This document shows positions 1 to 64,000 of a DNA stretch of 64,000 nt, one piece after another. Position numbers and translations under genes: made by a program. The notes under the pieces were generated by a model. It worked only from the letters and a program-made list of their open reading frames with translations, ran no database searches and had not been told where the DNA came from. Each line of letters opens with the position of its first letter. Position 1 is the stretch's first letter. Origin of the DNA: Psychrobacter sp. P11G3 (GTDB lineage Bacteria > Pseudomonadota > Gammaproteobacteria > Pseudomonadales > Moraxellaceae); assembly GCF_001435845.1 (NCBI RefSeq), contig NZ_CM003596.1, positions 1,736,001 to 1,800,000 of the forward strand, given 5' to 3'.

Positions 1-83
1 ACCGTATTGAATAATGGTGTGTATTTTACATTTAGTTACAATTACTAGACCTATATTTCCTCTTTTGTTGAGAGTTAACCATC

Positions 84-122
84 AAAAAAGCCCTAATAGC
101 TAAGCTATTAGGGCTTTTTTTT
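84..122. terminator. Bidirectional intrinsic terminator
   Basis: A near-perfect inverted repeat (AAGCCCTAATAGCT at 88-101 against its complement at 103-116) is flanked by an A-run on the left and a T-run on the right, so it can stop transcription from both sides. It lies just past the stop codon of the minus-strand transporter gene. Bases 1-83 show no gene. Confidence 0.85.
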
Positions 123-144
123 GAGCCAGACTATAAATCTTAGT

Positions 145-1431
145 TTAAGAGAATAGACCTGCTAGGTTTGCTAAGAACAACAATGCAAAACCTGCTAAGA
201 ATATCAAACCTGCGATAGATAGTGCATTCATACCTGGTGATAGTTTCTTATGTTTTTTGACCAGTGAATAATTCAACCAACCAAAGATAGGTGCAGAGAC
301 AAATGCCGATATCATGGCAAACTTAAGCATAGCGCCTAGTTGTCCTGTGAAGAAAGTGATAATTACTAGCCCGCCACCGATAGCATAGGTCGTCCAAAAA
401 GCGATCTGCTTTTTATTGATTTCGCTTTCGCCTTTTAGTAGGCGCCAGCATTCAGCATTAGCGCGTCCATAGCCATCAGCACAGGTGATGGTCGTGCCAA
501 ACATACACATAAAGGCGACGAAAGCGACCAGCAATCTCGACCATTCACCAATGGTTGCGGTATACATATTGATCAACTGGTTGATATAAGCACCACCGAC
601 CAACTCAATCTCTTGTCCTGATCCGTACTGGACAAACACACCTAACGATAAGAAAAACAATGCCAATATCGCTGAAACTGCATAGCCAACGTTAAAATCT
701 AACAAGCCCTGGCTATGCGTGGTGTGATCTGCTTTGACTTTGGCAGAGGTCCACATAGAGGTAATCGCTGCAAACTCTAGCGGTGCTGGCATCCAGCCCA
801 TGAGTGCTACGATGAAGCCCAACGTGGCTAAATTCCAAGGAGAGGCCGCCACAAAATCTACTGCCATAACGGTTGGCTTGCCAGCAGCAATGATAACTGC
901 AGCAACGGTTGCCGTGGTAAGCGCAATCATAATCCACTTAGTCACACCATCGAGCAACTTGTAATGCCCTGCAATCAAAAAGAACCAAGAGACTGCGACG
1001 ATAATGAGAGATAACGCCATTGTCGACAGACCAAGTGAGGCTGGCAACATAAAGCCCAAAATTACGGCAGCAATAAGTGAAACCGCACCCGTACTAATAA
1101 CCGCTGACAAGATAGAAAGAATAAAATATACCCAAAGATATACCTTTGAGCGTTTGGCATAGCCTGCAATCAAACTCTCGCCAGTATCGTAGACGTAGTC
1201 AGTTGCGAAGCGAAAAAACGGATACTTAAACACGTTGGCCAATACAATCATAATGGCCAGTTGCCAGCCATAGATAGCACCGGCCTGTGTTGACGAAATC
1301 AAATGCGAACCACCAATGGCAGCAGTTGCCATCAAAATGCCTGGGCCAAAGATGCGCCAGCTAAAGCCCTCTTGTTGCGAGGCAACGCTATCGTCAGGGG
1401 CGCTTGGGTTGTTGAGTTGTTGTGTGGACAT
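145..1431 (-). CDS. NRAMP-related divalent metal transporter-like membrane protein
   Basis: A polytopic membrane protein of about 428 residues with roughly 11 hydrophobic segments and the overall plan of the NRAMP/SLC11 family, which moves Mn2+/Fe2+ with protons. The start at 1431 is chosen because GAGG lies 5 bases upstream; an upstream in-frame ATG (1467) would add 12 residues and has no better site. The first segment reads FGPGILMATAAIGGSHL. Where canonical NRAMP proteins have the metal-binding DPGN motif, this one has GGSH (residues 40-43). The helix-6 region reads MGWMPAPLEF rather than the usual MPH-type motif. It therefore belongs to a divergent NRAMP branch whose substrate cannot be assumed to be Mn2+ or Fe2+. 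It stands alone, followed by a strong terminator; a LysR gene lies upstream on the same strand. Confidence 0.8.
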   Translation of the reverse strand: MSTQQLNNPSAPDDSVASQQEGFSWRIFGPGILMATAAIGGSHLISSTQAGAIYGWQLAIMIVLANVFKYPFFRFATDYVYDTGESLIAGYAKRSKVYLWVYFILSILSAVISTGAVSLIAAVILGFMLPASLGLSTMALSLIIVAVSWFFLIAGHYKLLDGVTKWIMIALTTATVAAVIIAAGKPTVMAVDFVAASPWNLATLGFIVALMGWMPAPLEFAAITSMWTSAKVKADHTTHSQGLLDFNVGYAVSAILALFFLSLGVFVQYGSGQEIELVGGAYINQLINMYTATIGEWSRLLVAFVAFMCMFGTTITCADGYGRANAECWRLLKGESEINKKQIAFWTTYAIGGGLVIITFFTGQLGAMLKFAMISAFVSAPIFGWLNYSLVKKHKKLSPGMNALSIAGLIFLAGFALLFLANLAGLFS

Positions 1432-1715
1432 GAATACCTCGAAATGGTTAAAACAGCAAATTATCACTTACCTGTGTCAGCTTGCCAATGATCAGAAAAG
1501 AACGTCCTATAAACCGTCTAAATATAAAACGATTTACATCGTATCGACTTTATCACACCAACACTGTCTAGGAGAATGATTATTCTAGTTATTATTACTA
1601 TTTGTTTGCATTGCTATTCTTGTTAGTTAGCATACTTATAAAATAATATCAATATTTAAAATGAATTATTTTTGGCGGTTCTTTATAACACAATATTCAT
1701 CGGATATCTGCCCAT

Positions 1716-2741
1716 TTAGGCCTGTGACACAAAATTTTGCTGCCGATAAGTGATGCCGCGCTGCTCGTAGACGTGATAAATGGCTGTGAGCAAGTCAGGT
1801 ATTTTGGGATGTACAAAGTCTTTGAGGGTGTGTAAATAAATAGGGGAGGTGACATTTTCATGAACCAAACGTTGGTAGCTGATCTGTTCCGTACGTACGG
1901 TTTGCAAGCTGGCAGGCACTAATGTAATGCCTTCGCCTGCCGCGACCAGTCCCAATGCTACCTGCAAATCACTGACTGTCGTAGTCATAAAAGGTGAGAT
2001 GCCATACTGGGCAAATAGATGTAGTAAAGGCTCAGTAATAGGCTCGCTAGATGCTGCTTCATGAGTAGTAGCATGGTTGACTCTATTTGTAGACAGCTTA
2101 TCGTTCGCTTGGGTCCCTGTCTCTGTCGTCACCGTGGACGATACTGGCAAATGTGTTTGATGGTATAAAATTAAGCGATTGTTCGCTAGGTTTATCAAGC
2201 GTTGCTTACGTACATTGGCAAGCGGATGTGATTTTGGCAATGCCACCACATAGCGTTCATGACGTAGCAGAATCTGCTGAATCCATGGGTCTTGATGGGC
2301 AAATCGGCCAAAACCAACATCAATCTCACCAGACTTGAGGGCATCCATTTGTTGATATGAGCTAATGTCTTTTAAATTAACGTCGATATCAGGGCTGAAC
2401 TGTTTAAGCGTGGCAATGATTTCAGGCAACAGGCCATATAGTACTGAGGGCACAAAACCTATATTTAAAACGCTGCTGGGTGCTGATAGGCGCTGAGTCA
2501 TACTGGTTACAGTATCAATCTCGGTCAGTATCGTGCTTATTTTATCGTAGAAAAAACTGCCTGCTTCTGTCAGATGTAGTGGCCTGTGGTAACGATCAAT
2601 AAGCACCACACCCATGTCAGTCTCTAGCTGTTTTAGCAATCGACTCAGGCTTGGCTGTGACAGTCCTGTCTTGGTGGCGGCAGCACTAAAGCTGCGCAAG
2701 TCGGCAACCGCGATAAACGCATTAAGCTGTTTTAAATCCAT
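1716..2741 (-). CDS. LysR-family transcriptional regulator
   Basis: The N-terminal winged helix is typical of LysR proteins (MDLKQLNAFIAVADLRSFSA, then AAATKTGLSQPSLSRLLKQLE), followed by a two-lobed periplasmic-binding-protein-like effector domain. At 341 residues it is longer than the usual 290-310 because of a Thr/Ser/Glu-rich insert at about residues 198-235, between the effector-domain lobes. The start is the first Met of the canonical LysR N-terminus. It lies 284 bases upstream of the NRAMP-related gene on the same strand, so co-regulation is possible but not shown. The target and inducer cannot be read from the sequence. Confidence 0.88.
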   Translation of the reverse strand: MDLKQLNAFIAVADLRSFSAAATKTGLSQPSLSRLLKQLETDMGVVLIDRYHRPLHLTEAGSFFYDKISTILTEIDTVTSMTQRLSAPSSVLNIGFVPSVLYGLLPEIIATLKQFSPDIDVNLKDISSYQQMDALKSGEIDVGFGRFAHQDPWIQQILLRHERYVVALPKSHPLANVRKQRLINLANNRLILYHQTHLPVSSTVTTETGTQANDKLSTNRVNHATTHEAASSEPITEPLLHLFAQYGISPFMTTTVSDLQVALGLVAAGEGITLVPASLQTVRTEQISYQRLVHENVTSPIYLHTLKDFVHPKIPDLLTAIYHVYEQRGITYRQQNFVSQA

Positions 2742-2974
2742 ACTATTGAGCCTGTCATAGTCTATGCTATCTCTACATAGATCAGTTCTTAAGGTTGGTT
2801 TATCATATTATTTAGAATAGTTCTTATCAATATTAGCGTTATCCCATAAATTTTGCTTGAAGATAATAGGTCGAGCAACTATATTGTTGGCTAATAACAC
2901 TGTTACACTATAGTAAGAAAATTCATTCTAGCAATCATTTAACACCAGTAGAAAAACTGGTTTGGTATTATTCT

Positions 2975-3994
2975 ATGAGCGACGAAAAAAAAGACGCTGG
3001 CACCGATTTTGATGAAAAATTGGCTAGAATTATTGACCAAAAATCGCGTAAGCGTAATAACAATGACATCTACGAACGCTTTATTAATCGAGTCCATGGT
3101 TCTGAAGAGAACGATCAGGCTGAGTTTGAAACACTAGAAAGTGCAAAGAACCTTGCCGCTTTCGAACCCTTGAGCACAGAAGAGTTGCAACTGTTTGAAG
3201 AACAAAGCAGTGAGCAAGAATTATTGCTAGAAACAGAAAATGCTACAGCAGCAAACACTACCTCTGAAGCTTCAGATACAAATGTAGTATCTGAAAATTT
3301 ATCTAAAAATAATGTGCTAAGTATCGCTAATGATAGCGACAGTATTAGTATTGATGTCAATGATGTCAGTTCAGATACAGAAGCCTCAGAATATATAGAT
3401 CGCAACAATATAGATAGTAGCAATCAAACAGAGTCACCCTCTACGATTGACCATAGTGAATCTAACATAACTGAGATATCGGTTGATGATTCTTTAAACA
3501 TCCCTTTAAATATTGAGAATGTGTCTGAATCAGCTATCGAAGAGCCAGTCATAGACAATAAAGTGATCAAAAGCAAGAAACCATTCATGATGGCTATGGC
3601 GATTGGTTTAATAGTATTGGTTGTTATTGCATTAATGCTTGTATTTTCAGGAGTCTTATCTACTTCTGCGGTTGATAGTATGGACAACAGCACTGGTGGT
3701 AATGTAGAGACAGACAGTACACCAGCTGTTAGTGCTGAGCCAGCACTGTCTACAGACAGTCAAACAACTACGGATGGCGTTGACCCTGTAAGTACGCAAC
3801 CAGCCACTACTCAGCAAGATACTTTGGACAACAATAGACAGGACCTGCCAGCTGTTAGTGAATCAGTGTCAACTTCTGAAGCTCCTACATCAGAGAATGA
3901 TGCCGCAGTTATAGCTACTGAAGAAGCTGCCATAACTTATGAGGACTTTAGACAAGAGTCGCAGACTACCTTGTACCGCGAAACCAATGATTAA
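2975..3994 (+). CDS. Single-pass membrane protein with acidic low-complexity regions (hypothetical)
   Basis: I do not recognise a family. The 339-residue product starts with a charged segment (DEKLARIIDQKSRKRNNNDI), continues as a very acidic Ser/Asn/Asp/Glu-rich stretch to about residue 200, has one strong transmembrane segment at about 205-227 (MMAMAIGLIVLVVIALMLVF), then a Thr/Ser/Pro/Gln-rich linker. It ends with AAITYEDFRQESQTTLYRE. The same C-terminal motif occurs in the next gene, which also has one membrane helix, so the two probably form a functional or paralogous pair. The lack of a cleavable signal and the long N-terminus suggest an N-in, C-out anchor. Function unknown; compositional bias could also reflect a scaffold or stalk. 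Confidence 0.75.
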   Translation: MSDEKKDAGTDFDEKLARIIDQKSRKRNNNDIYERFINRVHGSEENDQAEFETLESAKNLAAFEPLSTEELQLFEEQSSEQELLLETENATAANTTSEASDTNVVSENLSKNNVLSIANDSDSISIDVNDVSSDTEASEYIDRNNIDSSNQTESPSTIDHSESNITEISVDDSLNIPLNIENVSESAIEEPVIDNKVIKSKKPFMMAMAIGLIVLVVIALMLVFSGVLSTSAVDSMDNSTGGNVETDSTPAVSAEPALSTDSQTTTDGVDPVSTQPATTQQDTLDNNRQDLPAVSESVSTSEAPTSENDAAVIATEEAAITYEDFRQESQTTLYRETND

Positions 3995-4156
3995 AGGGGC
4001 TACGTTTTATACCATTTCAGACAGTTAAATAACCGTCTATCAATTTATTCGAGACGTTCGTACTATAAATTGTTGCAACACAATATAAAATTCGTATCAT
4101 TATGTAAAAGGCATAGTTGTTTGCCGTTGATGATATAAATTAGATGGTACGTAACT

Positions 4157-4570
4157 ATGAATGAATCAGAAAACGTGAATAATGATATCGAGCCAAAAAG
4201 CATCAGACCCCGTAGTCTTGTTTTTGCTATTATCAGTGTAATCTGTATTGTTCTACTATCTGCCTTCTATATGTCTAACCGTATTTCTTCCACGTTATCT
4301 CAAGCGTCGCCTACTAATAACGGTTTAACAGTCAGCAACATTACTAAAGAGGCTAATGCTAATCAGGCTGCACAGCAGCATTCGAATAGCCAAAATCAAC
4401 CTAGCAAACCTATAGTTATTGACGGTCATGAAGATGACACCGCCATTAGCTATCACGACTTCAAGCAAGAAGCGCAAAATGTGCTATTTCGTGAGGAAGA
4501 AAAGATCATACAAGCTAAGTACAGTACACATGGTATGACGCCTGCTATTAGCGCTATAAGATTATATTGA
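4157..4570 (+). CDS. Small membrane-anchored protein sharing the C-terminal motif of its upstream neighbour (hypothetical)
   Basis: A 137-residue protein with a short cytoplasmic N-terminus, one transmembrane helix (residues about 21-40) and a Gln/Asn/Ser-rich linker. It then has the motif DTAISYHDFKQEAQNVLFRE, which aligns without gaps to ITYEDFRQESQTTLYRE at the end of the 2975-3994 product. Here another 20 or so residues follow the motif. The genes are on the same strand with a 162-base gap, and transcription ends at the strong hairpin at 4601-4645. No family is recognised. The shared periplasmic tail suggests that both bind the same partner. Confidence 0.75.
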   Translation: MNESENVNNDIEPKSIRPRSLVFAIISVICIVLLSAFYMSNRISSTLSQASPTNNGLTVSNITKEANANQAAQQHSNSQNQPSKPIVIDGHEDDTAISYHDFKQEAQNVLFREEEKIIQAKYSTHGMTPAISAIRLY

Positions 4571-4599
4571 CAGCTATAAGTTAGTAAGTGACTAATATT

Positions 4600-4651
4600 A
4601 AGCCCCATTACTCTTCTCTAAACATGAGAGAAGAGTAATGGGGCTTTTTTG
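4600..4651. terminator. Bidirectional intrinsic terminator
   Basis: A perfect 19-bp stem (4601-4619 with 4627-4645, 7-base loop) is followed by TTTTTT on the plus strand. It lies between convergent genes and can end both. Confidence 0.92.
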
Positions 4652-4656
4652 TGGAG

Positions 4657-5568
4657 TCAGTGCTTCATGCTTTGCTGTATGTCATCTGTTGCGCTCAACG
4701 CTACCGCGACGAAAGCGGCAACTGTCGCACTGTTATTGGACTGCTTGTATTGGATATGCACGGGTATGTGTGTGCTGACATTGTTTAGCGTCATAAAGTG
4801 ACAGCCGTCACTATAAAGCTTGCGCACACAATAGGGCGCAATCGCTACCCCTAAGCTTGCAGCCACTTCAGTCACCAAAGTTTGCATGTGTTTGGGTTGG
4901 CTAATGATATTGGGTGAAAACCCAGCCTGCTTACACAGTGTGATGGTCTCATCAAAGAGACCAACCGCTTCATCACGATTAAAAATAATAAATTTATCGT
5001 TTTTTAGTTGTGCCAAATCAATGGTTGTCTGATCGGCTAAGGCATGGCTTTGGTTCACAATTGCTACCAACTTGTCGATATAAATACTGTGGCTGATAAA
5101 GTCATCGGCAATGGCGCTTGGCAATGGTCTTGAAAAAGCAATATCGATGCGGTCATTGTTGAATGCTTCTATTTGTTCGGTCACCGTCATCTCAAACAAT
5201 GACACATGCACATGCGGAAATTCTTCTTTATAACTGCGTACCAGTTTAGCCATAAAGGTTAGGCAGGCCGAGCTTAGATGCGCAATATTGAGCGTACCTA
5301 CTTGTCCGTCATGGGCTCGTTTAACTTGTGTTTTTGCTTGTTCTGCTAAAGTCAAAATGATAGCAGTGTCTTTCAATAGTTGCTCACCAGCGGATGTGAT
5401 AGTCACCTCACGAGAAGTACGGTTAAACAGCACAACGCCTAACTCTGTCTCTAACGATGAGATATGGCGACTGATGGCAGGTTGTACGGTATACAGATCA
5501 CGCGCCGCTTCTGAAAAACTCTGGTGCTTGGCCACGGCCATAAAGCTTTTGAGTGTTTTTATATCCAT
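4657..5568 (-). CDS. LysR-family transcriptional regulator (BenM/CatM-like)
   Basis: A 303-residue LysR protein with N-terminal winged helix (MDIKTLKSFMAVAKHQSFSE, then DLYTVQPAISRHISSLE) and C-terminal effector-binding lobes. The start at 5568 is preferred because AAAGGG lies about 9 bases upstream; an in-frame Met 8 codons earlier (5592) overlaps that site. It is divergent from two consecutive MFS exporter genes (5726 and 6971), the classic arrangement in which a LysR protein controls its neighbour. The inducer is unknown. Similarity is closest to regulators of aromatic-compound or efflux genes, which is only a family-level impression. Confidence 0.88.
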   Translation of the reverse strand: MDIKTLKSFMAVAKHQSFSEAARDLYTVQPAISRHISSLETELGVVLFNRTSREVTITSAGEQLLKDTAIILTLAEQAKTQVKRAHDGQVGTLNIAHLSSACLTFMAKLVRSYKEEFPHVHVSLFEMTVTEQIEAFNNDRIDIAFSRPLPSAIADDFISHSIYIDKLVAIVNQSHALADQTTIDLAQLKNDKFIIFNRDEAVGLFDETITLCKQAGFSPNIISQPKHMQTLVTEVAASLGVAIAPYCVRKLYSDGCHFMTLNNVSTHIPVHIQYKQSNNSATVAAFVAVALSATDDIQQSMKH

Positions 5569-5725
5569 ATCATCAATCCCTTTTATTAACATCTTTCATC
5601 AAAATCTTGCTCAGTATTATTTTTTATCTATACAGTATTTGTATGGATTTAATCATATACTATCATTTTTGTTATGGCTTGATAGGCTCTATACTTGCAG
5701 CATGATTTATTGAGCCGAGATAACA

Positions 5726-6916
5726 ATGGATAAGCCAGTACCAGTACTAAACCAATCGTCAAGCCATTCATTAAGCCGATTTATTCTACTGTTAATGACC
5801 GCAGCGATTGCCGCAACCGCCGCCAACCTTTATTACAATCAGCCGATTTTACCGCTCATTGGTCATGAGTTTCATTTGACCGACTCACAACTGGGCAGTA
5901 TTCCGGCATTGACGCAGTTTGGTTATGCCTTTGCCTTGTTGTTTATCTCACCATTGGGCGACTCTATTGCGCGTAGACGCTTGATTGGTATTCTGTCGTG
6001 CTTATTAGTAGCGGCTTGTGTTTTTGCAGCGATATCACCCAGTTTACCCGTACTGCTGCTATCGGTGTTTTTGATTGGTGTCAGCGCCAATATTACCCAG
6101 CAGCTCATTCCGTTTGCTGCATCCATGGTGTCTCCTAAAAATAAAGGTGCAACCCTTGGTACTCTGATGATGGGATTGACCATTGGTATTCTGCTATCTA
6201 GAACCTTAAGTGGGTTTGTAGGGGAGCAGTTCGGTTGGCGCAGCGTGTTTGTGATGTCTGCAGCACTTGCCGCTGTCTTTGGAGTATTACTGCGGGTATT
6301 TTTGCCAACCAACACTCCGCAAACCACACTAAATTACTTTCCGCTTGTCAAAAGTAGCTTAGCACTGTTTATAAAACACAAATCCTTGCAAAAATTCACC
6401 CTTGCAGGTGCATTTTGGTTTGCCTCATTCAACGTACTATGGGCGACGCTCGCGATTTATGTCAGCGATGCGCCTTTTAATTACAATGCACAGCAAGCAG
6501 GATTGTTTGGTGTGATTGCGCTGGCAGGAGTAATAGGGGCTAAATCCTCTGGTAAATGGGTCAATAAGCTGGGTTCTAAAACCTTAGTGATGATGGCATT
6601 GGCACTGGCTGCCACAGGCTTTGCTATTACAGGATTGTTCGCAGGTAATTTGGTGTCGCTGATCGTCGGTATTATTTTAATCGACTTTGCTGTATTCAGC
6701 GCGCAAGTGGCCAATCAGGTTCGCGTCTTTAGTATCGATTCCGCCGCCCAAAGTCGCATCAACGGTATTTATATGTTGGGTTACTACACAGGCGGGGCAC
6801 TGGGATCTATGGCGGGTGTCAAAGCTTTTGCCCTATACCAATGGCCAGGAGTGGTGGTGGTCAGTATCGCCTTTATCGTCATCAGCGCAATATTCAATGC
6901 ATTCGCCAAAAAATAA
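5726..6916 (+). CDS. MFS transporter (sugar/drug efflux type)
   Basis: A 396-residue, 12-helix major facilitator with the family signature between helices 2 and 3 (GDSIARRRLI). The early motif TAANLYYNQPILPLIG is typical of the bacterial MFS group often annotated as arabinose/drug efflux permeases. It is divergent from the LysR gene ending at 5568 (157-base shared promoter region) and 54 bases upstream of a second MFS gene, so the two probably form one LysR-controlled transcript. The substrate cannot be deduced. Confidence 0.85.
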   Translation: MDKPVPVLNQSSSHSLSRFILLLMTAAIAATAANLYYNQPILPLIGHEFHLTDSQLGSIPALTQFGYAFALLFISPLGDSIARRRLIGILSCLLVAACVFAAISPSLPVLLLSVFLIGVSANITQQLIPFAASMVSPKNKGATLGTLMMGLTIGILLSRTLSGFVGEQFGWRSVFVMSAALAAVFGVLLRVFLPTNTPQTTLNYFPLVKSSLALFIKHKSLQKFTLAGAFWFASFNVLWATLAIYVSDAPFNYNAQQAGLFGVIALAGVIGAKSSGKWVNKLGSKTLVMMALALAATGFAITGLFAGNLVSLIVGIILIDFAVFSAQVANQVRVFSIDSAAQSRINGIYMLGYYTGGALGSMAGVKAFALYQWPGVVVVSIAFIVISAIFNAFAKK

Positions 6917-6970
6917 GTGATATCAATACAGTTATATCCGTAATAGATATCGAAACGACTAGGGACACAT

Positions 6971-8110
6971 ATGAACCAATTAAAAACGGCAGGTAGTTTA
7001 ACCTTACTGTGTATTGCCAGTTTGACCATTATGGTCGGTACGTTACTGGCACCCGGCTTGGTCAGCATTTCGGCAGGCTTGGGCATTACCGACAACAGCG
7101 TGCTATTAATTACCTTACCCTCATTAGGTGCGGTGGTATTTGCGCCACTAGCTGGCAAGTTAATCGATAAATATGGCGCGTATAAACTCTTGATGATTGG
7201 GTTGTTTTTATACGGACTTGCAGGTGCCAGTGCTTATCTTTTACATGGGCCAGCGCAGGTGTTTAGCAATCGGTTTTTATTGGGCGGTATAACGGCAGTC
7301 GTCATGGCGAGCTGTACGGTACTAATCTCTACATGGTATCAGGGGGAGGCTCGCTTAAAGATGATTGCCAAGCAAGGGATGTCCATTGAGCTGGGCGGGG
7401 TCATCTTCTTATTTTTAGGTGGTTTGCTGGCTTCACAGTTTTGGGCCTTACCGCTATCGATTTATTTGATTGCGTGGGTATTCTTAGCCATGCTGCTACT
7501 GTTTGTACCACAGCATCATGCAACTGCTGTAAACAACGAGCAGATTGCCGAGGACGATAGTAAAGCTATTATTAGTGGTTTATCTCTAAAAAATGTGTAT
7601 CTTATTTCAACTTTAGCGATGACCATATTTTTCACCTCAACCGTGTTATTGCCCATCACAATGCATGAGTTGAGCTATAACGAATCACAAATCGGTCAAC
7701 TACTGGCCTTTATTTCTTTGGTGGCGGTCGTTACCGCAGGCTTTATGCCCAAAATAATCAAATGGTTGAATGAACCCAAAGTATTGGCACTGGCATTTTT
7801 AGCATTTGCGTTGTCGTATATTTGCTTTACACAAGCCAGTACCTTGCTATTAATATTAGGCGCGCTGTTGATCGGCATTGGATTTGGTTTTAGTATTCCG
7901 CTGTTGAACCATATGACCGTCGAGCTAAGTGCTGCTAACGTACGAGGCCGCAACTTATCTTACTTTACGATGGCGGTGTTTTCGGGTCAGTTCTTCACAT
8001 CATTTGTGGAGTACATGCCGGGCGGCGCGCACAACGTGTTTATCCTATGCACTGTATTCAGCGTCGTTATTAGCATGGTTTTGTTTGTGAAAGGTCGTAA
8101 AACTGCTTGA
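6971..8110 (+). CDS. MFS transporter
   Basis: A 379-residue, 12-helix major facilitator protein; the loop motif GKLIDKYGAYKLL corresponds to the conserved GxLxDRxGrrxxl signature. AGGGA precedes the ATG by 7 bases. It follows another MFS gene after 54 bases and ends at the bidirectional hairpin at 8182-8222. Only distant similarity to the preceding exporter is apparent, so this does not look like a recent tandem duplication. Substrate unknown. Confidence 0.84.
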   Translation: MNQLKTAGSLTLLCIASLTIMVGTLLAPGLVSISAGLGITDNSVLLITLPSLGAVVFAPLAGKLIDKYGAYKLLMIGLFLYGLAGASAYLLHGPAQVFSNRFLLGGITAVVMASCTVLISTWYQGEARLKMIAKQGMSIELGGVIFLFLGGLLASQFWALPLSIYLIAWVFLAMLLLFVPQHHATAVNNEQIAEDDSKAIISGLSLKNVYLISTLAMTIFFTSTVLLPITMHELSYNESQIGQLLAFISLVAVVTAGFMPKIIKWLNEPKVLALAFLAFALSYICFTQASTLLLILGALLIGIGFGFSIPLLNHMTVELSAANVRGRNLSYFTMAVFSGQFFTSFVEYMPGGAHNVFILCTVFSVVISMVLFVKGRKTA

Positions 8111-8179
8111 TAGATTGCTATAGTGCGATAGAGATAAAGCAGAAAAAGGGAAGGGCTAATAATCCTTGGCCAACCCTCG

Positions 8180-8230
8180 TCAAACCGTCTGATGCTGTAT
8201 TGCCAACAGCATCAGACGGTTTTCGTTTTA
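8180..8230. terminator. Bidirectional intrinsic terminator
   Basis: A perfect 17-bp stem (AAACCGTCTGATGCTGT at 8182-8198 with its complement at 8206-8222) has a 7-base loop and is followed by T-rich sequence. It lies between convergent genes. Confidence 0.88.
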
Positions 8231-8231
8231 A

Positions 8232-9398
8232 TTAAGCCAGTTGCTTTTTAAGCGTTCGTAAACGGCTTTTAAATTCTGAGCGGTCAACATAACAGCCTTT
8301 GAGACGACGCTCACCGATGTTTTCATCAAATGCGTTACGCCCGTGCAGGACGCGGCGGTTATCAAAAACCACCATTTGACCCGCTGCTAGTTTTAACTCA
8401 ATCTTATAGCGACTGTCTTTTAATCGAGCCATCAGCTCTCGATAAGCAAGGTAGTAGTCGTACATAACGTCACTTGGTAAATCAAAAACATCTGCAAGAT
8501 GCGCGTTGTATTTGATTTCGACGATATTGCCAAAGTTGTCTAGATTGATGACGGGGTGGTGCTCACGGATATCATGGGCAGTGTCATGAAAACGAAAGGG
8601 GATGGCATATTCGGCAAGCAAGCGAAAATACTCCGGCTGCTCTTCTCGTAACCCTTCTAACACCTTTAATCCGTCTACGAAAGTAGATTCGCCACCTACA
8701 CTTTCATTACTCAAAAAATGCAAAAATTGATAGCCTGGAGGCAACTCCTGATTTGGCAAGTCGGTATGCAACGGTAATGAGAGAGAGGTATAAGCCAAAT
8801 TGATCGGCGACTTCTCTGATATGACATCGAAGGTCATGCCGAAGTTAGTCTGCCGCAGGTAATCAACTCGCATGGCGATCTGTACACCAGCGCCAGAGTC
8901 GTCTGGCATATTATCAATAATGGTAAGCCCATATGTATCCAGCGCAATCATCCACTCATATAAAGCACTGTCACTGGTCATGATGCTGTGTTGGTCATAC
9001 ATCGGAATGTGGTCAATAAACGTGCCATCCCAACTTTTATAAGGACTGCTATAGTCCTTGGCCAATGCACTAGAATACCCAAACTCACGTAACCAGCTTT
9101 GTTCAAAGTGACTGATATGCGCTTGTTCTGACCATTCAATCGTTAGCGTTGTCTCATCAAAAGAGACGGATAGTGGATGGATATCTTTTGAGATACTCAG
9201 TAAATCAAAGCTACGCTCGCCAGTGTGCGGATGAAAAGCCGATGGGCAGTTATCACGCAGCCAGATATAGTGATACGTACTGTCGATACCATCATTCCAG
9301 CGTATTTGAATAGCGCGGTCAATGAGCGCAACGGATTCTATTTGATAGTCAGTTGCTACGGCGATGTCTAGAGATGGTGTTGATTGAGGCGTTTCCAT
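8232..9398 (-). CDS. Gamma-butyrobetaine hydroxylase-like Fe(II)/2-oxoglutarate dioxygenase
   Basis: A 388-residue protein with the two-domain plan of gamma-butyrobetaine dioxygenase. The N-terminal DUF971-like domain (IRWNDGIDSTYHYIWLRDNC) is followed by a TauD/TfdA-type jelly-roll. The iron facial triad is visible: H211 and D213 (SLPLHTDLPNQ) and the distal H352 (NRRVLHGRNAF). Known enzymes of this family hydroxylate gamma-butyrobetaine to L-carnitine. In the N-terminal domain only C51 of the usual zinc-binding cysteine cluster is evident. No carnitine-uptake or degradation genes adjoin it, so the substrate is inferred from family only; another trimethylammonium or related compound is possible. 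It stands alone, convergent with the MFS pair. Confidence 0.8.
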   Translation of the reverse strand: METPQSTPSLDIAVATDYQIESVALIDRAIQIRWNDGIDSTYHYIWLRDNCPSAFHPHTGERSFDLLSISKDIHPLSVSFDETTLTIEWSEQAHISHFEQSWLREFGYSSALAKDYSSPYKSWDGTFIDHIPMYDQHSIMTSDSALYEWMIALDTYGLTIIDNMPDDSGAGVQIAMRVDYLRQTNFGMTFDVISEKSPINLAYTSLSLPLHTDLPNQELPPGYQFLHFLSNESVGGESTFVDGLKVLEGLREEQPEYFRLLAEYAIPFRFHDTAHDIREHHPVINLDNFGNIVEIKYNAHLADVFDLPSDVMYDYYLAYRELMARLKDSRYKIELKLAAGQMVVFDNRRVLHGRNAFDENIGERRLKGCYVDRSEFKSRLRTLKKQLA

Positions 9399-9564
9399 TG
9401 GAGCAGACCCTACATATACATGAAGTAAAAATATATTTTACGGTATCTTGTTCGGATCAGTTATTCAAACAATGAATTACGAATCACCTAATAGGCAATA
9501 TCAATCAACGCAGTACTAAACTGCGATTGATATCTGGCGAGATATTTTTTGAAGGGTTTTGAAT

Positions 9565-9598
9565 AATATTAAGGCTTCGCGAACGAAGCCTTAATATT
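9565..9598. terminator. Hairpin downstream of ppc, probable terminator
   Basis: A perfect 15-bp inverted repeat (9565-9579 with 9584-9598) closes a CGAA loop. The adjoining T-tract is weak on both strands, so termination is likely but not certain. Confidence 0.6.
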
Positions 9599-9655
9599 TG
9601 CGACAATTGGTATAAGGTTTTTATTTATCCGAAAGCTACTTATCGAAAAGCTACC

Positions 9656-12436
9656 TTAACCAGTATTTCGTAACCCTGCAGCTAGCGCATTGATACTACG
9701 GATTAATGGATCTTCTACATTAATGTCGCCATGTGCTGAATCGTTCGGGGTGTCCTGTTGTCTAGCACGCTTTAAAAGCTCAATCTGGATATAATTAATA
9801 GGATCTAGATAAGCGTCTCGCCACTGCAGGGATGAAGCAAGATTCTGCTGATTGGATAATAAAGAGTCTTGTTCAAGCAGAGAGTTTAATCCTGAATTGG
9901 TCAGCGTGTGTTCATCGGTGACCGCTGTCATGATTTTTTCACGTAACGGCTCATCATCACATAGTTGGCTATAAGCCTCAGCGATATTCATATTGGCTTT
10001 GGTAAAGGCCATCTCGATATTACTGATAAATACGCTAAAGAAAGGCCAATGCTGATTCATCTCTTTCATCAATGCTTCGTCTTCTTTGACGCTATCTAGC
10101 GCACTACCGACGCCATACCAAGCAGGTAGGGTAAAGCGTGCCAATGACCAGCCAAACACCCAGGGAATCGCTCGTAAGGTGGTCTTACTTGGTAGGCCTT
10201 TTTTGCGATGGGCTGGACGTGAGCCAATATTTAATAGAGAGATTTCTTGTACTGGGGTGACCTCGGAGTAGAACTTATAAAACCCTTCGGTATGATCGGT
10301 CAACTCTCGATAACGTTGTTCACCCGCGTCCGCTAAGCGTGCAAACAGCGCTTCATACTCTGGCAACTCAGTCGGTTGTACCACAAACCTTGTCGAGCAG
10401 GCTTTGAGTGTACCTGTAATAGCCATGGTTAGCTCAAACACAGCGGTATCTGTATTGGCATACTTGGCATAAAGCACTTCGCCTTGCTCAGTTACCTTAA
10501 TCTGCCCATGCAGCGTGCCTGCTGGCTGTGCCGCAATGGCTTTGTGCGTTGATCCGCCACCACGGCTCACAGAACCGCCACGACCATGGAACAAGCGTGT
10601 TTTTATACCATATTGCTCAGCAATGTTATTAATGGTTTGCTGTGCACTATAAAGCTGCCATGCAGAGGTGATAATGCCGCCGTCTTTTGATGAGTCTGAA
10701 TAACCTAGCATAATCTCTTGCGTGTTGTCCGTGTTTTGTAGCAGTCCACGATACAGTGGATTGTCTAACACGGCAGGCAAGATTTTATCGATATTTTTGA
10801 GATCTTCGATGGTCTCAAACAACGGTGCAACTGGCAAATCAGCAGACAACTGGCCTTCGTCATCAATTCTGCATAAGCCTGCAAACCGCATGAGCAGCAA
10901 TACTTCTAGTAGCTGGCTAGCATTATTGGTCATCGAGATCACATAGCTGCCAAAAGTAGCCTGTCCCACCAGTTTGCGTAGAGTAGCGACCGAATTCATC
11001 AATGACAATTGCTCACGCGTTTTGTCTGTCAGGTTATCAGTATAGATAAGCGGCGTACCTGGATTTTTTAGCAAGCGCGTCAACCACTCTTGTCGCTCAG
11101 TTTCACTTAGTGTCTGGTAATCGGGCAGGTTAGAGGCACTGGCAAAGATATCGGCAATCACTTCGCCATGGTAGGACGACTCTTGACGAATATCGAGCGC
11201 TGCCAAATGGAAGCCGCAAGTCTTGACCAAACGAATGATATCTAGCAATAGGCCATCGCTATGTGCTGTATCGTGTGTACTGACACTTTGACGGATAACG
11301 CGCAGGTCTTCTAGTAACTCTTCTGGATTGGCATAGGCATCTTTTTCGGCTTCACTGTCCGTACCTTTGCTTTGGATGCGGCGATTAGTGGCTTTGACTT
11401 TAGTCAGGATGATAGAGAGCAGGCGACGATATGGTTCATTGCTATAGTCATCGAGGTTGTAGTCAAACACACGCTGATCGAGCTCATCATAACTTTTAAT
11501 TTTGGCATATACGTCAGGTGAAACGGTGACAATAGTGTCACTATGAATCAGCTGCCGGCGCAGTTTTTTGAGTAGCACTTGATAGTGACGCAGCACGGTA
11601 TCAGCATGCATCAGTACGGCAAGTTCTGTGGTCTCAAAAGTCACGAAAGGATTGCCATCTCTATCGCCGCCAATCCACGACCCAAAGCTCATAAATGCAG
11701 GCAATGGATAGTCTATTAGTTCTGGATAAATATCGATAATGGCTTTTTTGATATTACGATATACTTTAGGAATGGCATTGAACAAGCTGGCGTTGAAGTA
11801 ATGTAGACCATTATTAATCTCGTCATATACCAATGGCTTACGGGTACGTACTTCGTCAGACGACCATAATAGATCAATCGTTTGCGCAGTTTGTTCTTTG
11901 GCTTGCTCGTAGGCGAAGCTGTTTTCAGACACGTTGTTTAGGGCGTCGCTATGCGTAAATAGACTTTGTAAGATATTCATCGTTGTACGGCGACGCGCTT
12001 CGGTAGGATGCGCCGTAAATACAGGTGTAAACTTCAGCTGATCAATCAGCTCTTGCATTTGAGCAGGTTCAATATTGCGTTCGCGACACTCAAGCAACGT
12101 ACGACGAAATGATCCTTCCCAGCTTTGCTCAGATTGCATACGCTGTGCATGACGCTGCTCACGCAAATAATTCTCTTCGCTTAGATTGGCTAGGAAAAAA
12201 TAGATAGAAAAGCCGCGTATGACGTTTTTTAAGGTTTGATTGTCTAAAGAAGCAATAAAATCGATAAGCTGCTGTTTATGTGCCTCATTCGGCTCACGAC
12301 GCTGTTGAATAAAGCCTTTGCGCAGCGTCTCAATCGTATCTAGCGTCTGCTCACCAGATTGGCGAGAAATAGCATCACCTAATAATGAACCCAACAAACT
12401 GGTGCGTTTACGTAGTACGTTGTTATCTAGTGTCAT
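9656..12436 (-). CDS. ppc: Phosphoenolpyruvate carboxylase
   Basis: Converts phosphoenolpyruvate and bicarbonate to oxaloacetate, the main anaplerotic entry into the TCA cycle. Family signatures are present in order: FTAHPTEARRRT with the catalytic His, SWIGGDRDGNPFVT, EIMLGYSDSSKDGG, LFHGRGGSVSRGGG (the phosphate-binding loop), IGSRPAHRKK, and the terminal RNTG carboxylate end that closes the active site. Length (926 residues) is normal for bacterial PEPC. The start at 12436 is chosen because AGGAAGG lies 6 bases upstream. An earlier in-frame ATG (12454) overlaps that site. Monocistronic by context, with a hairpin about 60 bases past the stop. Confidence 0.97.
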   Translation of the reverse strand: MTLDNNVLRKRTSLLGSLLGDAISRQSGEQTLDTIETLRKGFIQQRREPNEAHKQQLIDFIASLDNQTLKNVIRGFSIYFFLANLSEENYLREQRHAQRMQSEQSWEGSFRRTLLECRERNIEPAQMQELIDQLKFTPVFTAHPTEARRRTTMNILQSLFTHSDALNNVSENSFAYEQAKEQTAQTIDLLWSSDEVRTRKPLVYDEINNGLHYFNASLFNAIPKVYRNIKKAIIDIYPELIDYPLPAFMSFGSWIGGDRDGNPFVTFETTELAVLMHADTVLRHYQVLLKKLRRQLIHSDTIVTVSPDVYAKIKSYDELDQRVFDYNLDDYSNEPYRRLLSIILTKVKATNRRIQSKGTDSEAEKDAYANPEELLEDLRVIRQSVSTHDTAHSDGLLLDIIRLVKTCGFHLAALDIRQESSYHGEVIADIFASASNLPDYQTLSETERQEWLTRLLKNPGTPLIYTDNLTDKTREQLSLMNSVATLRKLVGQATFGSYVISMTNNASQLLEVLLLMRFAGLCRIDDEGQLSADLPVAPLFETIEDLKNIDKILPAVLDNPLYRGLLQNTDNTQEIMLGYSDSSKDGGIITSAWQLYSAQQTINNIAEQYGIKTRLFHGRGGSVSRGGGSTHKAIAAQPAGTLHGQIKVTEQGEVLYAKYANTDTAVFELTMAITGTLKACSTRFVVQPTELPEYEALFARLADAGEQRYRELTDHTEGFYKFYSEVTPVQEISLLNIGSRPAHRKKGLPSKTTLRAIPWVFGWSLARFTLPAWYGVGSALDSVKEDEALMKEMNQHWPFFSVFISNIEMAFTKANMNIAEAYSQLCDDEPLREKIMTAVTDEHTLTNSGLNSLLEQDSLLSNQQNLASSLQWRDAYLDPINYIQIELLKRARQQDTPNDSAHGDINVEDPLIRSINALAAGLRNTG

Positions 12437-12597
12437 CTTCAACCTTCCTATCAAATGAATGGATACAATACTATGGTTATCTTATACGTAATATCCTTAT
12501 GGTTTTTTGCAATTTAACATAAATAGGTGAGGCCTGCTTGACGTTGATAGCAACTTTTTTTGCTAGCAGATACTAGCAGACCCCTGACGCACTACTA

Positions 12598-14055
12598 TTA
12601 GAGCGATTTTTTGTGACCATGCTCATTGCTATATTCTATCCAAAAGTCCGCATTATCCACTCCAGCCTTTCTAGGGTCAAAGACAGGGCTTATACCTAAT
12701 TTCATCTGCTCGTCGTAGTCTTTTAGAACTTTTAGAGCAACTTTACTTAGCAGTAAAATGGCAATGAAATTCAAGTAGCACATACTACCAAAGCCTATAT
12801 CACCTAATGCCCACATCATACCGATCGACTGGACACTACCCGTGAAACAAACGATTAAAAAGACCAGTTTGAGTACATGCTTGAGAATGGGGTAGCGCAG
12901 TTTATTGTCCAAATAGACCAACGTAGTTTCGGCAATATAGTAATAAGCAACCAAGCAGGTGAAGGCGAATAAAAAGATAGCAATCGCAACAAAACCACTT
13001 CCATACTGGTTAAAGACAGTGGAGACAGCCGCTTGGGTAAATGCTGTACCAGCTTCAACACCAGGCATATTATCAACTAGGGTTACACCTTCGGGGGTCA
13101 CCACGTTATACATACCAGTTGATAGAATCATCAACGCTGTTGCAGTACAGACAAGCACCGTATCGATGTAGATAGAGAAGCTTTGCACTAAGCCTTGTTT
13201 AGCAGGATGTGATACTTCGGCTGCCGCTGAGCTAAAGGTCGCCTCGCCAGCACCCGCAACGTTTGAGAAAACAGCACGGCGTACGCCCCAAGAGATTGCG
13301 GTCCCAACCATACCACCAAACACTGCATCCATACCAAAAGCGCTCTTAAAGATAAGTGCAAACATTGCAGGGATATTTTGAGCGTTAAATGCCAATACAA
13401 TCACCATCATGAGGATATAACCAATTGCCATGACAGGTACGACTTTTCCTGCAAAATTAGCAATACGCTTTACACCGCCAAATATAATGATACCTAAGAG
13501 TACGACTAGGATAATCCCTGTTATAACAGGCGGTATATTAAATGCTGTATTAAAAGAGTCCGCAATAGTATTGGCCTGAACGCCAGGCACTAACACGCCG
13601 TACGATAGACAGGTCACGATAGCGACGATGATAGCAAAAGGTTTTAGCTTTAATCCTCTTTCAATATAGAACGGGGAGCCGCCACGATATTGATCACCGA
13701 CCTTATGTTTGTATACCTGCGCTAAGGTAGACTCAATAAAAGCGCTAGCACCACCTAACACACCCATGACAATCATCCAAAATACCGCCCCAGGGCCACC
13801 TGCTGCAATGGCTGTTGCAACCCCAGCGATATTACCCACACCAATACGTCCTGATAATGCCATACAGAAAGCTTGGAAGGAGCTAATCCCAGCTGATGAG
13901 CTTTGTTTGTCGAACAACAGCCTAATCATTTCTTTGAAATAACGGATTTGTACGGCACGAGTCATAATCGTAAAATATATGCCGACACCTAACGCAAGAT
14001 AGACTAGGGCGTCACTCCAAATATACCCGACGATAGTATTGATGATATTTTCCAT
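12598..14055 (-). CDS. AGCS-family sodium:amino acid symporter, probable hydroxyproline/proline-type uptake
   Basis: A 485-residue polytopic protein of the alanine/glycine:cation symporter family, recognised by GGVKRIANFAGKVVPVMA, WGVRRAVFSNVAGAGEATFS and ALSGRIGVGNIAGVATAIA. Such carriers import a small amino acid with Na+ across the inner membrane. It is the last gene of a five-gene minus-strand operon for trans-4-hydroxyproline breakdown (67 bases after the aldehyde dehydrogenase gene). I infer that it brings in hydroxyproline or a related imino acid, although characterised AGCS members carry alanine, glycine or glutamine. AAGGAAG precedes the ATG. Confidence 0.88.
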   Translation of the reverse strand: MENIINTIVGYIWSDALVYLALGVGIYFTIMTRAVQIRYFKEMIRLLFDKQSSSAGISSFQAFCMALSGRIGVGNIAGVATAIAAGGPGAVFWMIVMGVLGGASAFIESTLAQVYKHKVGDQYRGGSPFYIERGLKLKPFAIIVAIVTCLSYGVLVPGVQANTIADSFNTAFNIPPVITGIILVVLLGIIIFGGVKRIANFAGKVVPVMAIGYILMMVIVLAFNAQNIPAMFALIFKSAFGMDAVFGGMVGTAISWGVRRAVFSNVAGAGEATFSSAAAEVSHPAKQGLVQSFSIYIDTVLVCTATALMILSTGMYNVVTPEGVTLVDNMPGVEAGTAFTQAAVSTVFNQYGSGFVAIAIFLFAFTCLVAYYYIAETTLVYLDNKLRYPILKHVLKLVFLIVCFTGSVQSIGMMWALGDIGFGSMCYLNFIAILLLSKVALKVLKDYDEQMKLGISPVFDPRKAGVDNADFWIEYSNEHGHKKSL

Positions 14056-14122
14056 AACTTTACTTCCTTGTAATGTTTTTGGTTATGCTGACTTGGGCGT
14101 GGATAGCGGACAATGTCAGTTG

Positions 14123-15610
14123 TTAGTTCACCAACCAGATAGTTTTGGTTTGGGTATACTGGGACAACGCCTCTAAGCCATTGTCACGACCGCCGAAGCC
14201 AGATTGTTTATAACCACCAAAAGGTGTCGTAATATCGCCCTCAGAGAAACCATTAATCGAGACGGTACCAGCTTTAATAGCGGATGCCACGCGAAATGCG
14301 CGATGGATATTTTGTGTATAAAAGGAAGCGGCAAGCCCATAATCACTCTGATTGGCGAGCTGAATAGCTTCCTCTTCGGTTTCAAAACTTGTGACAGCTA
14401 AAAGTGGACCAAAAACTTCTTCTTTAAACAGCGTCATATCCGGGCTGACATTATCAAAGACGGTAGGCTCGATATACCAGCCACTACCGAGTTCATCGTG
14501 GATACGTCCACCTGCGATCAAACGAGCACCCTCCGTTTTGGCAGTATTAAGGTGTGATATTACTTTCTCAAAATGCGCTTTTTCGATCATTGGGCCAATA
14601 GCGACCTCGGGGTCGTAAGGATGACCAACCCTCCAAGACTGAAGACCTTTTTTTAATAGCGTTAACAACGCTTCTTTTTGGCTAGAATGGATAAGTAGAC
14701 GTGAACCACAGCTACAGTTTTCGCTCATATTCCAAAAGGCAGCGGATAAAATATGCTCGATGGTTTGTTCATTGATAATGGCATCCGCAAAGACGATTTG
14801 AGGGCTTTTGCCACCACACTCTAAGACGACTTCCTTAAGGTTGCTTTGTGCAGAGTACTGTAGAAACAGTCGACCGACTTCGGTTGATCCTGTAAAAGAA
14901 ACCATATCAACATCCATATGCTGACCGAGTGCCGCACCTACTTCTTCACCAAGCCCACAGACTAACTGCAACGCCGCTTTTGGCACGCCAGCCTCGTACG
15001 CCAATTGTGTTAATCGATATGCTGAGAGCGAGGTCAATTCAGCAGGTTTAACAATGACTGAGTTGCCAGTTATTAATGCGGGTGCAACTTTCCATGCATA
15101 CATTTGCGCTGGGAAATTCCATGGTAGTACTGCACCCACTACACCAATAGGCTCTTGTACCACAAGGCCTAGTGCATCTGCGCCAGTAGGAGCAACCTTG
15201 CCAAAAACTTTATCAGCTGTTTCGGCGTACCATTCAAAAGTTTCAATCGTAGCGGGCAGGTCAGTGTTGAGGCATTCAGTAATAGGCTTGCCTGCATCGA
15301 CGCAATCTAAGGCAGCTAACTCATCCATATGATCATGCATTAACTGACACCAACGCTGCATAATAGCTTTGCGCTCTGCAGGAGACATCCGTCTCCACTC
15401 ACCATGTTCAAAAGCGTCTCGGGCTGCCGTTACCGCCGTATTAACATCTTGCTGACTCCCATTAGCAATGCTACCTATACAGGTATTATCAATAGGGCTG
15501 TAGTTAGGGAGTGTTGTCTCGGATACTGGTACTGTAGTATCTATTAAATGGCCTGCCCAAAGCTGTTGGTTGCTGGCGAGTTCAAAGACTTGCGCTGTGG
15601 TCATACTCAT
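14123..15610 (-). CDS. Aldehyde dehydrogenase, probable 2-oxoglutarate semialdehyde (2,5-dioxopentanoate) dehydrogenase
   Basis: An NAD(P)+-dependent aldehyde dehydrogenase of 495 residues, most like the PuuC branch. The cofactor loop FTGSTEVG is at about 239-246, the general base is E264 (VVLECGGKSP), and the catalytic Cys aligns to C299 (SENCSCGSRL). The residue two positions on, Ala in PuuC, is a second Cys (C301). Its position in the hydroxyproline operon points to the last step: oxidation of 2-oxoglutarate semialdehyde to 2-oxoglutarate. AAAGGA lies 7 bases before the ATG at 15610; a second in-frame ATG two codons later is possible. The function rests on context; the family alone would allow other aldehydes. 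Confidence 0.85.
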   Translation of the reverse strand: MSMTTAQVFELASNQQLWAGHLIDTTVPVSETTLPNYSPIDNTCIGSIANGSQQDVNTAVTAARDAFEHGEWRRMSPAERKAIMQRWCQLMHDHMDELAALDCVDAGKPITECLNTDLPATIETFEWYAETADKVFGKVAPTGADALGLVVQEPIGVVGAVLPWNFPAQMYAWKVAPALITGNSVIVKPAELTSLSAYRLTQLAYEAGVPKAALQLVCGLGEEVGAALGQHMDVDMVSFTGSTEVGRLFLQYSAQSNLKEVVLECGGKSPQIVFADAIINEQTIEHILSAAFWNMSENCSCGSRLLIHSSQKEALLTLLKKGLQSWRVGHPYDPEVAIGPMIEKAHFEKVISHLNTAKTEGARLIAGGRIHDELGSGWYIEPTVFDNVSPDMTLFKEEVFGPLLAVTSFETEEEAIQLANQSDYGLAASFYTQNIHRAFRVASAIKAGTVSINGFSEGDITTPFGGYKQSGFGGRDNGLEALSQYTQTKTIWLVN

Positions 15611-15662
15611 TAGATTGTCCTTTTCTATATAATGGTAGGAACGATAAGAATGGTGCGATGTA

Positions 15663-16526
15663 TCAAGACAGAAGTGCTAAAAATGACTGAGTCTCTTCTT
15701 TTGACATATCAGTCAAAGGTAGTCGTACTGACCCAACATTGATGCTCCCGTTAATGCAGCCTGCTTTGGCTTTTTGGTTATAGTTTCCAGACTCCATAGA
15801 GTGGATAGCAGGATACATGGCTGTCATCAGCTCTTTAGCACGGTTCCAATCGCCTTTTTGTGTGGCTGCAAACAATGCGACTTGTTCTGCTGGAAATACG
15901 TTAGCCGCACCAGCGATCCAGCTCTTAGCACCCCAAAAGAAGAAATCTACTGGTTGGTCGTCACAACCACAAACCACTTCAAAGTTTTCAAAATCAGCCT
16001 GTAGCATACGTAATGCATGGCTAAAATCGCCGCTGCTTTCTTTGACACCTACAATATTGGGATGTTTGGATAAATGCGCGACGGTTTCAAACTCAATGCT
16101 TACACCGACGCGTGCTGGAAAATTGTACATAATGATAGGTAGGTCAGTGGCATCAGCGACGGTTTCAAAATTCGCAATAATACCGTCTTGGTCTGGTAGG
16201 CTATACGGATTGGCTGATAACATTAAGCCGTCGTAGCCCAAGTTTTTGGCTTGGTGAGCAAGTTCGATAGAATGATTGGTCGATAAACTGTTGATACCTG
16301 CAATCAGAGTGACTTTGCCTTTGGCAGCGTCAGCGATAGTGGTCAAAACCAGTTCACGCTCTGCAGGCGAGAACGTGTAATATTCACCCGTTGTACCGCA
16401 AGCTACGATTCCAGTAACGCCTTTTTCTATGAATACATTGACCAGTTCGGTTAACTTTTGAGTATCGATATCGCCATTAACATCGAAAGGAGTAACGATA
16501 GGGACTAAAACGCCATGAATGTTCAT
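15663..16526 (-). CDS. DapA-family lyase, probable 1-pyrroline-4-hydroxy-2-carboxylate deaminase
   Basis: A 287-residue TIM-barrel protein of the dihydrodipicolinate synthase/N-acetylneuraminate lyase family. The Schiff-base lysine is K162 (NIVGVKESSGDF) and the catalytic tyrosine Y134 (MYNFPARVGV). The substrate-binding loop GTTGEYYTFS is at 44-53. In hydroxyproline degradation a DapA homologue deaminates and dehydrates 1-pyrroline-4-hydroxy-2-carboxylate to 2-oxoglutarate semialdehyde. The flanking epimerase, FAD dehydrogenase and aldehyde dehydrogenase genes support this role over lysine synthesis. AAGGAT precedes the start by 6 bases. Confidence 0.88.
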   Translation of the reverse strand: MNIHGVLVPIVTPFDVNGDIDTQKLTELVNVFIEKGVTGIVACGTTGEYYTFSPAERELVLTTIADAAKGKVTLIAGINSLSTNHSIELAHQAKNLGYDGLMLSANPYSLPDQDGIIANFETVADATDLPIIMYNFPARVGVSIEFETVAHLSKHPNIVGVKESSGDFSHALRMLQADFENFEVVCGCDDQPVDFFFWGAKSWIAGAANVFPAEQVALFAATQKGDWNRAKELMTAMYPAIHSMESGNYNQKAKAGCINGSINVGSVRLPLTDMSKEETQSFLALLS

Positions 16527-16626
16527 ATAAATATCCTTATTTGGAAGTAAAAGCCGTTAGTAAGCCATGAGCTGTTAGCGACGTTGTTGGTTCTATGAGT
16601 TGTCATAGAGATGAAATGTTCGATTA

Positions 16627-17889
16627 TTATTTAAAAGACTTACGTTTGAAGCGATTTAGACGATAGGCAGTAGGATCTACCATGGCAGTATCGCCAAAAT
16701 ACAAAGCTGCGATCATCTGTGCGCTTACGACAGCTTGGGTCAGACCTAGATGCTGATGACCAAAGTTTAAAAAGACTGAATTACGTCTATCTATGATGGG
16801 TAGCGAGTCTGCTGTAGAGGGCCTGAACCCCATCCATTGCGTATTGCTGTCACTATCTAGTGGGGTGTTTAGCATTGCTTGAGCTTGTTTCAACAGCATA
16901 TTCGCACGGTTCATGTTTGCTGGCGCCTCAAGTCCTGCATACTCAACAGTGCCAGCCAAGCGCAGTCCTTTTTCCATTGGTGTCATAATAAAGCGGCGAT
17001 CCATGCTAGAAATAGGGATGTTGAGACGCTGACTTTCATTAGGAAGCATCAGGTGATAGCCACGCTCTGTATCCATTGGTACTGAGATGCCTGTTAGCTG
17101 TTTTGCTAAGGCTTTGGAATGAGCTCCTGCTGCGAGCATAATTTTGCTGGCATAAAGCTGCTTTTGTGTCGTCGTCAGACGCATACCATCAGTTATTACT
17201 TCCGCGCTCAGAACACGGCAATTTTCATAAATTTGACCACCAAGCGATCTAAAAATAGTGCTTAATTTATGGGTAATGGCTTCTATATTGGTGATATGAC
17301 CTGTCTTTGGAAAAAACAAAGCACCCAGTTGATTATCTTTTAATGCAGGCTCAAGATCTGTCAGTGCTGATTGTGAGAGTAGGTTGTTAGAAACCCCTAA
17401 ACTGTTTAAACGTTGACCGTGTTCAGTCAGAACCTTTAGACTGTTGGGCGTCTCTGCGGTTAATACAGATCCTTGTATTTGTACCCAAGAATGTAATCGC
17501 CACTCTTTGGCAAAATCTTGCCAAGCTTGAAGGCTGTGTGCATTTAATGCCAAAAGCGCTTGGTGACTGCGTGAAAATGGTTCGGTACGCATATTAAGTA
17601 ATAGCTGAAACGCCCATGGTGCTAAGCGTGGAAGGTAACGCCAATCTATCCGTAGAGGCCCTTCAGGGTTGAGTAGCATGGCAGGAATATGTCGTAAGAT
17701 ACTGGCATCAGCAATAGGAAAAACCTGTTCAGTGGCAATGTGACCTGCGTTGCCATAAGTTGCACCGCGAGCGATTTTATCTGCTTCCAAAATTGCAACT
17801 TTTACCCCACGAGACTGTAGGGTAACCGCAGCACATAGCCCAATAATGCCACCACCGATGATATGTATATCAAACACTTGTGTGTCCAT
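16627..17889 (-). CDS. FAD-dependent D-amino acid dehydrogenase, probable D-hydroxyproline dehydrogenase
   Basis: A 420-residue DAO/DadA-type flavoprotein with an N-terminal Rossmann GGGIIG loop at 12-17 (FDIHIIGGGIIGLCAAVTLQ) and a C-terminal FAD contact around FGHQHLGLTQ. In this operon it would oxidise cis-4-hydroxy-D-proline, made by the epimerase encoded just upstream, to 1-pyrroline-4-hydroxy-2-carboxylate, passing electrons to the respiratory chain. No membrane segment is evident, so a peripheral membrane association is inferred. The gaps to its neighbours (69 and 100 bases) fit one transcript. General D-amino-acid dehydrogenation (DadA) is the alternative, less likely from context. 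Confidence 0.86.
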   Translation of the reverse strand: MDTQVFDIHIIGGGIIGLCAAVTLQSRGVKVAILEADKIARGATYGNAGHIATEQVFPIADASILRHIPAMLLNPEGPLRIDWRYLPRLAPWAFQLLLNMRTEPFSRSHQALLALNAHSLQAWQDFAKEWRLHSWVQIQGSVLTAETPNSLKVLTEHGQRLNSLGVSNNLLSQSALTDLEPALKDNQLGALFFPKTGHITNIEAITHKLSTIFRSLGGQIYENCRVLSAEVITDGMRLTTTQKQLYASKIMLAAGAHSKALAKQLTGISVPMDTERGYHLMLPNESQRLNIPISSMDRRFIMTPMEKGLRLAGTVEYAGLEAPANMNRANMLLKQAQAMLNTPLDSDSNTQWMGFRPSTADSLPIIDRRNSVFLNFGHQHLGLTQAVVSAQMIAALYFGDTAMVDPTAYRLNRFKRKSFK

Positions 17890-17958
17890 GAGAGTCTCGC
17901 TTTTTTGACCTTACTGAGCAGTGATTGGTTACTTCTTAGCAGCCATACAAACTGGTAT

Positions 17959-18948
17959 TTATAAAGAAATACCCCATTTGAACGGATCGCTGTCTTGAAC
18001 GATGAGAGAGGTTTCTGCACATACGTAGGCGTACCCTCGGATCGTGGGGATAATAGTATTGATAGGGTGGTTATGAAGAGGGCTATGATTACTAAGTACA
18101 TCAATAGGCTGATAGCTGGCACTAAAGACACTGCCAATGATGCTTTGTTGATACCAAGTCTCACCAGGTGCGAGTACATTGTCTGCGGCTAAGCAAGCCA
18201 ATTTGGCACTGGTTCCAGTACCACAAGGAGAGCGATCGTAGGCAGATCCAGGGCATAATACGAAGTTTTTGCTGTTAGTGCCGGCGAGATCGCTCTTGCC
18301 AAACAGTTCTATATGATCAATTTCGCCATTGTTAGCACCCATAATTCCAGACTTATGAAGTGCTTCCTTAATCTGTATGCTAAATTGAGTAAGCGCCTTA
18401 ACATTACTGGCGTCAATAGCTTGCTTATGATCGTTGACTAAGAAAAACCAATTACCACCCCAAGCGATATCTCCATAGATAGGACCGATATCAGGTACTT
18501 GAACTTCTACCTGTTTTTGGTAGCGATAAGAGGGGACATTCTGGACGCTACAACTACCATCATCATGCAAGGTTGCTTTAACTAGGCCTACGCTTGTTTC
18601 TAGATAGTGATCACCAGCGGTTATTTTTTGTTGATAAGCTAGAGATGCAATAACGCCGATAGTGCCATGGCCACACATACCTAAATAGCCATGATTATTA
18701 AAGAAGATTACGCCAGCCGTGGCACGAGGATCGGAAGGCGGGCACAAAAGCGCTCCGACAAGCACGTCATTACCACGGGGTTCTAGGATAATACTTTGAC
18801 GTAAATGATCGAAATTCTGTTTGAAGTCTTGAAGTTTTTCTTGAATAGATTGCCCACTAAGCTCAGGAAATCCTTCATACACCATACGAGTAGGTTCACC
18901 GCCAGTATGCGAATCAATAATTTTAAGAGTGAAAAGCGTATCAAACAT
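17959..18948 (-). CDS. 4-Hydroxyproline 2-epimerase (proline racemase family)
   Basis: A 329-residue member of the proline racemase superfamily. Both catalytic cysteines are present: C92 in MCGHGTIGV and C242 in [11 protein letters not shown]. This marks a two-base epimerase/racemase rather than a trans-3-hydroxyproline dehydratase, which has Thr in place of the second Cys. It converts trans-4-hydroxy-L-proline to cis-4-hydroxy-D-proline, the entry step of the pathway encoded downstream. It is the first gene of the operon, 213 bases from the divergent AraC-type regulator. AGG-type sequence precedes the ATG. Proline racemisation is the alternative; the dehydrogenase, deaminase and dehydrogenase set downstream makes hydroxyproline much more likely. 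Confidence 0.92.
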
Positions 18949-19161
18949 GACTGCCTACCTGATTCATCCGTGAGTTAATATACTGTTAGCGTTATTCATA
19001 AATGAACAAGGCGTAAATATAGAATGACGTTTTTCAGAAAAGCAGTCTTGATGTTTTTATATGAATAAATGCGCATTTCTGCACAGGTCATAAAGACATT
19101 TAGGAGTATAAATATTGTGTAGCACCCTAAAATACCTGAAAAGCTCAACGACAAGCTTGAG

Positions 19162-19980
19162 ATGCTATATGGGAATATACCGATGCGGCCGTTAGTATTA
19201 GAAACACCTACAAAACAACTGTCAAAACACCTACAGGCTTATCAACCAGCCAATTTTGATGAGTTTGTTGGCAATATATCATTATTGATGCCTTTGTTTG
19301 ATACTATGAAAAATGTGGTGTTCTTTGTTAAAGATGACCAAGCATGCTATCGATTAGTCAGTAAAACGCTCATTAAACGTAGCGGGCTCAAAAACAAAAA
19401 AGCACTAATAGGACTGACTACAGAGCAAGTGTTTTTGAAGTCTCAAGGCAAGGATTATCTCAATCAGGATCTGAGAGTATTAAAGGAAGGCAGGGAGATT
19501 ATTGATAAACTAGAACTTCATAGTTATGCATCAGGACAGCTGGGATGGTGTATCACGCAAAAAATCCCCGTCTATGATGTAGAAAATCATATTGTAGCAA
19601 TGGTAGGTATATCAGTAGATATTGATGAAGATAACGAGCGGATATTACGCAAACACGCTCGATTGGCAAGCGTAGATCAATACGTACGAGACAATCTTGA
19701 TCAAAAAATTAATATTGGTCAATTGGCGAAATTGGCAAATCTTAGTCAATCGCAATTGGAGCGTACCTTCAAAGCAGTGCTCAATATGTCACCCATTCAG
19801 TTTGTACAAAAAATGCGCTTAGAGCATGCCATTCGACTATTAGCGAATTATAAGCTAACAGTAACTCAAGTCTCCTTAAACTGTGGATACGGTGATCATA
19901 GTGCCTTTAGTCGACAGTTTAAGCAGTTTACTGGCATGTCTCCTGTGAACTTCCGTAAAATACATTTCAAAGAGCTATAA
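19162..19980 (+). CDS. AraC-family regulator with N-terminal PAS-like sensor, probable hydroxyproline operon regulator
   Basis: A 272-residue protein. The C-terminal ~100 residues carry the two AraC helix-turn-helix motifs (LAKLANLSQSQLERTFKAVL and VSLNCGYGDHSAFSRQFKQF). The N-terminal ~150 residues look like a PAS-type sensor (LFDTMKNVVFFVKDDQACYR, ending VAMVGISVDIDED). The divergent position 213 bases from the epimerase gene makes it the probable regulator of the hydroxyproline operon, sensing the substrate or an intermediate. The start is uncertain: 19162 gives the longest product, while the in-frame ATG at 19183 has GGGA 8 bases upstream. Neither has a strong ribosome binding site. Confidence 0.86.
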   Translation: MLYGNIPMRPLVLETPTKQLSKHLQAYQPANFDEFVGNISLLMPLFDTMKNVVFFVKDDQACYRLVSKTLIKRSGLKNKKALIGLTTEQVFLKSQGKDYLNQDLRVLKEGREIIDKLELHSYASGQLGWCITQKIPVYDVENHIVAMVGISVDIDEDNERILRKHARLASVDQYVRDNLDQKINIGQLAKLANLSQSQLERTFKAVLNMSPIQFVQKMRLEHAIRLLANYKLTVTQVSLNCGYGDHSAFSRQFKQFTGMSPVNFRKIHFKEL

Positions 19981-20022
19981 ATAAAAGCAAAAAAATATGG
20001 TTTTTGACTCTAAAATAACTCT

Positions 20023-21288
20023 CTAACGACTCCGAAGCTCATCTATATAATCTGCCCAATCTTGCATCATCTGTACCCTAGTATCGATTTCATCGAGTCT
20101 GTTGTAAGCCCCGCCATGTGTGTCTTTTATCCTGTGACCTAGCTGTAATTCTGTGACGATGTCAGAATAGCGTAGCTCAGGCTGTTCCATGAGTAAGGTT
20201 TTAGCCGATGCTCGAAATCCATGCGCACACTGCACATCTTTGTATCCAAGCCGGTGGAATATCTGTACCAACGTCGCTTTACTAATATAGGCATTGCTTG
20301 AACCGCGCATCGACGCAAATACATATTCCTTATGCCCAGTAATTGACTGAATGCTTCGTAATCGCGAAATTACTTGCGTAGCTAAAGGGACAACTAAGTG
20401 CGAGACCATATCGTCACGACCTTCGCCTTTGGTCGGGGAGAACGCCCATGTATTATTGTCCCAATCGATGTCATCCCAACGCATCGAGCGCAGATCGATA
20501 CTACGTACAAACACGTAAGGTAATAAGTTCATTGCCTCTAATGTGATCTTACTTGCACCTCTAAAATCAGACATATCTTTTAGAAGCGTCGCAAATTGAT
20601 CTGGTTTGGTGATGGCTGGCAAGTGATTACCTGAGTTAGCAGGTGCAAGCTCACCACGGGTATCAATTGCCACATTTCTATCGCACAACCCTCGAGCAAC
20701 AGCGAATGAAAACACTTTTTCAGTATACAGACGAGTGCTTGCACCAACGAAAGTCGCTTGATTATCATTATTCTGAATCGACTCACACACACTCAGTATC
20801 ATCTCGCTGGTGATATCGTCCATTCTTAAATCACCAATTTCTTGGCACATATATCCTAGACATAAATCCCAGAACTTGAGGGTTGACTCACTGTATGACG
20901 GTTTTTTAGATTTACTTTGATTGCGCCCTGATGTTTTGTGTTCTCGCCATGCTTTTGCAATCTCAGAAAATGGTGCATTTTTTAGGTGAGTATATTTATT
21001 GGTTTGCTCTTTTTGCTGGATAGCTTTAGGGTCAGAGCCTTTGGCAACCATATCAAGAATGGTGTCTGCTTTATATTTAACCTCATGTAGACTGACATCC
21101 TCAATCTTACCCAACATCATCCTAGGGCGTTTGCCCTCGATATGCGGATGGGAATAACGTAAGTAGTATTCCTTTTTGCCATTTGGATAAATACGCAGAC
21201 TTAGGCCAGCCACACCTGAGATACTGACAGAATAATCTTTGTCTCGGCATTCGAGCTTATTGATATCGTTTGCAGTGTCGATAGCCAT
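20023..21288 (-). CDS. P4-type tyrosine recombinase (integrase)
   Basis: A 421-residue site-specific recombinase. The N-terminal DUF4102-type arm-binding domain (LSLRIYPNGKKEYYLRYSHP) is followed by a core-binding region and the catalytic domain. Active-site groups are visible: Arg in FVRSIDLRSMRWDDID, HxxR in HGFRASAKTLL, and the final His and Tyr in LQLGHRIKDTHGGAYNR. The gene looks intact. Such integrases usually insert islands at the 3' ends of tRNA genes, but no tRNA or duplicated att core was found nearby. It is convergent with the AraC gene (42 bases apart) and followed upstream by 1.3 kb of gene-free AT-rich DNA, which suggests a decayed or minimal element. Confidence 0.92.
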   Translation of the reverse strand: MAIDTANDINKLECRDKDYSVSISGVAGLSLRIYPNGKKEYYLRYSHPHIEGKRPRMMLGKIEDVSLHEVKYKADTILDMVAKGSDPKAIQQKEQTNKYTHLKNAPFSEIAKAWREHKTSGRNQSKSKKPSYSESTLKFWDLCLGYMCQEIGDLRMDDITSEMILSVCESIQNNDNQATFVGASTRLYTEKVFSFAVARGLCDRNVAIDTRGELAPANSGNHLPAITKPDQFATLLKDMSDFRGASKITLEAMNLLPYVFVRSIDLRSMRWDDIDWDNNTWAFSPTKGEGRDDMVSHLVVPLATQVISRLRSIQSITGHKEYVFASMRGSSNAYISKATLVQIFHRLGYKDVQCAHGFRASAKTLLMEQPELRYSDIVTELQLGHRIKDTHGGAYNRLDEIDTRVQMMQDWADYIDELRSR

Positions 21289-22600
21289 AATGTATATCCG
21301 TAATATGATAATTAAGGTTAATGATAGGTTTATGATTGATGACTTATAAAAAGTCTATTCTGTAGAAAAACATAGAAGTATTGGACACTGTCATGGACAC
21401 TGGTATTCATTAGTGTTTTTAGTAAAACCTTATAGAGTAATAGTTTTAACACTTAATTATCCCCAAGTTAACCTTGGGGATAATTATAGCATAGTAACCA
21501 AATAGTGAGTAGGCCATGCGCTGAAAGGGTTACACGGCATTTCTACCAGTTACTTCGATACATAATTAAATGTAATTATGGTGTCCATGATTGATTCGGT
21601 AAGGAGTTGAGCATATTTCCCACAAAACACGTGCTCCTGTACTCGCACAGAATATAAAAATCAGGGTCATAGTACTGTTCTGTGCAAATTTGGAATGCGC
21701 CAATTTTGAGGGGTATATAGAAAATATATAACGACAGGCTAAATATATTAAAAAATATCAATAGATAGCTTGTTCATCTTAAAAATGGCTCGGTAACAAT
21801 AAACAGAGGACTGCTGTTTGTGGGTAGATAAAATTTATCACTGCGCAAAAGAAAACAGCGTCAGTTCTAATTATTTAACAATTTGTCTGCTATTTAAATT
21901 TGAAAGGTTATATGTAATGACTTGGGCATAGTGATTGAAGGCTAGATAAGATTAGAAATATGCGAAGGAGTTATAACGTCTGGCTGAGTTTTTGCAATTT
22001 AATCTATTTTGGCAATATTAGAGGGTATCTAACCATACAAACGATGGTTATCAAAAATAAGTTATCAGCATATCTATATTAAGAATTTAACCAACGGACA
22101 TAGATAATAAAACAAACTATCGCAGACAAGAAGCCATGGTCATCTTGAATAAAAAGTTAATGACGCATTTGGACGTAGCAGTTAATATTTTAGCGAAGAA
22201 TAGAGCATTGATAACCAGTTATATAGTGAGTTCAAGTTTTACCATTTAGCAAAAGTTAAAATTGACTGATGAAATAATGCACCCATGAAAATTATGAAGA
22301 ATAAACCTTAACAGATGTGAGCTATGATCCAAAAGATTTCTTGATGAATTAAACAGGACAGAGTTAGTCGGCGAGAGCTGAACAGTTTGGTAGGATGTTT
22401 ATACCTAGCAGTATTAGAAATGCATGATCGTCATGATTCTATAGTTAGTAAGGCTTAAGCCTACGACCTAATAGACTTCATTTAACATAATATACATTAT
22501 GCGAAAACAAACCAATGGTTTTAGCAGTTAGGCGAAAAACTATTTATACCATGTCATTCTTGTGCCTTAGATCGGATTTAATATTAGTTATAGACTTTTA
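21289..22600. other. Gene-free AT-rich stretch upstream of the integrase
   Basis: About 1.3 kb with stop codons in all frames and no convincing coding region. Short open stretches, such as one at 21576-21761 on the minus strand, have no recognisable product. The only clear structure is the 14-bp inverted repeat at 21454-21486. It probably holds the integrase promoter near 21300-21400 and otherwise decayed island DNA. Confidence 0.6.
21454..21486. repeat. Perfect 14-bp inverted repeat
   Basis: TAATTATCCCCAAG (21454-21467) is repeated in inverted orientation at 21473-21486 with a 5-base loop (TTAAC). There is no T-tract on either side, so an operator or recombination-directionality site upstream of the integrase is as plausible as a terminator. 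Confidence 0.7.
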
Positions 22601-23092
22601 CTAACGACAAGTTTCAAGTAAATGCTGGCGCAACGTTTTGCCATCCCGATCTAAAACCACATCTGCAACTTGGCAATTTTTATCATTGTCATCACATGAC
22701 AACTCATAATAAATATCGCTACCTTGCGCCAAGCTAACCTGAACCAATCCTTGATCAGTTATTGAAAACTTTTTGTCTTGCGTATAGTCAGGATCTTGCG
22801 AGTTCCAAAGTACATCGTAATCTATATTGCAGGACGTCTGAGTTTTATCAAAATATTCTTGCTCAAGTTGCATGGCTGCTTGCAAATCAGCATCGGCGTA
22901 TTGCTGCAGCACCGTAGGATTACTCATACCTTGGTCATCAATATCTTGTTGGTACATTTTCGTGATAGTCGCAATCTTTATATCAGCCATGGCATTTTGC
23001 TTCTGATCTACTTTTGATACATCGGCTATGGCGTTACCGACAGTCATCAGTCCTATGGTCAATAGTAATGTCAGCGATTTATATGTTGGCAT
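22601..23092 (-). CDS. Exported hypothetical protein
   Basis: A 163-residue protein with a cleavable signal peptide (YKSLTLLLTIGLMTVGNAIA, about residues 4-23) and a soluble, acidic mature part containing four cysteines (SCNIDYD, LSCDDNDKNCQV, terminal ETCR). Two disulfides in the periplasm are therefore possible. I do not recognise the family. It is divergent from the lipoprotein gene at 23294. Neighbouring an integrase and a broken accessory gene, it may belong to the variable region, though codon use does not stand out to the eye. Confidence 0.7.
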   Translation of the reverse strand: MPTYKSLTLLLTIGLMTVGNAIADVSKVDQKQNAMADIKIATITKMYQQDIDDQGMSNPTVLQQYADADLQAAMQLEQEYFDKTQTSCNIDYDVLWNSQDPDYTQDKKFSITDQGLVQVSLAQGSDIYYELSCDDNDKNCQVADVVLDRDGKTLRQHLLETCR

Positions 23093-23293
23093 CTTATTCT
23101 CAGCGAGCTTCTGTCCTATAAGTGTTACGACTATTACATCATACCTATATTCGGACTCTGCTGTATTATCGTATCATTCAGGTTTACTTACCAAAATATC
23201 TATTACATAGCGCTTTTGTGGTATTTTTTACTGGTTCCCATGACAATTTATAGTGATGTTTCTTTCGCTAATAACTGTGCTAAGGATGATTTT

Positions 23294-23962
23294 ATGATGA
23301 CATTACCTGCTTTTTTTAAGGAAAAATCTGCGACATTAGCCTCTAGCAGCCTTCTGTTATTTACGCTAGCTGCGACGGGTTGTCAGTCTGCTTCTGAGTC
23401 CAGTGAAGCCATTGTATCTCAGCCAACCAGTAGTTCATCAACACCTATTAATACTGATATCAGTCAGCAAACCCTTAGACAGCAAGCGTTACGTATACAG
23501 CGCGCACTGGCCAATAAGGACTTTTCTAGAATCACTAATGACATCCATCCAACACGTGGCGTTCGTTTTTCGATGTACGCTTATGTACGGCCTGAGTCAG
23601 ATAAAGTCTTTAGCCGTGGGCAATTTGCACAGTATTTACAGCAGTCCAACATCCAATTTACTTGGGGCGAAAAAGACGGTACTGGCGATCTTCAGGTCAT
23701 GCCCTTACCTACTTATTTAGATACTTGGGTGGATGGTAAAAAGTTCAATAGTGCTAGTATTAATGTAAATGAATTCAAAAATAATGGTAATTCGATCAAT
23801 AATCTAAAAGAGATATACCAAGTATCAGATGTTGTAGATTTTTATCATAAAGGCACGGATGAGTATGATGGCATGGACTGGCGGGTACTACGCTTGGTAT
23901 TTGATGAGTATCAAGGCAAGCGATATCTAGTGGCTATCATTAATGACCAATGGACGGTTTAA
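23294..23962 (+). CDS. Predicted lipoprotein of unnamed family
   Basis: A 222-residue product starting at the ATG at 23294, chosen because AAGGA lies 7 bases upstream and because the resulting N-terminus is a lipoprotein signal (SLLLFTLAATGC, lipobox LAATGC). An upstream in-frame ATG at 23216 would bury it. The mature domain has the pattern HPTRGVRFSMYAYV, FTWGEKDGTGDL, NGNSINNLKEIYQV, YDGMDWRVLRLVF and a terminal NDQWTV. I recall this from uncharacterised secreted proteins of many bacteria, including Firmicutes. Function unknown. The protein is presumably anchored in the outer or inner membrane facing the periplasm. Confidence 0.75.
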   Translation: MMTLPAFFKEKSATLASSSLLLFTLAATGCQSASESSEAIVSQPTSSSSTPINTDISQQTLRQQALRIQRALANKDFSRITNDIHPTRGVRFSMYAYVRPESDKVFSRGQFAQYLQQSNIQFTWGEKDGTGDLQVMPLPTYLDTWVDGKKFNSASINVNEFKNNGNSINNLKEIYQVSDVVDFYHKGTDEYDGMDWRVLRLVFDEYQGKRYLVAIINDQWTV

Positions 23963-24116
23963 GGCGTAGAGAAAGATTGCCCGACAACTTTTATAAGACT
24001 TGTTTAAATGGCAGCCTACTCTATCTGGTGATAAATACTATATATATTCGAGAAAATATATATAGCAGCTTGTACTACATGGTCTTTGGTATAGTTTTTA
24101 ATAACAATCTTTTCTA

Positions 24117-24584
24117 CTAGCCCTCTAACGACAACATATTCATAATCAATTTGATCAATTTTTTTGATTGGGGTCAGATTCAGCGACCAATAAGGTTAAT
24201 GCCGCAAGCACGGTATTATTGATGACCATGTCGCCTTTATCGTTTAGCAGTCGATAATTACGGTGTAAAAAATCCACGAAAAAGCGCCGCTACGCTGTCC
24301 AGCGCTTTAAATTGCACGCCTTGAGGAGATTTGATGCGATAACCGACTGATATAACCACGTCTAAGTCATAAAAAGTCACCGGACGGTCTGAATTTGCAA
24401 TATGCATTTTTTGTATATTGCTTTTTTCAGCGATTTCTTCATCGTTTGTGCCGTTAGTAATATGGCGAGAAATTACTGATTGATCACGACCAAACAACTC
24501 GGTCATTTGTGCTTGTGACAGCCAGACAATCTCTTGCTCAAAACGTACATCTACTTGCGACGTTCCACCAGCACTTTAATAGTT
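24117..24584 (-). pseudogene. Broken RhuM-Fic gene (virulence RhuM/Fic domain protein remnant)
   Basis: Read on the minus strand, 24584-24290 encodes the RhuM N-terminal part (VDVRFEQEIVWLSQAQM, TELFGRDQSVISRHI, IQKMHIANSDRPVTFYDLDV, SVGYRIKSPQGVQF). Immediately after, in shifted frames, come fragments of the Fic domain C-terminus: QRSGAFSW, then DFLHRNYRLLNDKGDMVINN, TVLAALTLLVAESDPNQKN. After a one-base loss follows LIKLIMNMLSLEG and a stop at 24117. The middle of the gene, including the catalytic HPFxDGNKR motif of Fic, is deleted. An in-frame stop (TAA) precedes the N-terminal fragment. Intact relatives fuse RhuM to a Fic AMP-transferase domain and often sit near restriction systems; none is present here. 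The gene cannot make a functional product. Confidence 0.85.
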
Positions 24585-24697
24585 CTCTACTTTTTCCACA
24601 TTATCACTTATAGTGTTAGTCACCTCAACTTCCCCAATTCCAATATGCTTATGCTGTCTTGAATACAGTTTACTGTCACCATCTCTATAAATATCAT

Positions 24698-25441
24698 TTA
24701 TAACGGCGTCTGACGAAAGAATTTCACCATAATCTCATAAATATCTGGATAAGCATCAACTAGCTTTTGCGGCGTTTCAAAAAACACTTCACTGAGAACG
24801 GCAAAAAACTCGGCAGGATTGGTTGCGCCATAACGATCAAGCCCTGACTTGCGATGTGTTTGAAAATCTTCAAAATCTCGCGACATAATCTGTGTCCACC
24901 GAGCAGGATCCATATCAGGTTGCAGTGGCGGAAAACCATTGGCACGGCCATTCATCATATCGAGTTTATGTACAAACTCATGAATAACAACATTGTGTCC
25001 ATCACGCTCGCCAGAATGTTTCGCGTCCTTCCATGAGAGAATGACAGGCCCACGTAGCCATGCTTCTCCGCTACGGTGCTGAGTGCCTTCGTGGACGATA
25101 CCAAACTCATCTACCGTGGTACTGTTGCTTTTGTACGAGCCAGGATAGATGATGATGGATGACCAACCAGCATACCAGTCAAGACCTAAGTTCAAGATCG
25201 GCAAACAGGCTTGTAGTGCAATAGATTGTCTGACAGCATTGGTAATCTCGAATCCTTGCGCCCCAGTAAATGATTTATCAGCCAAAAACAATGTCGCGAG
25301 CTCAAATAGATGCGTCATCTCATCAACACTTAATCTGTCGAGTATCACGATACGCTCAGCCGCATGCATCCAATCGGCATGGGTAAACTCGCTATTATCT
25401 AGTATGCGCTGTTCACGCCAGTCTTTTATGATGCTAAACAT
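24698..25441 (-). CDS. mtfA: MtfA family zinc metallopeptidase (M90)
   Basis: A 247-residue cytosolic protein with the zinc-peptidase motif HEFVH (about residues 154-158, in VVIHEFVHKLDMMNG) and a downstream glutamate region NPAEFFAVLSEVFFE, as in E. coli MtfA. In E. coli, MtfA binds the Mlc repressor and has aminopeptidase activity, linking it to glucose PTS regulation; whether Mlc exists here cannot be seen. The start at 25441 is chosen because GGGG lies 8 bases upstream and the N-terminus then matches the family; an earlier in-frame ATG at 25474 adds 11 residues. The broken RhuM-Fic gene follows on the same strand. Confidence 0.9.
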   Translation of the reverse strand: MFSIIKDWREQRILDNSEFTHADWMHAAERIVILDRLSVDEMTHLFELATLFLADKSFTGAQGFEITNAVRQSIALQACLPILNLGLDWYAGWSSIIIYPGSYKSNSTTVDEFGIVHEGTQHRSGEAWLRGPVILSWKDAKHSGERDGHNVVIHEFVHKLDMMNGRANGFPPLQPDMDPARWTQIMSRDFEDFQTHRKSGLDRYGATNPAEFFAVLSEVFFETPQKLVDAYPDIYEIMVKFFRQTPL

Positions 25442-25552
25442 ATACGCTACCCCTATTCTTTTAGTATTTTGCACATATTGGTATTACTGAATCTGGTTAC
25501 TGTAGCGGCAATCAGTAATACGCATTTATAATTAATATATTGACATGCATAA

Positions 25553-25592
25553 GCAAAAAACGCTGCTCATAAATGAATTATTGAGCAGCGCA
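25553..25592 (-). terminator. Intrinsic terminator of the autotransporter gene
   Basis: A perfect 9-bp stem (CGCTGCTCA at 25561-25569 with 25582-25590) is followed, on the minus strand, by TTTTTTGCTT. It lies just after the stop of the autotransporter gene. Confidence 0.85.
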
Positions 25593-25615
25593 GTCTGACA
25601 TTCACACATCAAGAT

Positions 25616-27670
25616 TTAAAATTGATATTGCAAGCCTAGTTGTACTGAGCTATCTTTATCGTCACGTGCAAAGGTTGTATCGCCATTCAGATACGCATAA
25701 ACGTTTTTATGAACCTTGTTACTCACACTCAGCTCAAAACGTCCATAGTCGTCATCTTTATCTACTTGAGTGATACTAACCTCTCTTGTTTGACCGTCAG
25801 CTAAAGACGTTGTCGATAAACTATCGGTTAAACCATCGTCGATAACATGCACGTAAGCGATTTTGCTTTGAAGTTTGGCAGGCGTGCCCATCAAATCAAA
25901 GCCATATTGTAACTGGTAACCAAGCTCTGAATCCCATGCCTCGCTAGAGGTGCTATCAACCTTTAACGCAGTGCGAGAGTTTGCATTGCCGCTAGTATAA
26001 CCATCTATGTCTGTATCACTGTAATTCAGACCCCAAAAGGCACCATGCGCGACGTTTTTCTTGATAAGAAAATTATAGCCAAGCTCATTGTATGCGCTAA
26101 ACACATCAGCATCCGCATCACCGCGTTCGCTATTGTTGATAATATTGATGCCGTCATTACCATCCAGTTTTACCGTTCTATTAACGTCCAAGTCATGTTT
26201 AGATAAGCTCAGAGATGTGGTATTCCACCAAGCCGTGTCTTTGCCGCCCAATAAGGAATAGGCTTGCACGCCATAGCTTGTGTCTTTTTTAATGCCGTTT
26301 TCTACGGTGTTATTGTTTTGATTGGCCGCTTGCACACCTGCGCCAACACGCCAGCTTGGCTGTACCGTATATTCGCCATATAGACCAATATTGGCGCGAG
26401 TGCCCTCTTGCACCTCATCAGCATCCACGTAGCTTTGGGAGCCATCTACCCAAACCTGAGTACGCGACTCGGTATCAAAAGGCTGCGCATCATCGAGAGT
26501 ATGTAATGTCAAAGCATTGGCGCGCTCAAGCACCGCTGAGTGCGAGTCGGTAGCATTATTTTTTAACGCAGTGCCCATTGTATTTTGAAGATTGAGCGCA
26601 CTTTTGGTTGATGCGATGATATCAGCATTGGTTTGCTCCATAATCAATCTGCTGATGATACGAGAGTAGTCGCGCATTCTTTGCGCTATGCGCTCTTCAC
26701 CAAAGGCCGCAGTAAGTACTTCCTCATTGTCTAATGCAGGGTTATGCCACGTATAGCCACCTGGAATATCTGGGTTTTCAGTTTGTGTGTAACCATCATA
26801 ATCAGGCCCAAGGCCCCAGTTAGTAGCCTCAAACCCTACGACCTGCATGATACTATCAAAAGACTCCTGATCGCTACAGCAGCCAACGCCATAAGGCTCG
26901 TATGGCTCTGTCTCACCTGGTGCAATAATAGCTGGATTGACTTCTAGTGTAATACCAAGCGCTTTAGCAATACGCAGTGCGTTTTCACGCAAACTTACAT
27001 TGGCAGCCACTTCGTTGCCATCATCGTCATAAGCATTTCGCCCTGCATTGGCGTAAATTTTATCGCCTGTAATCAGACTGTCTAGGTTAATCATGCCTAG
27101 TGCTGTTGATTTTTCTGCGTCCGTGAGCTGATTAACAAATGCTTTTGAGCCATTGAGACCGCCCTCCTCTGCACCAAATGCCACAAACTGAATGTCATGC
27201 TCTGTCTCAATGCCAGTCAAGTTTCTGGTCAACTCAGTTAAGACGCCAGACCCAGAAGCATTATCGTCCAGTGCCTCTAGATTTTCGTAATTTGGATAGG
27301 CGACGGCAGAATCATAATGTGCGCCGACAAACAACGTTCTGTTAGTATCAGCACTGCCTTTTTGGGTCACAACAACGTTATTACTCGTTAACGTTTGACC
27401 TCTGAATAGACCACGAGGCGCTACAAAATCAAAAGTTTGACGATTGACTTGGTTGTTACTGCTATCGATGGTCATGCGCTGCTGCATATAATCAGCAGCT
27501 TGGACTTCTTTATCGGAACCTGTATAACGACCAGCATAGTCACGGGCAAGCGTCAGCGCCGTTTCTGTACCATAATCACCGTAGTTGGCCTCTGCAAATA
27601 CTTGCGAGCCTGTAAGCAGTGTCAGCGCCGCAACCACTGAAATCTTAAGCGGTGATAAATTAGTATCCAA
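25616..27670 (-). CDS. Autotransporter with M28 aminopeptidase passenger (AaaA-like)
   Basis: A 684-residue protein. A signal peptide (residues 1-26, ending QVFA) leads into an M28 zinc aminopeptidase domain with the expected ligands: H118 and D120 in GAHYDSAV, D136 in EALDDNASGSG, E168/E169 in FGAEEGGLNG, D197 in INLDSL, and a late His in GGYTWHNP. From about residue 430 it becomes a beta-barrel autotransporter domain (LYGEYTVQPSWRVGAG) that ends in the aromatic QLGLQYQF typical of outer-membrane proteins. This layout matches AaaA of Pseudomonas aeruginosa, a surface-anchored arginine-releasing aminopeptidase. The protein therefore probably trims peptides at the cell surface for nutrition. 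Single gene with its own terminator. Confidence 0.9.
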   Translation of the reverse strand: MDTNLSPLKISVVAALTLLTGSQVFAEANYGDYGTETALTLARDYAGRYTGSDKEVQAADYMQQRMTIDSSNNQVNRQTFDFVAPRGLFRGQTLTSNNVVVTQKGSADTNRTLFVGAHYDSAVAYPNYENLEALDDNASGSGVLTELTRNLTGIETEHDIQFVAFGAEEGGLNGSKAFVNQLTDAEKSTALGMINLDSLITGDKIYANAGRNAYDDDGNEVAANVSLRENALRIAKALGITLEVNPAIIAPGETEPYEPYGVGCCSDQESFDSIMQVVGFEATNWGLGPDYDGYTQTENPDIPGGYTWHNPALDNEEVLTAAFGEERIAQRMRDYSRIISRLIMEQTNADIIASTKSALNLQNTMGTALKNNATDSHSAVLERANALTLHTLDDAQPFDTESRTQVWVDGSQSYVDADEVQEGTRANIGLYGEYTVQPSWRVGAGVQAANQNNNTVENGIKKDTSYGVQAYSLLGGKDTAWWNTTSLSLSKHDLDVNRTVKLDGNDGINIINNSERGDADADVFSAYNELGYNFLIKKNVAHGAFWGLNYSDTDIDGYTSGNANSRTALKVDSTSSEAWDSELGYQLQYGFDLMGTPAKLQSKIAYVHVIDDGLTDSLSTTSLADGQTREVSITQVDKDDDYGRFELSVSNKVHKNVYAYLNGDTTFARDDKDSSVQLGLQYQF

Positions 27671-27903
27671 ACTGCTTCTCCTTGGTTAAAGAACGGTAAA
27701 CGATACTGAAAAATAACCTAAAATAATGCAGTTTACAAGATAAAAGACATATGTTTGCTTATTTGCTTTTTAAGCAGGATGGTGACTCATCAAAACGCTA
27801 TGTACCTATGTAGTTACCTATCCGTGACTAATACTTACGGATCACTGTTTGGTATTAATTTCCCCCACCATACTGCTGATTTATCGGTTCATTTAGGAAT
27901 GAT

Positions 27904-28491
27904 TTACTGATACTTAGCTTTGGTTAGGTCACTGGCATCCAACTGTACTTCAACCACACGAAGTGCCATCGTCTTCCAGTCTAGCTCCAGTTCATCGGCG
28001 AACACTACATGGTGACTGATACTGACGTACCCATGTACGATTGCCCAAATATCCAACGCTATTTGCCGACGTTGCGTCACGCTAGCATCTTCTAATAAAT
28101 AAGAGCCTGCCACCCGAACCAACTTTGAAAATGCACTATCTCTGGCTGCAATGGCCTCGATTGAGGGCTGATATCCTGCGTCAGATTCCCCAAAAATCAG
28201 CCGATAATGCGCTTCATATTTCTCGCCTACATTGAGATACCCTAGGCACGCCTCTAGCACTTGCTCTTTGTTTGCTCTACCCTCTGGAATGACATCCATG
28301 GCTTCACGGACTAGGTTAAATCCTTCTATGTACAGCGCATCTAGTATGCCTTGCTTACCTTGGAAGTGACTGTATATACCGATGGTGGACAGTCCTGCCC
28401 GCTTGGATATAGCGCGTACACTCAAGGCGTCCCCACCCCCTTCCAAGAAAAGCTCAGATGCGGCGTTTAGTATTTTGGTTCTGGCATCCAT
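27904..28491 (-). CDS. TetR-family repressor of the divergent flavoprotein operon
   Basis: A 195-residue TetR-type regulator. The N-terminal helix-turn-helix reads LSVRAISKRAGLSTIGIYSH; the rest is an all-helical ligand-binding domain. The start at 28491 (ATG, with GAGA just upstream) is preferred over an in-frame TTG at 28515. It is divergent from the flavoprotein/DUF2855 pair at 28610. The intergenic region carries a perfect 13-bp-arm palindrome (28518-28551) overlapping a TTGACA promoter, a convincing operator. Autoregulation plus repression of the pair, relieved by a small substrate, is the expected mode. Confidence 0.9.
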   Translation of the reverse strand: MDARTKILNAASELFLEGGGDALSVRAISKRAGLSTIGIYSHFQGKQGILDALYIEGFNLVREAMDVIPEGRANKEQVLEACLGYLNVGEKYEAHYRLIFGESDAGYQPSIEAIAARDSAFSKLVRVAGSYLLEDASVTQRRQIALDIWAIVHGYVSISHHVVFADELELDWKTMALRVVEVQLDASDLTKAKYQ

Positions 28492-28508
28492 TAGATTCTC
28501 ACTATATC

Positions 28509-28551
28509 TTGACAATTATAACAGTGTTATTCTAGTATATAACACTGTTAT
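28509..28551 (+). promoter_or_regulatory. TetR operator palindrome overlapping a sigma-70-type promoter
   Basis: ATAACAGTGTTAT (28518-28530) is repeated as its exact inverted complement at 28539-28551, with 8 bases between. Each arm is itself nearly palindromic. A TTGACA -35 box lies at 28509-28514 and a TAGTAT-like -10 box at 28533-28538 (18-base spacer), so a bound repressor would block RNA polymerase towards the gene at 28610 and also the tetR start. Confidence 0.82.
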
Positions 28552-28609
28552 GCACAAACAATTATGAATTGATTGTGTTGATAGAAACTCAACTTAGAGT
28601 AAGGACACT

Positions 28610-30049
28610 ATGAGTATTCAACAGCTAGAAACGGATTATTTAATCATTGGTAGTGGCGCGGTGGGCATGGCTTTTGCCGATGTGCTGCTCACAGAAACAG
28701 ATGCTAATATTATTATCGTCGATAAACATCATAAGCCAGGTGGTCATTGGAACGATGCCTATTCGTTTGTCACCTTACATCAGCCGTCGTCTTTTTATGG
28801 CGTTAGCTCACGTGAGCTTTGTGGCGGTATGATTGATAAAATTGGTTTAAATAAAGGCTTGTCCGAGCTGGCATCAAGCGCAGAAGTTATGGCGTACTTT
28901 GATAAAGTCATGAAGCATACGTTTTTACCAAGTGGCCGCGTGAAATACTTCCCGATGTGTAAGTACCAAGGCGACGGCAAGTTTTCATCATTGCTGTCTG
29001 ATACCAGCTATGAGGTTAAGGTCAATAAAAAAATCATTGATGGCACTTATTTTAAAACCTCAGTACCAGCGACCCATACCCCAAACTTCGAGATTGCTAA
29101 AGGTGTCAAGTTTGGCCCGTTAAATGACTTGCCAAGTCTAACCAAACCCCGTGATGGTTACGTTATTATCGGCGGCGGAAAGACAGGTATTGATGCGGTT
29201 TTATGGCTACTAGAGAATCAAATTGATCCAGACAATATCACGTGGATTATGCCAAGAGATGCTTGGCTGATCGATCGTAAAAACACCCAACCCTCTCGTG
29301 ATTTTTTCACCCATACTATTGGAGCGCAGGCTACTCAAGCAGAAGCGATTGCTGAGGCAGAAAACATCGAAGACCTGTTTAATCGTTTAGAAAAAGGCGG
29401 GGTATTAATGCGCATTGATCCAAATGTACGCCCGCAAATGTTCCATGGTGCCACCATTAGTAGTGAAGAGCTTAAGCAATTACGCCGTGTTAAAAATATT
29501 GTGCGTAAAGGTCGCGTAACTCGCTTAGATACTGACAAGATTTATTTTGGTGAGGACAGCATTTCTACCACCCCTAACACCATGCATATCGACTGCTCTG
29601 CACGGGCAGTACCAGTGACAGAGACGTACGATGTGTTCAAAGGTGATACCGTGGTGGTACAAACCGTACGTACCTATCAGCCTGTATTTAGTGCCGCATT
29701 TATCGCCCACATCGAGGCCAATTACGATGACGAAACTGTCAAAAACGAGTTATGCCAAGTGGTACCAATCCCAAATCACGATACAGACTTTTTGGTTGGG
29801 CTTGTTAAACAAATGCAGAATCAAATGCGTTGGTCGAAAGAGCCTGCGCTACGTGAATGGATGATTAACAATCGCTTAGACGGCTTCACCAAATTGGTAC
29901 GTGCCAGCGAAGACACCCCGCCTGAAGAGTTAGCCATCCTTAAGCGTTTAAAAGAAGCAGGACCAAAAGCCGCTGCAAACATGCCCAAACTCATGGGTGA
30001 AGTCATGCAAATTACGGCAGCACGTCAAGCCAAAACTGCTAATGCTTAA
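28610..30049 (+). CDS. FAD/NAD(P)-dependent monooxygenase-like oxidoreductase
   Basis: A 479-residue flavoprotein with an N-terminal FAD dinucleotide-binding motif (YLIIGSGAVGMAFADVLL), the downstream GGHWNDAYSFV region seen in flavin monooxygenases, and a second Rossmann-like motif (GYVIIGGGKTGIDAVLWLL, about residues 182-200) for NAD(P)H. It is the first gene of a TetR-controlled pair with the DUF2855 gene 50 bases downstream. AAGGA precedes the ATG. It resembles proteins annotated as Baeyer-Villiger-like or generic NAD(P)/FAD-dependent oxidoreductases. The substrate is not known. Together with the repressor it suggests an inducible detoxification or degradation step. Confidence 0.84.
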   Translation: MSIQQLETDYLIIGSGAVGMAFADVLLTETDANIIIVDKHHKPGGHWNDAYSFVTLHQPSSFYGVSSRELCGGMIDKIGLNKGLSELASSAEVMAYFDKVMKHTFLPSGRVKYFPMCKYQGDGKFSSLLSDTSYEVKVNKKIIDGTYFKTSVPATHTPNFEIAKGVKFGPLNDLPSLTKPRDGYVIIGGGKTGIDAVLWLLENQIDPDNITWIMPRDAWLIDRKNTQPSRDFFTHTIGAQATQAEAIAEAENIEDLFNRLEKGGVLMRIDPNVRPQMFHGATISSEELKQLRRVKNIVRKGRVTRLDTDKIYFGEDSISTTPNTMHIDCSARAVPVTETYDVFKGDTVVVQTVRTYQPVFSAAFIAHIEANYDDETVKNELCQVVPIPNHDTDFLVGLVKQMQNQMRWSKEPALREWMINNRLDGFTKLVRASEDTPPEELAILKRLKEAGPKAAANMPKLMGEVMQITAARQAKTANA

Positions 30050-30099
30050 CCTGATGACCATAAAGTAAAATAAAAAAGGAAATAAAAAAGGAAATAACC

Positions 30100-31200
30100 A
30101 TGCAAGAATTTCAGACCAATAAAGCAAACCTAACTCAAGCTCGCCTACAAGAGACGCCTATACACACTCTTGGCAATGGTGAAGTACGTGTCAAAGTTGA
30201 TCGCTTTGCTTTTACTGCGAATAATATTACTTATGCAGTCATGGGTGACCAATTACGCTATTGGCAGTTTTTTCCGCCAAATGGTGACGAGCCTGAGAAA
30301 TGGGGTATTATTCCAGTATGGGGCTTTGGCGATGTGATCGAATCAAATAGTGATGCACTACCTGTCGGTGAGCGCTTATTCGGTTACTTCCCGCCCGCCA
30401 ATGAATTAATCGTAACACCCAAGCGAGTCACGCAGAGCAGCCTGCTGGATGGTAGTGCCCATCGTGCCGAGCTGCCGCCTGGCTACAATATGTATCAGCG
30501 CGTCAATTATGAACCTGGTTATGACCGTGCCAATGACAATCAGCGCATGCTACTGTTCGTATTGCACTTAACCTCATTCTGCTTACATGATCTATTGAAG
30601 AGTAATGACTGGTTTGGCGCAGAGCAAGTGGTGATTATCAGTGCCTCTAGCAAGACCAGTACTGGCTTAGCATACGGCTTAGTTGATGATAAAGACGCAC
30701 CGCACGTTATCAGTCTCACCTCAAACCGTAATATAGATTTTGTTCAGTCAATTGACGCTTATGACAGTGTGCTTAGCTATGACACACTAGAGCAGATTGA
30801 TGCAACTAAGCCGACGGTTATTGTCGATATGTCGGCCAACACTGATGTTCTGAGTCGTCTACATAGACACTTAGGCGATAACATGCGCTACACCAGCAAT
30901 GTCGGTCTTACGCACTGGGACGAGCCACGTCATACCGAAGGTATCATTCAAGAACGTAGCCAACAGTTTTTTGCGCCCAGTCATGTACAGCAACGTATGA
31001 AAGAATGGGGCCCTGAAGAATTTAATAAACGCTCTATGCACTACATCATGAATAGCACCGCAAAAACTAGTGCGTGGTTAAAGATTCAAGAGCTTGATGG
31101 AGTCAATAGCTTACTAGAGGTTTATAAAGATATCTGCGAAGGTAAGATAGCTGCTGATGAAGGTTTGGTAGTCGTCATGGGTGACAATGAAAAAGACTAG
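30100..31200 (+). CDS. DUF2855 family protein (reductase-like)
   Basis: A 366-residue protein recognised as DUF2855 from RVKVDRFAFTANNITYAVMG, WGIIPVWGFGDVIESNSD and GERLFGYFPP. The N-terminal half resembles the catalytic-domain fold of zinc-independent medium-chain dehydrogenases, and the middle holds a degenerate nucleotide-binding region (VVIISASSKTSTGLAYGL). It follows the flavoprotein gene in a TetR-controlled operon, with AGGA upstream of the ATG inside a short duplicated A-rich sequence (about 30069-30092). It ends at the terminator at 31259. No biochemical role is established to my knowledge; co-operation with the flavin enzyme is an inference. Confidence 0.85.
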   Translation: MQEFQTNKANLTQARLQETPIHTLGNGEVRVKVDRFAFTANNITYAVMGDQLRYWQFFPPNGDEPEKWGIIPVWGFGDVIESNSDALPVGERLFGYFPPANELIVTPKRVTQSSLLDGSAHRAELPPGYNMYQRVNYEPGYDRANDNQRMLLFVLHLTSFCLHDLLKSNDWFGAEQVVIISASSKTSTGLAYGLVDDKDAPHVISLTSNRNIDFVQSIDAYDSVLSYDTLEQIDATKPTVIVDMSANTDVLSRLHRHLGDNMRYTSNVGLTHWDEPRHTEGIIQERSQQFFAPSHVQQRMKEWGPEEFNKRSMHYIMNSTAKTSAWLKIQELDGVNSLLEVYKDICEGKIAADEGLVVVMGDNEKD

Positions 31201-31256
31201 GCCATAAAAGTCTGGCTATAAAATTTATCGACTATTTGTCATTAGCAAAATGAAAA

Positions 31257-31300
31257 TTAAAAAGCAGAGAGCCTAGTCAACAAGCTCTCTGCTTTTTTTG
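31257..31300. terminator. Bidirectional intrinsic terminator
   Basis: AAAGCAGAGAGC (31261-31272) pairs with 31284-31295 and is followed by a run of T. It ends the DUF2855 operon; the A-run on the left also suits transcription from the minus strand. Confidence 0.88.
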
Positions 31301-31391
31301 TGCGTTATATACTGACTACAGGCATGCGCCCTACTCATAATCTTTAAGCTTAAAAACTTTTGAACTTAAAAACCATGGTTTAAATTTCGGT

Positions 31392-32032
31392 TTAGCGTAC
31401 CCACCCTTCGTCTTTCAGATAATCATGCAACCCTTCAGCGAACTGTCTGTAGCCCCTGCAGCATTGGCATGAATTTTATCAGACTTTAGAGCCTCATCTG
31501 ACAGTACAGTTGACCAGCCATCAGAATACAGAGGTATGCCTTCAGCTTCCGCAATATCTTCATACAGTGGATTATCACTGGCCTTACCAAACAAAGCACT
31601 AGTACTGAGATGCGGCTCAGCGATTAGGACAACATCAATATTTTTGGATTGTAAGGTGTCTATAGTTGCGATGATATTAGCCCGTGTCGTATCAGGCGCA
31701 ATGCGCTGCAATACATCATTACCACCCACACCCAGTAAAACCAAATCTGGGTTTTGCTCAGTGATCTCATTCACTCGAGTAAGCACATCTGCAGAAGTGT
31801 CACCATTGACCCCTGCATTAACGACGTTCCATTTACTTAGCTCTGCTAGCGCCGTAGGATACGCTGTTTTAGGATTTGCGCCATAACCATAGGTCAATGA
31901 GTCGCCAAGTGCGACCACTGTGCTACCAGCGGGCAAGGCCGTCTGTGTCGGTTCGCTACCACAGCCAGTCACACTGATAGTCGCTGACAACCCTATACCT
32001 GCCAGCATTAAGAACCTACCACGTAGCTTCAT
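31392..32032 (-). pseudogene. TesA-like GDSL lipoprotein esterase with a C-terminal frameshift
   Basis: The N-terminus is a lipoprotein signal (AGIGLSATISVTGC, C24). It is followed by the SGNH/GDSL esterase blocks: GDSLTYGYG with nucleophile S45, the Gly block NAGVNGDTS, GVGGNDVL, and the DKIH catalytic dyad. After HANAAG the frame is lost at a CCCC run (31453-31456; GGGG on the coding strand), giving the short ending ATDSSLKGCMII and a stop at 31415. In the shifted frame the expected family ending, GYRQFAEGLHDYLKDEGWVR, runs to a stop at 31392. The catalytic residues precede the break, so partial function is possible. A sequencing error in the homopolymer is an alternative. Confidence 0.8.
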
Positions 32033-32253
32033 CTCTTCTCTCCTCCTGTTTTTATTGAGTTAAACTTATTGGAATTAGGTTCAAGTTTTTAAAAATCTAT
32101 TATTTAACTCTTGTTGTATATTGCTCAGTAACCGTTGTATAGTTCATACAGGAGATAGACTACCTGTTGGGCGCAGTACCAGTGCTACTCTACTTAGCAT
32201 AGACAGTGTATTCATCATAAAGTATAACTTTACCAAGGATACGTGAGGTACTT

Positions 32254-34512
32254 ATGAATAAAAAATCATCTCAATCCCAGAGTCAATCACAAAATAAGTC
32301 AGCAGACAGTAACTCAACAGACACTCCCCCATCACGCGCACCAAGTTTTGATGAACTCCAAACGAGTAAAGGTCAGTATCGTCCCGTTGCAAAAGCCGTT
32401 GGTCATTGGCTTGATAACATCAACATGGATGCCCTCAATTATTTAAACGAACAAGCAGAAAATATCTTTTATCGTAAAGGGGTCACCTTTACCGTCTATA
32501 GCGATGCCAAAAACATCGAGCGTATGATTCCGTTTGATATCATTCCACGCATTATTGCCGCGAGCGAATGGAAACAAATAGAAGCAGGCTGTAAACAACG
32601 TATCACCGCTCTCAATGCTTTTTTGCATGATATCTACCATGACCAAGCCATCATGAAGGCAGATATCGTCCCTGCCAGCTACGTCTATGCCAGTGGCTGC
32701 TATGAGCCATGGATGATGGGCATTGAGCTGGACAAACCTATCTATTCGCACATCAGCGGTATTGATTTGATTCGAGACGAGACAGGTAAATTTTGTGTGT
32801 TAGAGGATAACTTGCGTACCCCATCGGGCGTCTCATATATGCTTGAAAGCCGCAATATATCAGAGACACTATTAGCTGATATATTTACTGAAACGCCTAT
32901 TATGGGCATCAGTGATTATCCCAACCGTCTCAAAGCCTGTCTTGCCAGCTCAACATCCAAGTATGATCCACAAGTCGTCATTTTAACGCCAGGTCGCTTT
33001 AATAGTGCCTATTATGAGCATGCTTTCTTAGCGCATGAGATGAATGTGCCACTCGTCCATGGTTATGATTTGGTCGTTGAGGACAGTAAAGTCTATATGC
33101 AAGGCATTCGTGGCAAGGTACAAGTCGATGTGATCTACCGCCGCATTGACGATCCATATATTGACCCGTTAGCCTTTAAATCTGACTCCATATTGGGTGT
33201 ATCAGGACTAATGAGTGCTTATCGCGCTGGTAACGTGGTGATTGTCAACGCCCCAGGTACGGGCGTGGCCGATGATAAGAGTCTCTATCCTTTTGTACCG
33301 GATATGATTAAATTCTATTTAAATGAAGAGCCTATCCTACCTAATATTGAGACATACCAGTGCCGTAAGCCTGACGATCTGGAATATGTGCTCGATAATC
33401 TAGACAAGCTAGTGGTAAAAGAAACGCAGGGCTCAGGTGGCTACGGGATGCTTATTGGTCCAACATCAACCAAAAAAGAAATCGAAGAATATCGCCTGCG
33501 TCTGCTTGAAAACCCAGCCGGCTTTATTGCTCAACCGACTATCTCATTATCTACTAATCCTACTGCCGTAAGCGATGGTATCGCACCGCGTCATATTGAC
33601 TTGCGTCCCTTTATCCTCAGTCATGGTGATGGCACAGTAGATATTGTACCCGGTGGTCTGACACGAGTGGCCATGGTTGAAGGGTCTTTGGTCGTCAATT
33701 CATCACAAGGCGGCGGTATCAAAGATACTTGGATTATTGATGACAGTGATTTAGACAGCCAGCAAACCGACAAGTGCTCGCCTTTATCATCAGTAGGTGT
33801 CAATTCTTCAGGGCACGCGAACTACTATGATCGCGTCCAGCCCTTAGAAACAGGTTACGAGAGTTTAGATGATGCGCCCATGATACTGCTACTCTCTACC
33901 GCCAGTCACTTAATATGGCTAGGCCGATATAGTGAGCGTCTGTATTACTACGACGATGTTATCAAACAACTTATCAAAGGCGATCTCAAAAAATCACAGA
34001 TCAGACATCTAATTAGTCACTTAGGGTTTGCCGTTGATGGTGAAGTGTCACTGACCACCATGAAAGCACAAATGATGGCTGATTTGGAACAAAACATCAT
34101 ACCCAATATCGTGCAATCGATTGAGGATAATGTCCAAGAGGCCAAAGGTGTCATTGGTAAAGATACCGCTGAGTTATATAACTTGATTAAGCGTTTATCA
34201 AGTGCTGGCACGTATCGAGCAGCGACTTTGCAGCTACACGCGTGTAACGCTGCGATGAAACAAGAAAATCCGACAGTGACTTGTTTTTGGCAATTAGGGC
34301 GTCACTTTGAGCAGCTTGAGCGCGCCGTCTTGTTGGGAGAGGATTCAACAGAGATCAGTTTTGAATTCAGACACTGGATTAATGAATTGCCGGAGAATAC
34401 GCGCTGGCGTGAGCTTATTCGCTTGACCAACCAGATGATCAGGTCAAAGAAATTTAGTGATTTTGCGCTGATTAGCAAAGAGTTCAATCTCATATTGCGT
34501 CAAGGTGTATAG
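32254..34512 (+). CDS. Fused circularly permuted ATP-grasp/alpha-E domain protein of the Anbu operon
   Basis: A 752-residue protein. Residues about 30-480 match the circularly permuted type 2 ATP-grasp family (COG2308), with ATP-grasp-like segments KFCVLEDNLRTPSGVSYMLE and LVVKETQGSGGYGMLIG. From about residue 540 it continues into an alpha-E domain (COG2307; LIWLGRYSERLYYYDDVI). In most bacteria these are two adjacent genes, so the fusion supports a physical complex. It heads an operon with a transglutaminase-like gene and the Anbu peptidase. The family is predicted to form amide bonds on a peptide or small protein. The N-terminal ~25 residues are Ser/Gln-rich and probably disordered. GAGGT lies 5 bases before the ATG. 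Confidence 0.88.
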   Translation: MNKKSSQSQSQSQNKSADSNSTDTPPSRAPSFDELQTSKGQYRPVAKAVGHWLDNINMDALNYLNEQAENIFYRKGVTFTVYSDAKNIERMIPFDIIPRIIAASEWKQIEAGCKQRITALNAFLHDIYHDQAIMKADIVPASYVYASGCYEPWMMGIELDKPIYSHISGIDLIRDETGKFCVLEDNLRTPSGVSYMLESRNISETLLADIFTETPIMGISDYPNRLKACLASSTSKYDPQVVILTPGRFNSAYYEHAFLAHEMNVPLVHGYDLVVEDSKVYMQGIRGKVQVDVIYRRIDDPYIDPLAFKSDSILGVSGLMSAYRAGNVVIVNAPGTGVADDKSLYPFVPDMIKFYLNEEPILPNIETYQCRKPDDLEYVLDNLDKLVVKETQGSGGYGMLIGPTSTKKEIEEYRLRLLENPAGFIAQPTISLSTNPTAVSDGIAPRHIDLRPFILSHGDGTVDIVPGGLTRVAMVEGSLVVNSSQGGGIKDTWIIDDSDLDSQQTDKCSPLSSVGVNSSGHANYYDRVQPLETGYESLDDAPMILLLSTASHLIWLGRYSERLYYYDDVIKQLIKGDLKKSQIRHLISHLGFAVDGEVSLTTMKAQMMADLEQNIIPNIVQSIEDNVQEAKGVIGKDTAELYNLIKRLSSAGTYRAATLQLHACNAAMKQENPTVTCFWQLGRHFEQLERAVLLGEDSTEISFEFRHWINELPENTRWRELIRLTNQMIRSKKFSDFALISKEFNLILRQGV

Positions 34513-34598
34513 AAGGTGTCTAGCCAAAAACCAATAACAATGGCTCATGAGACATATGGAATAAACAGAAAATAGAAAGATGCTATAAGGAAAATGCC

Positions 34599-35384
34599 AT
34601 GAAACTTCAAATCAGTCACCAAACCAACTATTATTACGATGAGCTGGCGCAGCGCAGTGTACAGTATATACGCATGACCCCCATGCAAATGCCACACCAA
34701 ACCATTCATAAATGGGATGTCATGCTCCCTAAAGTGGCGACCAATCAAAAGGACGGCTTTGGTAATGCATGGCTCACGCTCAGTCGTAACGAGGCACATA
34801 ACAACTTACAAATGCAGGCGTCAGGTATCGTTGAGATCAATACCGAAACCGAACGACTAGAAGATATGGATCATGTCCCCTACCTGCTATTTACCGTACA
34901 AACCCCATTGACCAAATGCTCACAAGAGATGCGAGAATTTGCAGCGCCATATCTAAAAACCCCTACTCATGACAGCTTAAAAGCAATGGCGAATGCCCTT
35001 ATTATGAAAATGCCTTTTGTTAAAGACGTCACGCATGTGGGTACGACCGCTGCTGAAGCGTTTGCGACAAGTGCCGGTGTGTGCCAAGACCATACGCATG
35101 TATTTTTAGGTATCTTGCGCGATCAACAGATTCCAGCGCGTTATGTATCCGGTTATCTGTATGACGATACCGAAAATCACATGGCCAGTCACGCATGGGC
35201 TGAGGTTTGGCTGGATGGTTGCTGGTATACTTTTGATATCTCAAATCAAGCATTTACCCCAAGCTCACATGTGTATGTGGCGATTGGGCGAGACTATCTA
35301 GATACGGCGCCTGTCCGCGGCGTGCGTATGGGCGGCGGTTACGAAAATCTTTACAGTTTGGTATTAGTCAAAAAGCTATCATAG
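34599..35384 (+). CDS. Transglutaminase-like cysteine peptidase of the Anbu operon
   Basis: A 261-residue protein with an N-terminal bacterial transglutaminase-associated beta domain (LQISHQTNYYYDELAQRSVQ) and a C-terminal papain-like fold. The catalytic triad is visible as C162 (SAGVCQDHTHVFLG), H198 (ASHAWAEVWLDG) and D213 (TFDISNQ). It lacks a signal peptide, so it should act in the cytoplasm. It lies between the ATP-grasp/alpha-E gene and the Anbu gene, a conserved set thought to synthesise and hydrolyse an amide-linked modification or peptide. TAAGGA precedes the ATG. Confidence 0.9.
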   Translation: MKLQISHQTNYYYDELAQRSVQYIRMTPMQMPHQTIHKWDVMLPKVATNQKDGFGNAWLTLSRNEAHNNLQMQASGIVEINTETERLEDMDHVPYLLFTVQTPLTKCSQEMREFAAPYLKTPTHDSLKAMANALIMKMPFVKDVTHVGTTAAEAFATSAGVCQDHTHVFLGILRDQQIPARYVSGYLYDDTENHMASHAWAEVWLDGCWYTFDISNQAFTPSSHVYVAIGRDYLDTAPVRGVRMGGGYENLYSLVLVKKLS

Positions 35385-35425
35385 CGTTTGCTATTTTCTA
35401 TTACTTTTTTCATCAAGGGTATCTT

Positions 35426-36166
35426 ATGACCTATTGTGCTGCCATTCGTCTAAAAGACGGTATGGTCTTTGCCAGTGACACACGCACTAATGCCGGTGTT
35501 GATCACATATCAACATTCAGAAAGTTGTATCAATACGGCGTTGAGGGCGAGCGCTTTATGGTGTTACAGACAGCTGGTAGCTTAGCGACATCGCAAGCAG
35601 TGTTCAATAAACTACAAAGCGACATTGACCAGCGTGCTGAGAGCAACCTCAATACGGTAGCGACGTTGTTTGATGCTGCGCAAATGGTTGGCGAATGTAT
35701 GCGTGAAAAGATGAACCATGCAAAAGCAGTCGCTAACTCTAGTCGCGATGGCGCCTTTACCAGCTCGTTTATGCTTGGCGGTCAAATCAAAGGACAGCCA
35801 CCTGAGCTATACCTAATCTATCCTGAAGGCAATTGCATCAAAGCCACAGAAGATACGCCCTTTTTTCAATTAGGTGAAAGCAAATATGGCAAACCTATTT
35901 TGGATCGTTCTGTCAGCTATAACACGGATGTAAGACACGCAGCCCGCGCATTAATGCTATCATTTGATTCCACGATTCACTCAAATCTATCAGTCGGTAT
36001 GCCGATAGATTTTGTACTTTATGACAATGACAGCCTAGCTCTGCCCAATGGCCGACGTATTGATGAGCGTGATGAGTACTTTAATACGATTCGTCATCAG
36101 TGGTCAGATGCGTTACGTCGGACTTTGGTTGAATTGCCTAAATGTCCTGATGGTTATTGGGGATAA
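35426..36166 (+). CDS. Anbu proteasome-related Ntn-hydrolase (COG3484)
   Basis: A 246-residue peptidase of the ancestral beta-subunit family related to HslV and the 20S proteasome. The second residue is threonine (MTYCAAIRLKDGMVFASDTR), which becomes the catalytic N-terminal Thr1 after Met removal, and the Asp/Lys surroundings (DGMVFASDTRTN, FRKLYQYG) fit. Anbu proteins form open lock-washer or ring assemblies without a known ATPase partner. The preceding ATP-grasp/alpha-E and transglutaminase genes belong to its conserved neighbourhood. Two terminators follow the stop codon. Confidence 0.92.
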   Translation: MTYCAAIRLKDGMVFASDTRTNAGVDHISTFRKLYQYGVEGERFMVLQTAGSLATSQAVFNKLQSDIDQRAESNLNTVATLFDAAQMVGECMREKMNHAKAVANSSRDGAFTSSFMLGGQIKGQPPELYLIYPEGNCIKATEDTPFFQLGESKYGKPILDRSVSYNTDVRHAARALMLSFDSTIHSNLSVGMPIDFVLYDNDSLALPNGRRIDERDEYFNTIRHQWSDALRRTLVELPKCPDGYWG

Positions 36167-36197
36167 ATAGTTCCGTATAAAATCATATTTTCTGCAC

Positions 36198-36303
36198 TAA
36201 AAAGCCTTTTGTGATAGACAAAGGGCTTTTTTATTGTCAACTAATAATCAGGCAATAAAAAACCGGAATAGCGCTGAATAAACAGCCCTAATCCGGTTTT
36301 GCT
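36198..36303 (+). terminator. Two tandem hairpins after the Anbu gene
   Basis: A first hairpin with AAAAAGCC and GGGCTTTTTT arms (about 36199-36233) ends in a T-run. A second pairs AAAACCGGA (about 36259-36267) with TCCGGTTTT (36292-36300). Both are suited to stop transcription of the Anbu operon. The second could also end a minus-strand transcript coming from the retron RNA at 36346-36589. Confidence 0.78.
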
Positions 36304-36345
36304 TTAACGACCTTGAATGTCATCATAGCGATGTCACACTCAATT

Positions 36346-36589
36346 GTTGTGTAATCTACCTCATAACCTGGTACATGGAAGACTCACTGGACTGCACCTA
36401 GATAACGGCCCTAGTGCATTAGCTCAATCACGATTGCGTGATTGCGCCAGCGAGCTAATGACACTAGGGCCGTTATCTAGGTATTAGCAGGACTGAAACA
36501 GTCTTCCTTGGGTAAAATGTAATGGCTTGACTCGTGGACGACGCAACGTCGCCCCTCACCGTAAACGGTGAAACGCTAAATCTCACAAC
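36346..36589 (-). ncRNA. Predicted retron msr-msd RNA, divergent from the retron operon
   Basis: Read on the minus strand the region has every part of a retron RNA in order. a1 is at 36589-36577; it pairs with a2 at 36358-36346 over 13 positions with one mismatch and two G-U pairs. Directly after a1 comes AGC, the usual branching-guanosine context, with the G at 36576. Two msr stem-loops follow: a 6-bp stem at 36571-36556 and a 5-bp stem at 36551-36539. The msd hairpin (36507-36377) has an outer 8-bp stem (GGAAGACT/AGTCTTCC), a perfect 21-bp stem, an 8-bp stem with a short bulge between, and an inner 8-bp hairpin. The predicted RNA plus DNA length (about 240) is close to that of the Myxococcus Mx162 retron. 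The plus-strand reading lacks the AGC and has the small stems on the wrong side. No clear promoter was pinpointed upstream. Confidence 0.78.
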
Positions 36590-36694
36590 TCGTTAAGTTT
36601 GCCTCATAACAGTTATTATTGTCAATATATAATTGCAAATAAAATCATGCGCGACGCTATATGTCGCAGCCCATATACTTCCTTACAAAAGTCC

Positions 36695-36723
36695 TTGATA
36701 TTTTCTGTGAAACGCGCTTTTAT
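36695..36723 (+). promoter_or_regulatory. Probable sigma-70 promoter of the retron operon
   Basis: TTGATA (36695-36700) and TTTTAT (36718-36723) are separated by 17 bases, about 50 bases before the first ATG of the operon at 36775. Another short hairpin, GCGAC/GTCGC, lies upstream at about 36651-36667. Confidence 0.5.
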
Positions 36724-36774
36724 GGTGCTACAAAATTACGCGCACTGACAAAATAAAAATTAAGGCAAATTTCT

Positions 36775-39700
36775 ATGAGTCTGTCATTTTCACAAATTCA
36801 GCAAGCTTGGCAAGCCCAAGATCCAAGTTTGGTCGATAAATTATGTACATTGGCAACTCAAGCTGATGCGATCCCCGAGACGCCCACCCCTGAGCATGAG
36901 CTTACTTTTGATCGGTTTTTAGATAAGATATTTAGTCGTCAGTTTCGGGAGCAACACCCCGAAGTACAGTTTGCAGAGCGCGTGGCAATGATTGCCAAAC
37001 TGGAAGCAGACGAAGGCGTTTACCCCCTCCCAGATCGCTACAAAATCCACATAATACTGACCGCACTGTGGGAAGATGGCAGTGCGTATTCTAGAACTAT
37101 TCTAAAACAAGCCATTACGGCTTTGCCAGTCAGCTATGGTGTGTGGAAGGGTTTAAAGCGTATTTACAAGCAAGCAGAATTTTCTCAAGATTATGAGATA
37201 TTTGGGCAAATAGCCGCCAAGATTGATTTACAGCGTTTCAATCAAACCGCCAACTCTGCGGTCAGCCTAGCTACCAAAACCTATATGAGCCTTAGAGCAT
37301 GGCGTTATTTGCGCCAGCTAGGACAGCAAATGCCAATTGGCTACATTGATGTCGCCGTTTCTGTACTCGCCAGCTATGACGAAACTATGACGGCTGGCAG
37401 CCTTGAACAAACGAACAGCTGGGTGCTCAATCACATTTGCTTCCATAACAGCCTTGATTATGGGGTCAATCGATTCAGCAGCCGCTCACCTCGCAAGCTC
37501 TTTGACGCTAAAGGTCGCGCGTTCTCTGAGGCGTGGCAACGAGACCCAGAACCACTTATCCAGCTATTGGCTATCGCCAAAAACGAGGCTATCAGACAGT
37601 TCGCAACCGATAGCCTAAAACTCGACTTTAAGACCCAATTACGTGATGTGAGTGGTGAGACGCTACAATATTTATCTGCCGGACAAGCGCACAGCAAAGC
37701 GCGTGATGAGATGATAGTTTGGCTATTGGAAAACTCACCGCATTTTGAAAAGTCTAAATTTCAAACATTGGGCTTGCATCAAGTGGTACTGCAGCTACTC
37801 CATTCACACTATCCTACCGCCTATCAATATGCGATTAGCTATGCCAAAAGCTACGCTCAAGACTTATCGCTCACTGAACTGATGCTACTGGCAATGTCAG
37901 ATTATGAGCCTGTTAGAGCATTTGCTATCAACAACATCTTAAGTCGTGATCCTGTTGCTGATATCGGTGTCAACGGTTGGGGTCAGCTATTAGACACAGA
38001 GCATCACTATCAAACCGCGAGCAAACAACTTAGCAAACACTTTACGAGGCGCGATTTAACCCCTGAGTGGTTTTTTGAACGACTGACTAGCGGTAGAACA
38101 CACAGCGTAAAGTTTGCGATAAAAAAACTGCCTGAGCTTTATAGTGCCAAAGAGCTAGGGACTGAATACTTTATTAGCGTTGCCCAGCAGCTTGACATAC
38201 CAGAGCAACAGGACTTCTCTGCTCATAATGGTAGTTACTACAATGCTAGTGATTGCAATGATAGCGACTGCATGGACTTTACGTTGGACCAGCTCAGACG
38301 TTTGGATTTGAGCCAAGTAAATGCGGCAGTATGGCAAACACTGCTATTACACCCACTATCACAATCGACTATTACCGATTGGTTTGATGAGGATATACTG
38401 TCAGCCGCGACGCTTGATATGAGCTATTGGCATGCACTTGCCTATGAGCCTGACTGGCAAGTGAGTGAATATATTGAACAGTTAAAATCTGCTGATACTC
38501 CTACTAAAAACTGGCAAAAGCATTTGGCCTTTGATGAAAATTTAGCAGAAACCGTGCGAAATTGGCTGTCTGATGTGCGTCGGTTTGCGCCGATAGATCT
38601 AGGTTTCGACTGGCTTATGAATCTTGCGCATAGCGATCAGGCACTCTATCGTGAATTTGCGATTGAGCGCATCAACAAAGGGTTCTTGCCTGCCGACTTT
38701 ATCGCTTATCTCGACAGCAATGAAGGCGACTCTACTGATAACGCTTCCAGTACTGGCACTGACAATAAAGACTCAAATAGCGATGCTGCTACTAAAGTAG
38801 ATTTAACCGGCCAACGCTATTTATTCACGGGCAAGATGCAAAGCATGACTCGTGGCGAGGCCGAAAAAGTTGTGAAAGCAGCTAATGGTGCCATCAGTGG
38901 CGCTGTCAACGGCAAGTTAGATTACTTGGTCATCGGTGATGATGGTTCACCGTTATATGGCAATGGCCGTAAAGGTAGCAAGCAAGTGAAAGCCGAAAGC
39001 TTAATCGCCGATGGTGCTGCCCTAAAAATTATTTCCGAAACCGCTTTTTTACAGATGCTGAGCGGTCAATCGAGAGAGGTATCTGAAGACGATACTTTTT
39101 CAGGTGCCAACGCACTGTGGCATATGGCAACAGATGATGCTACTGCACCTATCAGTGAGCTTGCGATCAGCTACCTCAGTCATCATCATGAACAGATCTG
39201 CATGGCACTGACAGACAGACCAGTCGATCCCGATGCGATTATCCCTTCTTCGTTCTTTAATGCGGAGCGTGTCATTCCTTTGTTGCAACACCGTAACAGC
39301 CAGCTGCGAGAATTTGGCTTGTTACTGAGTGAGTATGAGATGGCGACGTGGCAACCAACGCCAGCCCTATGGCTGATGATGGCAGAATCTCCCTATACTG
39401 AGGTCACGCAACTGCTGAAGCGTGCGCTATTGGATAAGCCCTCTGTTGCCAATCGACGTTATCACGTTCAGTCAGCACAATTGAATGCTGGCATGCTGAA
39501 TGCGTTGATTGAAAGCAAAGCGCGAGTCGCTCGCCAAATCGGTATCACCTTGCTGCAGCATCATGCCAATTTCCAAGATGTGCAGTCTTTATATCGATTG
39601 ACCCAAAGCACAGACCGTGAAGTACGTTATGCCGCCGTGACCATGCTATGGAAACACTATAAGGCGCGTCACGTCTCCCCAAACTGGAAACCAACCAGTA

Positions 39701-40206
39701 GCGATAGTAAAGATAAAGATGCTGCTCAAGATAAAGACAACAGCGCTCAATCAGTCATAACAGAGAAGTCAGATAAACATTTGGCAAGCTTGCCTGCAGA
39801 AGTTGATCAATTATTGATGCTGCTACGCCGTGGTCTTTTTGAGCTACCACCTGGCCGTCTAGGCGGTTCGCAAGAGCCAAGTACTAGTGACAGCAGTAAG
39901 CATAAGCAACAACGCTACTCAGATAAAACCTCAGCATCATCACAGTCATATGAGGCAGCTGAGTCAGATAGTAATATCACACTAAAACCCATATCTGCGA
40001 GTCGTGCCAAACTGGCGTTGATTGAGACCTTTCGTGATGTGGCGTTGGCTGATAGCACCTTTGCGGCGCTCATTATGCCCACACTGTTCACCTTTACGCA
40101 CTCAGCAGGCAAGATGGAGCGTCATGCGTGTTTGGTTGCCGTCACACGGTTATTGCATCGCTATCCTGAGCTATCTAAAAATCTGCAGCCCGTGGCATCG
40201 GCTTAA
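36775..40206 (+). CDS. Retron-operon protein 1: HEAT-repeat protein with an internal BRCT domain
   Basis: A 1143-residue, mostly helical protein with no signal peptide. Degenerate HEAT/ARM-like repeats are visible before and after the middle (for example EPVRAFAINNILSRD and DREVRYAAVTMLWKHYKARH). Residues about 674-764 form a BRCT domain of the DNA-ligase/RFC type (LTGQRYLFTGKMQSMTRGEA, KLDYLVIGDDG, KAESLIADGAALKIISETAF). BRCT domains bind DNA ends or phosphoproteins. Low-complexity Ser/Asp linkers flank it (about 655-672, 975-995 and 1035-1075). It is the first gene of a four-gene operon that ends with the retron reverse transcriptase. TAAGG precedes the ATG. I infer a sensor or scaffold role in a retron defence complex. 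Confidence 0.8.
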   Translation: MSLSFSQIQQAWQAQDPSLVDKLCTLATQADAIPETPTPEHELTFDRFLDKIFSRQFREQHPEVQFAERVAMIAKLEADEGVYPLPDRYKIHIILTALWEDGSAYSRTILKQAITALPVSYGVWKGLKRIYKQAEFSQDYEIFGQIAAKIDLQRFNQTANSAVSLATKTYMSLRAWRYLRQLGQQMPIGYIDVAVSVLASYDETMTAGSLEQTNSWVLNHICFHNSLDYGVNRFSSRSPRKLFDAKGRAFSEAWQRDPEPLIQLLAIAKNEAIRQFATDSLKLDFKTQLRDVSGETLQYLSAGQAHSKARDEMIVWLLENSPHFEKSKFQTLGLHQVVLQLLHSHYPTAYQYAISYAKSYAQDLSLTELMLLAMSDYEPVRAFAINNILSRDPVADIGVNGWGQLLDTEHHYQTASKQLSKHFTRRDLTPEWFFERLTSGRTHSVKFAIKKLPELYSAKELGTEYFISVAQQLDIPEQQDFSAHNGSYYNASDCNDSDCMDFTLDQLRRLDLSQVNAAVWQTLLLHPLSQSTITDWFDEDILSAATLDMSYWHALAYEPDWQVSEYIEQLKSADTPTKNWQKHLAFDENLAETVRNWLSDVRRFAPIDLGFDWLMNLAHSDQALYREFAIERINKGFLPADFIAYLDSNEGDSTDNASSTGTDNKDSNSDAATKVDLTGQRYLFTGKMQSMTRGEAEKVVKAANGAISGAVNGKLDYLVIGDDGSPLYGNGRKGSKQVKAESLIADGAALKIISETAFLQMLSGQSREVSEDDTFSGANALWHMATDDATAPISELAISYLSHHHEQICMALTDRPVDPDAIIPSSFFNAERVIPLLQHRNSQLREFGLLLSEYEMATWQPTPALWLMMAESPYTEVTQLLKRALLDKPSVANRRYHVQSAQLNAGMLNALIESKARVARQIGITLLQHHANFQDVQSLYRLTQSTDREVRYAAVTMLWKHYKARHVSPNWKPTSSDSKDKDAAQDKDNSAQSVITEKSDKHLASLPAEVDQLLMLLRRGLFELPPGRLGGSQEPSTSDSSKHKQQRYSDKTSASSQSYEAAESDSNITLKPISASRAKLALIETFRDVALADSTFAALIMPTLFTFTHSAGKMERHACLVAVTRLLHRYPELSKNLQPVASA

Positions 40207-40308
40207 CGGCTTTGGCAAACAGATATAGATAAATAGCTACTAGCAAGCTTTTATATTCAAAAAAAGATACTCAAAAAAATATGACGTCACCTCAACTGAG
40301 ATAACACA

Positions 40309-43300
40309 ATGAAAACAATAACACTCCCCTATTGGGGTCAAATTATGGGCTTAGTCAGTAAGGCCAACAGTACCCAAGCGGCAACTCAAAAGACAACCAA
40401 GCAAGATGGGCGCAGTCTTTTTATTACTCGTCAGCAGCAAGCATCTGCTACGGTCTTATACGTCCTTGATCAACAAGGTGAACAATTTAGCTTATCGACA
40501 ACTGCGCTGCCTTGTGCGATGCAAGCCATCACCAAAATAGATGACAGCACTATTATTATGATTGGTGATGATGGTCATCTTTATCAAACGGATTGGCAAG
40601 CCAAGAAAGTTAAGAAGACCAGTGCCAAATCCTTGCTCGATGTACCTAAAAATAACAACAATGCTATAGGCCATGCTGTAGCAATGGCACCACTACAATA
40701 TGCGTTGGCTATTCTATACCCAAAACATATCGTAGTATGGCCTTATCAGGAAAGCCAAGCCAGCAGTACTGTCATCATTGAACCTTATTCGTCTTCTATA
40801 GCAGCATCAAGTAAGGAGCCTGCATTAACCGCGCTAACAACGTCAAGTGATGGCTCGTGGTTAGTCGTAGCAGATAAAGCGGGAGATGTTAGTAGCTATC
40901 AATGGGCATCAGATGGTGCTCAGCTTAATCTAAGTAGCCGCAAACAGCTCCATCAAGGTAAAGTGAACGCGCTTTGTTTTGAGCCGGTCGGTCAATACTT
41001 CTTCTCAGCAGGTGCAGATAAGTGCTTATACCGTACTCATGTCCAAGGCGACCTGCACCCTGTTGATAGAGCCAAGTCTAGCCAACACAGTGAAATGATC
41101 ACGGCGCTTTGTGTGTCAGACACTCGGCTATTCACTGCCGCCGATGATAAAAGTGTTAAATCATGGGCATTTGATAAAGGTCAGCCAAACAGCTGTAAAG
41201 AGGATCTAACCAAGGCGCGACAGATCGTCTTATCTTCTTACGCTGAACAACCAACGCTCATCGTAGTCAGTGCTGATCAGAGCTTACGTTTTATACCTAT
41301 TGACCACACTCAAAGTACATCACAGAATAGTACATCAAAAAATAGCAAGCTATTGCCAGTCACTTATATCATCAAAGACGGCTATCAGAGAATCGGCCAA
41401 TTACTGACAGATACTTCAAATAATAATAATGTTTCGTTTAAAGAAGGCTTGGCGCTGCTACAGGCGCAAGCAGACAACCAAACGTTAGAGCTGGTTAAAA
41501 AATTACTTGCTGATAGCGACACGCTCACGGCCAATCAAGCATTGCAATTGGTACAGTGGGTTGCTACTACTAATCTTGATAAAACTGCACAGGTTTTAGA
41601 GCAGCAACTAAGCTCGGCGCACAGTGCAAAAGTACGTCTTGCTGCTTTTCATGCCTTGGCCGACCACGCAAGTACGTCGAAGCGCCCGCTGCATTATTTA
41701 GAAGAAGCCTTTAAAAACCGTTACTACGAAGAAGTGGTGGCTTCTGCGTTACAAGGTTACCTAAAGGTCGCAATGAAGGATGCCACCAGCCAGCGCCGCA
41801 TCTTACCTATTTTAAGAGAGGCGTTGTCACACAGTTTTGCGAATATTCGCAAGCAAGCATTGGCCTCACTTGAGACGCTGTTGCCAGACAACAGTCCGCA
41901 AGCAGATTTGATGGCATTAGACTGCAATCAGCCAGACATTGTCCAATCAGGGTTAATTCGTCTGTATCAGCGCGGTATGCTAAACCATCTTGAAGTCTCG
42001 CGTCAGTTGATGCTGCTACAGAATCATCGTAATACAGAGATTAGGCAAACGGCATTTTATGTCTCATTACTGTCTCAACCCAAGTTGATAGAGGCTTTGA
42101 AACAGCAAGGCGACACGCAAACATTGCGTACCCTGTCTGATTTTGATGACTTTCGCTTACTACGTGGCACGCTACTAGATAACGCTAGTAGCACAGCGGC
42201 GAATGATAATAATGTTAAACAATCCGATGAGGCGATCCGTTTAACCTTATCTACACAAGATTTTATCTCGCAAGCAGATAATACCCAAGCATCTAAAAGT
42301 AAGGCTAAAACGGCAAAATCCAAGAAGCCTGCTACTGAATCCATAAATCTAGGCAATGACACGTTAGAGCCCTTATTACAAAGCTTAAGCAATAGTCACG
42401 AAGATATCAGTTTCCGAGCGGCTTATGCGCTGGCTTGCCTACAAGACAAACGTGCGTTTGGCACCCTGATTAGTCTGATGAGCCATGATGACAGCGCCAT
42501 CATCCGTGCTGGTGTAGCCACTGCGCTTGGCCACTTAAATATAGAAGACGCCAAAGCAGTCCTACCGACATTACTAGACGATAAGGACGCTGGCGTGCGC
42601 CAAGTGGCTATGCAAGCCTATGGTAAGTTGGCAGATAATGCATTGTCTTGGGCGGCGACAGGTTTTGCTTCTAAACATCAAGACATTCATGAGCAGTCTT
42701 TATCACTGTTTTTAAAGCATGTTGCACCAGATAGCTCAAATAGTGGTGATAGCAGTGACAAAAGCGCTCAGATGTCGTCAGAGATGACAGACATACTGCT
42801 ACAGGCATTGAACAACCCTTTTACCAGTATTCGGTTAGAAGTGGTTAAAGTTCTATTAAACCGCCAATTTAAGCAGTCATCTGACAGCGCCATCGTTGAC
42901 ATCATTGAGCTATTGCAGCAGAGCCTCTTTGAAGATGTGCATCAAGTGGCGATAGAAGAATGGCAACGACTGTTGCTGTCGATGAACTCGAAGCATAAAA
43001 CAAATAAAGTTGAAGAAACTGATAGTCAAAAAACCAATCAAGCCGTCCTGACCCTGTTCTTTGCAGATACGTTTGCCGCTATCCGTAAGCAAGCCTTTGA
43101 CATCGCACTTAAGCAAAGCAAGCATTTAGGGTTTGCTGACGTCATGCTGAACGCGCTTGCCAGCCCTTATGCGGACACTAAGCAACTGGCCCTTGCGACA
43201 GTGCAAGCCAGAGCGAATACGACTCAGCTGACACAGTTGATGCCAGCTCTCGTGGCTATGTTCGCTGATGACAGTATTGAGCTGCGTAAACAAGCCTTGA

Positions 43301-46300
43301 CGGTTGCTTTGGCGCTAACAGACTTACAGCCTACTATTTTAGCGGATCACAATAGCCTAGATAATAGTAGCACCGATGATCAATCAAATCATCACGAAGC
43401 ATTGATTACCGCAGCCTTAAACAGCCCTTATCCTGACATCCAACTGACAGTCGCTCAACTACTGGCCAGCCAATCACGCCTCTATGCTGACGAAGAACAG
43501 GCACAGCGGAGTGACGAACAAGCGTACGAAGTCTTTAAACACTATCTAGAACTGCCTATGCCCCCTCAAGGCAAGAAAAGTGACAGCTATACCCAGTGGC
43601 ACAATCATGTAAGCCAAGCGCTGTCTGGCTTGTCTAAACTGGCATACCCATCAAAGCATGATGCACTAGGTTGGTATGCTAAATATCTACACCACCCTGA
43701 TGCTGATTTTAAACTTCTTGCATCAAAGATTACGCAGATAGTCTCGCTTGAGGACATTGATCTACTGGTGAAATGGCAGAAAGATGAACACGCCATTATC
43801 AGTCAATCAGCCAGTTTATGTTTGGCTATTTTAGGTGACGCTCGCGGGCAGTACTTCCTTACTCATGATATGGGAGACGAAACAGACAATCTTAGTACGT
43901 TTGTTGCACCGATGACCCCTACGCATTGGCTACAAGCGCAGCACGGCTTAGGTATTACGCATGCACGGCAAGTACAGCCTTTGTTTGAGTCAGAGTCCTA
44001 TGCCGTAGCAGCCAGACTACTATTGATATTTAATGATTTACAGAATGGCTTGCAAGATAGCCTGCAAGCTACTAAAACAGACACTACTAGTACTGGTCGA
44101 CCCAACCGACTGATAGAAACATTAAGCTTTGCGGATAATGACACGGCAGTAGTCTATGCCAACATACTCGCTCGTTACCCGAATGACGTACAACGCCCTA
44201 GTAGTCAGCCAGCATTATTGTCAGCGTGGCAGTACCTAAGTGATTACTTGTCACGTCAATTAGGCAGTGTTTTATCTTCTCACTCTGAAGTCATCACGAT
44301 GATGGATGCCATACCAAACACGGCAGATAAAGGTGGTGTTAAAGGACAGTCGCATAATACGGCCTCTATCCGAGCAAGTATTCTAACGACGGTAAGTACC
44401 GAAAACTTACAACAGCTCGCCAACCTCAATCGACATCAGCAGCCATTGGTACGCGCGCAAACCATTAGTGTCATTTGCCACTTATCTGAACTACTCGCCC
44501 ATGACTACTATGACGATGAGGACGATGTTTTTGAGACATTGCAAAAATGGCAACGCAGTTTGCAGGCATTGTTAAGTGCTCACCCCGCTACAGCCGCTAT
44601 TAATATGGCAGGCAATGCACAAACAGTAGATAGCTCTCCTACTGACAAACAAGACAGTCAGGAAGTACATTATCCTTACCAGTCTCTTGCCTTTGGCGCT
44701 TGGATTGGCGTCATACGCGCAGGCGATGATTATTATGCGAATAGCAGCACCACAGACCAAGCCATTCGAGGGCTAATGTGGCTTGCTACTCAATCATCGG
44801 CGTTTGATACTAATAACAATGAGGACTGGCGAGACAGTACCAGTCGTGTGTTGTTGCCACTACTGAACCACAGTAGTTTTGACACTCGTGAGCTGGCTTG
44901 GACATGCTTGTATAAGCTAGACATGCCTGCCAAAAAGCTGGCTGACTATGCCATGAGCACGCCCTACCGTGATATGGTCAAACGCGGCTTGGATCTATTG
45001 CTAGATACCTCAAATAACAATGCCGTAAAGCAGCAAAGCAAACCATCGGATACAGCTACTGTCAGTAGCGCTGATCAACAACTCATTGACCTATTAAAAA
45101 CCAATAATCATACCTTAGCAGAAGAGACCTATCAGCTGCTAAAAGGCCGACTAGGCCATCTGCCTGCTAGCTTACTTGGGCTACAGACCTATTGTCAGTC
45201 GTTACTACCTCAGATCGTTGCTGAATGGAAACAAGTCATCGTAACACCCTTTGCAAACAGTCAATCGCCGTCAGTGCAGCGTCAAGACAAACTGACGTTT
45301 TTGCTGCACGCTGTGAAGAGTGATGATTGGAATGCAAAATATCAAGCACTGAGTCAACTGGTCGAGTTTTATGACGTACTCTTTGCGGACAGCACGCTAT
45401 TTGATAGCTTATTTGATTTTGCTGAAGACGCTCAAGCGAGCAATGAAAAGTACCGTAGCTGGAATTTGCTTGTCGATGCACTCACGTCGTACCAATTCAT
45501 CAATAAGAACACTTTAGAGGGTCGTTTAAAGAGTGGTTTAGAGAGTAGCTTTAATATTGCGACTGCTGAACAGGTCGCCAATGAGGCGCACTTACGATTA
45601 CTAGCCTTACTCAATGATCCACATATCAACAAACCTAAGCAGTTTATTTATAGTGATATCGCTGACCTGCGTAACACAAATCTCGTGGCGCCATTGCTAC
45701 AACGTTTAGAAAGTCTGTTTGAGCACACGCCGCAAAAAAATAAAGAAGAGCGTAAATATTTATTTGATACCTTAGTAAAAATCAGCGGTTACGATCAAAA
45801 CATCGATGACTATCTAGATGAGCGTGAAGACACGCGTTGGTTACAACGTCAGCACCCTAGGGACTCGCAAATCTTGTTGTCACTGTTTACTACGCTTATG
45901 AATCATAGTGATTATGCGCTTGCCGCGCAGCTATTACCGTCACTGGCATGGGTACAATCGGACGACAATGATTTATCCTCGCGCATTGATACTGCTTTAG
46001 CGCTCGCCTACGAGCAGATGCCAGCTAACCATACCTTTAAATTGGTCGAGGCACTGGCATATCGAGCCAAAAGACGGCACGGCAGCATTGCTTCATTACA
46101 AAACGCTCTACGCAATAAAGACGCCGATGTGCAATTTGCCGCGGCTGAAGGATTGGCTAAGTGCGGTCATGCTGATGGGGTCAATATCTTGATGGCAACG
46201 ATAGATTATAACCCTGATGCTGAATTCCGCAGCTGCAGTGTGCTGGCCATTGGTGAGTTGCTAGGCAGCAGTAACAACCAAAACCAAAATACTCACTCGC

Positions 46301-48009
46301 CTAATGCTAGCTCGCCTGCGGACAACGCTGATAAAAACTTACAAGTTCATACCTTATACAAAGCCTATGATAAGTTAATCAAACTGGCCGAGGACGACGA
46401 GCACTACTTACAAGACGTGGCCAGTGAAGCCTTAGGTCGCCTTGCACAAGGTGGTGACTTTGAGCATAGTCCGCATATTTTTGAGCTATTAAAATCGCAC
46501 TTGTCAGACCCCGCAGTCCATTTCACCAATCCCGCCATTGTCCATTGGTTAAATGGATTACGCTGGCTGAATACAACGCCTGCTTGGGAACAAATCCGCA
46601 GCTATATACGCACTCATCTTGATAAAGCCATATTTTTCCGTCCGCAAAGGCATGCGGTATGGCTACTGCAGATGAATGATAACGATGCCAATAAAGCATT
46701 AATCTTAGATATTTTAAAGCAGAATAATTTAGACCGTACTGTGCTTATGGCGGCTTATACGGCGGCACAGAAAACTTGGGGCAGTCTCGCGTCGCAGGTT
46801 TACCCTTATGATTGGGCAGCCATTCAAAGCCATAATACTGACTTTATAGAAGAAACTGAGCATTTGAGTCTAAAGCGTATCATTGATAATAGCAGCATCG
46901 ATGAGCTGACAGCATTTATCACCCAGCATGGCGCGCACTTACCAGCCGACACCTTGATGGCACTGCAAAATGCCATTATGGCCAAGCAAGACATGCCAAC
47001 ATCGCAGCTTACCGCGTTGATTAGCAGTAACAACACACTGACACAGCATATTGGACTGTGCTATCTGACCCAATATCCGACCAGCTATCTTGATAAAGAG
47101 ATGGTTGCGATGTTGCAGCAGCGTTTTGACACTGCAAGCGAGCAATGGCACACGCTTATCGATACCATCAACCGCAGTCCGACGACCATCAATAATAGTC
47201 AGTGGATTAGCATGGTTGAGCAAGTAGGCACCACCATCTCGCAACTGGTGTGGTTAATCATGCGTCATGTTTCTATCACAACTGCTAAAGGTGCTGTCGA
47301 TAAAGCGGCTACTAAGCAGATCGCGGCAATGCTTGATTGGCTCAATGATGCGCGTCAACCATTGACCATCACCTCTATTCCACTGCTCTCTACGACGGTT
47401 AGTGATTGGTGGCAGCAAGCGCTGTTAGCATTACTGGCCAGACCTGTCGCTGAAGATAAGATGCTATCAAGCATCGTGCCAACGTTGAGCACTGTATCAG
47501 CTACAGCTCAACCGCAGCTCGCTTATGACAACAAATCCTTGCTAGGAACTGTGATTGCTCGTATTGAACAAAGCGGTACATCTACCCAAAAATCCATAAT
47601 AACTGTAGTAAAGAATGCGCTGAAACATAAGGGCTCGTCTACCGAGATACCAATCAATCAACAGCTGCTACAGTGGATCAGAGCCAAAGACGCTGATGCA
47701 CTCTATCATTGTGCGAGTAATGACAACATGGAGCTGACGGTTCGTATCCGTGCCATCGAAGCGCTTGGACAGCTACATGATCCAAATATTGAACAGTGGC
47801 TGACGACGCTCATGGCACATGAAAATCCAGACATTCAGAAGCTTGCTTATAAAGTACTACGCCGCTGGCAACGTGCCATGATACGAGCACAGCAAAAGCG
47901 TCCGTTGTCATCTGGCAATATGGAGGCGCAACCTAGCTCGACCATCACAGCACAAAATAGTCAGGACAGCAGTCAAAAAAGCAATCAGGGTGAAGGAGAC
48001 AGTCAATGA
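40309..48009 (+). CDS. Retron-operon protein 2: giant beta-propeller/HEAT-repeat protein
   Basis: At 2566 residues this is the largest gene of the window. The N-terminal ~360 residues look like a WD40-type propeller (HQGKVNALCFEPVGQYFFSA at about 215 and HSEMITALCVSDTRLFTAAD at about 261). The rest is a long array of HEAT repeats, clear at about 690-790 (DISFRAAYALACLQDKRAFG, IIRAGVATALGHLNIEDA, GVRQVAMQAYGKLAD) and at the very end (TVRIRAIEALGQLHDPNIEQ). No enzymatic motif was found. Its stop overlaps the next start (ATGA at 48006-48009), so translation is coupled. A start at 40345 is possible. The architecture suggests a large curved scaffold that senses or is gated by the retron RNA-DNA hybrid. 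Confidence 0.82.
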   Translation: MKTITLPYWGQIMGLVSKANSTQAATQKTTKQDGRSLFITRQQQASATVLYVLDQQGEQFSLSTTALPCAMQAITKIDDSTIIMIGDDGHLYQTDWQAKKVKKTSAKSLLDVPKNNNNAIGHAVAMAPLQYALAILYPKHIVVWPYQESQASSTVIIEPYSSSIAASSKEPALTALTTSSDGSWLVVADKAGDVSSYQWASDGAQLNLSSRKQLHQGKVNALCFEPVGQYFFSAGADKCLYRTHVQGDLHPVDRAKSSQHSEMITALCVSDTRLFTAADDKSVKSWAFDKGQPNSCKEDLTKARQIVLSSYAEQPTLIVVSADQSLRFIPIDHTQSTSQNSTSKNSKLLPVTYIIKDGYQRIGQLLTDTSNNNNVSFKEGLALLQAQADNQTLELVKKLLADSDTLTANQALQLVQWVATTNLDKTAQVLEQQLSSAHSAKVRLAAFHALADHASTSKRPLHYLEEAFKNRYYEEVVASALQGYLKVAMKDATSQRRILPILREALSHSFANIRKQALASLETLLPDNSPQADLMALDCNQPDIVQSGLIRLYQRGMLNHLEVSRQLMLLQNHRNTEIRQTAFYVSLLSQPKLIEALKQQGDTQTLRTLSDFDDFRLLRGTLLDNASSTAANDNNVKQSDEAIRLTLSTQDFISQADNTQASKSKAKTAKSKKPATESINLGNDTLEPLLQSLSNSHEDISFRAAYALACLQDKRAFGTLISLMSHDDSAIIRAGVATALGHLNIEDAKAVLPTLLDDKDAGVRQVAMQAYGKLADNALSWAATGFASKHQDIHEQSLSLFLKHVAPDSSNSGDSSDKSAQMSSEMTDILLQALNNPFTSIRLEVVKVLLNRQFKQSSDSAIVDIIELLQQSLFEDVHQVAIEEWQRLLLSMNSKHKTNKVEETDSQKTNQAVLTLFFADTFAAIRKQAFDIALKQSKHLGFADVMLNALASPYADTKQLALATVQARANTTQLTQLMPALVAMFADDSIELRKQALTVALALTDLQPTILADHNSLDNSSTDDQSNHHEALITAALNSPYPDIQLTVAQLLASQSRLYADEEQAQRSDEQAYEVFKHYLELPMPPQGKKSDSYTQWHNHVSQALSGLSKLAYPSKHDALGWYAKYLHHPDADFKLLASKITQIVSLEDIDLLVKWQKDEHAIISQSASLCLAILGDARGQYFLTHDMGDETDNLSTFVAPMTPTHWLQAQHGLGITHARQVQPLFESESYAVAARLLLIFNDLQNGLQDSLQATKTDTTSTGRPNRLIETLSFADNDTAVVYANILARYPNDVQRPSSQPALLSAWQYLSDYLSRQLGSVLSSHSEVITMMDAIPNTADKGGVKGQSHNTASIRASILTTVSTENLQQLANLNRHQQPLVRAQTISVICHLSELLAHDYYDDEDDVFETLQKWQRSLQALLSAHPATAAINMAGNAQTVDSSPTDKQDSQEVHYPYQSLAFGAWIGVIRAGDDYYANSSTTDQAIRGLMWLATQSSAFDTNNNEDWRDSTSRVLLPLLNHSSFDTRELAWTCLYKLDMPAKKLADYAMSTPYRDMVKRGLDLLLDTSNNNAVKQQSKPSDTATVSSADQQLIDLLKTNNHTLAEETYQLLKGRLGHLPASLLGLQTYCQSLLPQIVAEWKQVIVTPFANSQSPSVQRQDKLTFLLHAVKSDDWNAKYQALSQLVEFYDVLFADSTLFDSLFDFAEDAQASNEKYRSWNLLVDALTSYQFINKNTLEGRLKSGLESSFNIATAEQVANEAHLRLLALLNDPHINKPKQFIYSDIADLRNTNLVAPLLQRLESLFEHTPQKNKEERKYLFDTLVKISGYDQNIDDYLDEREDTRWLQRQHPRDSQILLSLFTTLMNHSDYALAAQLLPSLAWVQSDDNDLSSRIDTALALAYEQMPANHTFKLVEALAYRAKRRHGSIASLQNALRNKDADVQFAAAEGLAKCGHADGVNILMATIDYNPDAEFRSCSVLAIGELLGSSNNQNQNTHSPNASSPADNADKNLQVHTLYKAYDKLIKLAEDDEHYLQDVASEALGRLAQGGDFEHSPHIFELLKSHLSDPAVHFTNPAIVHWLNGLRWLNTTPAWEQIRSYIRTHLDKAIFFRPQRHAVWLLQMNDNDANKALILDILKQNNLDRTVLMAAYTAAQKTWGSLASQVYPYDWAAIQSHNTDFIEETEHLSLKRIIDNSSIDELTAFITQHGAHLPADTLMALQNAIMAKQDMPTSQLTALISSNNTLTQHIGLCYLTQYPTSYLDKEMVAMLQQRFDTASEQWHTLIDTINRSPTTINNSQWISMVEQVGTTISQLVWLIMRHVSITTAKGAVDKAATKQIAAMLDWLNDARQPLTITSIPLLSTTVSDWWQQALLALLARPVAEDKMLSSIVPTLSTVSATAQPQLAYDNKSLLGTVIARIEQSGTSTQKSIITVVKNALKHKGSSTEIPINQQLLQWIRAKDADALYHCASNDNMELTVRIRAIEALGQLHDPNIEQWLTTLMAHENPDIQKLAYKVLRRWQRAMIRAQQKRPLSSGNMEAQPSSTITAQNSQDSSQKSNQGEGDSQ

Positions 48010-50267
48010 CTATAGATAATCAATTAGACCGAGCATCAGAAACAGAGTCAGAAGTAGTAGCAAACACTGATGGCCTGATGATGCAGTTGGACTACGCCGC
48101 ACCTAGCCAGATTAGTCAAGTTAACGAATCGTCAGACTCACTGTCGGAGGCGCAAACGACCGAACACACTCAGCATGTGGCTCTATTTGCTCAGTTGAAT
48201 CGATCGGAGGTTAACTTCCACGGTAAGGTCAAGTCTCCCCTGGTTTTTCGTGACAGTTTGCTAGCCTTATTTGATGTGGTCAGTAGTGATTATCGCTATG
48301 TGCCAAAAGACCGCTCAGCGTATACGGTATTTATGCAGATGCGCCGTGCCAGCAGCAACAAAAACCTATTTACTGCGCAGCGTGATTATTTCACGTGGCT
48401 ATTCGATAATGACCCACTGGCTTTTTGTATTTTGGACCCGATTATTCAGGTGCATGAGCAAGGTGTTAGCTTTGAGGTGTTTAGCCGTGATGAAGGCTGC
48501 TATGCCCAGCTGACATTGACCAATGAGATTTTTGAGCAAAATACTAAACCTACTCTTGGCACCACCAACATTGATTACAGTACGGCTTTGTTTAACGGTA
48601 TTGAGAAAATACGCGATCATCAACAAACGATACTAGATATCGGTCATGAAGCGGTCGGCTTACAGTTACTCGAAGCCAAACCAGAAACAGCTGAAGCAGA
48701 TACGGATAGTACAGTAACCAAGCCCACCGTAAAAAAACAGATCATAGAAAAGCGCATCAACGTGCCCAAAAGCTGGATCAGAGCGCTGCTACAAGTACAG
48801 TCTGCAGGTCAATTACCACAAGACACCATCCATCTCGATCCAATCGCACTGTATAACGTGCTATTTGAGCTGCGTATGCATGCTGATATCAAAGGCAAAC
48901 GCCGTGGATTATTAATTGAGCTTAGACCCCAGCAGCTGCCAGTGATTATATTAGAGCCATTTGATATTACTGTCACAAGCCAAATCAGCCAACAGCAAAA
49001 ACCCTATCAAGGTCAACAAGCAAAGCTGATTCGCTTATGGGGTCGCCGTCGTCTCAGCCTATTAAAACGTCTGTTGCCACATACTGATAGCGTTTCGGTG
49101 TCGCTACTGGGTCAAGGCATGCCAAGCTATTGGACACTAAAAGGCAAAGGCTTTCATTTTACCTTTGCTATGACAGGCTTTAGCCAAGCCAACTGGTCAC
49201 AGTCATTGAACTTTGACTTGTTACTGCCAAAGCGCCCACTGCATAATACATTAGTTACCAATGAAAGCTTGTCAGACAGTGGTAAAGCAACCTTAGATGA
49301 CAGCAATAATGATAGTAACGATGAGCATAATGGCTTGTCTGTATTAATTAAAACACTGGCAAATACCCCCAGCAATCTAGAAGACTTGGTAAAGTCGCTA
49401 TCAGCAGATGCTTCATTAACGTCTGTGCCTGTTTCTCACTCACAAGTACAGCAATGGTTACTGTCAGGTACTCAGCAGGGCTTGATTCGCTATGATGTGG
49501 CGACGCAGCTGTATCATTACAGACCATTGACCCAAGCACCTCTTGATATGGCGCAGTTCGCGTATCACAATGAGGCAGAAAAACAGGCCTTTGATTTGAT
49601 TAGCCGTACGGATGCCGTGCAGAGGTTCTCTGTCGAGACAGTCGCTGTCAAAGGTATTACCATCCGTGCAGATATTCATGTCGAAGAAGACAGACGTACT
49701 TATCACAGCCAGCTACAATTAGGCGATGAAGGGATAGTCACCAAGGCGGAATGTAGCTGTCCGCAGTACTTGCAGCACCGACTCACACAAGGCGTGTGCG
49801 CGCATCTTATTGCGCTACGACTTAGATATAATCAATACGACCCAAATAACACGGGCAATGACAGCTGGCATGACACTCGTGTCTTGAGTAAACGCGTACC
49901 GAGCAAGCGCTTACATCAGCCTAAGAATAAAAAAGAAAGCGTACAAGTAGCAGCCCATAGCTCGTTAATGACATTACCTGTTGCAACGACACTTGATTTG
50001 ACGGCCTTAGCTCAACCAGTTGCCCAGTCACATGCAACTGCAACTGCAACTGCAACTGCAAGCGATAAGACACAAGCGTTAACCGCACAAGAGACCGCTA
50101 TTGCTTATGTTTACATCACCATTGCCCATAAGAAGATTACCATTGAACAAACAATAGGTGACAAGGATACGCGCCAGCAGCTGGTGTTCAATCAGCCTGC
50201 CCAAGCCAAAGCCGCATTTTTACAACATATTGCCAGATTTGAAGCCAAAGGCTTTATCGAAAACTAA
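48006..50267 (+). CDS. Retron-operon protein 3: SWIM zinc-finger protein
   Basis: A 753-residue protein with a SWIM zinc finger at C583-x-C585-x12-C598-x-H600 (AECSCPQYLQ ... GVCAHLIAL), preceded by a region with winged-helix-like segments (VSHSQVQQWLLSGTQQGLIR). SWIM fingers bind DNA or proteins. It overlaps the preceding gene by 4 bases and lies 12 bases before the reverse transcriptase gene. Proteins described as WHSWIM accompany the retrons I recall as type XIII, which fits. The C-terminal part holds an Ala-Thr run (SHATATATATASDK) encoded by a GCAACT repeat. The effector activity is unknown; a DNA-binding partner of the reverse transcriptase is the simplest reading. Confidence 0.85.
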   Translation: MTIDNQLDRASETESEVVANTDGLMMQLDYAAPSQISQVNESSDSLSEAQTTEHTQHVALFAQLNRSEVNFHGKVKSPLVFRDSLLALFDVVSSDYRYVPKDRSAYTVFMQMRRASSNKNLFTAQRDYFTWLFDNDPLAFCILDPIIQVHEQGVSFEVFSRDEGCYAQLTLTNEIFEQNTKPTLGTTNIDYSTALFNGIEKIRDHQQTILDIGHEAVGLQLLEAKPETAEADTDSTVTKPTVKKQIIEKRINVPKSWIRALLQVQSAGQLPQDTIHLDPIALYNVLFELRMHADIKGKRRGLLIELRPQQLPVIILEPFDITVTSQISQQQKPYQGQQAKLIRLWGRRRLSLLKRLLPHTDSVSVSLLGQGMPSYWTLKGKGFHFTFAMTGFSQANWSQSLNFDLLLPKRPLHNTLVTNESLSDSGKATLDDSNNDSNDEHNGLSVLIKTLANTPSNLEDLVKSLSADASLTSVPVSHSQVQQWLLSGTQQGLIRYDVATQLYHYRPLTQAPLDMAQFAYHNEAEKQAFDLISRTDAVQRFSVETVAVKGITIRADIHVEEDRRTYHSQLQLGDEGIVTKAECSCPQYLQHRLTQGVCAHLIALRLRYNQYDPNNTGNDSWHDTRVLSKRVPSKRLHQPKNKKESVQVAAHSSLMTLPVATTLDLTALAQPVAQSHATATATATASDKTQALTAQETAIAYVYITIAHKKITIEQTIGDKDTRQQLVFNQPAQAKAAFLQHIARFEAKGFIEN
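50034..50061 (+). repeat. GCAACT hexanucleotide microsatellite inside the SWIM gene
   Basis: Four full copies of GCAACT plus a partial copy, coding for alternating Ala-Thr. Six-base units cannot shift the frame, so slippage would only change linker length. Confidence 0.9.
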
Positions 50268-50279
50268 GGGATGTAAGGT

Positions 50280-51719
50280 ATGACCACACACACAGCCAAC
50301 AATAACGATTACATCAGCCCTGAGCCAGTACCCACTCCTTTTGAGCGTCAGTGGCAGCAACTATGGCAAGATATTGAGCTGGCAGGCGGACGTTACCAAT
50401 ATGTTCAGCAGCAGCTGGTCAGTCAAGGCTTTATGGTCGAGCGTCAACCTGTCGATAACATGAGCCCAAAAGAACGGGATCGCTATAAAAAAGCCTTAAA
50501 AAAGGAAGCAGCTGAAGAAAAAAGTCTCAAAAAAGCTGCTTGGCAAGCATACAAAGCGCATCACATGGTTTACCTTGGTCGTCATGTATATTGGACGGAC
50601 GATACCAGTATCGATAAGTGGGACGTAAAAGACGCGGCCAATCGGCTGATTGAAAACAAGCTGCCACTGCTGCGTAAACATAATGAGTTAGCAGAAGCGG
50701 TTAACCTTTCCATTCCGCAGTTAAAAGGATTGTGCTATCAAAGAGAAGTTGCCACCAATCTGTCTTATTCGCATTTTACTATTGCCAAACGCAATGGGAC
50801 AGCACGTCAAATATGGTCGCCGATACCACGTTTGAAGTTTGTACAACGCTGGATTTTGCATAATATTTTGAATAACTTAACGACGCATGGTGCCGCCCAT
50901 GGCTTTGTACGCGGAAAATCCATCGTGACCAACGCGGCAGTACATAGCAATAGTGAGCTCCTTATTAAGCTTGATGTCAAAGATTTCTTTCCTAGCGTGA
51001 GCTGGCGCCGTGTCAAAGGGGTCTTTCGTCATGCTGGCTATCCAGAGCAAATTTCGACATTACTGGCATTACTCTGTACGGAGTCCCCTAGGCAAGTGGT
51101 ACAGCAAGATGGCGTTACCTACTATGTGGCATTAGGTGATAGAGCCTTGCCACAAGGCGCGCCTACCAGTCCGGCATTAACGAACATTGTTTGCTTAAGT
51201 CTGGACCACCGCTTGACAGGGTTGGCAGAAAAATTGGGGCTACGTTATAGTCGTTACGCCGACGACTTGACCTTTAGTGTTCCTGCTATTGAAGACATCA
51301 AACCCAAATCGAAGGCTAAAACAACGATTAAAGCCACGACCAGCACCGCAAAGAAACAAGCCGATGCGCAGCACAACAGGCTAATCGGGCAACTGCTCGG
51401 CTCAGTCCATAAGATATTACGCGAAGAAGGTTTTGCGTTAAATAATGATAAGACACATGTGATTCGTAAAGGCAATCAGCATAACGTTACTGGCATGGTG
51501 GTCAATGGACAAGGCGTACCTAGGGTATCTCGTCAAATCAAAAAAATGTTGCGGGCGGCGGTACATAACCTAGAGACAGGCGGCACATTACGCACGGATG
51601 AGACTTTGAATACGCTGTCAGGATATGCCGCTTGGATAGCCTCGGCAGAGCCAGAGTTGGGACATAGTTATCTAGATAGGATTGAGCGTTTGCAAGTGCA
51701 GCAAGAGACACCTGCATAG
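50280..51719 (+). CDS. Retron reverse transcriptase
   Basis: A 479-residue reverse transcriptase. Retron-specific marks are present: NAxxH (TNAAVHSNSELLIKLDVKDF, N at about 218), the LPQGAPTSPALTN block, the catalytic YADD at 326-329 (YSRYADDLTFS), and VTG at 403-405 (HNVTGMVVNG). The N-terminal ~150 residues form an extra domain, as in the long myxobacterial retron enzymes such as that of Mx162 (about 485 residues). A Lys/Ala-rich insert of some 25 residues (about 338-362) separates the YADD and VTG regions. It should prime from the 2'-OH of the branching G of the RNA predicted at 36346-36589 and make a branched RNA-linked ssDNA. Maturase or diversity-generating features are absent. Last gene of the operon, 12 bases after the SWIM gene. 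Confidence 0.93.
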   Translation: MTTHTANNNDYISPEPVPTPFERQWQQLWQDIELAGGRYQYVQQQLVSQGFMVERQPVDNMSPKERDRYKKALKKEAAEEKSLKKAAWQAYKAHHMVYLGRHVYWTDDTSIDKWDVKDAANRLIENKLPLLRKHNELAEAVNLSIPQLKGLCYQREVATNLSYSHFTIAKRNGTARQIWSPIPRLKFVQRWILHNILNNLTTHGAAHGFVRGKSIVTNAAVHSNSELLIKLDVKDFFPSVSWRRVKGVFRHAGYPEQISTLLALLCTESPRQVVQQDGVTYYVALGDRALPQGAPTSPALTNIVCLSLDHRLTGLAEKLGLRYSRYADDLTFSVPAIEDIKPKSKAKTTIKATTSTAKKQADAQHNRLIGQLLGSVHKILREEGFALNNDKTHVIRKGNQHNVTGMVVNGQGVPRVSRQIKKMLRAAVHNLETGGTLRTDETLNTLSGYAAWIASAEPELGHSYLDRIERLQVQQETPA

Positions 51720-51744
51720 ATATTTCTTTATATTTATAAAAAAT

Positions 51745-51774
51745 GAGTATTAGAAAATCCTATTTCTAATACTC
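51745..51774 (-). terminator. Terminator between the reverse transcriptase and UvrA-like genes
   Basis: A perfect 12-bp stem (GAGTATTAGAAA at 51745-51756 with 51763-51774). On the minus strand it is followed by ATTTTTTATAAATA, so it best serves the UvrA-like gene, although the hairpin also follows the retron operon. Confidence 0.75.
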
Positions 51775-51812
51775 GTTCAAGTGAAGCATGTTAGCGCGGA
51801 ACTATATTTTAA

Positions 51813-54380
51813 TTAAACCGATAAGAACGCTGCAGTACGACTGTCTTTTGATTGGACAACGTCATATGGCGTACCTTGAGCGACAATTACCCCGCCAGCA
51901 TCCCCTGCCCCTGGCCCAATATCAATGATCCAATCACTATTGCTCGCCACTTGCATGTCATGTTCAACCATGATGACGGTATTGCCCGCATCGACAAGAC
52001 CGTTCAGCTGCGTCATAAGCATAGACACGTCAGCAGGGTGTAGGCCAGTGGTTGGTTCATCCAATATGTATAGTGTGTCGCCTCGCTGCGTGCGTTGCAG
52101 CTCGGTGGCAAGCTTAATACGCTGCGCTTCGCCACCTGATAATTCGGTAGCAGGCTGACCCAAACGTAAGTAACCAAGTCCAACTTGTAGTAACGCCTCT
52201 AATGCACGCAAAATAGGTACTTCATCAGCAAAAAACTCATGAGCTGCTTCCACTGTTAAGTTCAATACTTCGGCGATGTTTTTGTCTCGATAAGTGATTG
52301 CCAGCGTTTCCTCGTCATAGCGTTGCCCATGACATACTTGACAAGGCGCATAGACGCTTGGTAGAAACAACAGCTCAACACTGACAAAACCTAAACCTTC
52401 GCAATTTGGGCAACGACCTTTGGTCGTGTTAAATGAGAACCTGCCAGCATCATAGCCATGAGATTTTGCTTGCTTAGTGGCTGCAAACAGTTTGCGCACA
52501 TCGTCAAACAAGCCAGTATAGGTTGCCAAGTTAGAGCGCGGTGTACGTCCAATTGCTTTTTGATTAATATTAATGAGACGTCGGACATGCTCCATGCCAG
52601 CGACGATTTCACCGCCAGTTACTGACTCAAGCTCCTGCTCAAGTAAGTCCGCCTCACCGACAGGCGATTCTGTGACTGTTTTTTGCCCCAACGCTTCACT
52701 GACAAGCTCTACCAATGCTTGGCTGACGAGACTTGATTTGCCTGAGCCTGAGACCCCTGTGACGCTGGTCATCACCCCAAGCGGAAACTCAACATCTAAT
52801 CCTGTAATATTATTTCGCTCAATGTTGGCCAGCTTAAGCCAGGCTGCCGGCTGCCTTGTGTTAGATTTTGACTGTGCGTTAGACGTAGCATTGGCAAATA
52901 GATATTGACCAGTATGCGACTGCGTAACTTTACGAAGTCCCTCTACAGGGCCACTATAGACAATCTCGCCACCATGCGTGCCTGCCTTTGGCCCGACATC
53001 GACTACCCAGTCGGCATGTCTGATGACACTCACATCATGCTCAACGACAAACACCGAATTACCAGTGGCAATCAGCTCATCCAACGCACCTAGCAATGCT
53101 TGAGTATCAGCAGGATGCAGACCTGCCGATGGCTCATCAAGGACATATACCACGCCAAACAACTGCGAGCGAATCTGGGTTGCCAGCCGTAGTCGCTGTA
53201 GCTCACCAGGAGAGAGAGTCGGTGTGGTACGCTCAAGCGAGAGATAGCCTAACCCTAACCTTGTCAGCGCTTCAACACGAGAGAGAATATCACTGGCGAT
53301 ACGCTGGGCGACGATGGCTTTTTCGCGGTTTGGTGTGTTATCGCCTACCTTAGTACGAGCGGTTGCTTCTAATTTTTCCGCCATTTCAGTCAATGTTAAC
53401 TGTGATAGCTCACCGATATCGAGTCCTGCAAACTTAACCGATAGCGATTCTTTCTTTAGTTTCTTGCCATGACATTCAGGGCACTCAGATATCTGCATAA
53501 ACTGCGAGACGCGTTTTTTGGTACGCGGGCTCTGAGTGGTAGCAAAAGAGTGCAAAATGAAGTTTTTGGCACTGGTAAAAGTACCCATGTAGTTTGGCTT
53601 TTCGCCCTTCTCAATCGCATCGCGTGTTTGTTCGATGTTGTATTCAGGATAGACAGGTACCGTCGGTGTATCATCTGTAAACAAAATCCAATCACGTGTT
53701 TTTTTCGGCAGTGTGTGCCATGGTTTATCGATATCATAGCCTAATGTGGTCAATATACGACTGAGGTTTTGTCCTTGCCACGCTGGTGGCCAAGCCGCAA
53801 TTGCCCGCTCGCGTATGGTCTTGGTATTGTCTGGCACCAGCAGCTCTTCAGTGACTTCAAATACGCGGCCGATACCTGAGCAAGTTGGACAAGCGCCATC
53901 TGGGGTGTTGGGGGAAAATGCATCTGCGTATAGAATCTCTAGATCGGCAGGATACTCTCCTGCGCGTGAGTAGAGCATACGCAGGCCATTGGATATCGTC
54001 GTCACGCTACCCACAGATGAGCGCACTGAAGGCGTACCCCGCTTCTGCTGCAAAGCAACGGCTGGTGGCAACCCCTCTATAGAATCAACATCTGGCTCAT
54101 CGACCTGATCAATGAGCCGTCTTGCATAAGGGGATACCGAATCAAGATAGCGGCGTTGTGACTCGGCAAACAACGTACCAAATGCTAATGACGACTTTCC
54201 TGAGCCTGAGATACCGGTAAAGACCACCAAAGCATTGCGAGGTAAATCAACATCAACGTTCTTCAAATTGTGTACACGCGCGCCTCTGACCTGAATATTG
54301 TCTTGATCAGGGTTATAAAGGGCATTTTTTACTGTGTTTGTTTTACTTGTTTTTTCTTCTAATTTTTTTGGGTTCGCCAT
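51813..54380 (-). CDS. UvrA-like ABC ATPase lacking the UvrB-binding region
   Basis: An 855-residue UvrA-family protein with two ATPase halves: Walker [14 protein letters not shown] and [13 protein letters not shown], signatures [12 protein letters not shown] and [12 protein letters not shown]. Zinc clusters [16 protein letters not shown] and [14 protein letters not shown] are present. Normal UvrA is about 940 residues. Here only some 15 residues separate [15 protein letters not shown] from the first zinc cluster, where the UvrB-binding domain normally sits, so it belongs to the UvrA2/class II-III paralogues. These are linked to DNA-damage tolerance or drug resistance (as in DrrC) rather than canonical excision repair. 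It is convergent with the retron operon. The first ~25 residues are a Lys/Thr-rich extension. AGGAAC precedes the ATG. Confidence 0.9.
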
Positions 54381-54532
54381 AGTGTTATTGTTCCTATGAA
54401 TCGTTGTTTATTCCTAATTAGCAGAAAGGTTAACACGTACTTATGCAAGGCTGTGGCTAGGCTTACGTATCAATAGCATAGATAGACAAAACGATAACTC
54501 AAGTCATCCAATCATTAATAATAAAAAACCCG

Positions 54533-54560
54533 CATCAAGGCGGGTTTTGTTTAGCAAGAA
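54533..54560. terminator. Intrinsic terminator after the DUF819 gene
   Basis: AAAACCCGC pairs with GCGGGTTTT (54550-54558) around a short loop, with an A-run on the left that reads as a T-run on the minus strand. Confidence 0.85.
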
Positions 54561-54597
54561 ATGCTATTAAGTTGCTAAGAGGCTGGCAATTTAGGTA

Positions 54598-55845
54598 TTA
54601 AGATACAACCAAGCGCATCAACTGCGTGCTGATATAACCACCAAATGTCCCTACTGCGTAACCTAAAATACCCAAAAACACTCCTACTGGTGCTAGCGAT
54701 GGATGAAATGCCGTAGCAACAATCGGTGCTGACGATGCACCGCCAGTATTGGCATTAGAACCAACCGCCAAAAAGAAAAACGGTGCTCGAATGAGTCGAG
54801 CGACAGCAAAGATAATCACGACGTGAATACTCATCCATAACAGACCGATTAGTAATAGTCGCCACTGTGAGACGATACCTGCCAGATTGATTTGCATACC
54901 GATCGCGGCGATTAATACAAAGATAAATACCGTGCCGATTTTTGACGCGCCAACATGATCTAACCTACGTATCTTAGTAAACGAAAATATAACGCCTATT
55001 ACCGTAATAATCACCACCATCCAAAAGAACGAGCTGGCAAAGCTATATTGAACGGCCCAACTATAAGGCGCAAAGAACTCTGCAATCTGGCCACCGGCAA
55101 AGTGTGCAACCCCGACCATGGCAAAGCATAAGCCAAACATCACCATTAGATCGTTAATAGTTGCTGGGCGGGCATGATCACGCTCATAGCTCTCGACGGC
55201 TTTAACTACTTTATCAATACTACTGGTATCAGCGCGCAAAAAACGGTCTATCTTATCGCTGTGTTTTGCCATTACTAAGATAGCTAGCAGCCACAGTGAT
55301 GCATTGGTGGTATCGACCAAAATCATCATACCAAACAAATCATCACTGACCCCAAACAGCTCTTTCATCGCTGCTTGGTTGGCCGCGCCGCCTATCCAGC
55401 TGCCCGCTACGGCCGAGAACCCACGCCATAACGTATCATCGGTAAACATCGCAGGCGATATCCACTTGGCGACTCCCAAACTGATCGGTCCACTGATGAC
55501 GATAGCAATACTGGCAGCAAAAAACATCGCGATCGCTTTCCAGCCTAAGCCCAATATTTTGGGAACATCCATGGACAAGGTCATCAACAGCAAACTTGCT
55601 GGCAGTAAATAAGTTGCAGTAAAGCCATAAATCTGCGAACCAACGCCATCGGCAAACACCCCCAAGCTATTTAGAGTGGCCGGTATAAAGCAGCAAAGTA
55701 CAATACCAGGCAATACGGTATAAAACCGACGCCAAAACTTACCCGGTAAGCCTTGGGTATAAAAAACCAGACCAATAATGGCCATAATGATGCCAAAGGC
55801 TAATGGCAAATTATCAATTGCTAAATTTGAGGTGGCAGGCATCAA
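54598..55845 (-). CDS. DUF819 family integral membrane protein
   Basis: A 415-residue polytopic inner-membrane protein with about 10-12 hydrophobic segments, recognised as DUF819 (YjcL-like) from LLPASLLLMTLSMDVPKILG, WIGGAANQAAMKELFGVSDD and NANTGGASSAPIVATAFHPS. The last region, with conserved Asn/Gly/Ser in a helix break, looks like a substrate-binding element as in other carboxylate or ion transporters. The transported molecule is unknown. The first codon could be either of two consecutive ATGs. It stands alone with its own terminator. Confidence 0.86.
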   Translation of the reverse strand: MMPATSNLAIDNLPLAFGIIMAIIGLVFYTQGLPGKFWRRFYTVLPGIVLCCFIPATLNSLGVFADGVGSQIYGFTATYLLPASLLLMTLSMDVPKILGLGWKAIAMFFAASIAIVISGPISLGVAKWISPAMFTDDTLWRGFSAVAGSWIGGAANQAAMKELFGVSDDLFGMMILVDTTNASLWLLAILVMAKHSDKIDRFLRADTSSIDKVVKAVESYERDHARPATINDLMVMFGLCFAMVGVAHFAGGQIAEFFAPYSWAVQYSFASSFFWMVVIITVIGVIFSFTKIRRLDHVGASKIGTVFIFVLIAAIGMQINLAGIVSQWRLLLIGLLWMSIHVVIIFAVARLIRAPFFFLAVGSNANTGGASSAPIVATAFHPSLAPVGVFLGILGYAVGTFGGYISTQLMRLVVS

Positions 55846-56028
55846 GGTGCTCCAAGAATTACAACGGGCAAAAGTAAATCAGTATAGACAAGGCAAAAAA
55901 CTCCTGCAAGCAGCCATCGACTATTAGCTAGGATTTGCTGAGTAGTATTTAACAGAATGAATAGCAAGGTAACGGCTAGGCAAGTAAGGACGTAAGCTAA
56001 TCATGGCGCCATACAAAACAAGTAAACG

Positions 56029-56064
56029 CAAAAAAGCCAGATAACAAGTATCTGGCTTTTTTAG
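56029..56064. terminator. Bidirectional intrinsic terminator after the helicase gene
   Basis: A 13-bp stem, AAAAAGCCAGATA (56031-56043) with TATCTGGCTTTTT (56049-56061), and T-runs on both strands. Confidence 0.9.
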
Positions 56065-56119
56065 TGCTATCTTTAGACGATTAATGAATCAATGATTTTA
56101 ATCGTCAAATATAGCTGTA

Positions 56120-57790
56120 TTACGAATTGTTACCACGGTTGCCACCGTTTGGACGACCTTGGCCACGGCTGTCAGAACGACCAGCTGGACGACCTTGGCT
56201 GCCGCTTGGACGACCGCGACCAGTTGCAGCACGCTCACCACGTGGAACGCCATTGCTATCACCGCGGCTTGGGCCACCAGTGCGCTTGCCTTGATACGGC
56301 TTGCCACCTGAACGCTCATTTGGTTTGCTTGACGTGTCACGTGGCTTACCTTGATAACCGCTGTCGTTGCTAGCGCGTTGACCAGTTGGAGCGCTGTCGC
56401 TTGAACGACCGCGGCCTTGACCACCACCGCTAGATTTACCAGCATAGCCACCGCCTGAACGACCACGGCCTTGACCGCCACCGCCGTTAGAACGACCACG
56501 GCCACGGCCACGACCATTACCTTTGTTTTCGCTAGGTACGTAAGTTTTCTTAGGCTCCATACCTTCGATGATACATACTTCCATTTTGCGATCTAAATAA
56601 CGGTTGATAGCGTTAAGCTGTGGACGATCATCCATGCTACATAGGCTGATAGCAACACCAGTACGACCAGCACGACCACAACGACCGATACGATGGACGT
56701 AATCTTCAGTCTGACGTGGCAAGTCATAGTTGATAACGTGCGAGATAGCTGGGATGTCTAGACCACGAGCAGCAACGTCAGTCGCTACTAGAATTTTGAC
56801 TTTACCATTACGCAAGTCTTGAACGATACGGTTACGCTTGCTCTGTGGCAAGTCACCATGTAGGAAGCTTGCTTTATGGCCCGCTTCTTGTAGCTGCTTA
56901 GCCAGTTTTTCAGTGCTACGTTTGGTAGCAGCAAAGATAATGATTTGTTCCATATCTTGTTGGCAAACGATTTTGTCAAGTAAACGGTTTTTGTGATCAA
57001 AATCATCACAGTAGTACACTTTTTCTTCGATGTGTGCAGATTCTACTTTGATTGATACGCGCTCAGGGTTCTTAGTGAAGCTGGCAGCGATTTTACCTAC
57101 TGGGCCATCCCAAGTTGCTGAACACATGATCGTTTGACGATCGATTGGCGCTGCACGAAGGATGTCACTGATATCATCAGCAAAACCCATGTCTAGCATA
57201 CGGTCAGCTTCGTCAAGTACCAATACTTCTAGGTTTGACAAATCAACGCGACCTGCATTGATATGGTCAAGTAGACGACCAGGAGTTGCAACAATTACTT
57301 GAACGCCCTTTTTCAAAGCAGTGATCTGACCGTTGTATGGTGCGCCACCAACTAATGGCACACAAAATAGACCGCGCATGTCTTTAGAATAAGTGCGAAC
57401 GCTATCATGTACTTGCTGAGCAAGTTCACGCGTTGGCGTTAGGATAAGTGCTTTGGTTAGTTTGTCAAAGCTAGTGGCACGGCTCAAACGGTCAAGTACA
57501 GGGATAACAAAAGCCGCTGTTTTACCACTACCTGTTTGCGCTGACAATAAAAGGTCACGACCGGCTAGAGCAAAAGGAATGGCTTGTTCTTGAATAGGGG
57601 TTGGATTGGTATAGCCACTGCGATCAAGCGCAGTAAGAATTGGCTTAGCAATGCCAAGATCAGTAAAGGTGATTTTGTTTTCTTCAGTGGCGTCAGTAGC
57701 AGCCGCTTGAGTATTATTATCAGTATTTGGAGTGTCAGTGCTTTCGATGATGCCGTTTTCAGCGGCGATTGCAGATAAGATGTCAGTCAT
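56120..57790 (-). CDS. DEAD-box ATP-dependent RNA helicase with Gly/Arg-rich tail
   Basis: A 556-residue helicase of the RhlE/DeaD group. Motifs in order: Q motif region GYTNPTPIQEQAIPFA, motif I AQTGSGKTAAF, Ia PTRELAQQ, Ib TPGRLLDH, II DEADRMLDMGF, III SATWD, V ARGLDIP, VI HRIGRCGRAGRTG. From about residue 420 the protein is a low-complexity tail rich in Gly, Arg, Ser and Pro with many RGRG/GGG units, typical of RNA-binding extensions in cold-adapted relatives. It unwinds RNA in ribosome assembly or mRNA decay. A 604-base upstream region without genes fits a long, cold-regulated leader. AAGGA precedes the ATG. Confidence 0.93.
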   Translation of the reverse strand: MTDILSAIAAENGIIESTDTPNTDNNTQAAATDATEENKITFTDLGIAKPILTALDRSGYTNPTPIQEQAIPFALAGRDLLLSAQTGSGKTAAFVIPVLDRLSRATSFDKLTKALILTPTRELAQQVHDSVRTYSKDMRGLFCVPLVGGAPYNGQITALKKGVQVIVATPGRLLDHINAGRVDLSNLEVLVLDEADRMLDMGFADDISDILRAAPIDRQTIMCSATWDGPVGKIAASFTKNPERVSIKVESAHIEEKVYYCDDFDHKNRLLDKIVCQQDMEQIIIFAATKRSTEKLAKQLQEAGHKASFLHGDLPQSKRNRIVQDLRNGKVKILVATDVAARGLDIPAISHVINYDLPRQTEDYVHRIGRCGRAGRTGVAISLCSMDDRPQLNAINRYLDRKMEVCIIEGMEPKKTYVPSENKGNGRGRGRGRSNGGGGQGRGRSGGGYAGKSSGGGQGRGRSSDSAPTGQRASNDSGYQGKPRDTSSKPNERSGGKPYQGKRTGGPSRGDSNGVPRGERAATGRGRPSGSQGRPAGRSDSRGQGRPNGGNRGNNS

Positions 57791-58394
57791 AAGAATCCTT
57801 GGTAAGTATAAGTTGCTGTAAATTCAGCAAACTTGATGCATACCACTGATAACCGTTCACCACGCTGCTCTTATTAGCATTACCGAGCAACATGAAATTG
57901 TCGATAATTAGAAACCAAGCCAATAGAGCTTAGCGTCTTTATAATAAATGCGTTCGTGCTGTCTGACGTATTTTGGTGGTAGTGCCGAGTGTCTTATCCT
58001 TGCTTGATATACGCTCATTATCAATGCTTTGTCCAAAGCAGATAAAGGCAAACAGCAACCAATCTAGACCCTAGTTATAGGCCAGTAGATAAGATATGAG
58101 TCAAAAATAACGGATATTTTTAAAGGTTATTTAAGTACACAAAATCATCGGCAACAATTACTTATGGTCATCCTAGACCCAAAATCGCAGGCGATGTTAT
58201 CAATCTCATAATTCACGAAAGCCTAAGCTAACGTGGCGACGCAGTATAGCACAATAAAAAAATATATGTACCTATTTCTTCAATTACTGAGTAAATAAGC
58301 ACTAACAGTGTTGATAATAAACAAGTTTAGGTGTTTTATTTAATACCTAAAGCAAAATTGAATAACTAAAGTAAATGAACTACTCGCTATTTAT
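57791..58394 (-). promoter_or_regulatory. Long upstream region of the DEAD-box helicase gene
   Basis: Six hundred bases without a coding region on either strand lie directly upstream of the helicase start. Cold-inducible helicase genes in related bacteria often have long 5' leaders, so this is a candidate. I could not define a promoter or a stable fold by eye. Confidence 0.4.
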
Positions 58395-59477
58395 CTATCG
58401 TACTACTTTGACTTCTGTGACATAGGTAGGTAGCTGCCATGCCCCGCCCGCCTCGATTAGACGGCAAAGTCCTGTGGTGCTTTCATGACTTTTTTCAAAT
58501 GTACGGCCCGTCCATAGCCAATCGGTTTTGCTCATGCAATCACCGATACCGCGTCCTTTTTGTACAGAGGTAAGCTTACCTTTATCGTAGCCAGTAGCAT
58601 TGGTCGTTACCAACGTTGGTTTATAAGGTTTACTGTCATTGATTACCCAAACCCCTGCTCCAGCGTTATAAGCGCCTGTCCAGCACTCATGCTGTGCCAA
58701 CAGCTGCGAGCCATTTAGACGACTGATACGCCAAGGTGATTTGTCTGAAAGATTGGGACAAACGCTGTCTGCATCTTTCATTGTGCCTTTTACCAATGAT
58801 GCCAACTGAGAGGACCTCATCACAAATTTTTTGTCATTACCATCGTCCGCTTTGGCACTTGGCACGACAAACCGTAGTATTGGCGCAGCTTTGGGAGGCA
58901 ATATACCGCCACTAGATTTAACAGCATCGTCATTTTTGATAAAAGCACTGGATGTACCAACGCGACCTTGGAACTCATCGGCTTTTAGCATAGCAGCACT
59001 GGCACCTTTGTCAGAGAGCTGCCAACGTGAATTGCGCAAGGCCAACGTAATCTTGCTAGATTTGGTCAACGCCTCTAACAATGCGGCTACCTGTGCTTGA
59101 GTAAGCTCAGCATTACCTGCAGCGGCTGAATACGGCTTAGTCTCGCCATAATCCTTGTCATTAATAAACAACGAGATGCGATGACGATTACCAAGCTGCA
59201 TTAAGGCTTTAGACGAGCTGTCCTTTGCCCCGCCAAGCTTTACTTTACCATCCACGCTAGCATTCGCACCTGCGCGGCGTACGAGCAATATAGAAACCGG
59301 AAACTCACTATTATTCTCTGCTTGATAGCCTGCCAGCCGGCACGTACGCGTATTATCACAAACGACTTGCCAGTCTTGACTGGTAAACTCAGTCGATGTA
59401 CTGGCCATACTAGTGGTACTGAATAAAGCTGTGCTAAGCGCTGCAAATACAGGCAGTAATATTTTATTTTTTATCAT
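58395..59477 (-). CDS. DUF1176 domain exported protein
   Basis: Starting at 59477 the product (360 residues) begins with a clear signal peptide (NKILLPVFAALSTALFSTTS, cleavage near SMA-S). The DUF1176 domain follows (FTSQDWQVVCDNTRTCRLAG, FPVSILLVRRAG). A C-terminal part has paired cysteines (SVCPNLSDKSPW, LLAQHECWTGAYN, IGDCMSKTDWLW). It should be periplasmic; no activity is known to me. The frame stays open for 73 codons upstream, and a near-perfect ribosome binding site (AAAGGTGAT) precedes the ATG at 59687, whereas none precedes 59477. Translation may thus begin earlier, adding a polar Asn/Asp-rich segment of 70 residues before the signal peptide. Confidence 0.78.
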   Translation of the reverse strand: MIKNKILLPVFAALSTALFSTTSMASTSTEFTSQDWQVVCDNTRTCRLAGYQAENNSEFPVSILLVRRAGANASVDGKVKLGGAKDSSSKALMQLGNRHRISLFINDKDYGETKPYSAAAGNAELTQAQVAALLEALTKSSKITLALRNSRWQLSDKGASAAMLKADEFQGRVGTSSAFIKNDDAVKSSGGILPPKAAPILRFVVPSAKADDGNDKKFVMRSSQLASLVKGTMKDADSVCPNLSDKSPWRISRLNGSQLLAQHECWTGAYNAGAGVWVINDSKPYKPTLVTTNATGYDKGKLTSVQKGRGIGDCMSKTDWLWTGRTFEKSHESTTGLCRLIEAGGAWQLPTYVTEVKVVR

Positions 59478-59849
59478 AAAGGTGGGTTGTTCTTTTATTT
59501 TTTTAGGTATGTTTTCTGAATAATGCTCTACAGTGATGTTTTTAGGATTTTTATTAGACTGGGCACTATCTTTATAGCTATTGTTATCATAATTATTATC
59601 GTCATAGGTAATGCCTAACCTACTAACACCAGTTAAATCAGCGTCTCTTGATAGCGACATATTGTTTATATAATTATTATCTTTCATAATCATCACCTTT
59701 CAGTAGAAGAAGTATAAACACCTATCTATTGTAATGGTGCTCGGCTATCTTAACGCACTAGTGTTTCTATCTGTTGTACTAATGTATCATTGTGTAAAGA
59801 CAAAAGGAAGACCTAACATGGGTTGTATTCATTTTTATAAATACAAATA

Positions 59850-59884
59850 AAAAGGCTGATAAGTTATTTGCTTATCAGCCTTGC
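59850..59884 (-). terminator. Intrinsic terminator after the glutathione transferase gene
   Basis: A perfect 12-bp stem, AAGGCTGATAAG (59852-59863) with 59871-59882, followed on the minus strand by TTTTATTTGTAT. Confidence 0.88.
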
Positions 59885-59951
59885 TGCTGTGTTTAAGATT
59901 TATTTATATTTAAACTGTACTACTAGATATAAACTATATTAAGTACCTGGT

Positions 59952-60773
59952 TTAGTCGATTGGTTTTAGCTCTAGCGCTACTGCACGTTTGACTGCAGGA
60001 CGTTCAGCGATTTTCTTAGCCCAACGCTGCAAGTGTTTGTAGTCTTCTACTTGTAAAAATTCTGCCGCGTCATAGAGCTTACCCAGTACCAACTGGCCAT
60101 ACCAAGACCAGACAATCATATCCGCAATGTTGTAATCAGACTCATCATTGCCGCACAGGTACTCATGATCTTTTAGATGCGTGTCTAATACATCGAGCTG
60201 ACGCTTGGTTTCCATCGTATAGCGATTAATTGGATACTCTAGAGGTTCAGGCGCATACGCATAAAAGTGTCCAAAGCCGCCACCTAAGAAAGGTGCGCTA
60301 CCCATTTGCCACATAATCCAAGACAAACAATCTGCTCGCGCTTTGCCAGTAGCCAGTGGCAGAAACTTATCAAACTTTTCTGCTAGATACATTAAGATAG
60401 CGCCCGACTCAAAGAGTGCTATCGGCTCGCCTGCTATATCAGTAGAATGATCGACCAAAGCTGGAATCTTTGAATTAGGGTTTATCTCTACAAACCCTGA
60501 GCCAAACTGCTCACCTTTAGAAATATCAATCTTATAGGCATCATATGCTGCTCCGTCAATGCCAAGCTCTGCCAGCTCTTCTAATAGTATGTTTACCTTG
60601 ACACCATTTGGCGTATTTAACGAGTACAGCTGTAACGGGGCATCACCAACGGGCAGCTCTTTATCATAGCGAGCTCCAGACGTTGAACTGTTAATACTAG
60701 CAAACTTGCCGCCGTTGTCTTTATCTTGCGTCCAAACTTTTGGTGGTACGTATTTATTATTATCTTGACTCAT
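59952..60773 (-). CDS. yghU: YghU-type glutathione S-transferase (disulfide-bond oxidoreductase)
   Basis: A 273-residue nu-class glutathione transferase that aligns closely to E. coli YghU from end to end. Shared segments include LPVGDAPLQLYSLNTPNGVK, SSGFVEINPNSKIPALVDH-like sequence, GGGFGHFYAYAPEPLEYPIN and YKHLQRWAKKIAERPAVKR. YghU binds two glutathiones and has disulfide-bond reductase and organic peroxide reductase activity. The thioredoxin-fold active region around NTPNGVKVNILLEEL has Thr/Asn, as in YghU, and no Cys. The C-terminus is about 20 residues shorter than in E. coli. Cytoplasmic, monocistronic, probable oxidative-stress role. Confidence 0.93.
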   Translation of the reverse strand: MSQDNNKYVPPKVWTQDKDNGGKFASINSSTSGARYDKELPVGDAPLQLYSLNTPNGVKVNILLEELAELGIDGAAYDAYKIDISKGEQFGSGFVEINPNSKIPALVDHSTDIAGEPIALFESGAILMYLAEKFDKFLPLATGKARADCLSWIMWQMGSAPFLGGGFGHFYAYAPEPLEYPINRYTMETKRQLDVLDTHLKDHEYLCGNDESDYNIADMIVWSWYGQLVLGKLYDAAEFLQVEDYKHLQRWAKKIAERPAVKRAVALELKPID

Positions 60774-61101
60774 AATTTATCCTCGGTTTGTATTTATGAC
60801 TGCCGCGAAGGTTTACTATAACGATAACTTATAACGACTTTAAAGTCCTCTCTTGTAATCAATGTTGTGTTTCTACTGCCAAAGTAAATAGAGACGAGCT
60901 ATTAGCACGCATCGAATTTTTTGTCTTATTTCGCCTCTTTGCCTTTTCATTAGCTACCCTTTACATCGTTGCTCTTATATTAGTTACTTTGAGTCACTTT
61001 TATTATGAGCTAGGCTTTTTTATACTACTCAGCTTGCATAGTGATCTGCTCGCAAATCCGCTATTTTCTTACTTCATAACGAGACGTTCAATGGGACTCA
61101 C
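60774..61101. other. Divergent intergenic region
   Basis: A 328-base region between the divergent glutathione transferase and DHA2 exporter genes. No open frame, hairpin or clear operator was seen; it must hold both promoters. Confidence 0.5.
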
Positions 61102-62478
61102 ATGGTAACGCTCACTCCGACTCAAGATAAATACCTGCCTTATGTACTAGCGGTAGCGCTATTTATGCAAATTTTAGACGCTACTATTTTGAACACCTCG
61201 TTGCCACAAATGGCGCAGGCACTCGGTGAGTCACCACTAAAGATGCAGTGGGCAGTCATCAGCTACGCATTAACCTTGGCGATTTTTATCCCTATCAGTG
61301 GTTTTTTAGCGGATAAATATGGCACACGCCGCGTATTTTTATCAGCGGTCATCATTTTTTGTATTGGCTCATTACTTTGCGCGGCGTCGCAAACGCTAGA
61401 TTTTTTGGTTGCTTCACGTGTGGTACAGGGTATCGGCGGTGCCATGATGACGCCTGTCGCTCGTTTGATATTGGTTAAGTCTTACCCGCGCAATAAGCTG
61501 CTTACTGTGATGAACTTTGCTGTGATACCTGCATTGGTTGCGCCACTAGTCGGTCCAGTATTGGGTGGCTATATCGTGCAATACGCCAGCTGGCATTGGA
61601 TATTTTTGATCAATATACCGATGGGTGTGGCAGGTTTTATTATGGGTAAAAAACTGGTGCCAGCGCTATATGAAGATACCAAGCGTCTTGACTGGACAGG
61701 GTTTGTATTGTTTGCCGCAGCTGCTTGCGGATTCACACTGGCTGTCGAGTTTGGTTCACAGACAGGTCGCGGAGTTTATGGGTTGTTGCTTGGATTAGGC
61801 GCAAGTCTATTGATCGGTGCGTATGTCTGGCATGCCAAACGGCGAGCAGCTCCCCTGTTTCCACTGAGCTTGTTTGATATTCGCACCTTTCGAATTGGTA
61901 TTACAGGCAATTTGTTTACGCGGCTTGGTATCAGTGCAGTACCATTTTTGCTGCCTCTACTACTACAAGTGGTGTTTGAGTACTCACCTTCGCAAGCAGG
62001 TTGGCTGCTTGCCCCAATTGCGGTGGGTGCTATAGGTATCAAACCTTGGGTTAGCAAAATTATTCAGCGGTTTAGCTACCGTAAAGTGCTGGTCTACAAT
62101 ACTTTGTTTATGGGTTCACTTATTATTGTACTGGCGCAGTTTAACGATGCGTCGCAGTGGCTATGGTTTATACCTATTTTGACCATCATGGGTGCCTGCA
62201 ACTCTATGCAGTTCAGTGCGATGAATACGATTACTATTGGCGATTTACAGGGCACACAAACCAGTAGTGGCAATAGCTTAATGGCGGTCAATCAGCAGCT
62301 AGCGATTAGCTTTGGCATTGCGTTCGGTGCCGCTGTGTTAAATCTATTACGTGAGCGTCTACAGATGGATACACTAGTTGCGTTCCAAACCACTTATTGG
62401 ATATTGGGCATTTTGACCATTCTCTCGGGGCTGTATTTTTTACGTCTGAAACCTGAGGATGGACGCGGTTTATACTAG
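61102..62478 (+). CDS. DHA2-family MFS multidrug exporter (MdtD/EmrB-like)
   Basis: A 458-residue drug:proton antiporter-type protein with about 14 hydrophobic segments. The first helix carries LDATILNTSLPQMA, the DHA signature (LDxTIVNxALP). The loop motif is GFLADKYGTRRVFL, and antiporter motif C is in helix 5 (ALVAPLVGPVLGGYI). Closest in feel to E. coli MdtD. The protein should export drugs or metabolites across the inner membrane. No membrane-fusion or outer-membrane partner adjoins it. Transcription ends at the hairpin at 62584. Confidence 0.88.
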   Translation: MVTLTPTQDKYLPYVLAVALFMQILDATILNTSLPQMAQALGESPLKMQWAVISYALTLAIFIPISGFLADKYGTRRVFLSAVIIFCIGSLLCAASQTLDFLVASRVVQGIGGAMMTPVARLILVKSYPRNKLLTVMNFAVIPALVAPLVGPVLGGYIVQYASWHWIFLINIPMGVAGFIMGKKLVPALYEDTKRLDWTGFVLFAAAACGFTLAVEFGSQTGRGVYGLLLGLGASLLIGAYVWHAKRRAAPLFPLSLFDIRTFRIGITGNLFTRLGISAVPFLLPLLLQVVFEYSPSQAGWLLAPIAVGAIGIKPWVSKIIQRFSYRKVLVYNTLFMGSLIIVLAQFNDASQWLWFIPILTIMGACNSMQFSAMNTITIGDLQGTQTSSGNSLMAVNQQLAISFGIAFGAAVLNLLRERLQMDTLVAFQTTYWILGILTILSGLYFLRLKPEDGRGLY

Positions 62479-62582
62479 AGCGTATTGTCAATAGAGACAA
62501 GTTTTCTATTGAGTGAGATTTTACGTACGACAAGTCTCTATTCTGTATAGCCAAAACGTTAGAAATAGCTTATCTATAGACA

Positions 62583-62633
62583 GAAAAAAGCCAGCATGCG
62601 ATTGGATTATCAATCTCATACTGGCTTTTTTTA
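62583..62633. terminator. Bidirectional intrinsic terminator
   Basis: AAAAAGCCAG plus a broken inner stem (GATTG/CAATC) pairs with CTGGCTTTTT across 62585-62631. T-runs occur on both strands; it lies between convergent genes. Confidence 0.88.
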
Positions 62634-62655
62634 TAACGACTTACATCAACAAATA

Positions 62656-63135
62656 TTATGCGTCATCATCACTCATTTGCGATTGGATGTAGCGCTCTAC
62701 ACCAATACTTTCTATCAAGTCCTGCTGCGTCTCTAACCAGTCTTCATACTCTTCATTGCCATCTTTTAGCGTGACTAATAGCTGGCGAGAGACATAATCC
62801 GACTTTGTCTCACACAAGGTGACAGCATCAGTAATAATATCGAACTTTTGTCTCTCAAGACGTAAGTTGCACTCGATAATTTCTGGTACATCTTCACCGA
62901 CCAATACCTTGCCCAGTTCCTGCAAGTTTGGCAAACCGCCTAGCAATAAAATACGAGCGATTAGGTCGTCTGACCATTTCATCTCAGCAATAGATTGCTT
63001 ATACAATGAGTCATTAAGCGCCTCTAGCCCCCAATGACGTGCAATACGAGCATGCAAAAAATACTGGTTGATGGCAATCAGTGACTGCCCAAGTACTTTG
63101 TTTAACGCGCGAATAACTTCTTTATCCCCTGTCAT
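62656..63135 (-). CDS. bfr: Bacterioferritin, heme-binding subunit without ferroxidase centre
   Basis: A 159-residue bacterioferritin. Aligned to E. coli Bfr without gaps over the first 130 residues, it keeps the heme ligand M52 (AEMKWSDD) and E51 and E94. It has lost most of the di-iron site: E18 is S18, H54 is W54, E127 is N127 and H130 is Y130. It should bind heme and help release iron but not oxidise Fe2+. The neighbouring gene, 68 bases upstream on the same strand, has the opposite pattern. The two therefore very probably co-assemble into one 24-mer, as in Neisseria BfrA/BfrB. Confidence 0.94.
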   Translation of the reverse strand: MTGDKEVIRALNKVLGQSLIAINQYFLHARIARHWGLEALNDSLYKQSIAEMKWSDDLIARILLLGGLPNLQELGKVLVGEDVPEIIECNLRLERQKFDIITDAVTLCETKSDYVSRQLLVTLKDGNEEYEDWLETQQDLIESIGVERYIQSQMSDDDA

Positions 63136-63203
63136 TACCTTTCTCCCTTAATCTCTATTATTTATGCTAAATACTGTGAATGCTATTCATACGTAGGATG
63201 ATA

Positions 63204-63692
63204 TCAGACAATATTAGGAGTAACTTCAGCCATTTGGCTTTGTAGGTAATTCGGTAGACCAATCATGTCGATGAGACGGAGCTGCTGCTCAAGCCAGTGC
63301 GCATGATCTTCTTCGGTGTCTTTCAACTGCTCAACCAGCATCTCACGCGTGACATAGTCATGCTCTGCTTCGCAAAGTGCGATACCTTCTTTTAGATGCT
63401 TTTGTACTTGGTACTCTAAATCTAGATCAAACTGCAACATCTCAGGGACAGTCGCACCAATATGAATAGCGTCGACTGACATCTTTGGCGTGCCACTCAA
63501 CATCAAGATACGGCGAATGATATTTTGTGCATGTAGCGTTTCGTCTTCCATTTCATGATGGATACGGTCGTATAACTTGCCATAGTGCCACTCAGCATAC
63601 ATCTCTGAATGAATAAAATATTGGTCACGAGCAGCAAGCTCACCACCTAGTAAGAAATTCAAATAATCAATAACTTTCTGACTACCTATCAT
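63204..63692 (-). CDS. bfr: Bacterioferritin, ferroxidase subunit without heme ligand
   Basis: A 162-residue bacterioferritin. The ferroxidase residues are all present: E18, E51, H54 (DETLHAQN), E93 (equivalent to E94), and the Glu and His of [11 protein letters not shown]. The heme ligand M52 is replaced by T52. It therefore oxidises and stores iron but should not bind heme at the subunit interface by itself. The start at 63692 is chosen because GGGGAG lies 8 bases upstream and gives the usual N-terminus ([12 protein letters not shown]); an earlier in-frame start at 63737 would add 15 residues. It is transcribed ahead of its partner subunit gene. Confidence 0.94.
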
Positions 63693-63737
63693 AACGCGTA
63701 CTCCCCTATTTATTTTTACCGATCGCCGTACATCCAC

Positions 63738-64000
63738 AATTTATTATATAAGGATAGCATAATTGGCAAACTAATCAGTAAAAATCAAAATCAACAAAAT
63801 GGCTTCTAATCTCAGGTAAATATAGTAGCATACAGGCGCAGTATAGGGTGTAACGTTATGAACTAAGAATAAGATGCTAATTGAGAATCATAATTAGCTA
63901 CAAACAACTAGTATTGATATGTGTTATGTAACATGCTGGCGTTTGAGTGAGATTATATGGACGCTTGCACCCGACCCTTTATGTATAATAAATTTAGATG
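63738..64000. other. Upstream region of the bacterioferritin pair
   Basis: No coding region visible. The AT-rich bases near 63740-63900 should carry the bfr promoter. TAATTGAGAATCATAATTA-like sequence near 63878-63896 is rich in the GATAAT-type half-sites recognised by Fur, but the match is only suggestive. Confidence 0.35.

Follow-up and report, generated by a model that had tools for sequence, protein, structure and literature searches.

A type XIII retron msr-msd RNA gene predicted to run away from its operon in Psychrobacter

The minus strand of positions 36346-36589 in Psychrobacter sp. P11G3 very probably encodes the msr-msd RNA of a type XIII retron, as an autonomous, trans-acting gene that was inverted once in an ancestor of the Psychrobacter systems. 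Positions are those of the window, by which we mean the whole 64,000-nucleotide stretch analysed here. Retrons are reverse-transcriptase systems thought to defend against phages, and their RNAs are commonly described as adjoining the reverse transcriptase (RT) gene and running in the same direction. The usual retron feature, an msr-msd region co-transcribed with the RT in one direction, is not seen here, the RNA lying on the minus strand and the RT on the plus strand. The RNA is still classed as a retron RNA, because direction is a matter of arrangement and not a functional requirement, and because homologous RNAs elsewhere are codirectional with their operons.

Structure of the RNA Gene

Read on the minus strand, the 244 nt of the RNA gene hold, in this order, a1, an AGC trinucleotide, two hairpins, a long hairpin and a2. 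These are all of the elements that a first-pass annotation of the window had named, in the order that it gave. The gene, from a1 to a2, is delineated by its fold, by a 22-row alignment of Psychrobacter loci (A1), by covariation and by a match to R1, a model of the msr part; this match covers 36493-36590 on the minus strand with 72 bits, the window being one of the 33 rows from which R1 was built. R1 finds a single copy of the RNA in the source genome. A search of the window against Rfam at gathering thresholds gave no matches.

All parts described here are on the minus strand. The a1 segment, GTTGTGAGATTT (36578-36589), is the same in all 22 rows of A1 and pairs with the a2 region (36346-36360), which is placed by A1 and by this pairing; the two form the inverted repeats that flank retron RNAs. 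The first-pass annotation had proposed that a1 and a2 pair with one mismatch, and pairing around an internal mismatch is what both the fold and the alignment give. The resulting helix 1 has 12 pairs and is paired in 100% of cells; 10 of the pairs are invariant and so uninformative, and two vary on one side. Directly after a1 lies AGC (36575-36577), the predicted branch site, with its G at 36576, which at the sequence level corresponds to the branch guanosine that adjoins a1 in retrons. From its position in known retrons, we infer that this AGC would be the site of branching. It is invariant in 22/22 rows of A1 and in 32/32 rows of a cross-lineage alignment (A4), the latter count being partly a matter of construction because an AGC situated 55-75 nt before the msd motif served as the cut point for the rows from outside Psychrobacter (none of 28 was without one).

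The msr part contains hairpin 1 (36555-36572; helix 2, with two double-changed pairs and 99.2% of cells paired) and hairpin 2 with a TTG loop (36536-36554; helix 3, three double-changed pairs, 100% paired). The base of the msd is formed by a 5' arm around GGAAGACT (36500-36510) and a 3' arm around AGTCTTCC (36374-36384), which pair with each other and covary across lineages. The perfect 21-bp msd stem noted at first pass is present as an inverted repeat, with its 5' arm at 36462-36482 and its 3' arm at 36396-36416, and this middle stem (helix 7) has 11 double-changed pairs. A tip hairpin (36427-36442) closes the msd; its mean identity over all pairs of rows in A4 is 0.70. The msr hairpins and the long msd hairpin of a retron RNA are thus found here with conserved pairing. 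The predicted minimum free energy of the minus strand is -115 kcal/mol (z = -9.9 against 200 dinucleotide shuffles). Folding energy of a single sequence is unable to pick the strand, because the plus strand of 36346-36589 folds about equally well (z = -10.6), and the comparative data given below decide.

The Type XIII Operon

The four genes that follow on the plus strand (36775-51719) all match PADLOC profiles of type XIII retrons, a numbering that reportedly comes from Mestre et al. 2020. The first (36775-40206) encodes a HEAT-ARM_XIII protein of 1143 aa (PDLC02921, 1120 bits). The second (40309-48009) encodes a HEAT-ARM_XIII protein of 2566 aa with a WD40-like N-terminus, which matches PDLC02919 with 875 and 1039 bits over the two parts scanned and has Pfam matches to HEAT repeats and a beta-propeller. 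The third (48006-50267) encodes a SWIM_XIII protein of 753 aa (PDLC02972, 511 bits), and the fourth (50280-51719) is the gene of a 479-aa retron reverse transcriptase, RT_XIII. The RT matches PDLC02956 with 514.7 bits against 281.5 for the next best profile, and its best relatives of solved structure are retron Ec86 RT chains. The operon thus combines an RT of the RT_XIII family with the HEAT-ARM and SWIM partners of type XIII. The RT gene starts 13.7 kb from the RNA, in agreement with the gap of some 14 kb claimed previously.

According to NCBIfam profiles that score under their cut-offs, residues 651-762 of the first operon protein (38725-39060) have relatives in the C-termini of NAD-dependent ligases; this is a stretch that we take to be BRCT-like. 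A second RT was considered as a partner of the RNA and rejected, the other RT of the genome being of the Drt2 family. This antiviral RT is encoded elsewhere in the genome (L002:1168-2499; G000:C1, near 3.135 Mb). Among plasmids, 150 records hold relatives of the operon's RT, all below 60% identity. Among viral contigs, six stretches came up and none held a confirmed relative of the RT; the motif pair of the RNA had no match in viral contigs.

Base Pairing in the msd

The share of G.U pairs differs among the parts of the RNA. It is 59/557 in the msr hairpins and 72/590 in a1/a2 and the other long-range pairs (11-12%), compared with 32/1152 in the middle and tip of the msd and 10/546 in its base (about 2-3%); in the longest helices it falls to 8/860. 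Fisher's test of the msr against the msd middle and tip gives p = 1e-10, a value that is indicative only, because the sequences are related. A G.U pair of RNA becomes a mismatch once it is copied into DNA, and the scarcity of G.U in the msd therefore fits a part that works as DNA. That the msd helices are nearly free of G.U is what would be expected if they are selected as DNA, and recent homogenisation of the two msd arms would yield the same pattern.

The longest helix has 20-31 uninterrupted pairs across lineages. Its sequence varies greatly, with a mean pairwise identity in A4 of only 0.31 in the middle stem, where the base reaches 0.80 and the tip 0.70. Three genomes (L136, L143, and L160) have two tandem RNAs per locus, upstream of the first gene; Limnoglobus roseus and Thiolinea disciformis are among the species with such copies. 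Between these tandem copies the msr is 0.94-1.00 identical and the base is near-identical, and the middle stems (identity 0.31-0.57) differ yet are well paired. These features would fit a bolder and still tentative reading, on which we would not bet, in which the type XIII RNA comes from a free-standing gene, acts in trans and can be turned round, relocated or duplicated independently of the operon, with a middle stem held as DNA, and the tandem copies supply msDNA baits or sensors. If so, tandem copies would give different DNA hairpins on a near-identical msr for one RT-HEAT-SWIM complex, and the middle stem would be kept Watson-Crick as DNA while its sequence itself would be free to change.

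In L155:93-256 and in L172 (from 5766) the middle stem of the msd is missing, and in L165 (from 5823) the whole msd; either real loss or collapse of the palindrome during assembly would account for this. In L086:15130-15373 (a P. nivimaris record of the same genome as L127) the loop segment of the msd is inverted between the arms relative to the other rows of A1.

The same parts bear on the question of whether the RNA is reverse transcribed at all. It might instead be a structured RNA that is conserved along with the operon and regulates the HEAT and SWIM proteins or serves as their scaffold. msDNA formation is deduced here, and the literature consulted gave no mechanism for the HEAT, WD40 and SWIM proteins, which leaves some room for such a role. 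However, the order a1, AGC, msr hairpins, msd hairpin and a2 is that of a retron, the drop in G.U is limited to the msd, as expected if that part is selected as DNA, and the RT of the operon is a retron RT by profile. We regard a purely structural or regulatory RNA as improbable.

Strand and Transcription Signals

Support for the structure of the msr-msd RNA comes from the alignment of Psychrobacter loci. A1 has 22 rows, 17 of them distinct (L085, with its msd masked by N, and the partial L027 were omitted). RNAalifold on A1 gives 83 pairs, of which 19 are changed on both sides; counted over the distinct rows, double changes occur in 20/83 pairs, a number reached in 0/500 shuffles, with the caveat that related rows may exceed shuffles even where no structure is present. 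The cells of A1 are paired in 99.4% of cases, compared with 33-42% when the partners are slid by 1-3 columns. One of five covariation measures, the number of further pair types, does not rise above shuffles (388/500 as high). Across lineages, A4 contains 32 rows (5 from Psychrobacter and 27 others), leaving out L155, which has no middle stem, and the four RNAs that were found by R1. In this alignment, double changes are seen in 44/61 pairs, and there is little or no variation in AGC, in parts of msr hairpin 2, or in the base and tip of the msd.

The strand was read from the G.U pairs. Among 1411 pair cells in A1, 1402 can form on the minus strand and 1312 on the plus strand; 92 are G.U on the minus strand and C.A on the plus strand, and 2 are the reverse, a count with some bias toward the minus strand because the structure tested was itself predicted on that strand. 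The G.U cells are spread over a1/a2, the two msr hairpins and the msd. Homologous loci in which conserved structure and compensatory changes favored only the plus-strand order had been put forward as what would count against a minus-strand RNA. The result is the opposite, since the G.U pairs and the compensatory changes back the minus strand.

Signals flanking the RNA point the same way. On the minus strand, a -35 element, TTGACA (36620-36625), and a -10-like element, CAAACT (36596-36601; CANAAT in other loci), which lies 6 nt before a1, are conserved in the aligned loci of the genus, and a2 is followed by a terminator-like inverted repeat with a T run (I2, 36256-36300). In 23/23 aligned loci, the -35 hexamer (TTGACA in 21, TTGCCA in 2) is followed after 17-18 nt by a CANAAT-like hexamer that ends 6-7 nt before a1; the inverted repeat with its T run is recognisable in most of them. 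A generic promoter and terminator scan of the region listed neither the proposed promoter nor the proposed terminator, and its output was at chance level (2 sites against a shuffle mean of 2.0). The earlier proposal that the RNA has its own promoter is accordingly upheld by the conserved -35 and spacing and finds no backing in the scan, so that it rests on conservation. Before 28 non-Psychrobacter RNAs, a search by consensus score gave only 4 cases in which at most 10 of 200 shuffles scored as well; because this search was uninformative, own promoters are proposed for Psychrobacter only.

One could also suppose that both strands are transcribed and both matter, as described for Retron-Sen1 (Se72) in passages of PMC6868368. 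A plus-strand promoter-like site does lie between a1 and the operon (36606-36633). However, transcripts from this site would begin past the RNA and not run across it, the sites listed by the scan are no more frequent than in shuffles, and just two cells pair on the plus strand alone. We give use of both strands only a slim chance.

Orientation within Psychrobacter

Close relatives of the RT occur in 25 of 105 Psychrobacter genomes including the source (71-97% identity, two as split matches). The RNA is present in 28 of the 105 and occurs together with the RT in 24. Upstream regions were taken from 24 relatives, the 24th of which, L030, ends short of the region. The RNA is divergent from the first operon gene in all 24 loci that hold both, that is, in the window and in 23/23 relatives, and so the original remark that it runs away from the operon extends to the genus. 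The contig of L027 breaks off after 39 nt of the RNA; this genome carries a full RNA on a different contig, L229. In L095 and L096, the RNA is kept at 91% and the second operon gene at 37%, the RNA being more conserved than the proteins.

In the window, the RNA is preceded by a proteasome-beta-like gene (35426-36166), with a weak match to TIGR03634 under its cut-off. This gene precedes the RNA in part of the genus, and was not found on the fetched stretch of L032, L034, L035, L089-L093, or L095-L097; the RNA stays with the operon regardless.

Three genomes of the genus (L225, L226, and L227) have no operon and retain a decayed RNA, with 53 bits compared with 66-75 elsewhere. Only the first 78 codons of their first operon gene are left, abutting the neighbouring proteasome-beta-like gene at its codon 32. 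The RNA has lost three bases of msr hairpin 2 and, from the msd, one arm and the loop. The loss of the operon looks like one event common to the three genomes, and it is accompanied by decay of the RNA. G001, in which no RT match was found, has an intact RNA that lies at a contig end and so cannot be judged.

Orientation in Other Lineages

When GTDB genomes were scanned with the first operon gene, 79 named loci were recovered, 23 from Psychrobacter and 56 from other bacteria; the 23 are largely from the same genomes as the genus set and hence not independent of it. The pair of msd-base motifs is present in 21/23 Psychrobacter loci, all divergent (the remaining L113 and L120 are at contig ends), and in 25/56 of the others, all codirectional. 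R1 (the msr part, 33 RNAs, 8 base pairs) was applied to 52 sources, including the 31 other loci that lacked the motif pair, and added four codirectional loci: L151 and L180 with full RNAs, L172 without a middle stem, and L165 decayed. The RNA therefore precedes the same gene in 29/56 non-Psychrobacter loci (L165 being decayed, and L155 and L172 being without the middle stem), codirectional in 29 and divergent in 0. These loci span Thiothrix-group bacteria, Planctomycetota, Desulfobacterales, Zooshikella, a Verrucomicrobia MAG, and others.

In the other 27 of the 56 loci, neither the motif pair nor R1 found an RNA before the gene. L190 and L191, whose similarity to the query extends over about 90 residues only, are probably other genes; in L179, L188, and L189 the sequence starts within the gene, and in L141 the gene is preceded by 207 bases. 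L173 (Candidatus Uabimicrobium) has a full-length R1 match of 68 bits just downstream of the RT, on the same strand (L205:1413-1504). The remaining 20, mostly Myxococcota, are without explanation. In 10 mostly Myxococcota loci searched by R1 with filters off, there were just two weak matches near the RT (10.9 and 9.0 bits). A search for the RNA in 390 genomes of the order returned eight: the window, one Psychrobacter, and six others. Four of the six were inspected and were all codirectional; L230, L232, and L234 repeat the sequences of L184, L187, and L153, already counted, so that L235 alone is additional.

In other lineages, then, the strand homologous to the minus strand of the window runs in the direction of the operon before the same gene, which again is contrary to plus-strand support. 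A functional plus-strand RNA co-transcribed with the operon, with the minus-strand reading as its palindromic mirror, can be set aside almost entirely: the plus strand does fold well, and codirectionality is the usual arrangement, also among these relatives, but the minus-only cells outnumber the plus-only cells 92 to 2, the codirectional homologues correspond to the minus strand of the window, and the conserved -35/-10 spacing and T run fit that strand.

Among the loci examined, divergence is confined to Psychrobacter. In a quick tree of 53 first-gene proteins, the 13 divergent rows are on one branch (SH-aLRT 100), and one change of orientation is needed over the 42 rows with a state (11 without a found RNA were left uncounted). 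Long branches are flagged in this tree, including the one that joins Thiofilum to Psychrobacter, so that the nearest sister of Psychrobacter is unsure. The tree is also unrooted, and the direction of change rests on the codirectional state in all of the other lineages seen. Because a single change is enough, divergence looks like one inversion, and the simplest history that the tree suggests is that the RNA gene was inverted once at the base of the Psychrobacter systems.

More distant RT_XIII loci were also searched. In seven of them, weak R1 matches (12.7-22.9 bits, E 0.0027-1.5), mostly to msr hairpin 2, lie directly before the RT on the same strand, and a SWIM relative precedes the RT in 5/7 by tblastn. 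In a second set, such matches occur in 7/30 RT loci (12.9-20.6 bits). The repeated position of these weak matches makes an RNA adjoining the RT suggestive, and only that, in distant type XIII loci. Other weak matches (L101, L214, and L203 1964-2025, and on the opposite strand L195, L196, and L199) were taken as chance or palindrome.

A Proposed Model of a Trans-Acting RNA

The msr-msd RNA would be transcribed from its own promoter to its own terminator, away from the four-gene operon, and would fold with a1 paired to a2. The RT, supplied by the operon at a distance of 14 kb, would bind the msr in trans and prime from the 2'-OH of the G in AGC; copying of the msd would then give hairpin DNA of very roughly 140-155 nt, an estimate taken from the boundary of G.U use and from the conserved ends. 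Together with the RT, the msDNA would hold or tune the HEAT, WD40 and SWIM proteins, presumably in defence. Because an RNA of this kind would act in trans, an inversion of its gene in the common ancestor of the Psychrobacter systems could be tolerated. Conversely, the single turn suggested for that ancestor implies that the RNA probably works as a free-standing part.

The inversion may be regarded as a natural experiment, which suggests that co-transcription with the RT is not needed. RNA searches restricted to the strand upstream of the RT would miss such genes, whose homologues occur in several phyla. The RNA model also offers a handle on very large retron operons, and paucity of G.U may offer a simple way to test, from sequence alone, which stretch of a retron RNA is under selection as DNA.

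Comparison with Known Retrons

By the profiles of all four operon proteins, the system belongs with the type XIII retrons. The RNA genes of Thiothrix-group bacteria, Planctomycetota and others share with those of Psychrobacter the order of parts, AGC, msr hairpin 2, and the base and tip of the msd, as well as the site before the first operon gene; they differ in being codirectional (29/29) and, at three loci, in having two tandem copies. In the more distant RT_XIII loci, the weak matches suggest an msr-like hairpin immediately upstream of the RT and codirectional with it, whereas here the RNA points away from the operon and lies at a distance of 14 kb from the RT.

Among the matches listed from CC-licensed PMC articles, there was no report of a divergent retron RNA or of a type XIII RNA. 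As outlined in passages of PMC6868368, the classical retrons share with this system the a1/a2 repeats, a branch G, msr, msd and a dedicated RT; the same passages place the msr-msd of the 'standard' cassette upstream of the RT, and a part of PMC8867640 describes a single msr-msd-RT transcript. Two exceptions in the passages of PMC6868368 are instructive. Retron-Nex1 (Ne160) of Nannocystis exedens, with repeated msr-msd copies and no RT within a kilobase, is a precedent for an RNA far from its RT, and Retron-Sen1, whose msd is said to be transcribed both ways, is a precedent for unusual strand use. Neither, in these passages, has an RNA gene divergent before a multi-gene operon. What appears to be new in the Psychrobacter systems is thus the genetic arrangement, in which the RNA gene is separate and its orientation relative to the operon seems to be free.
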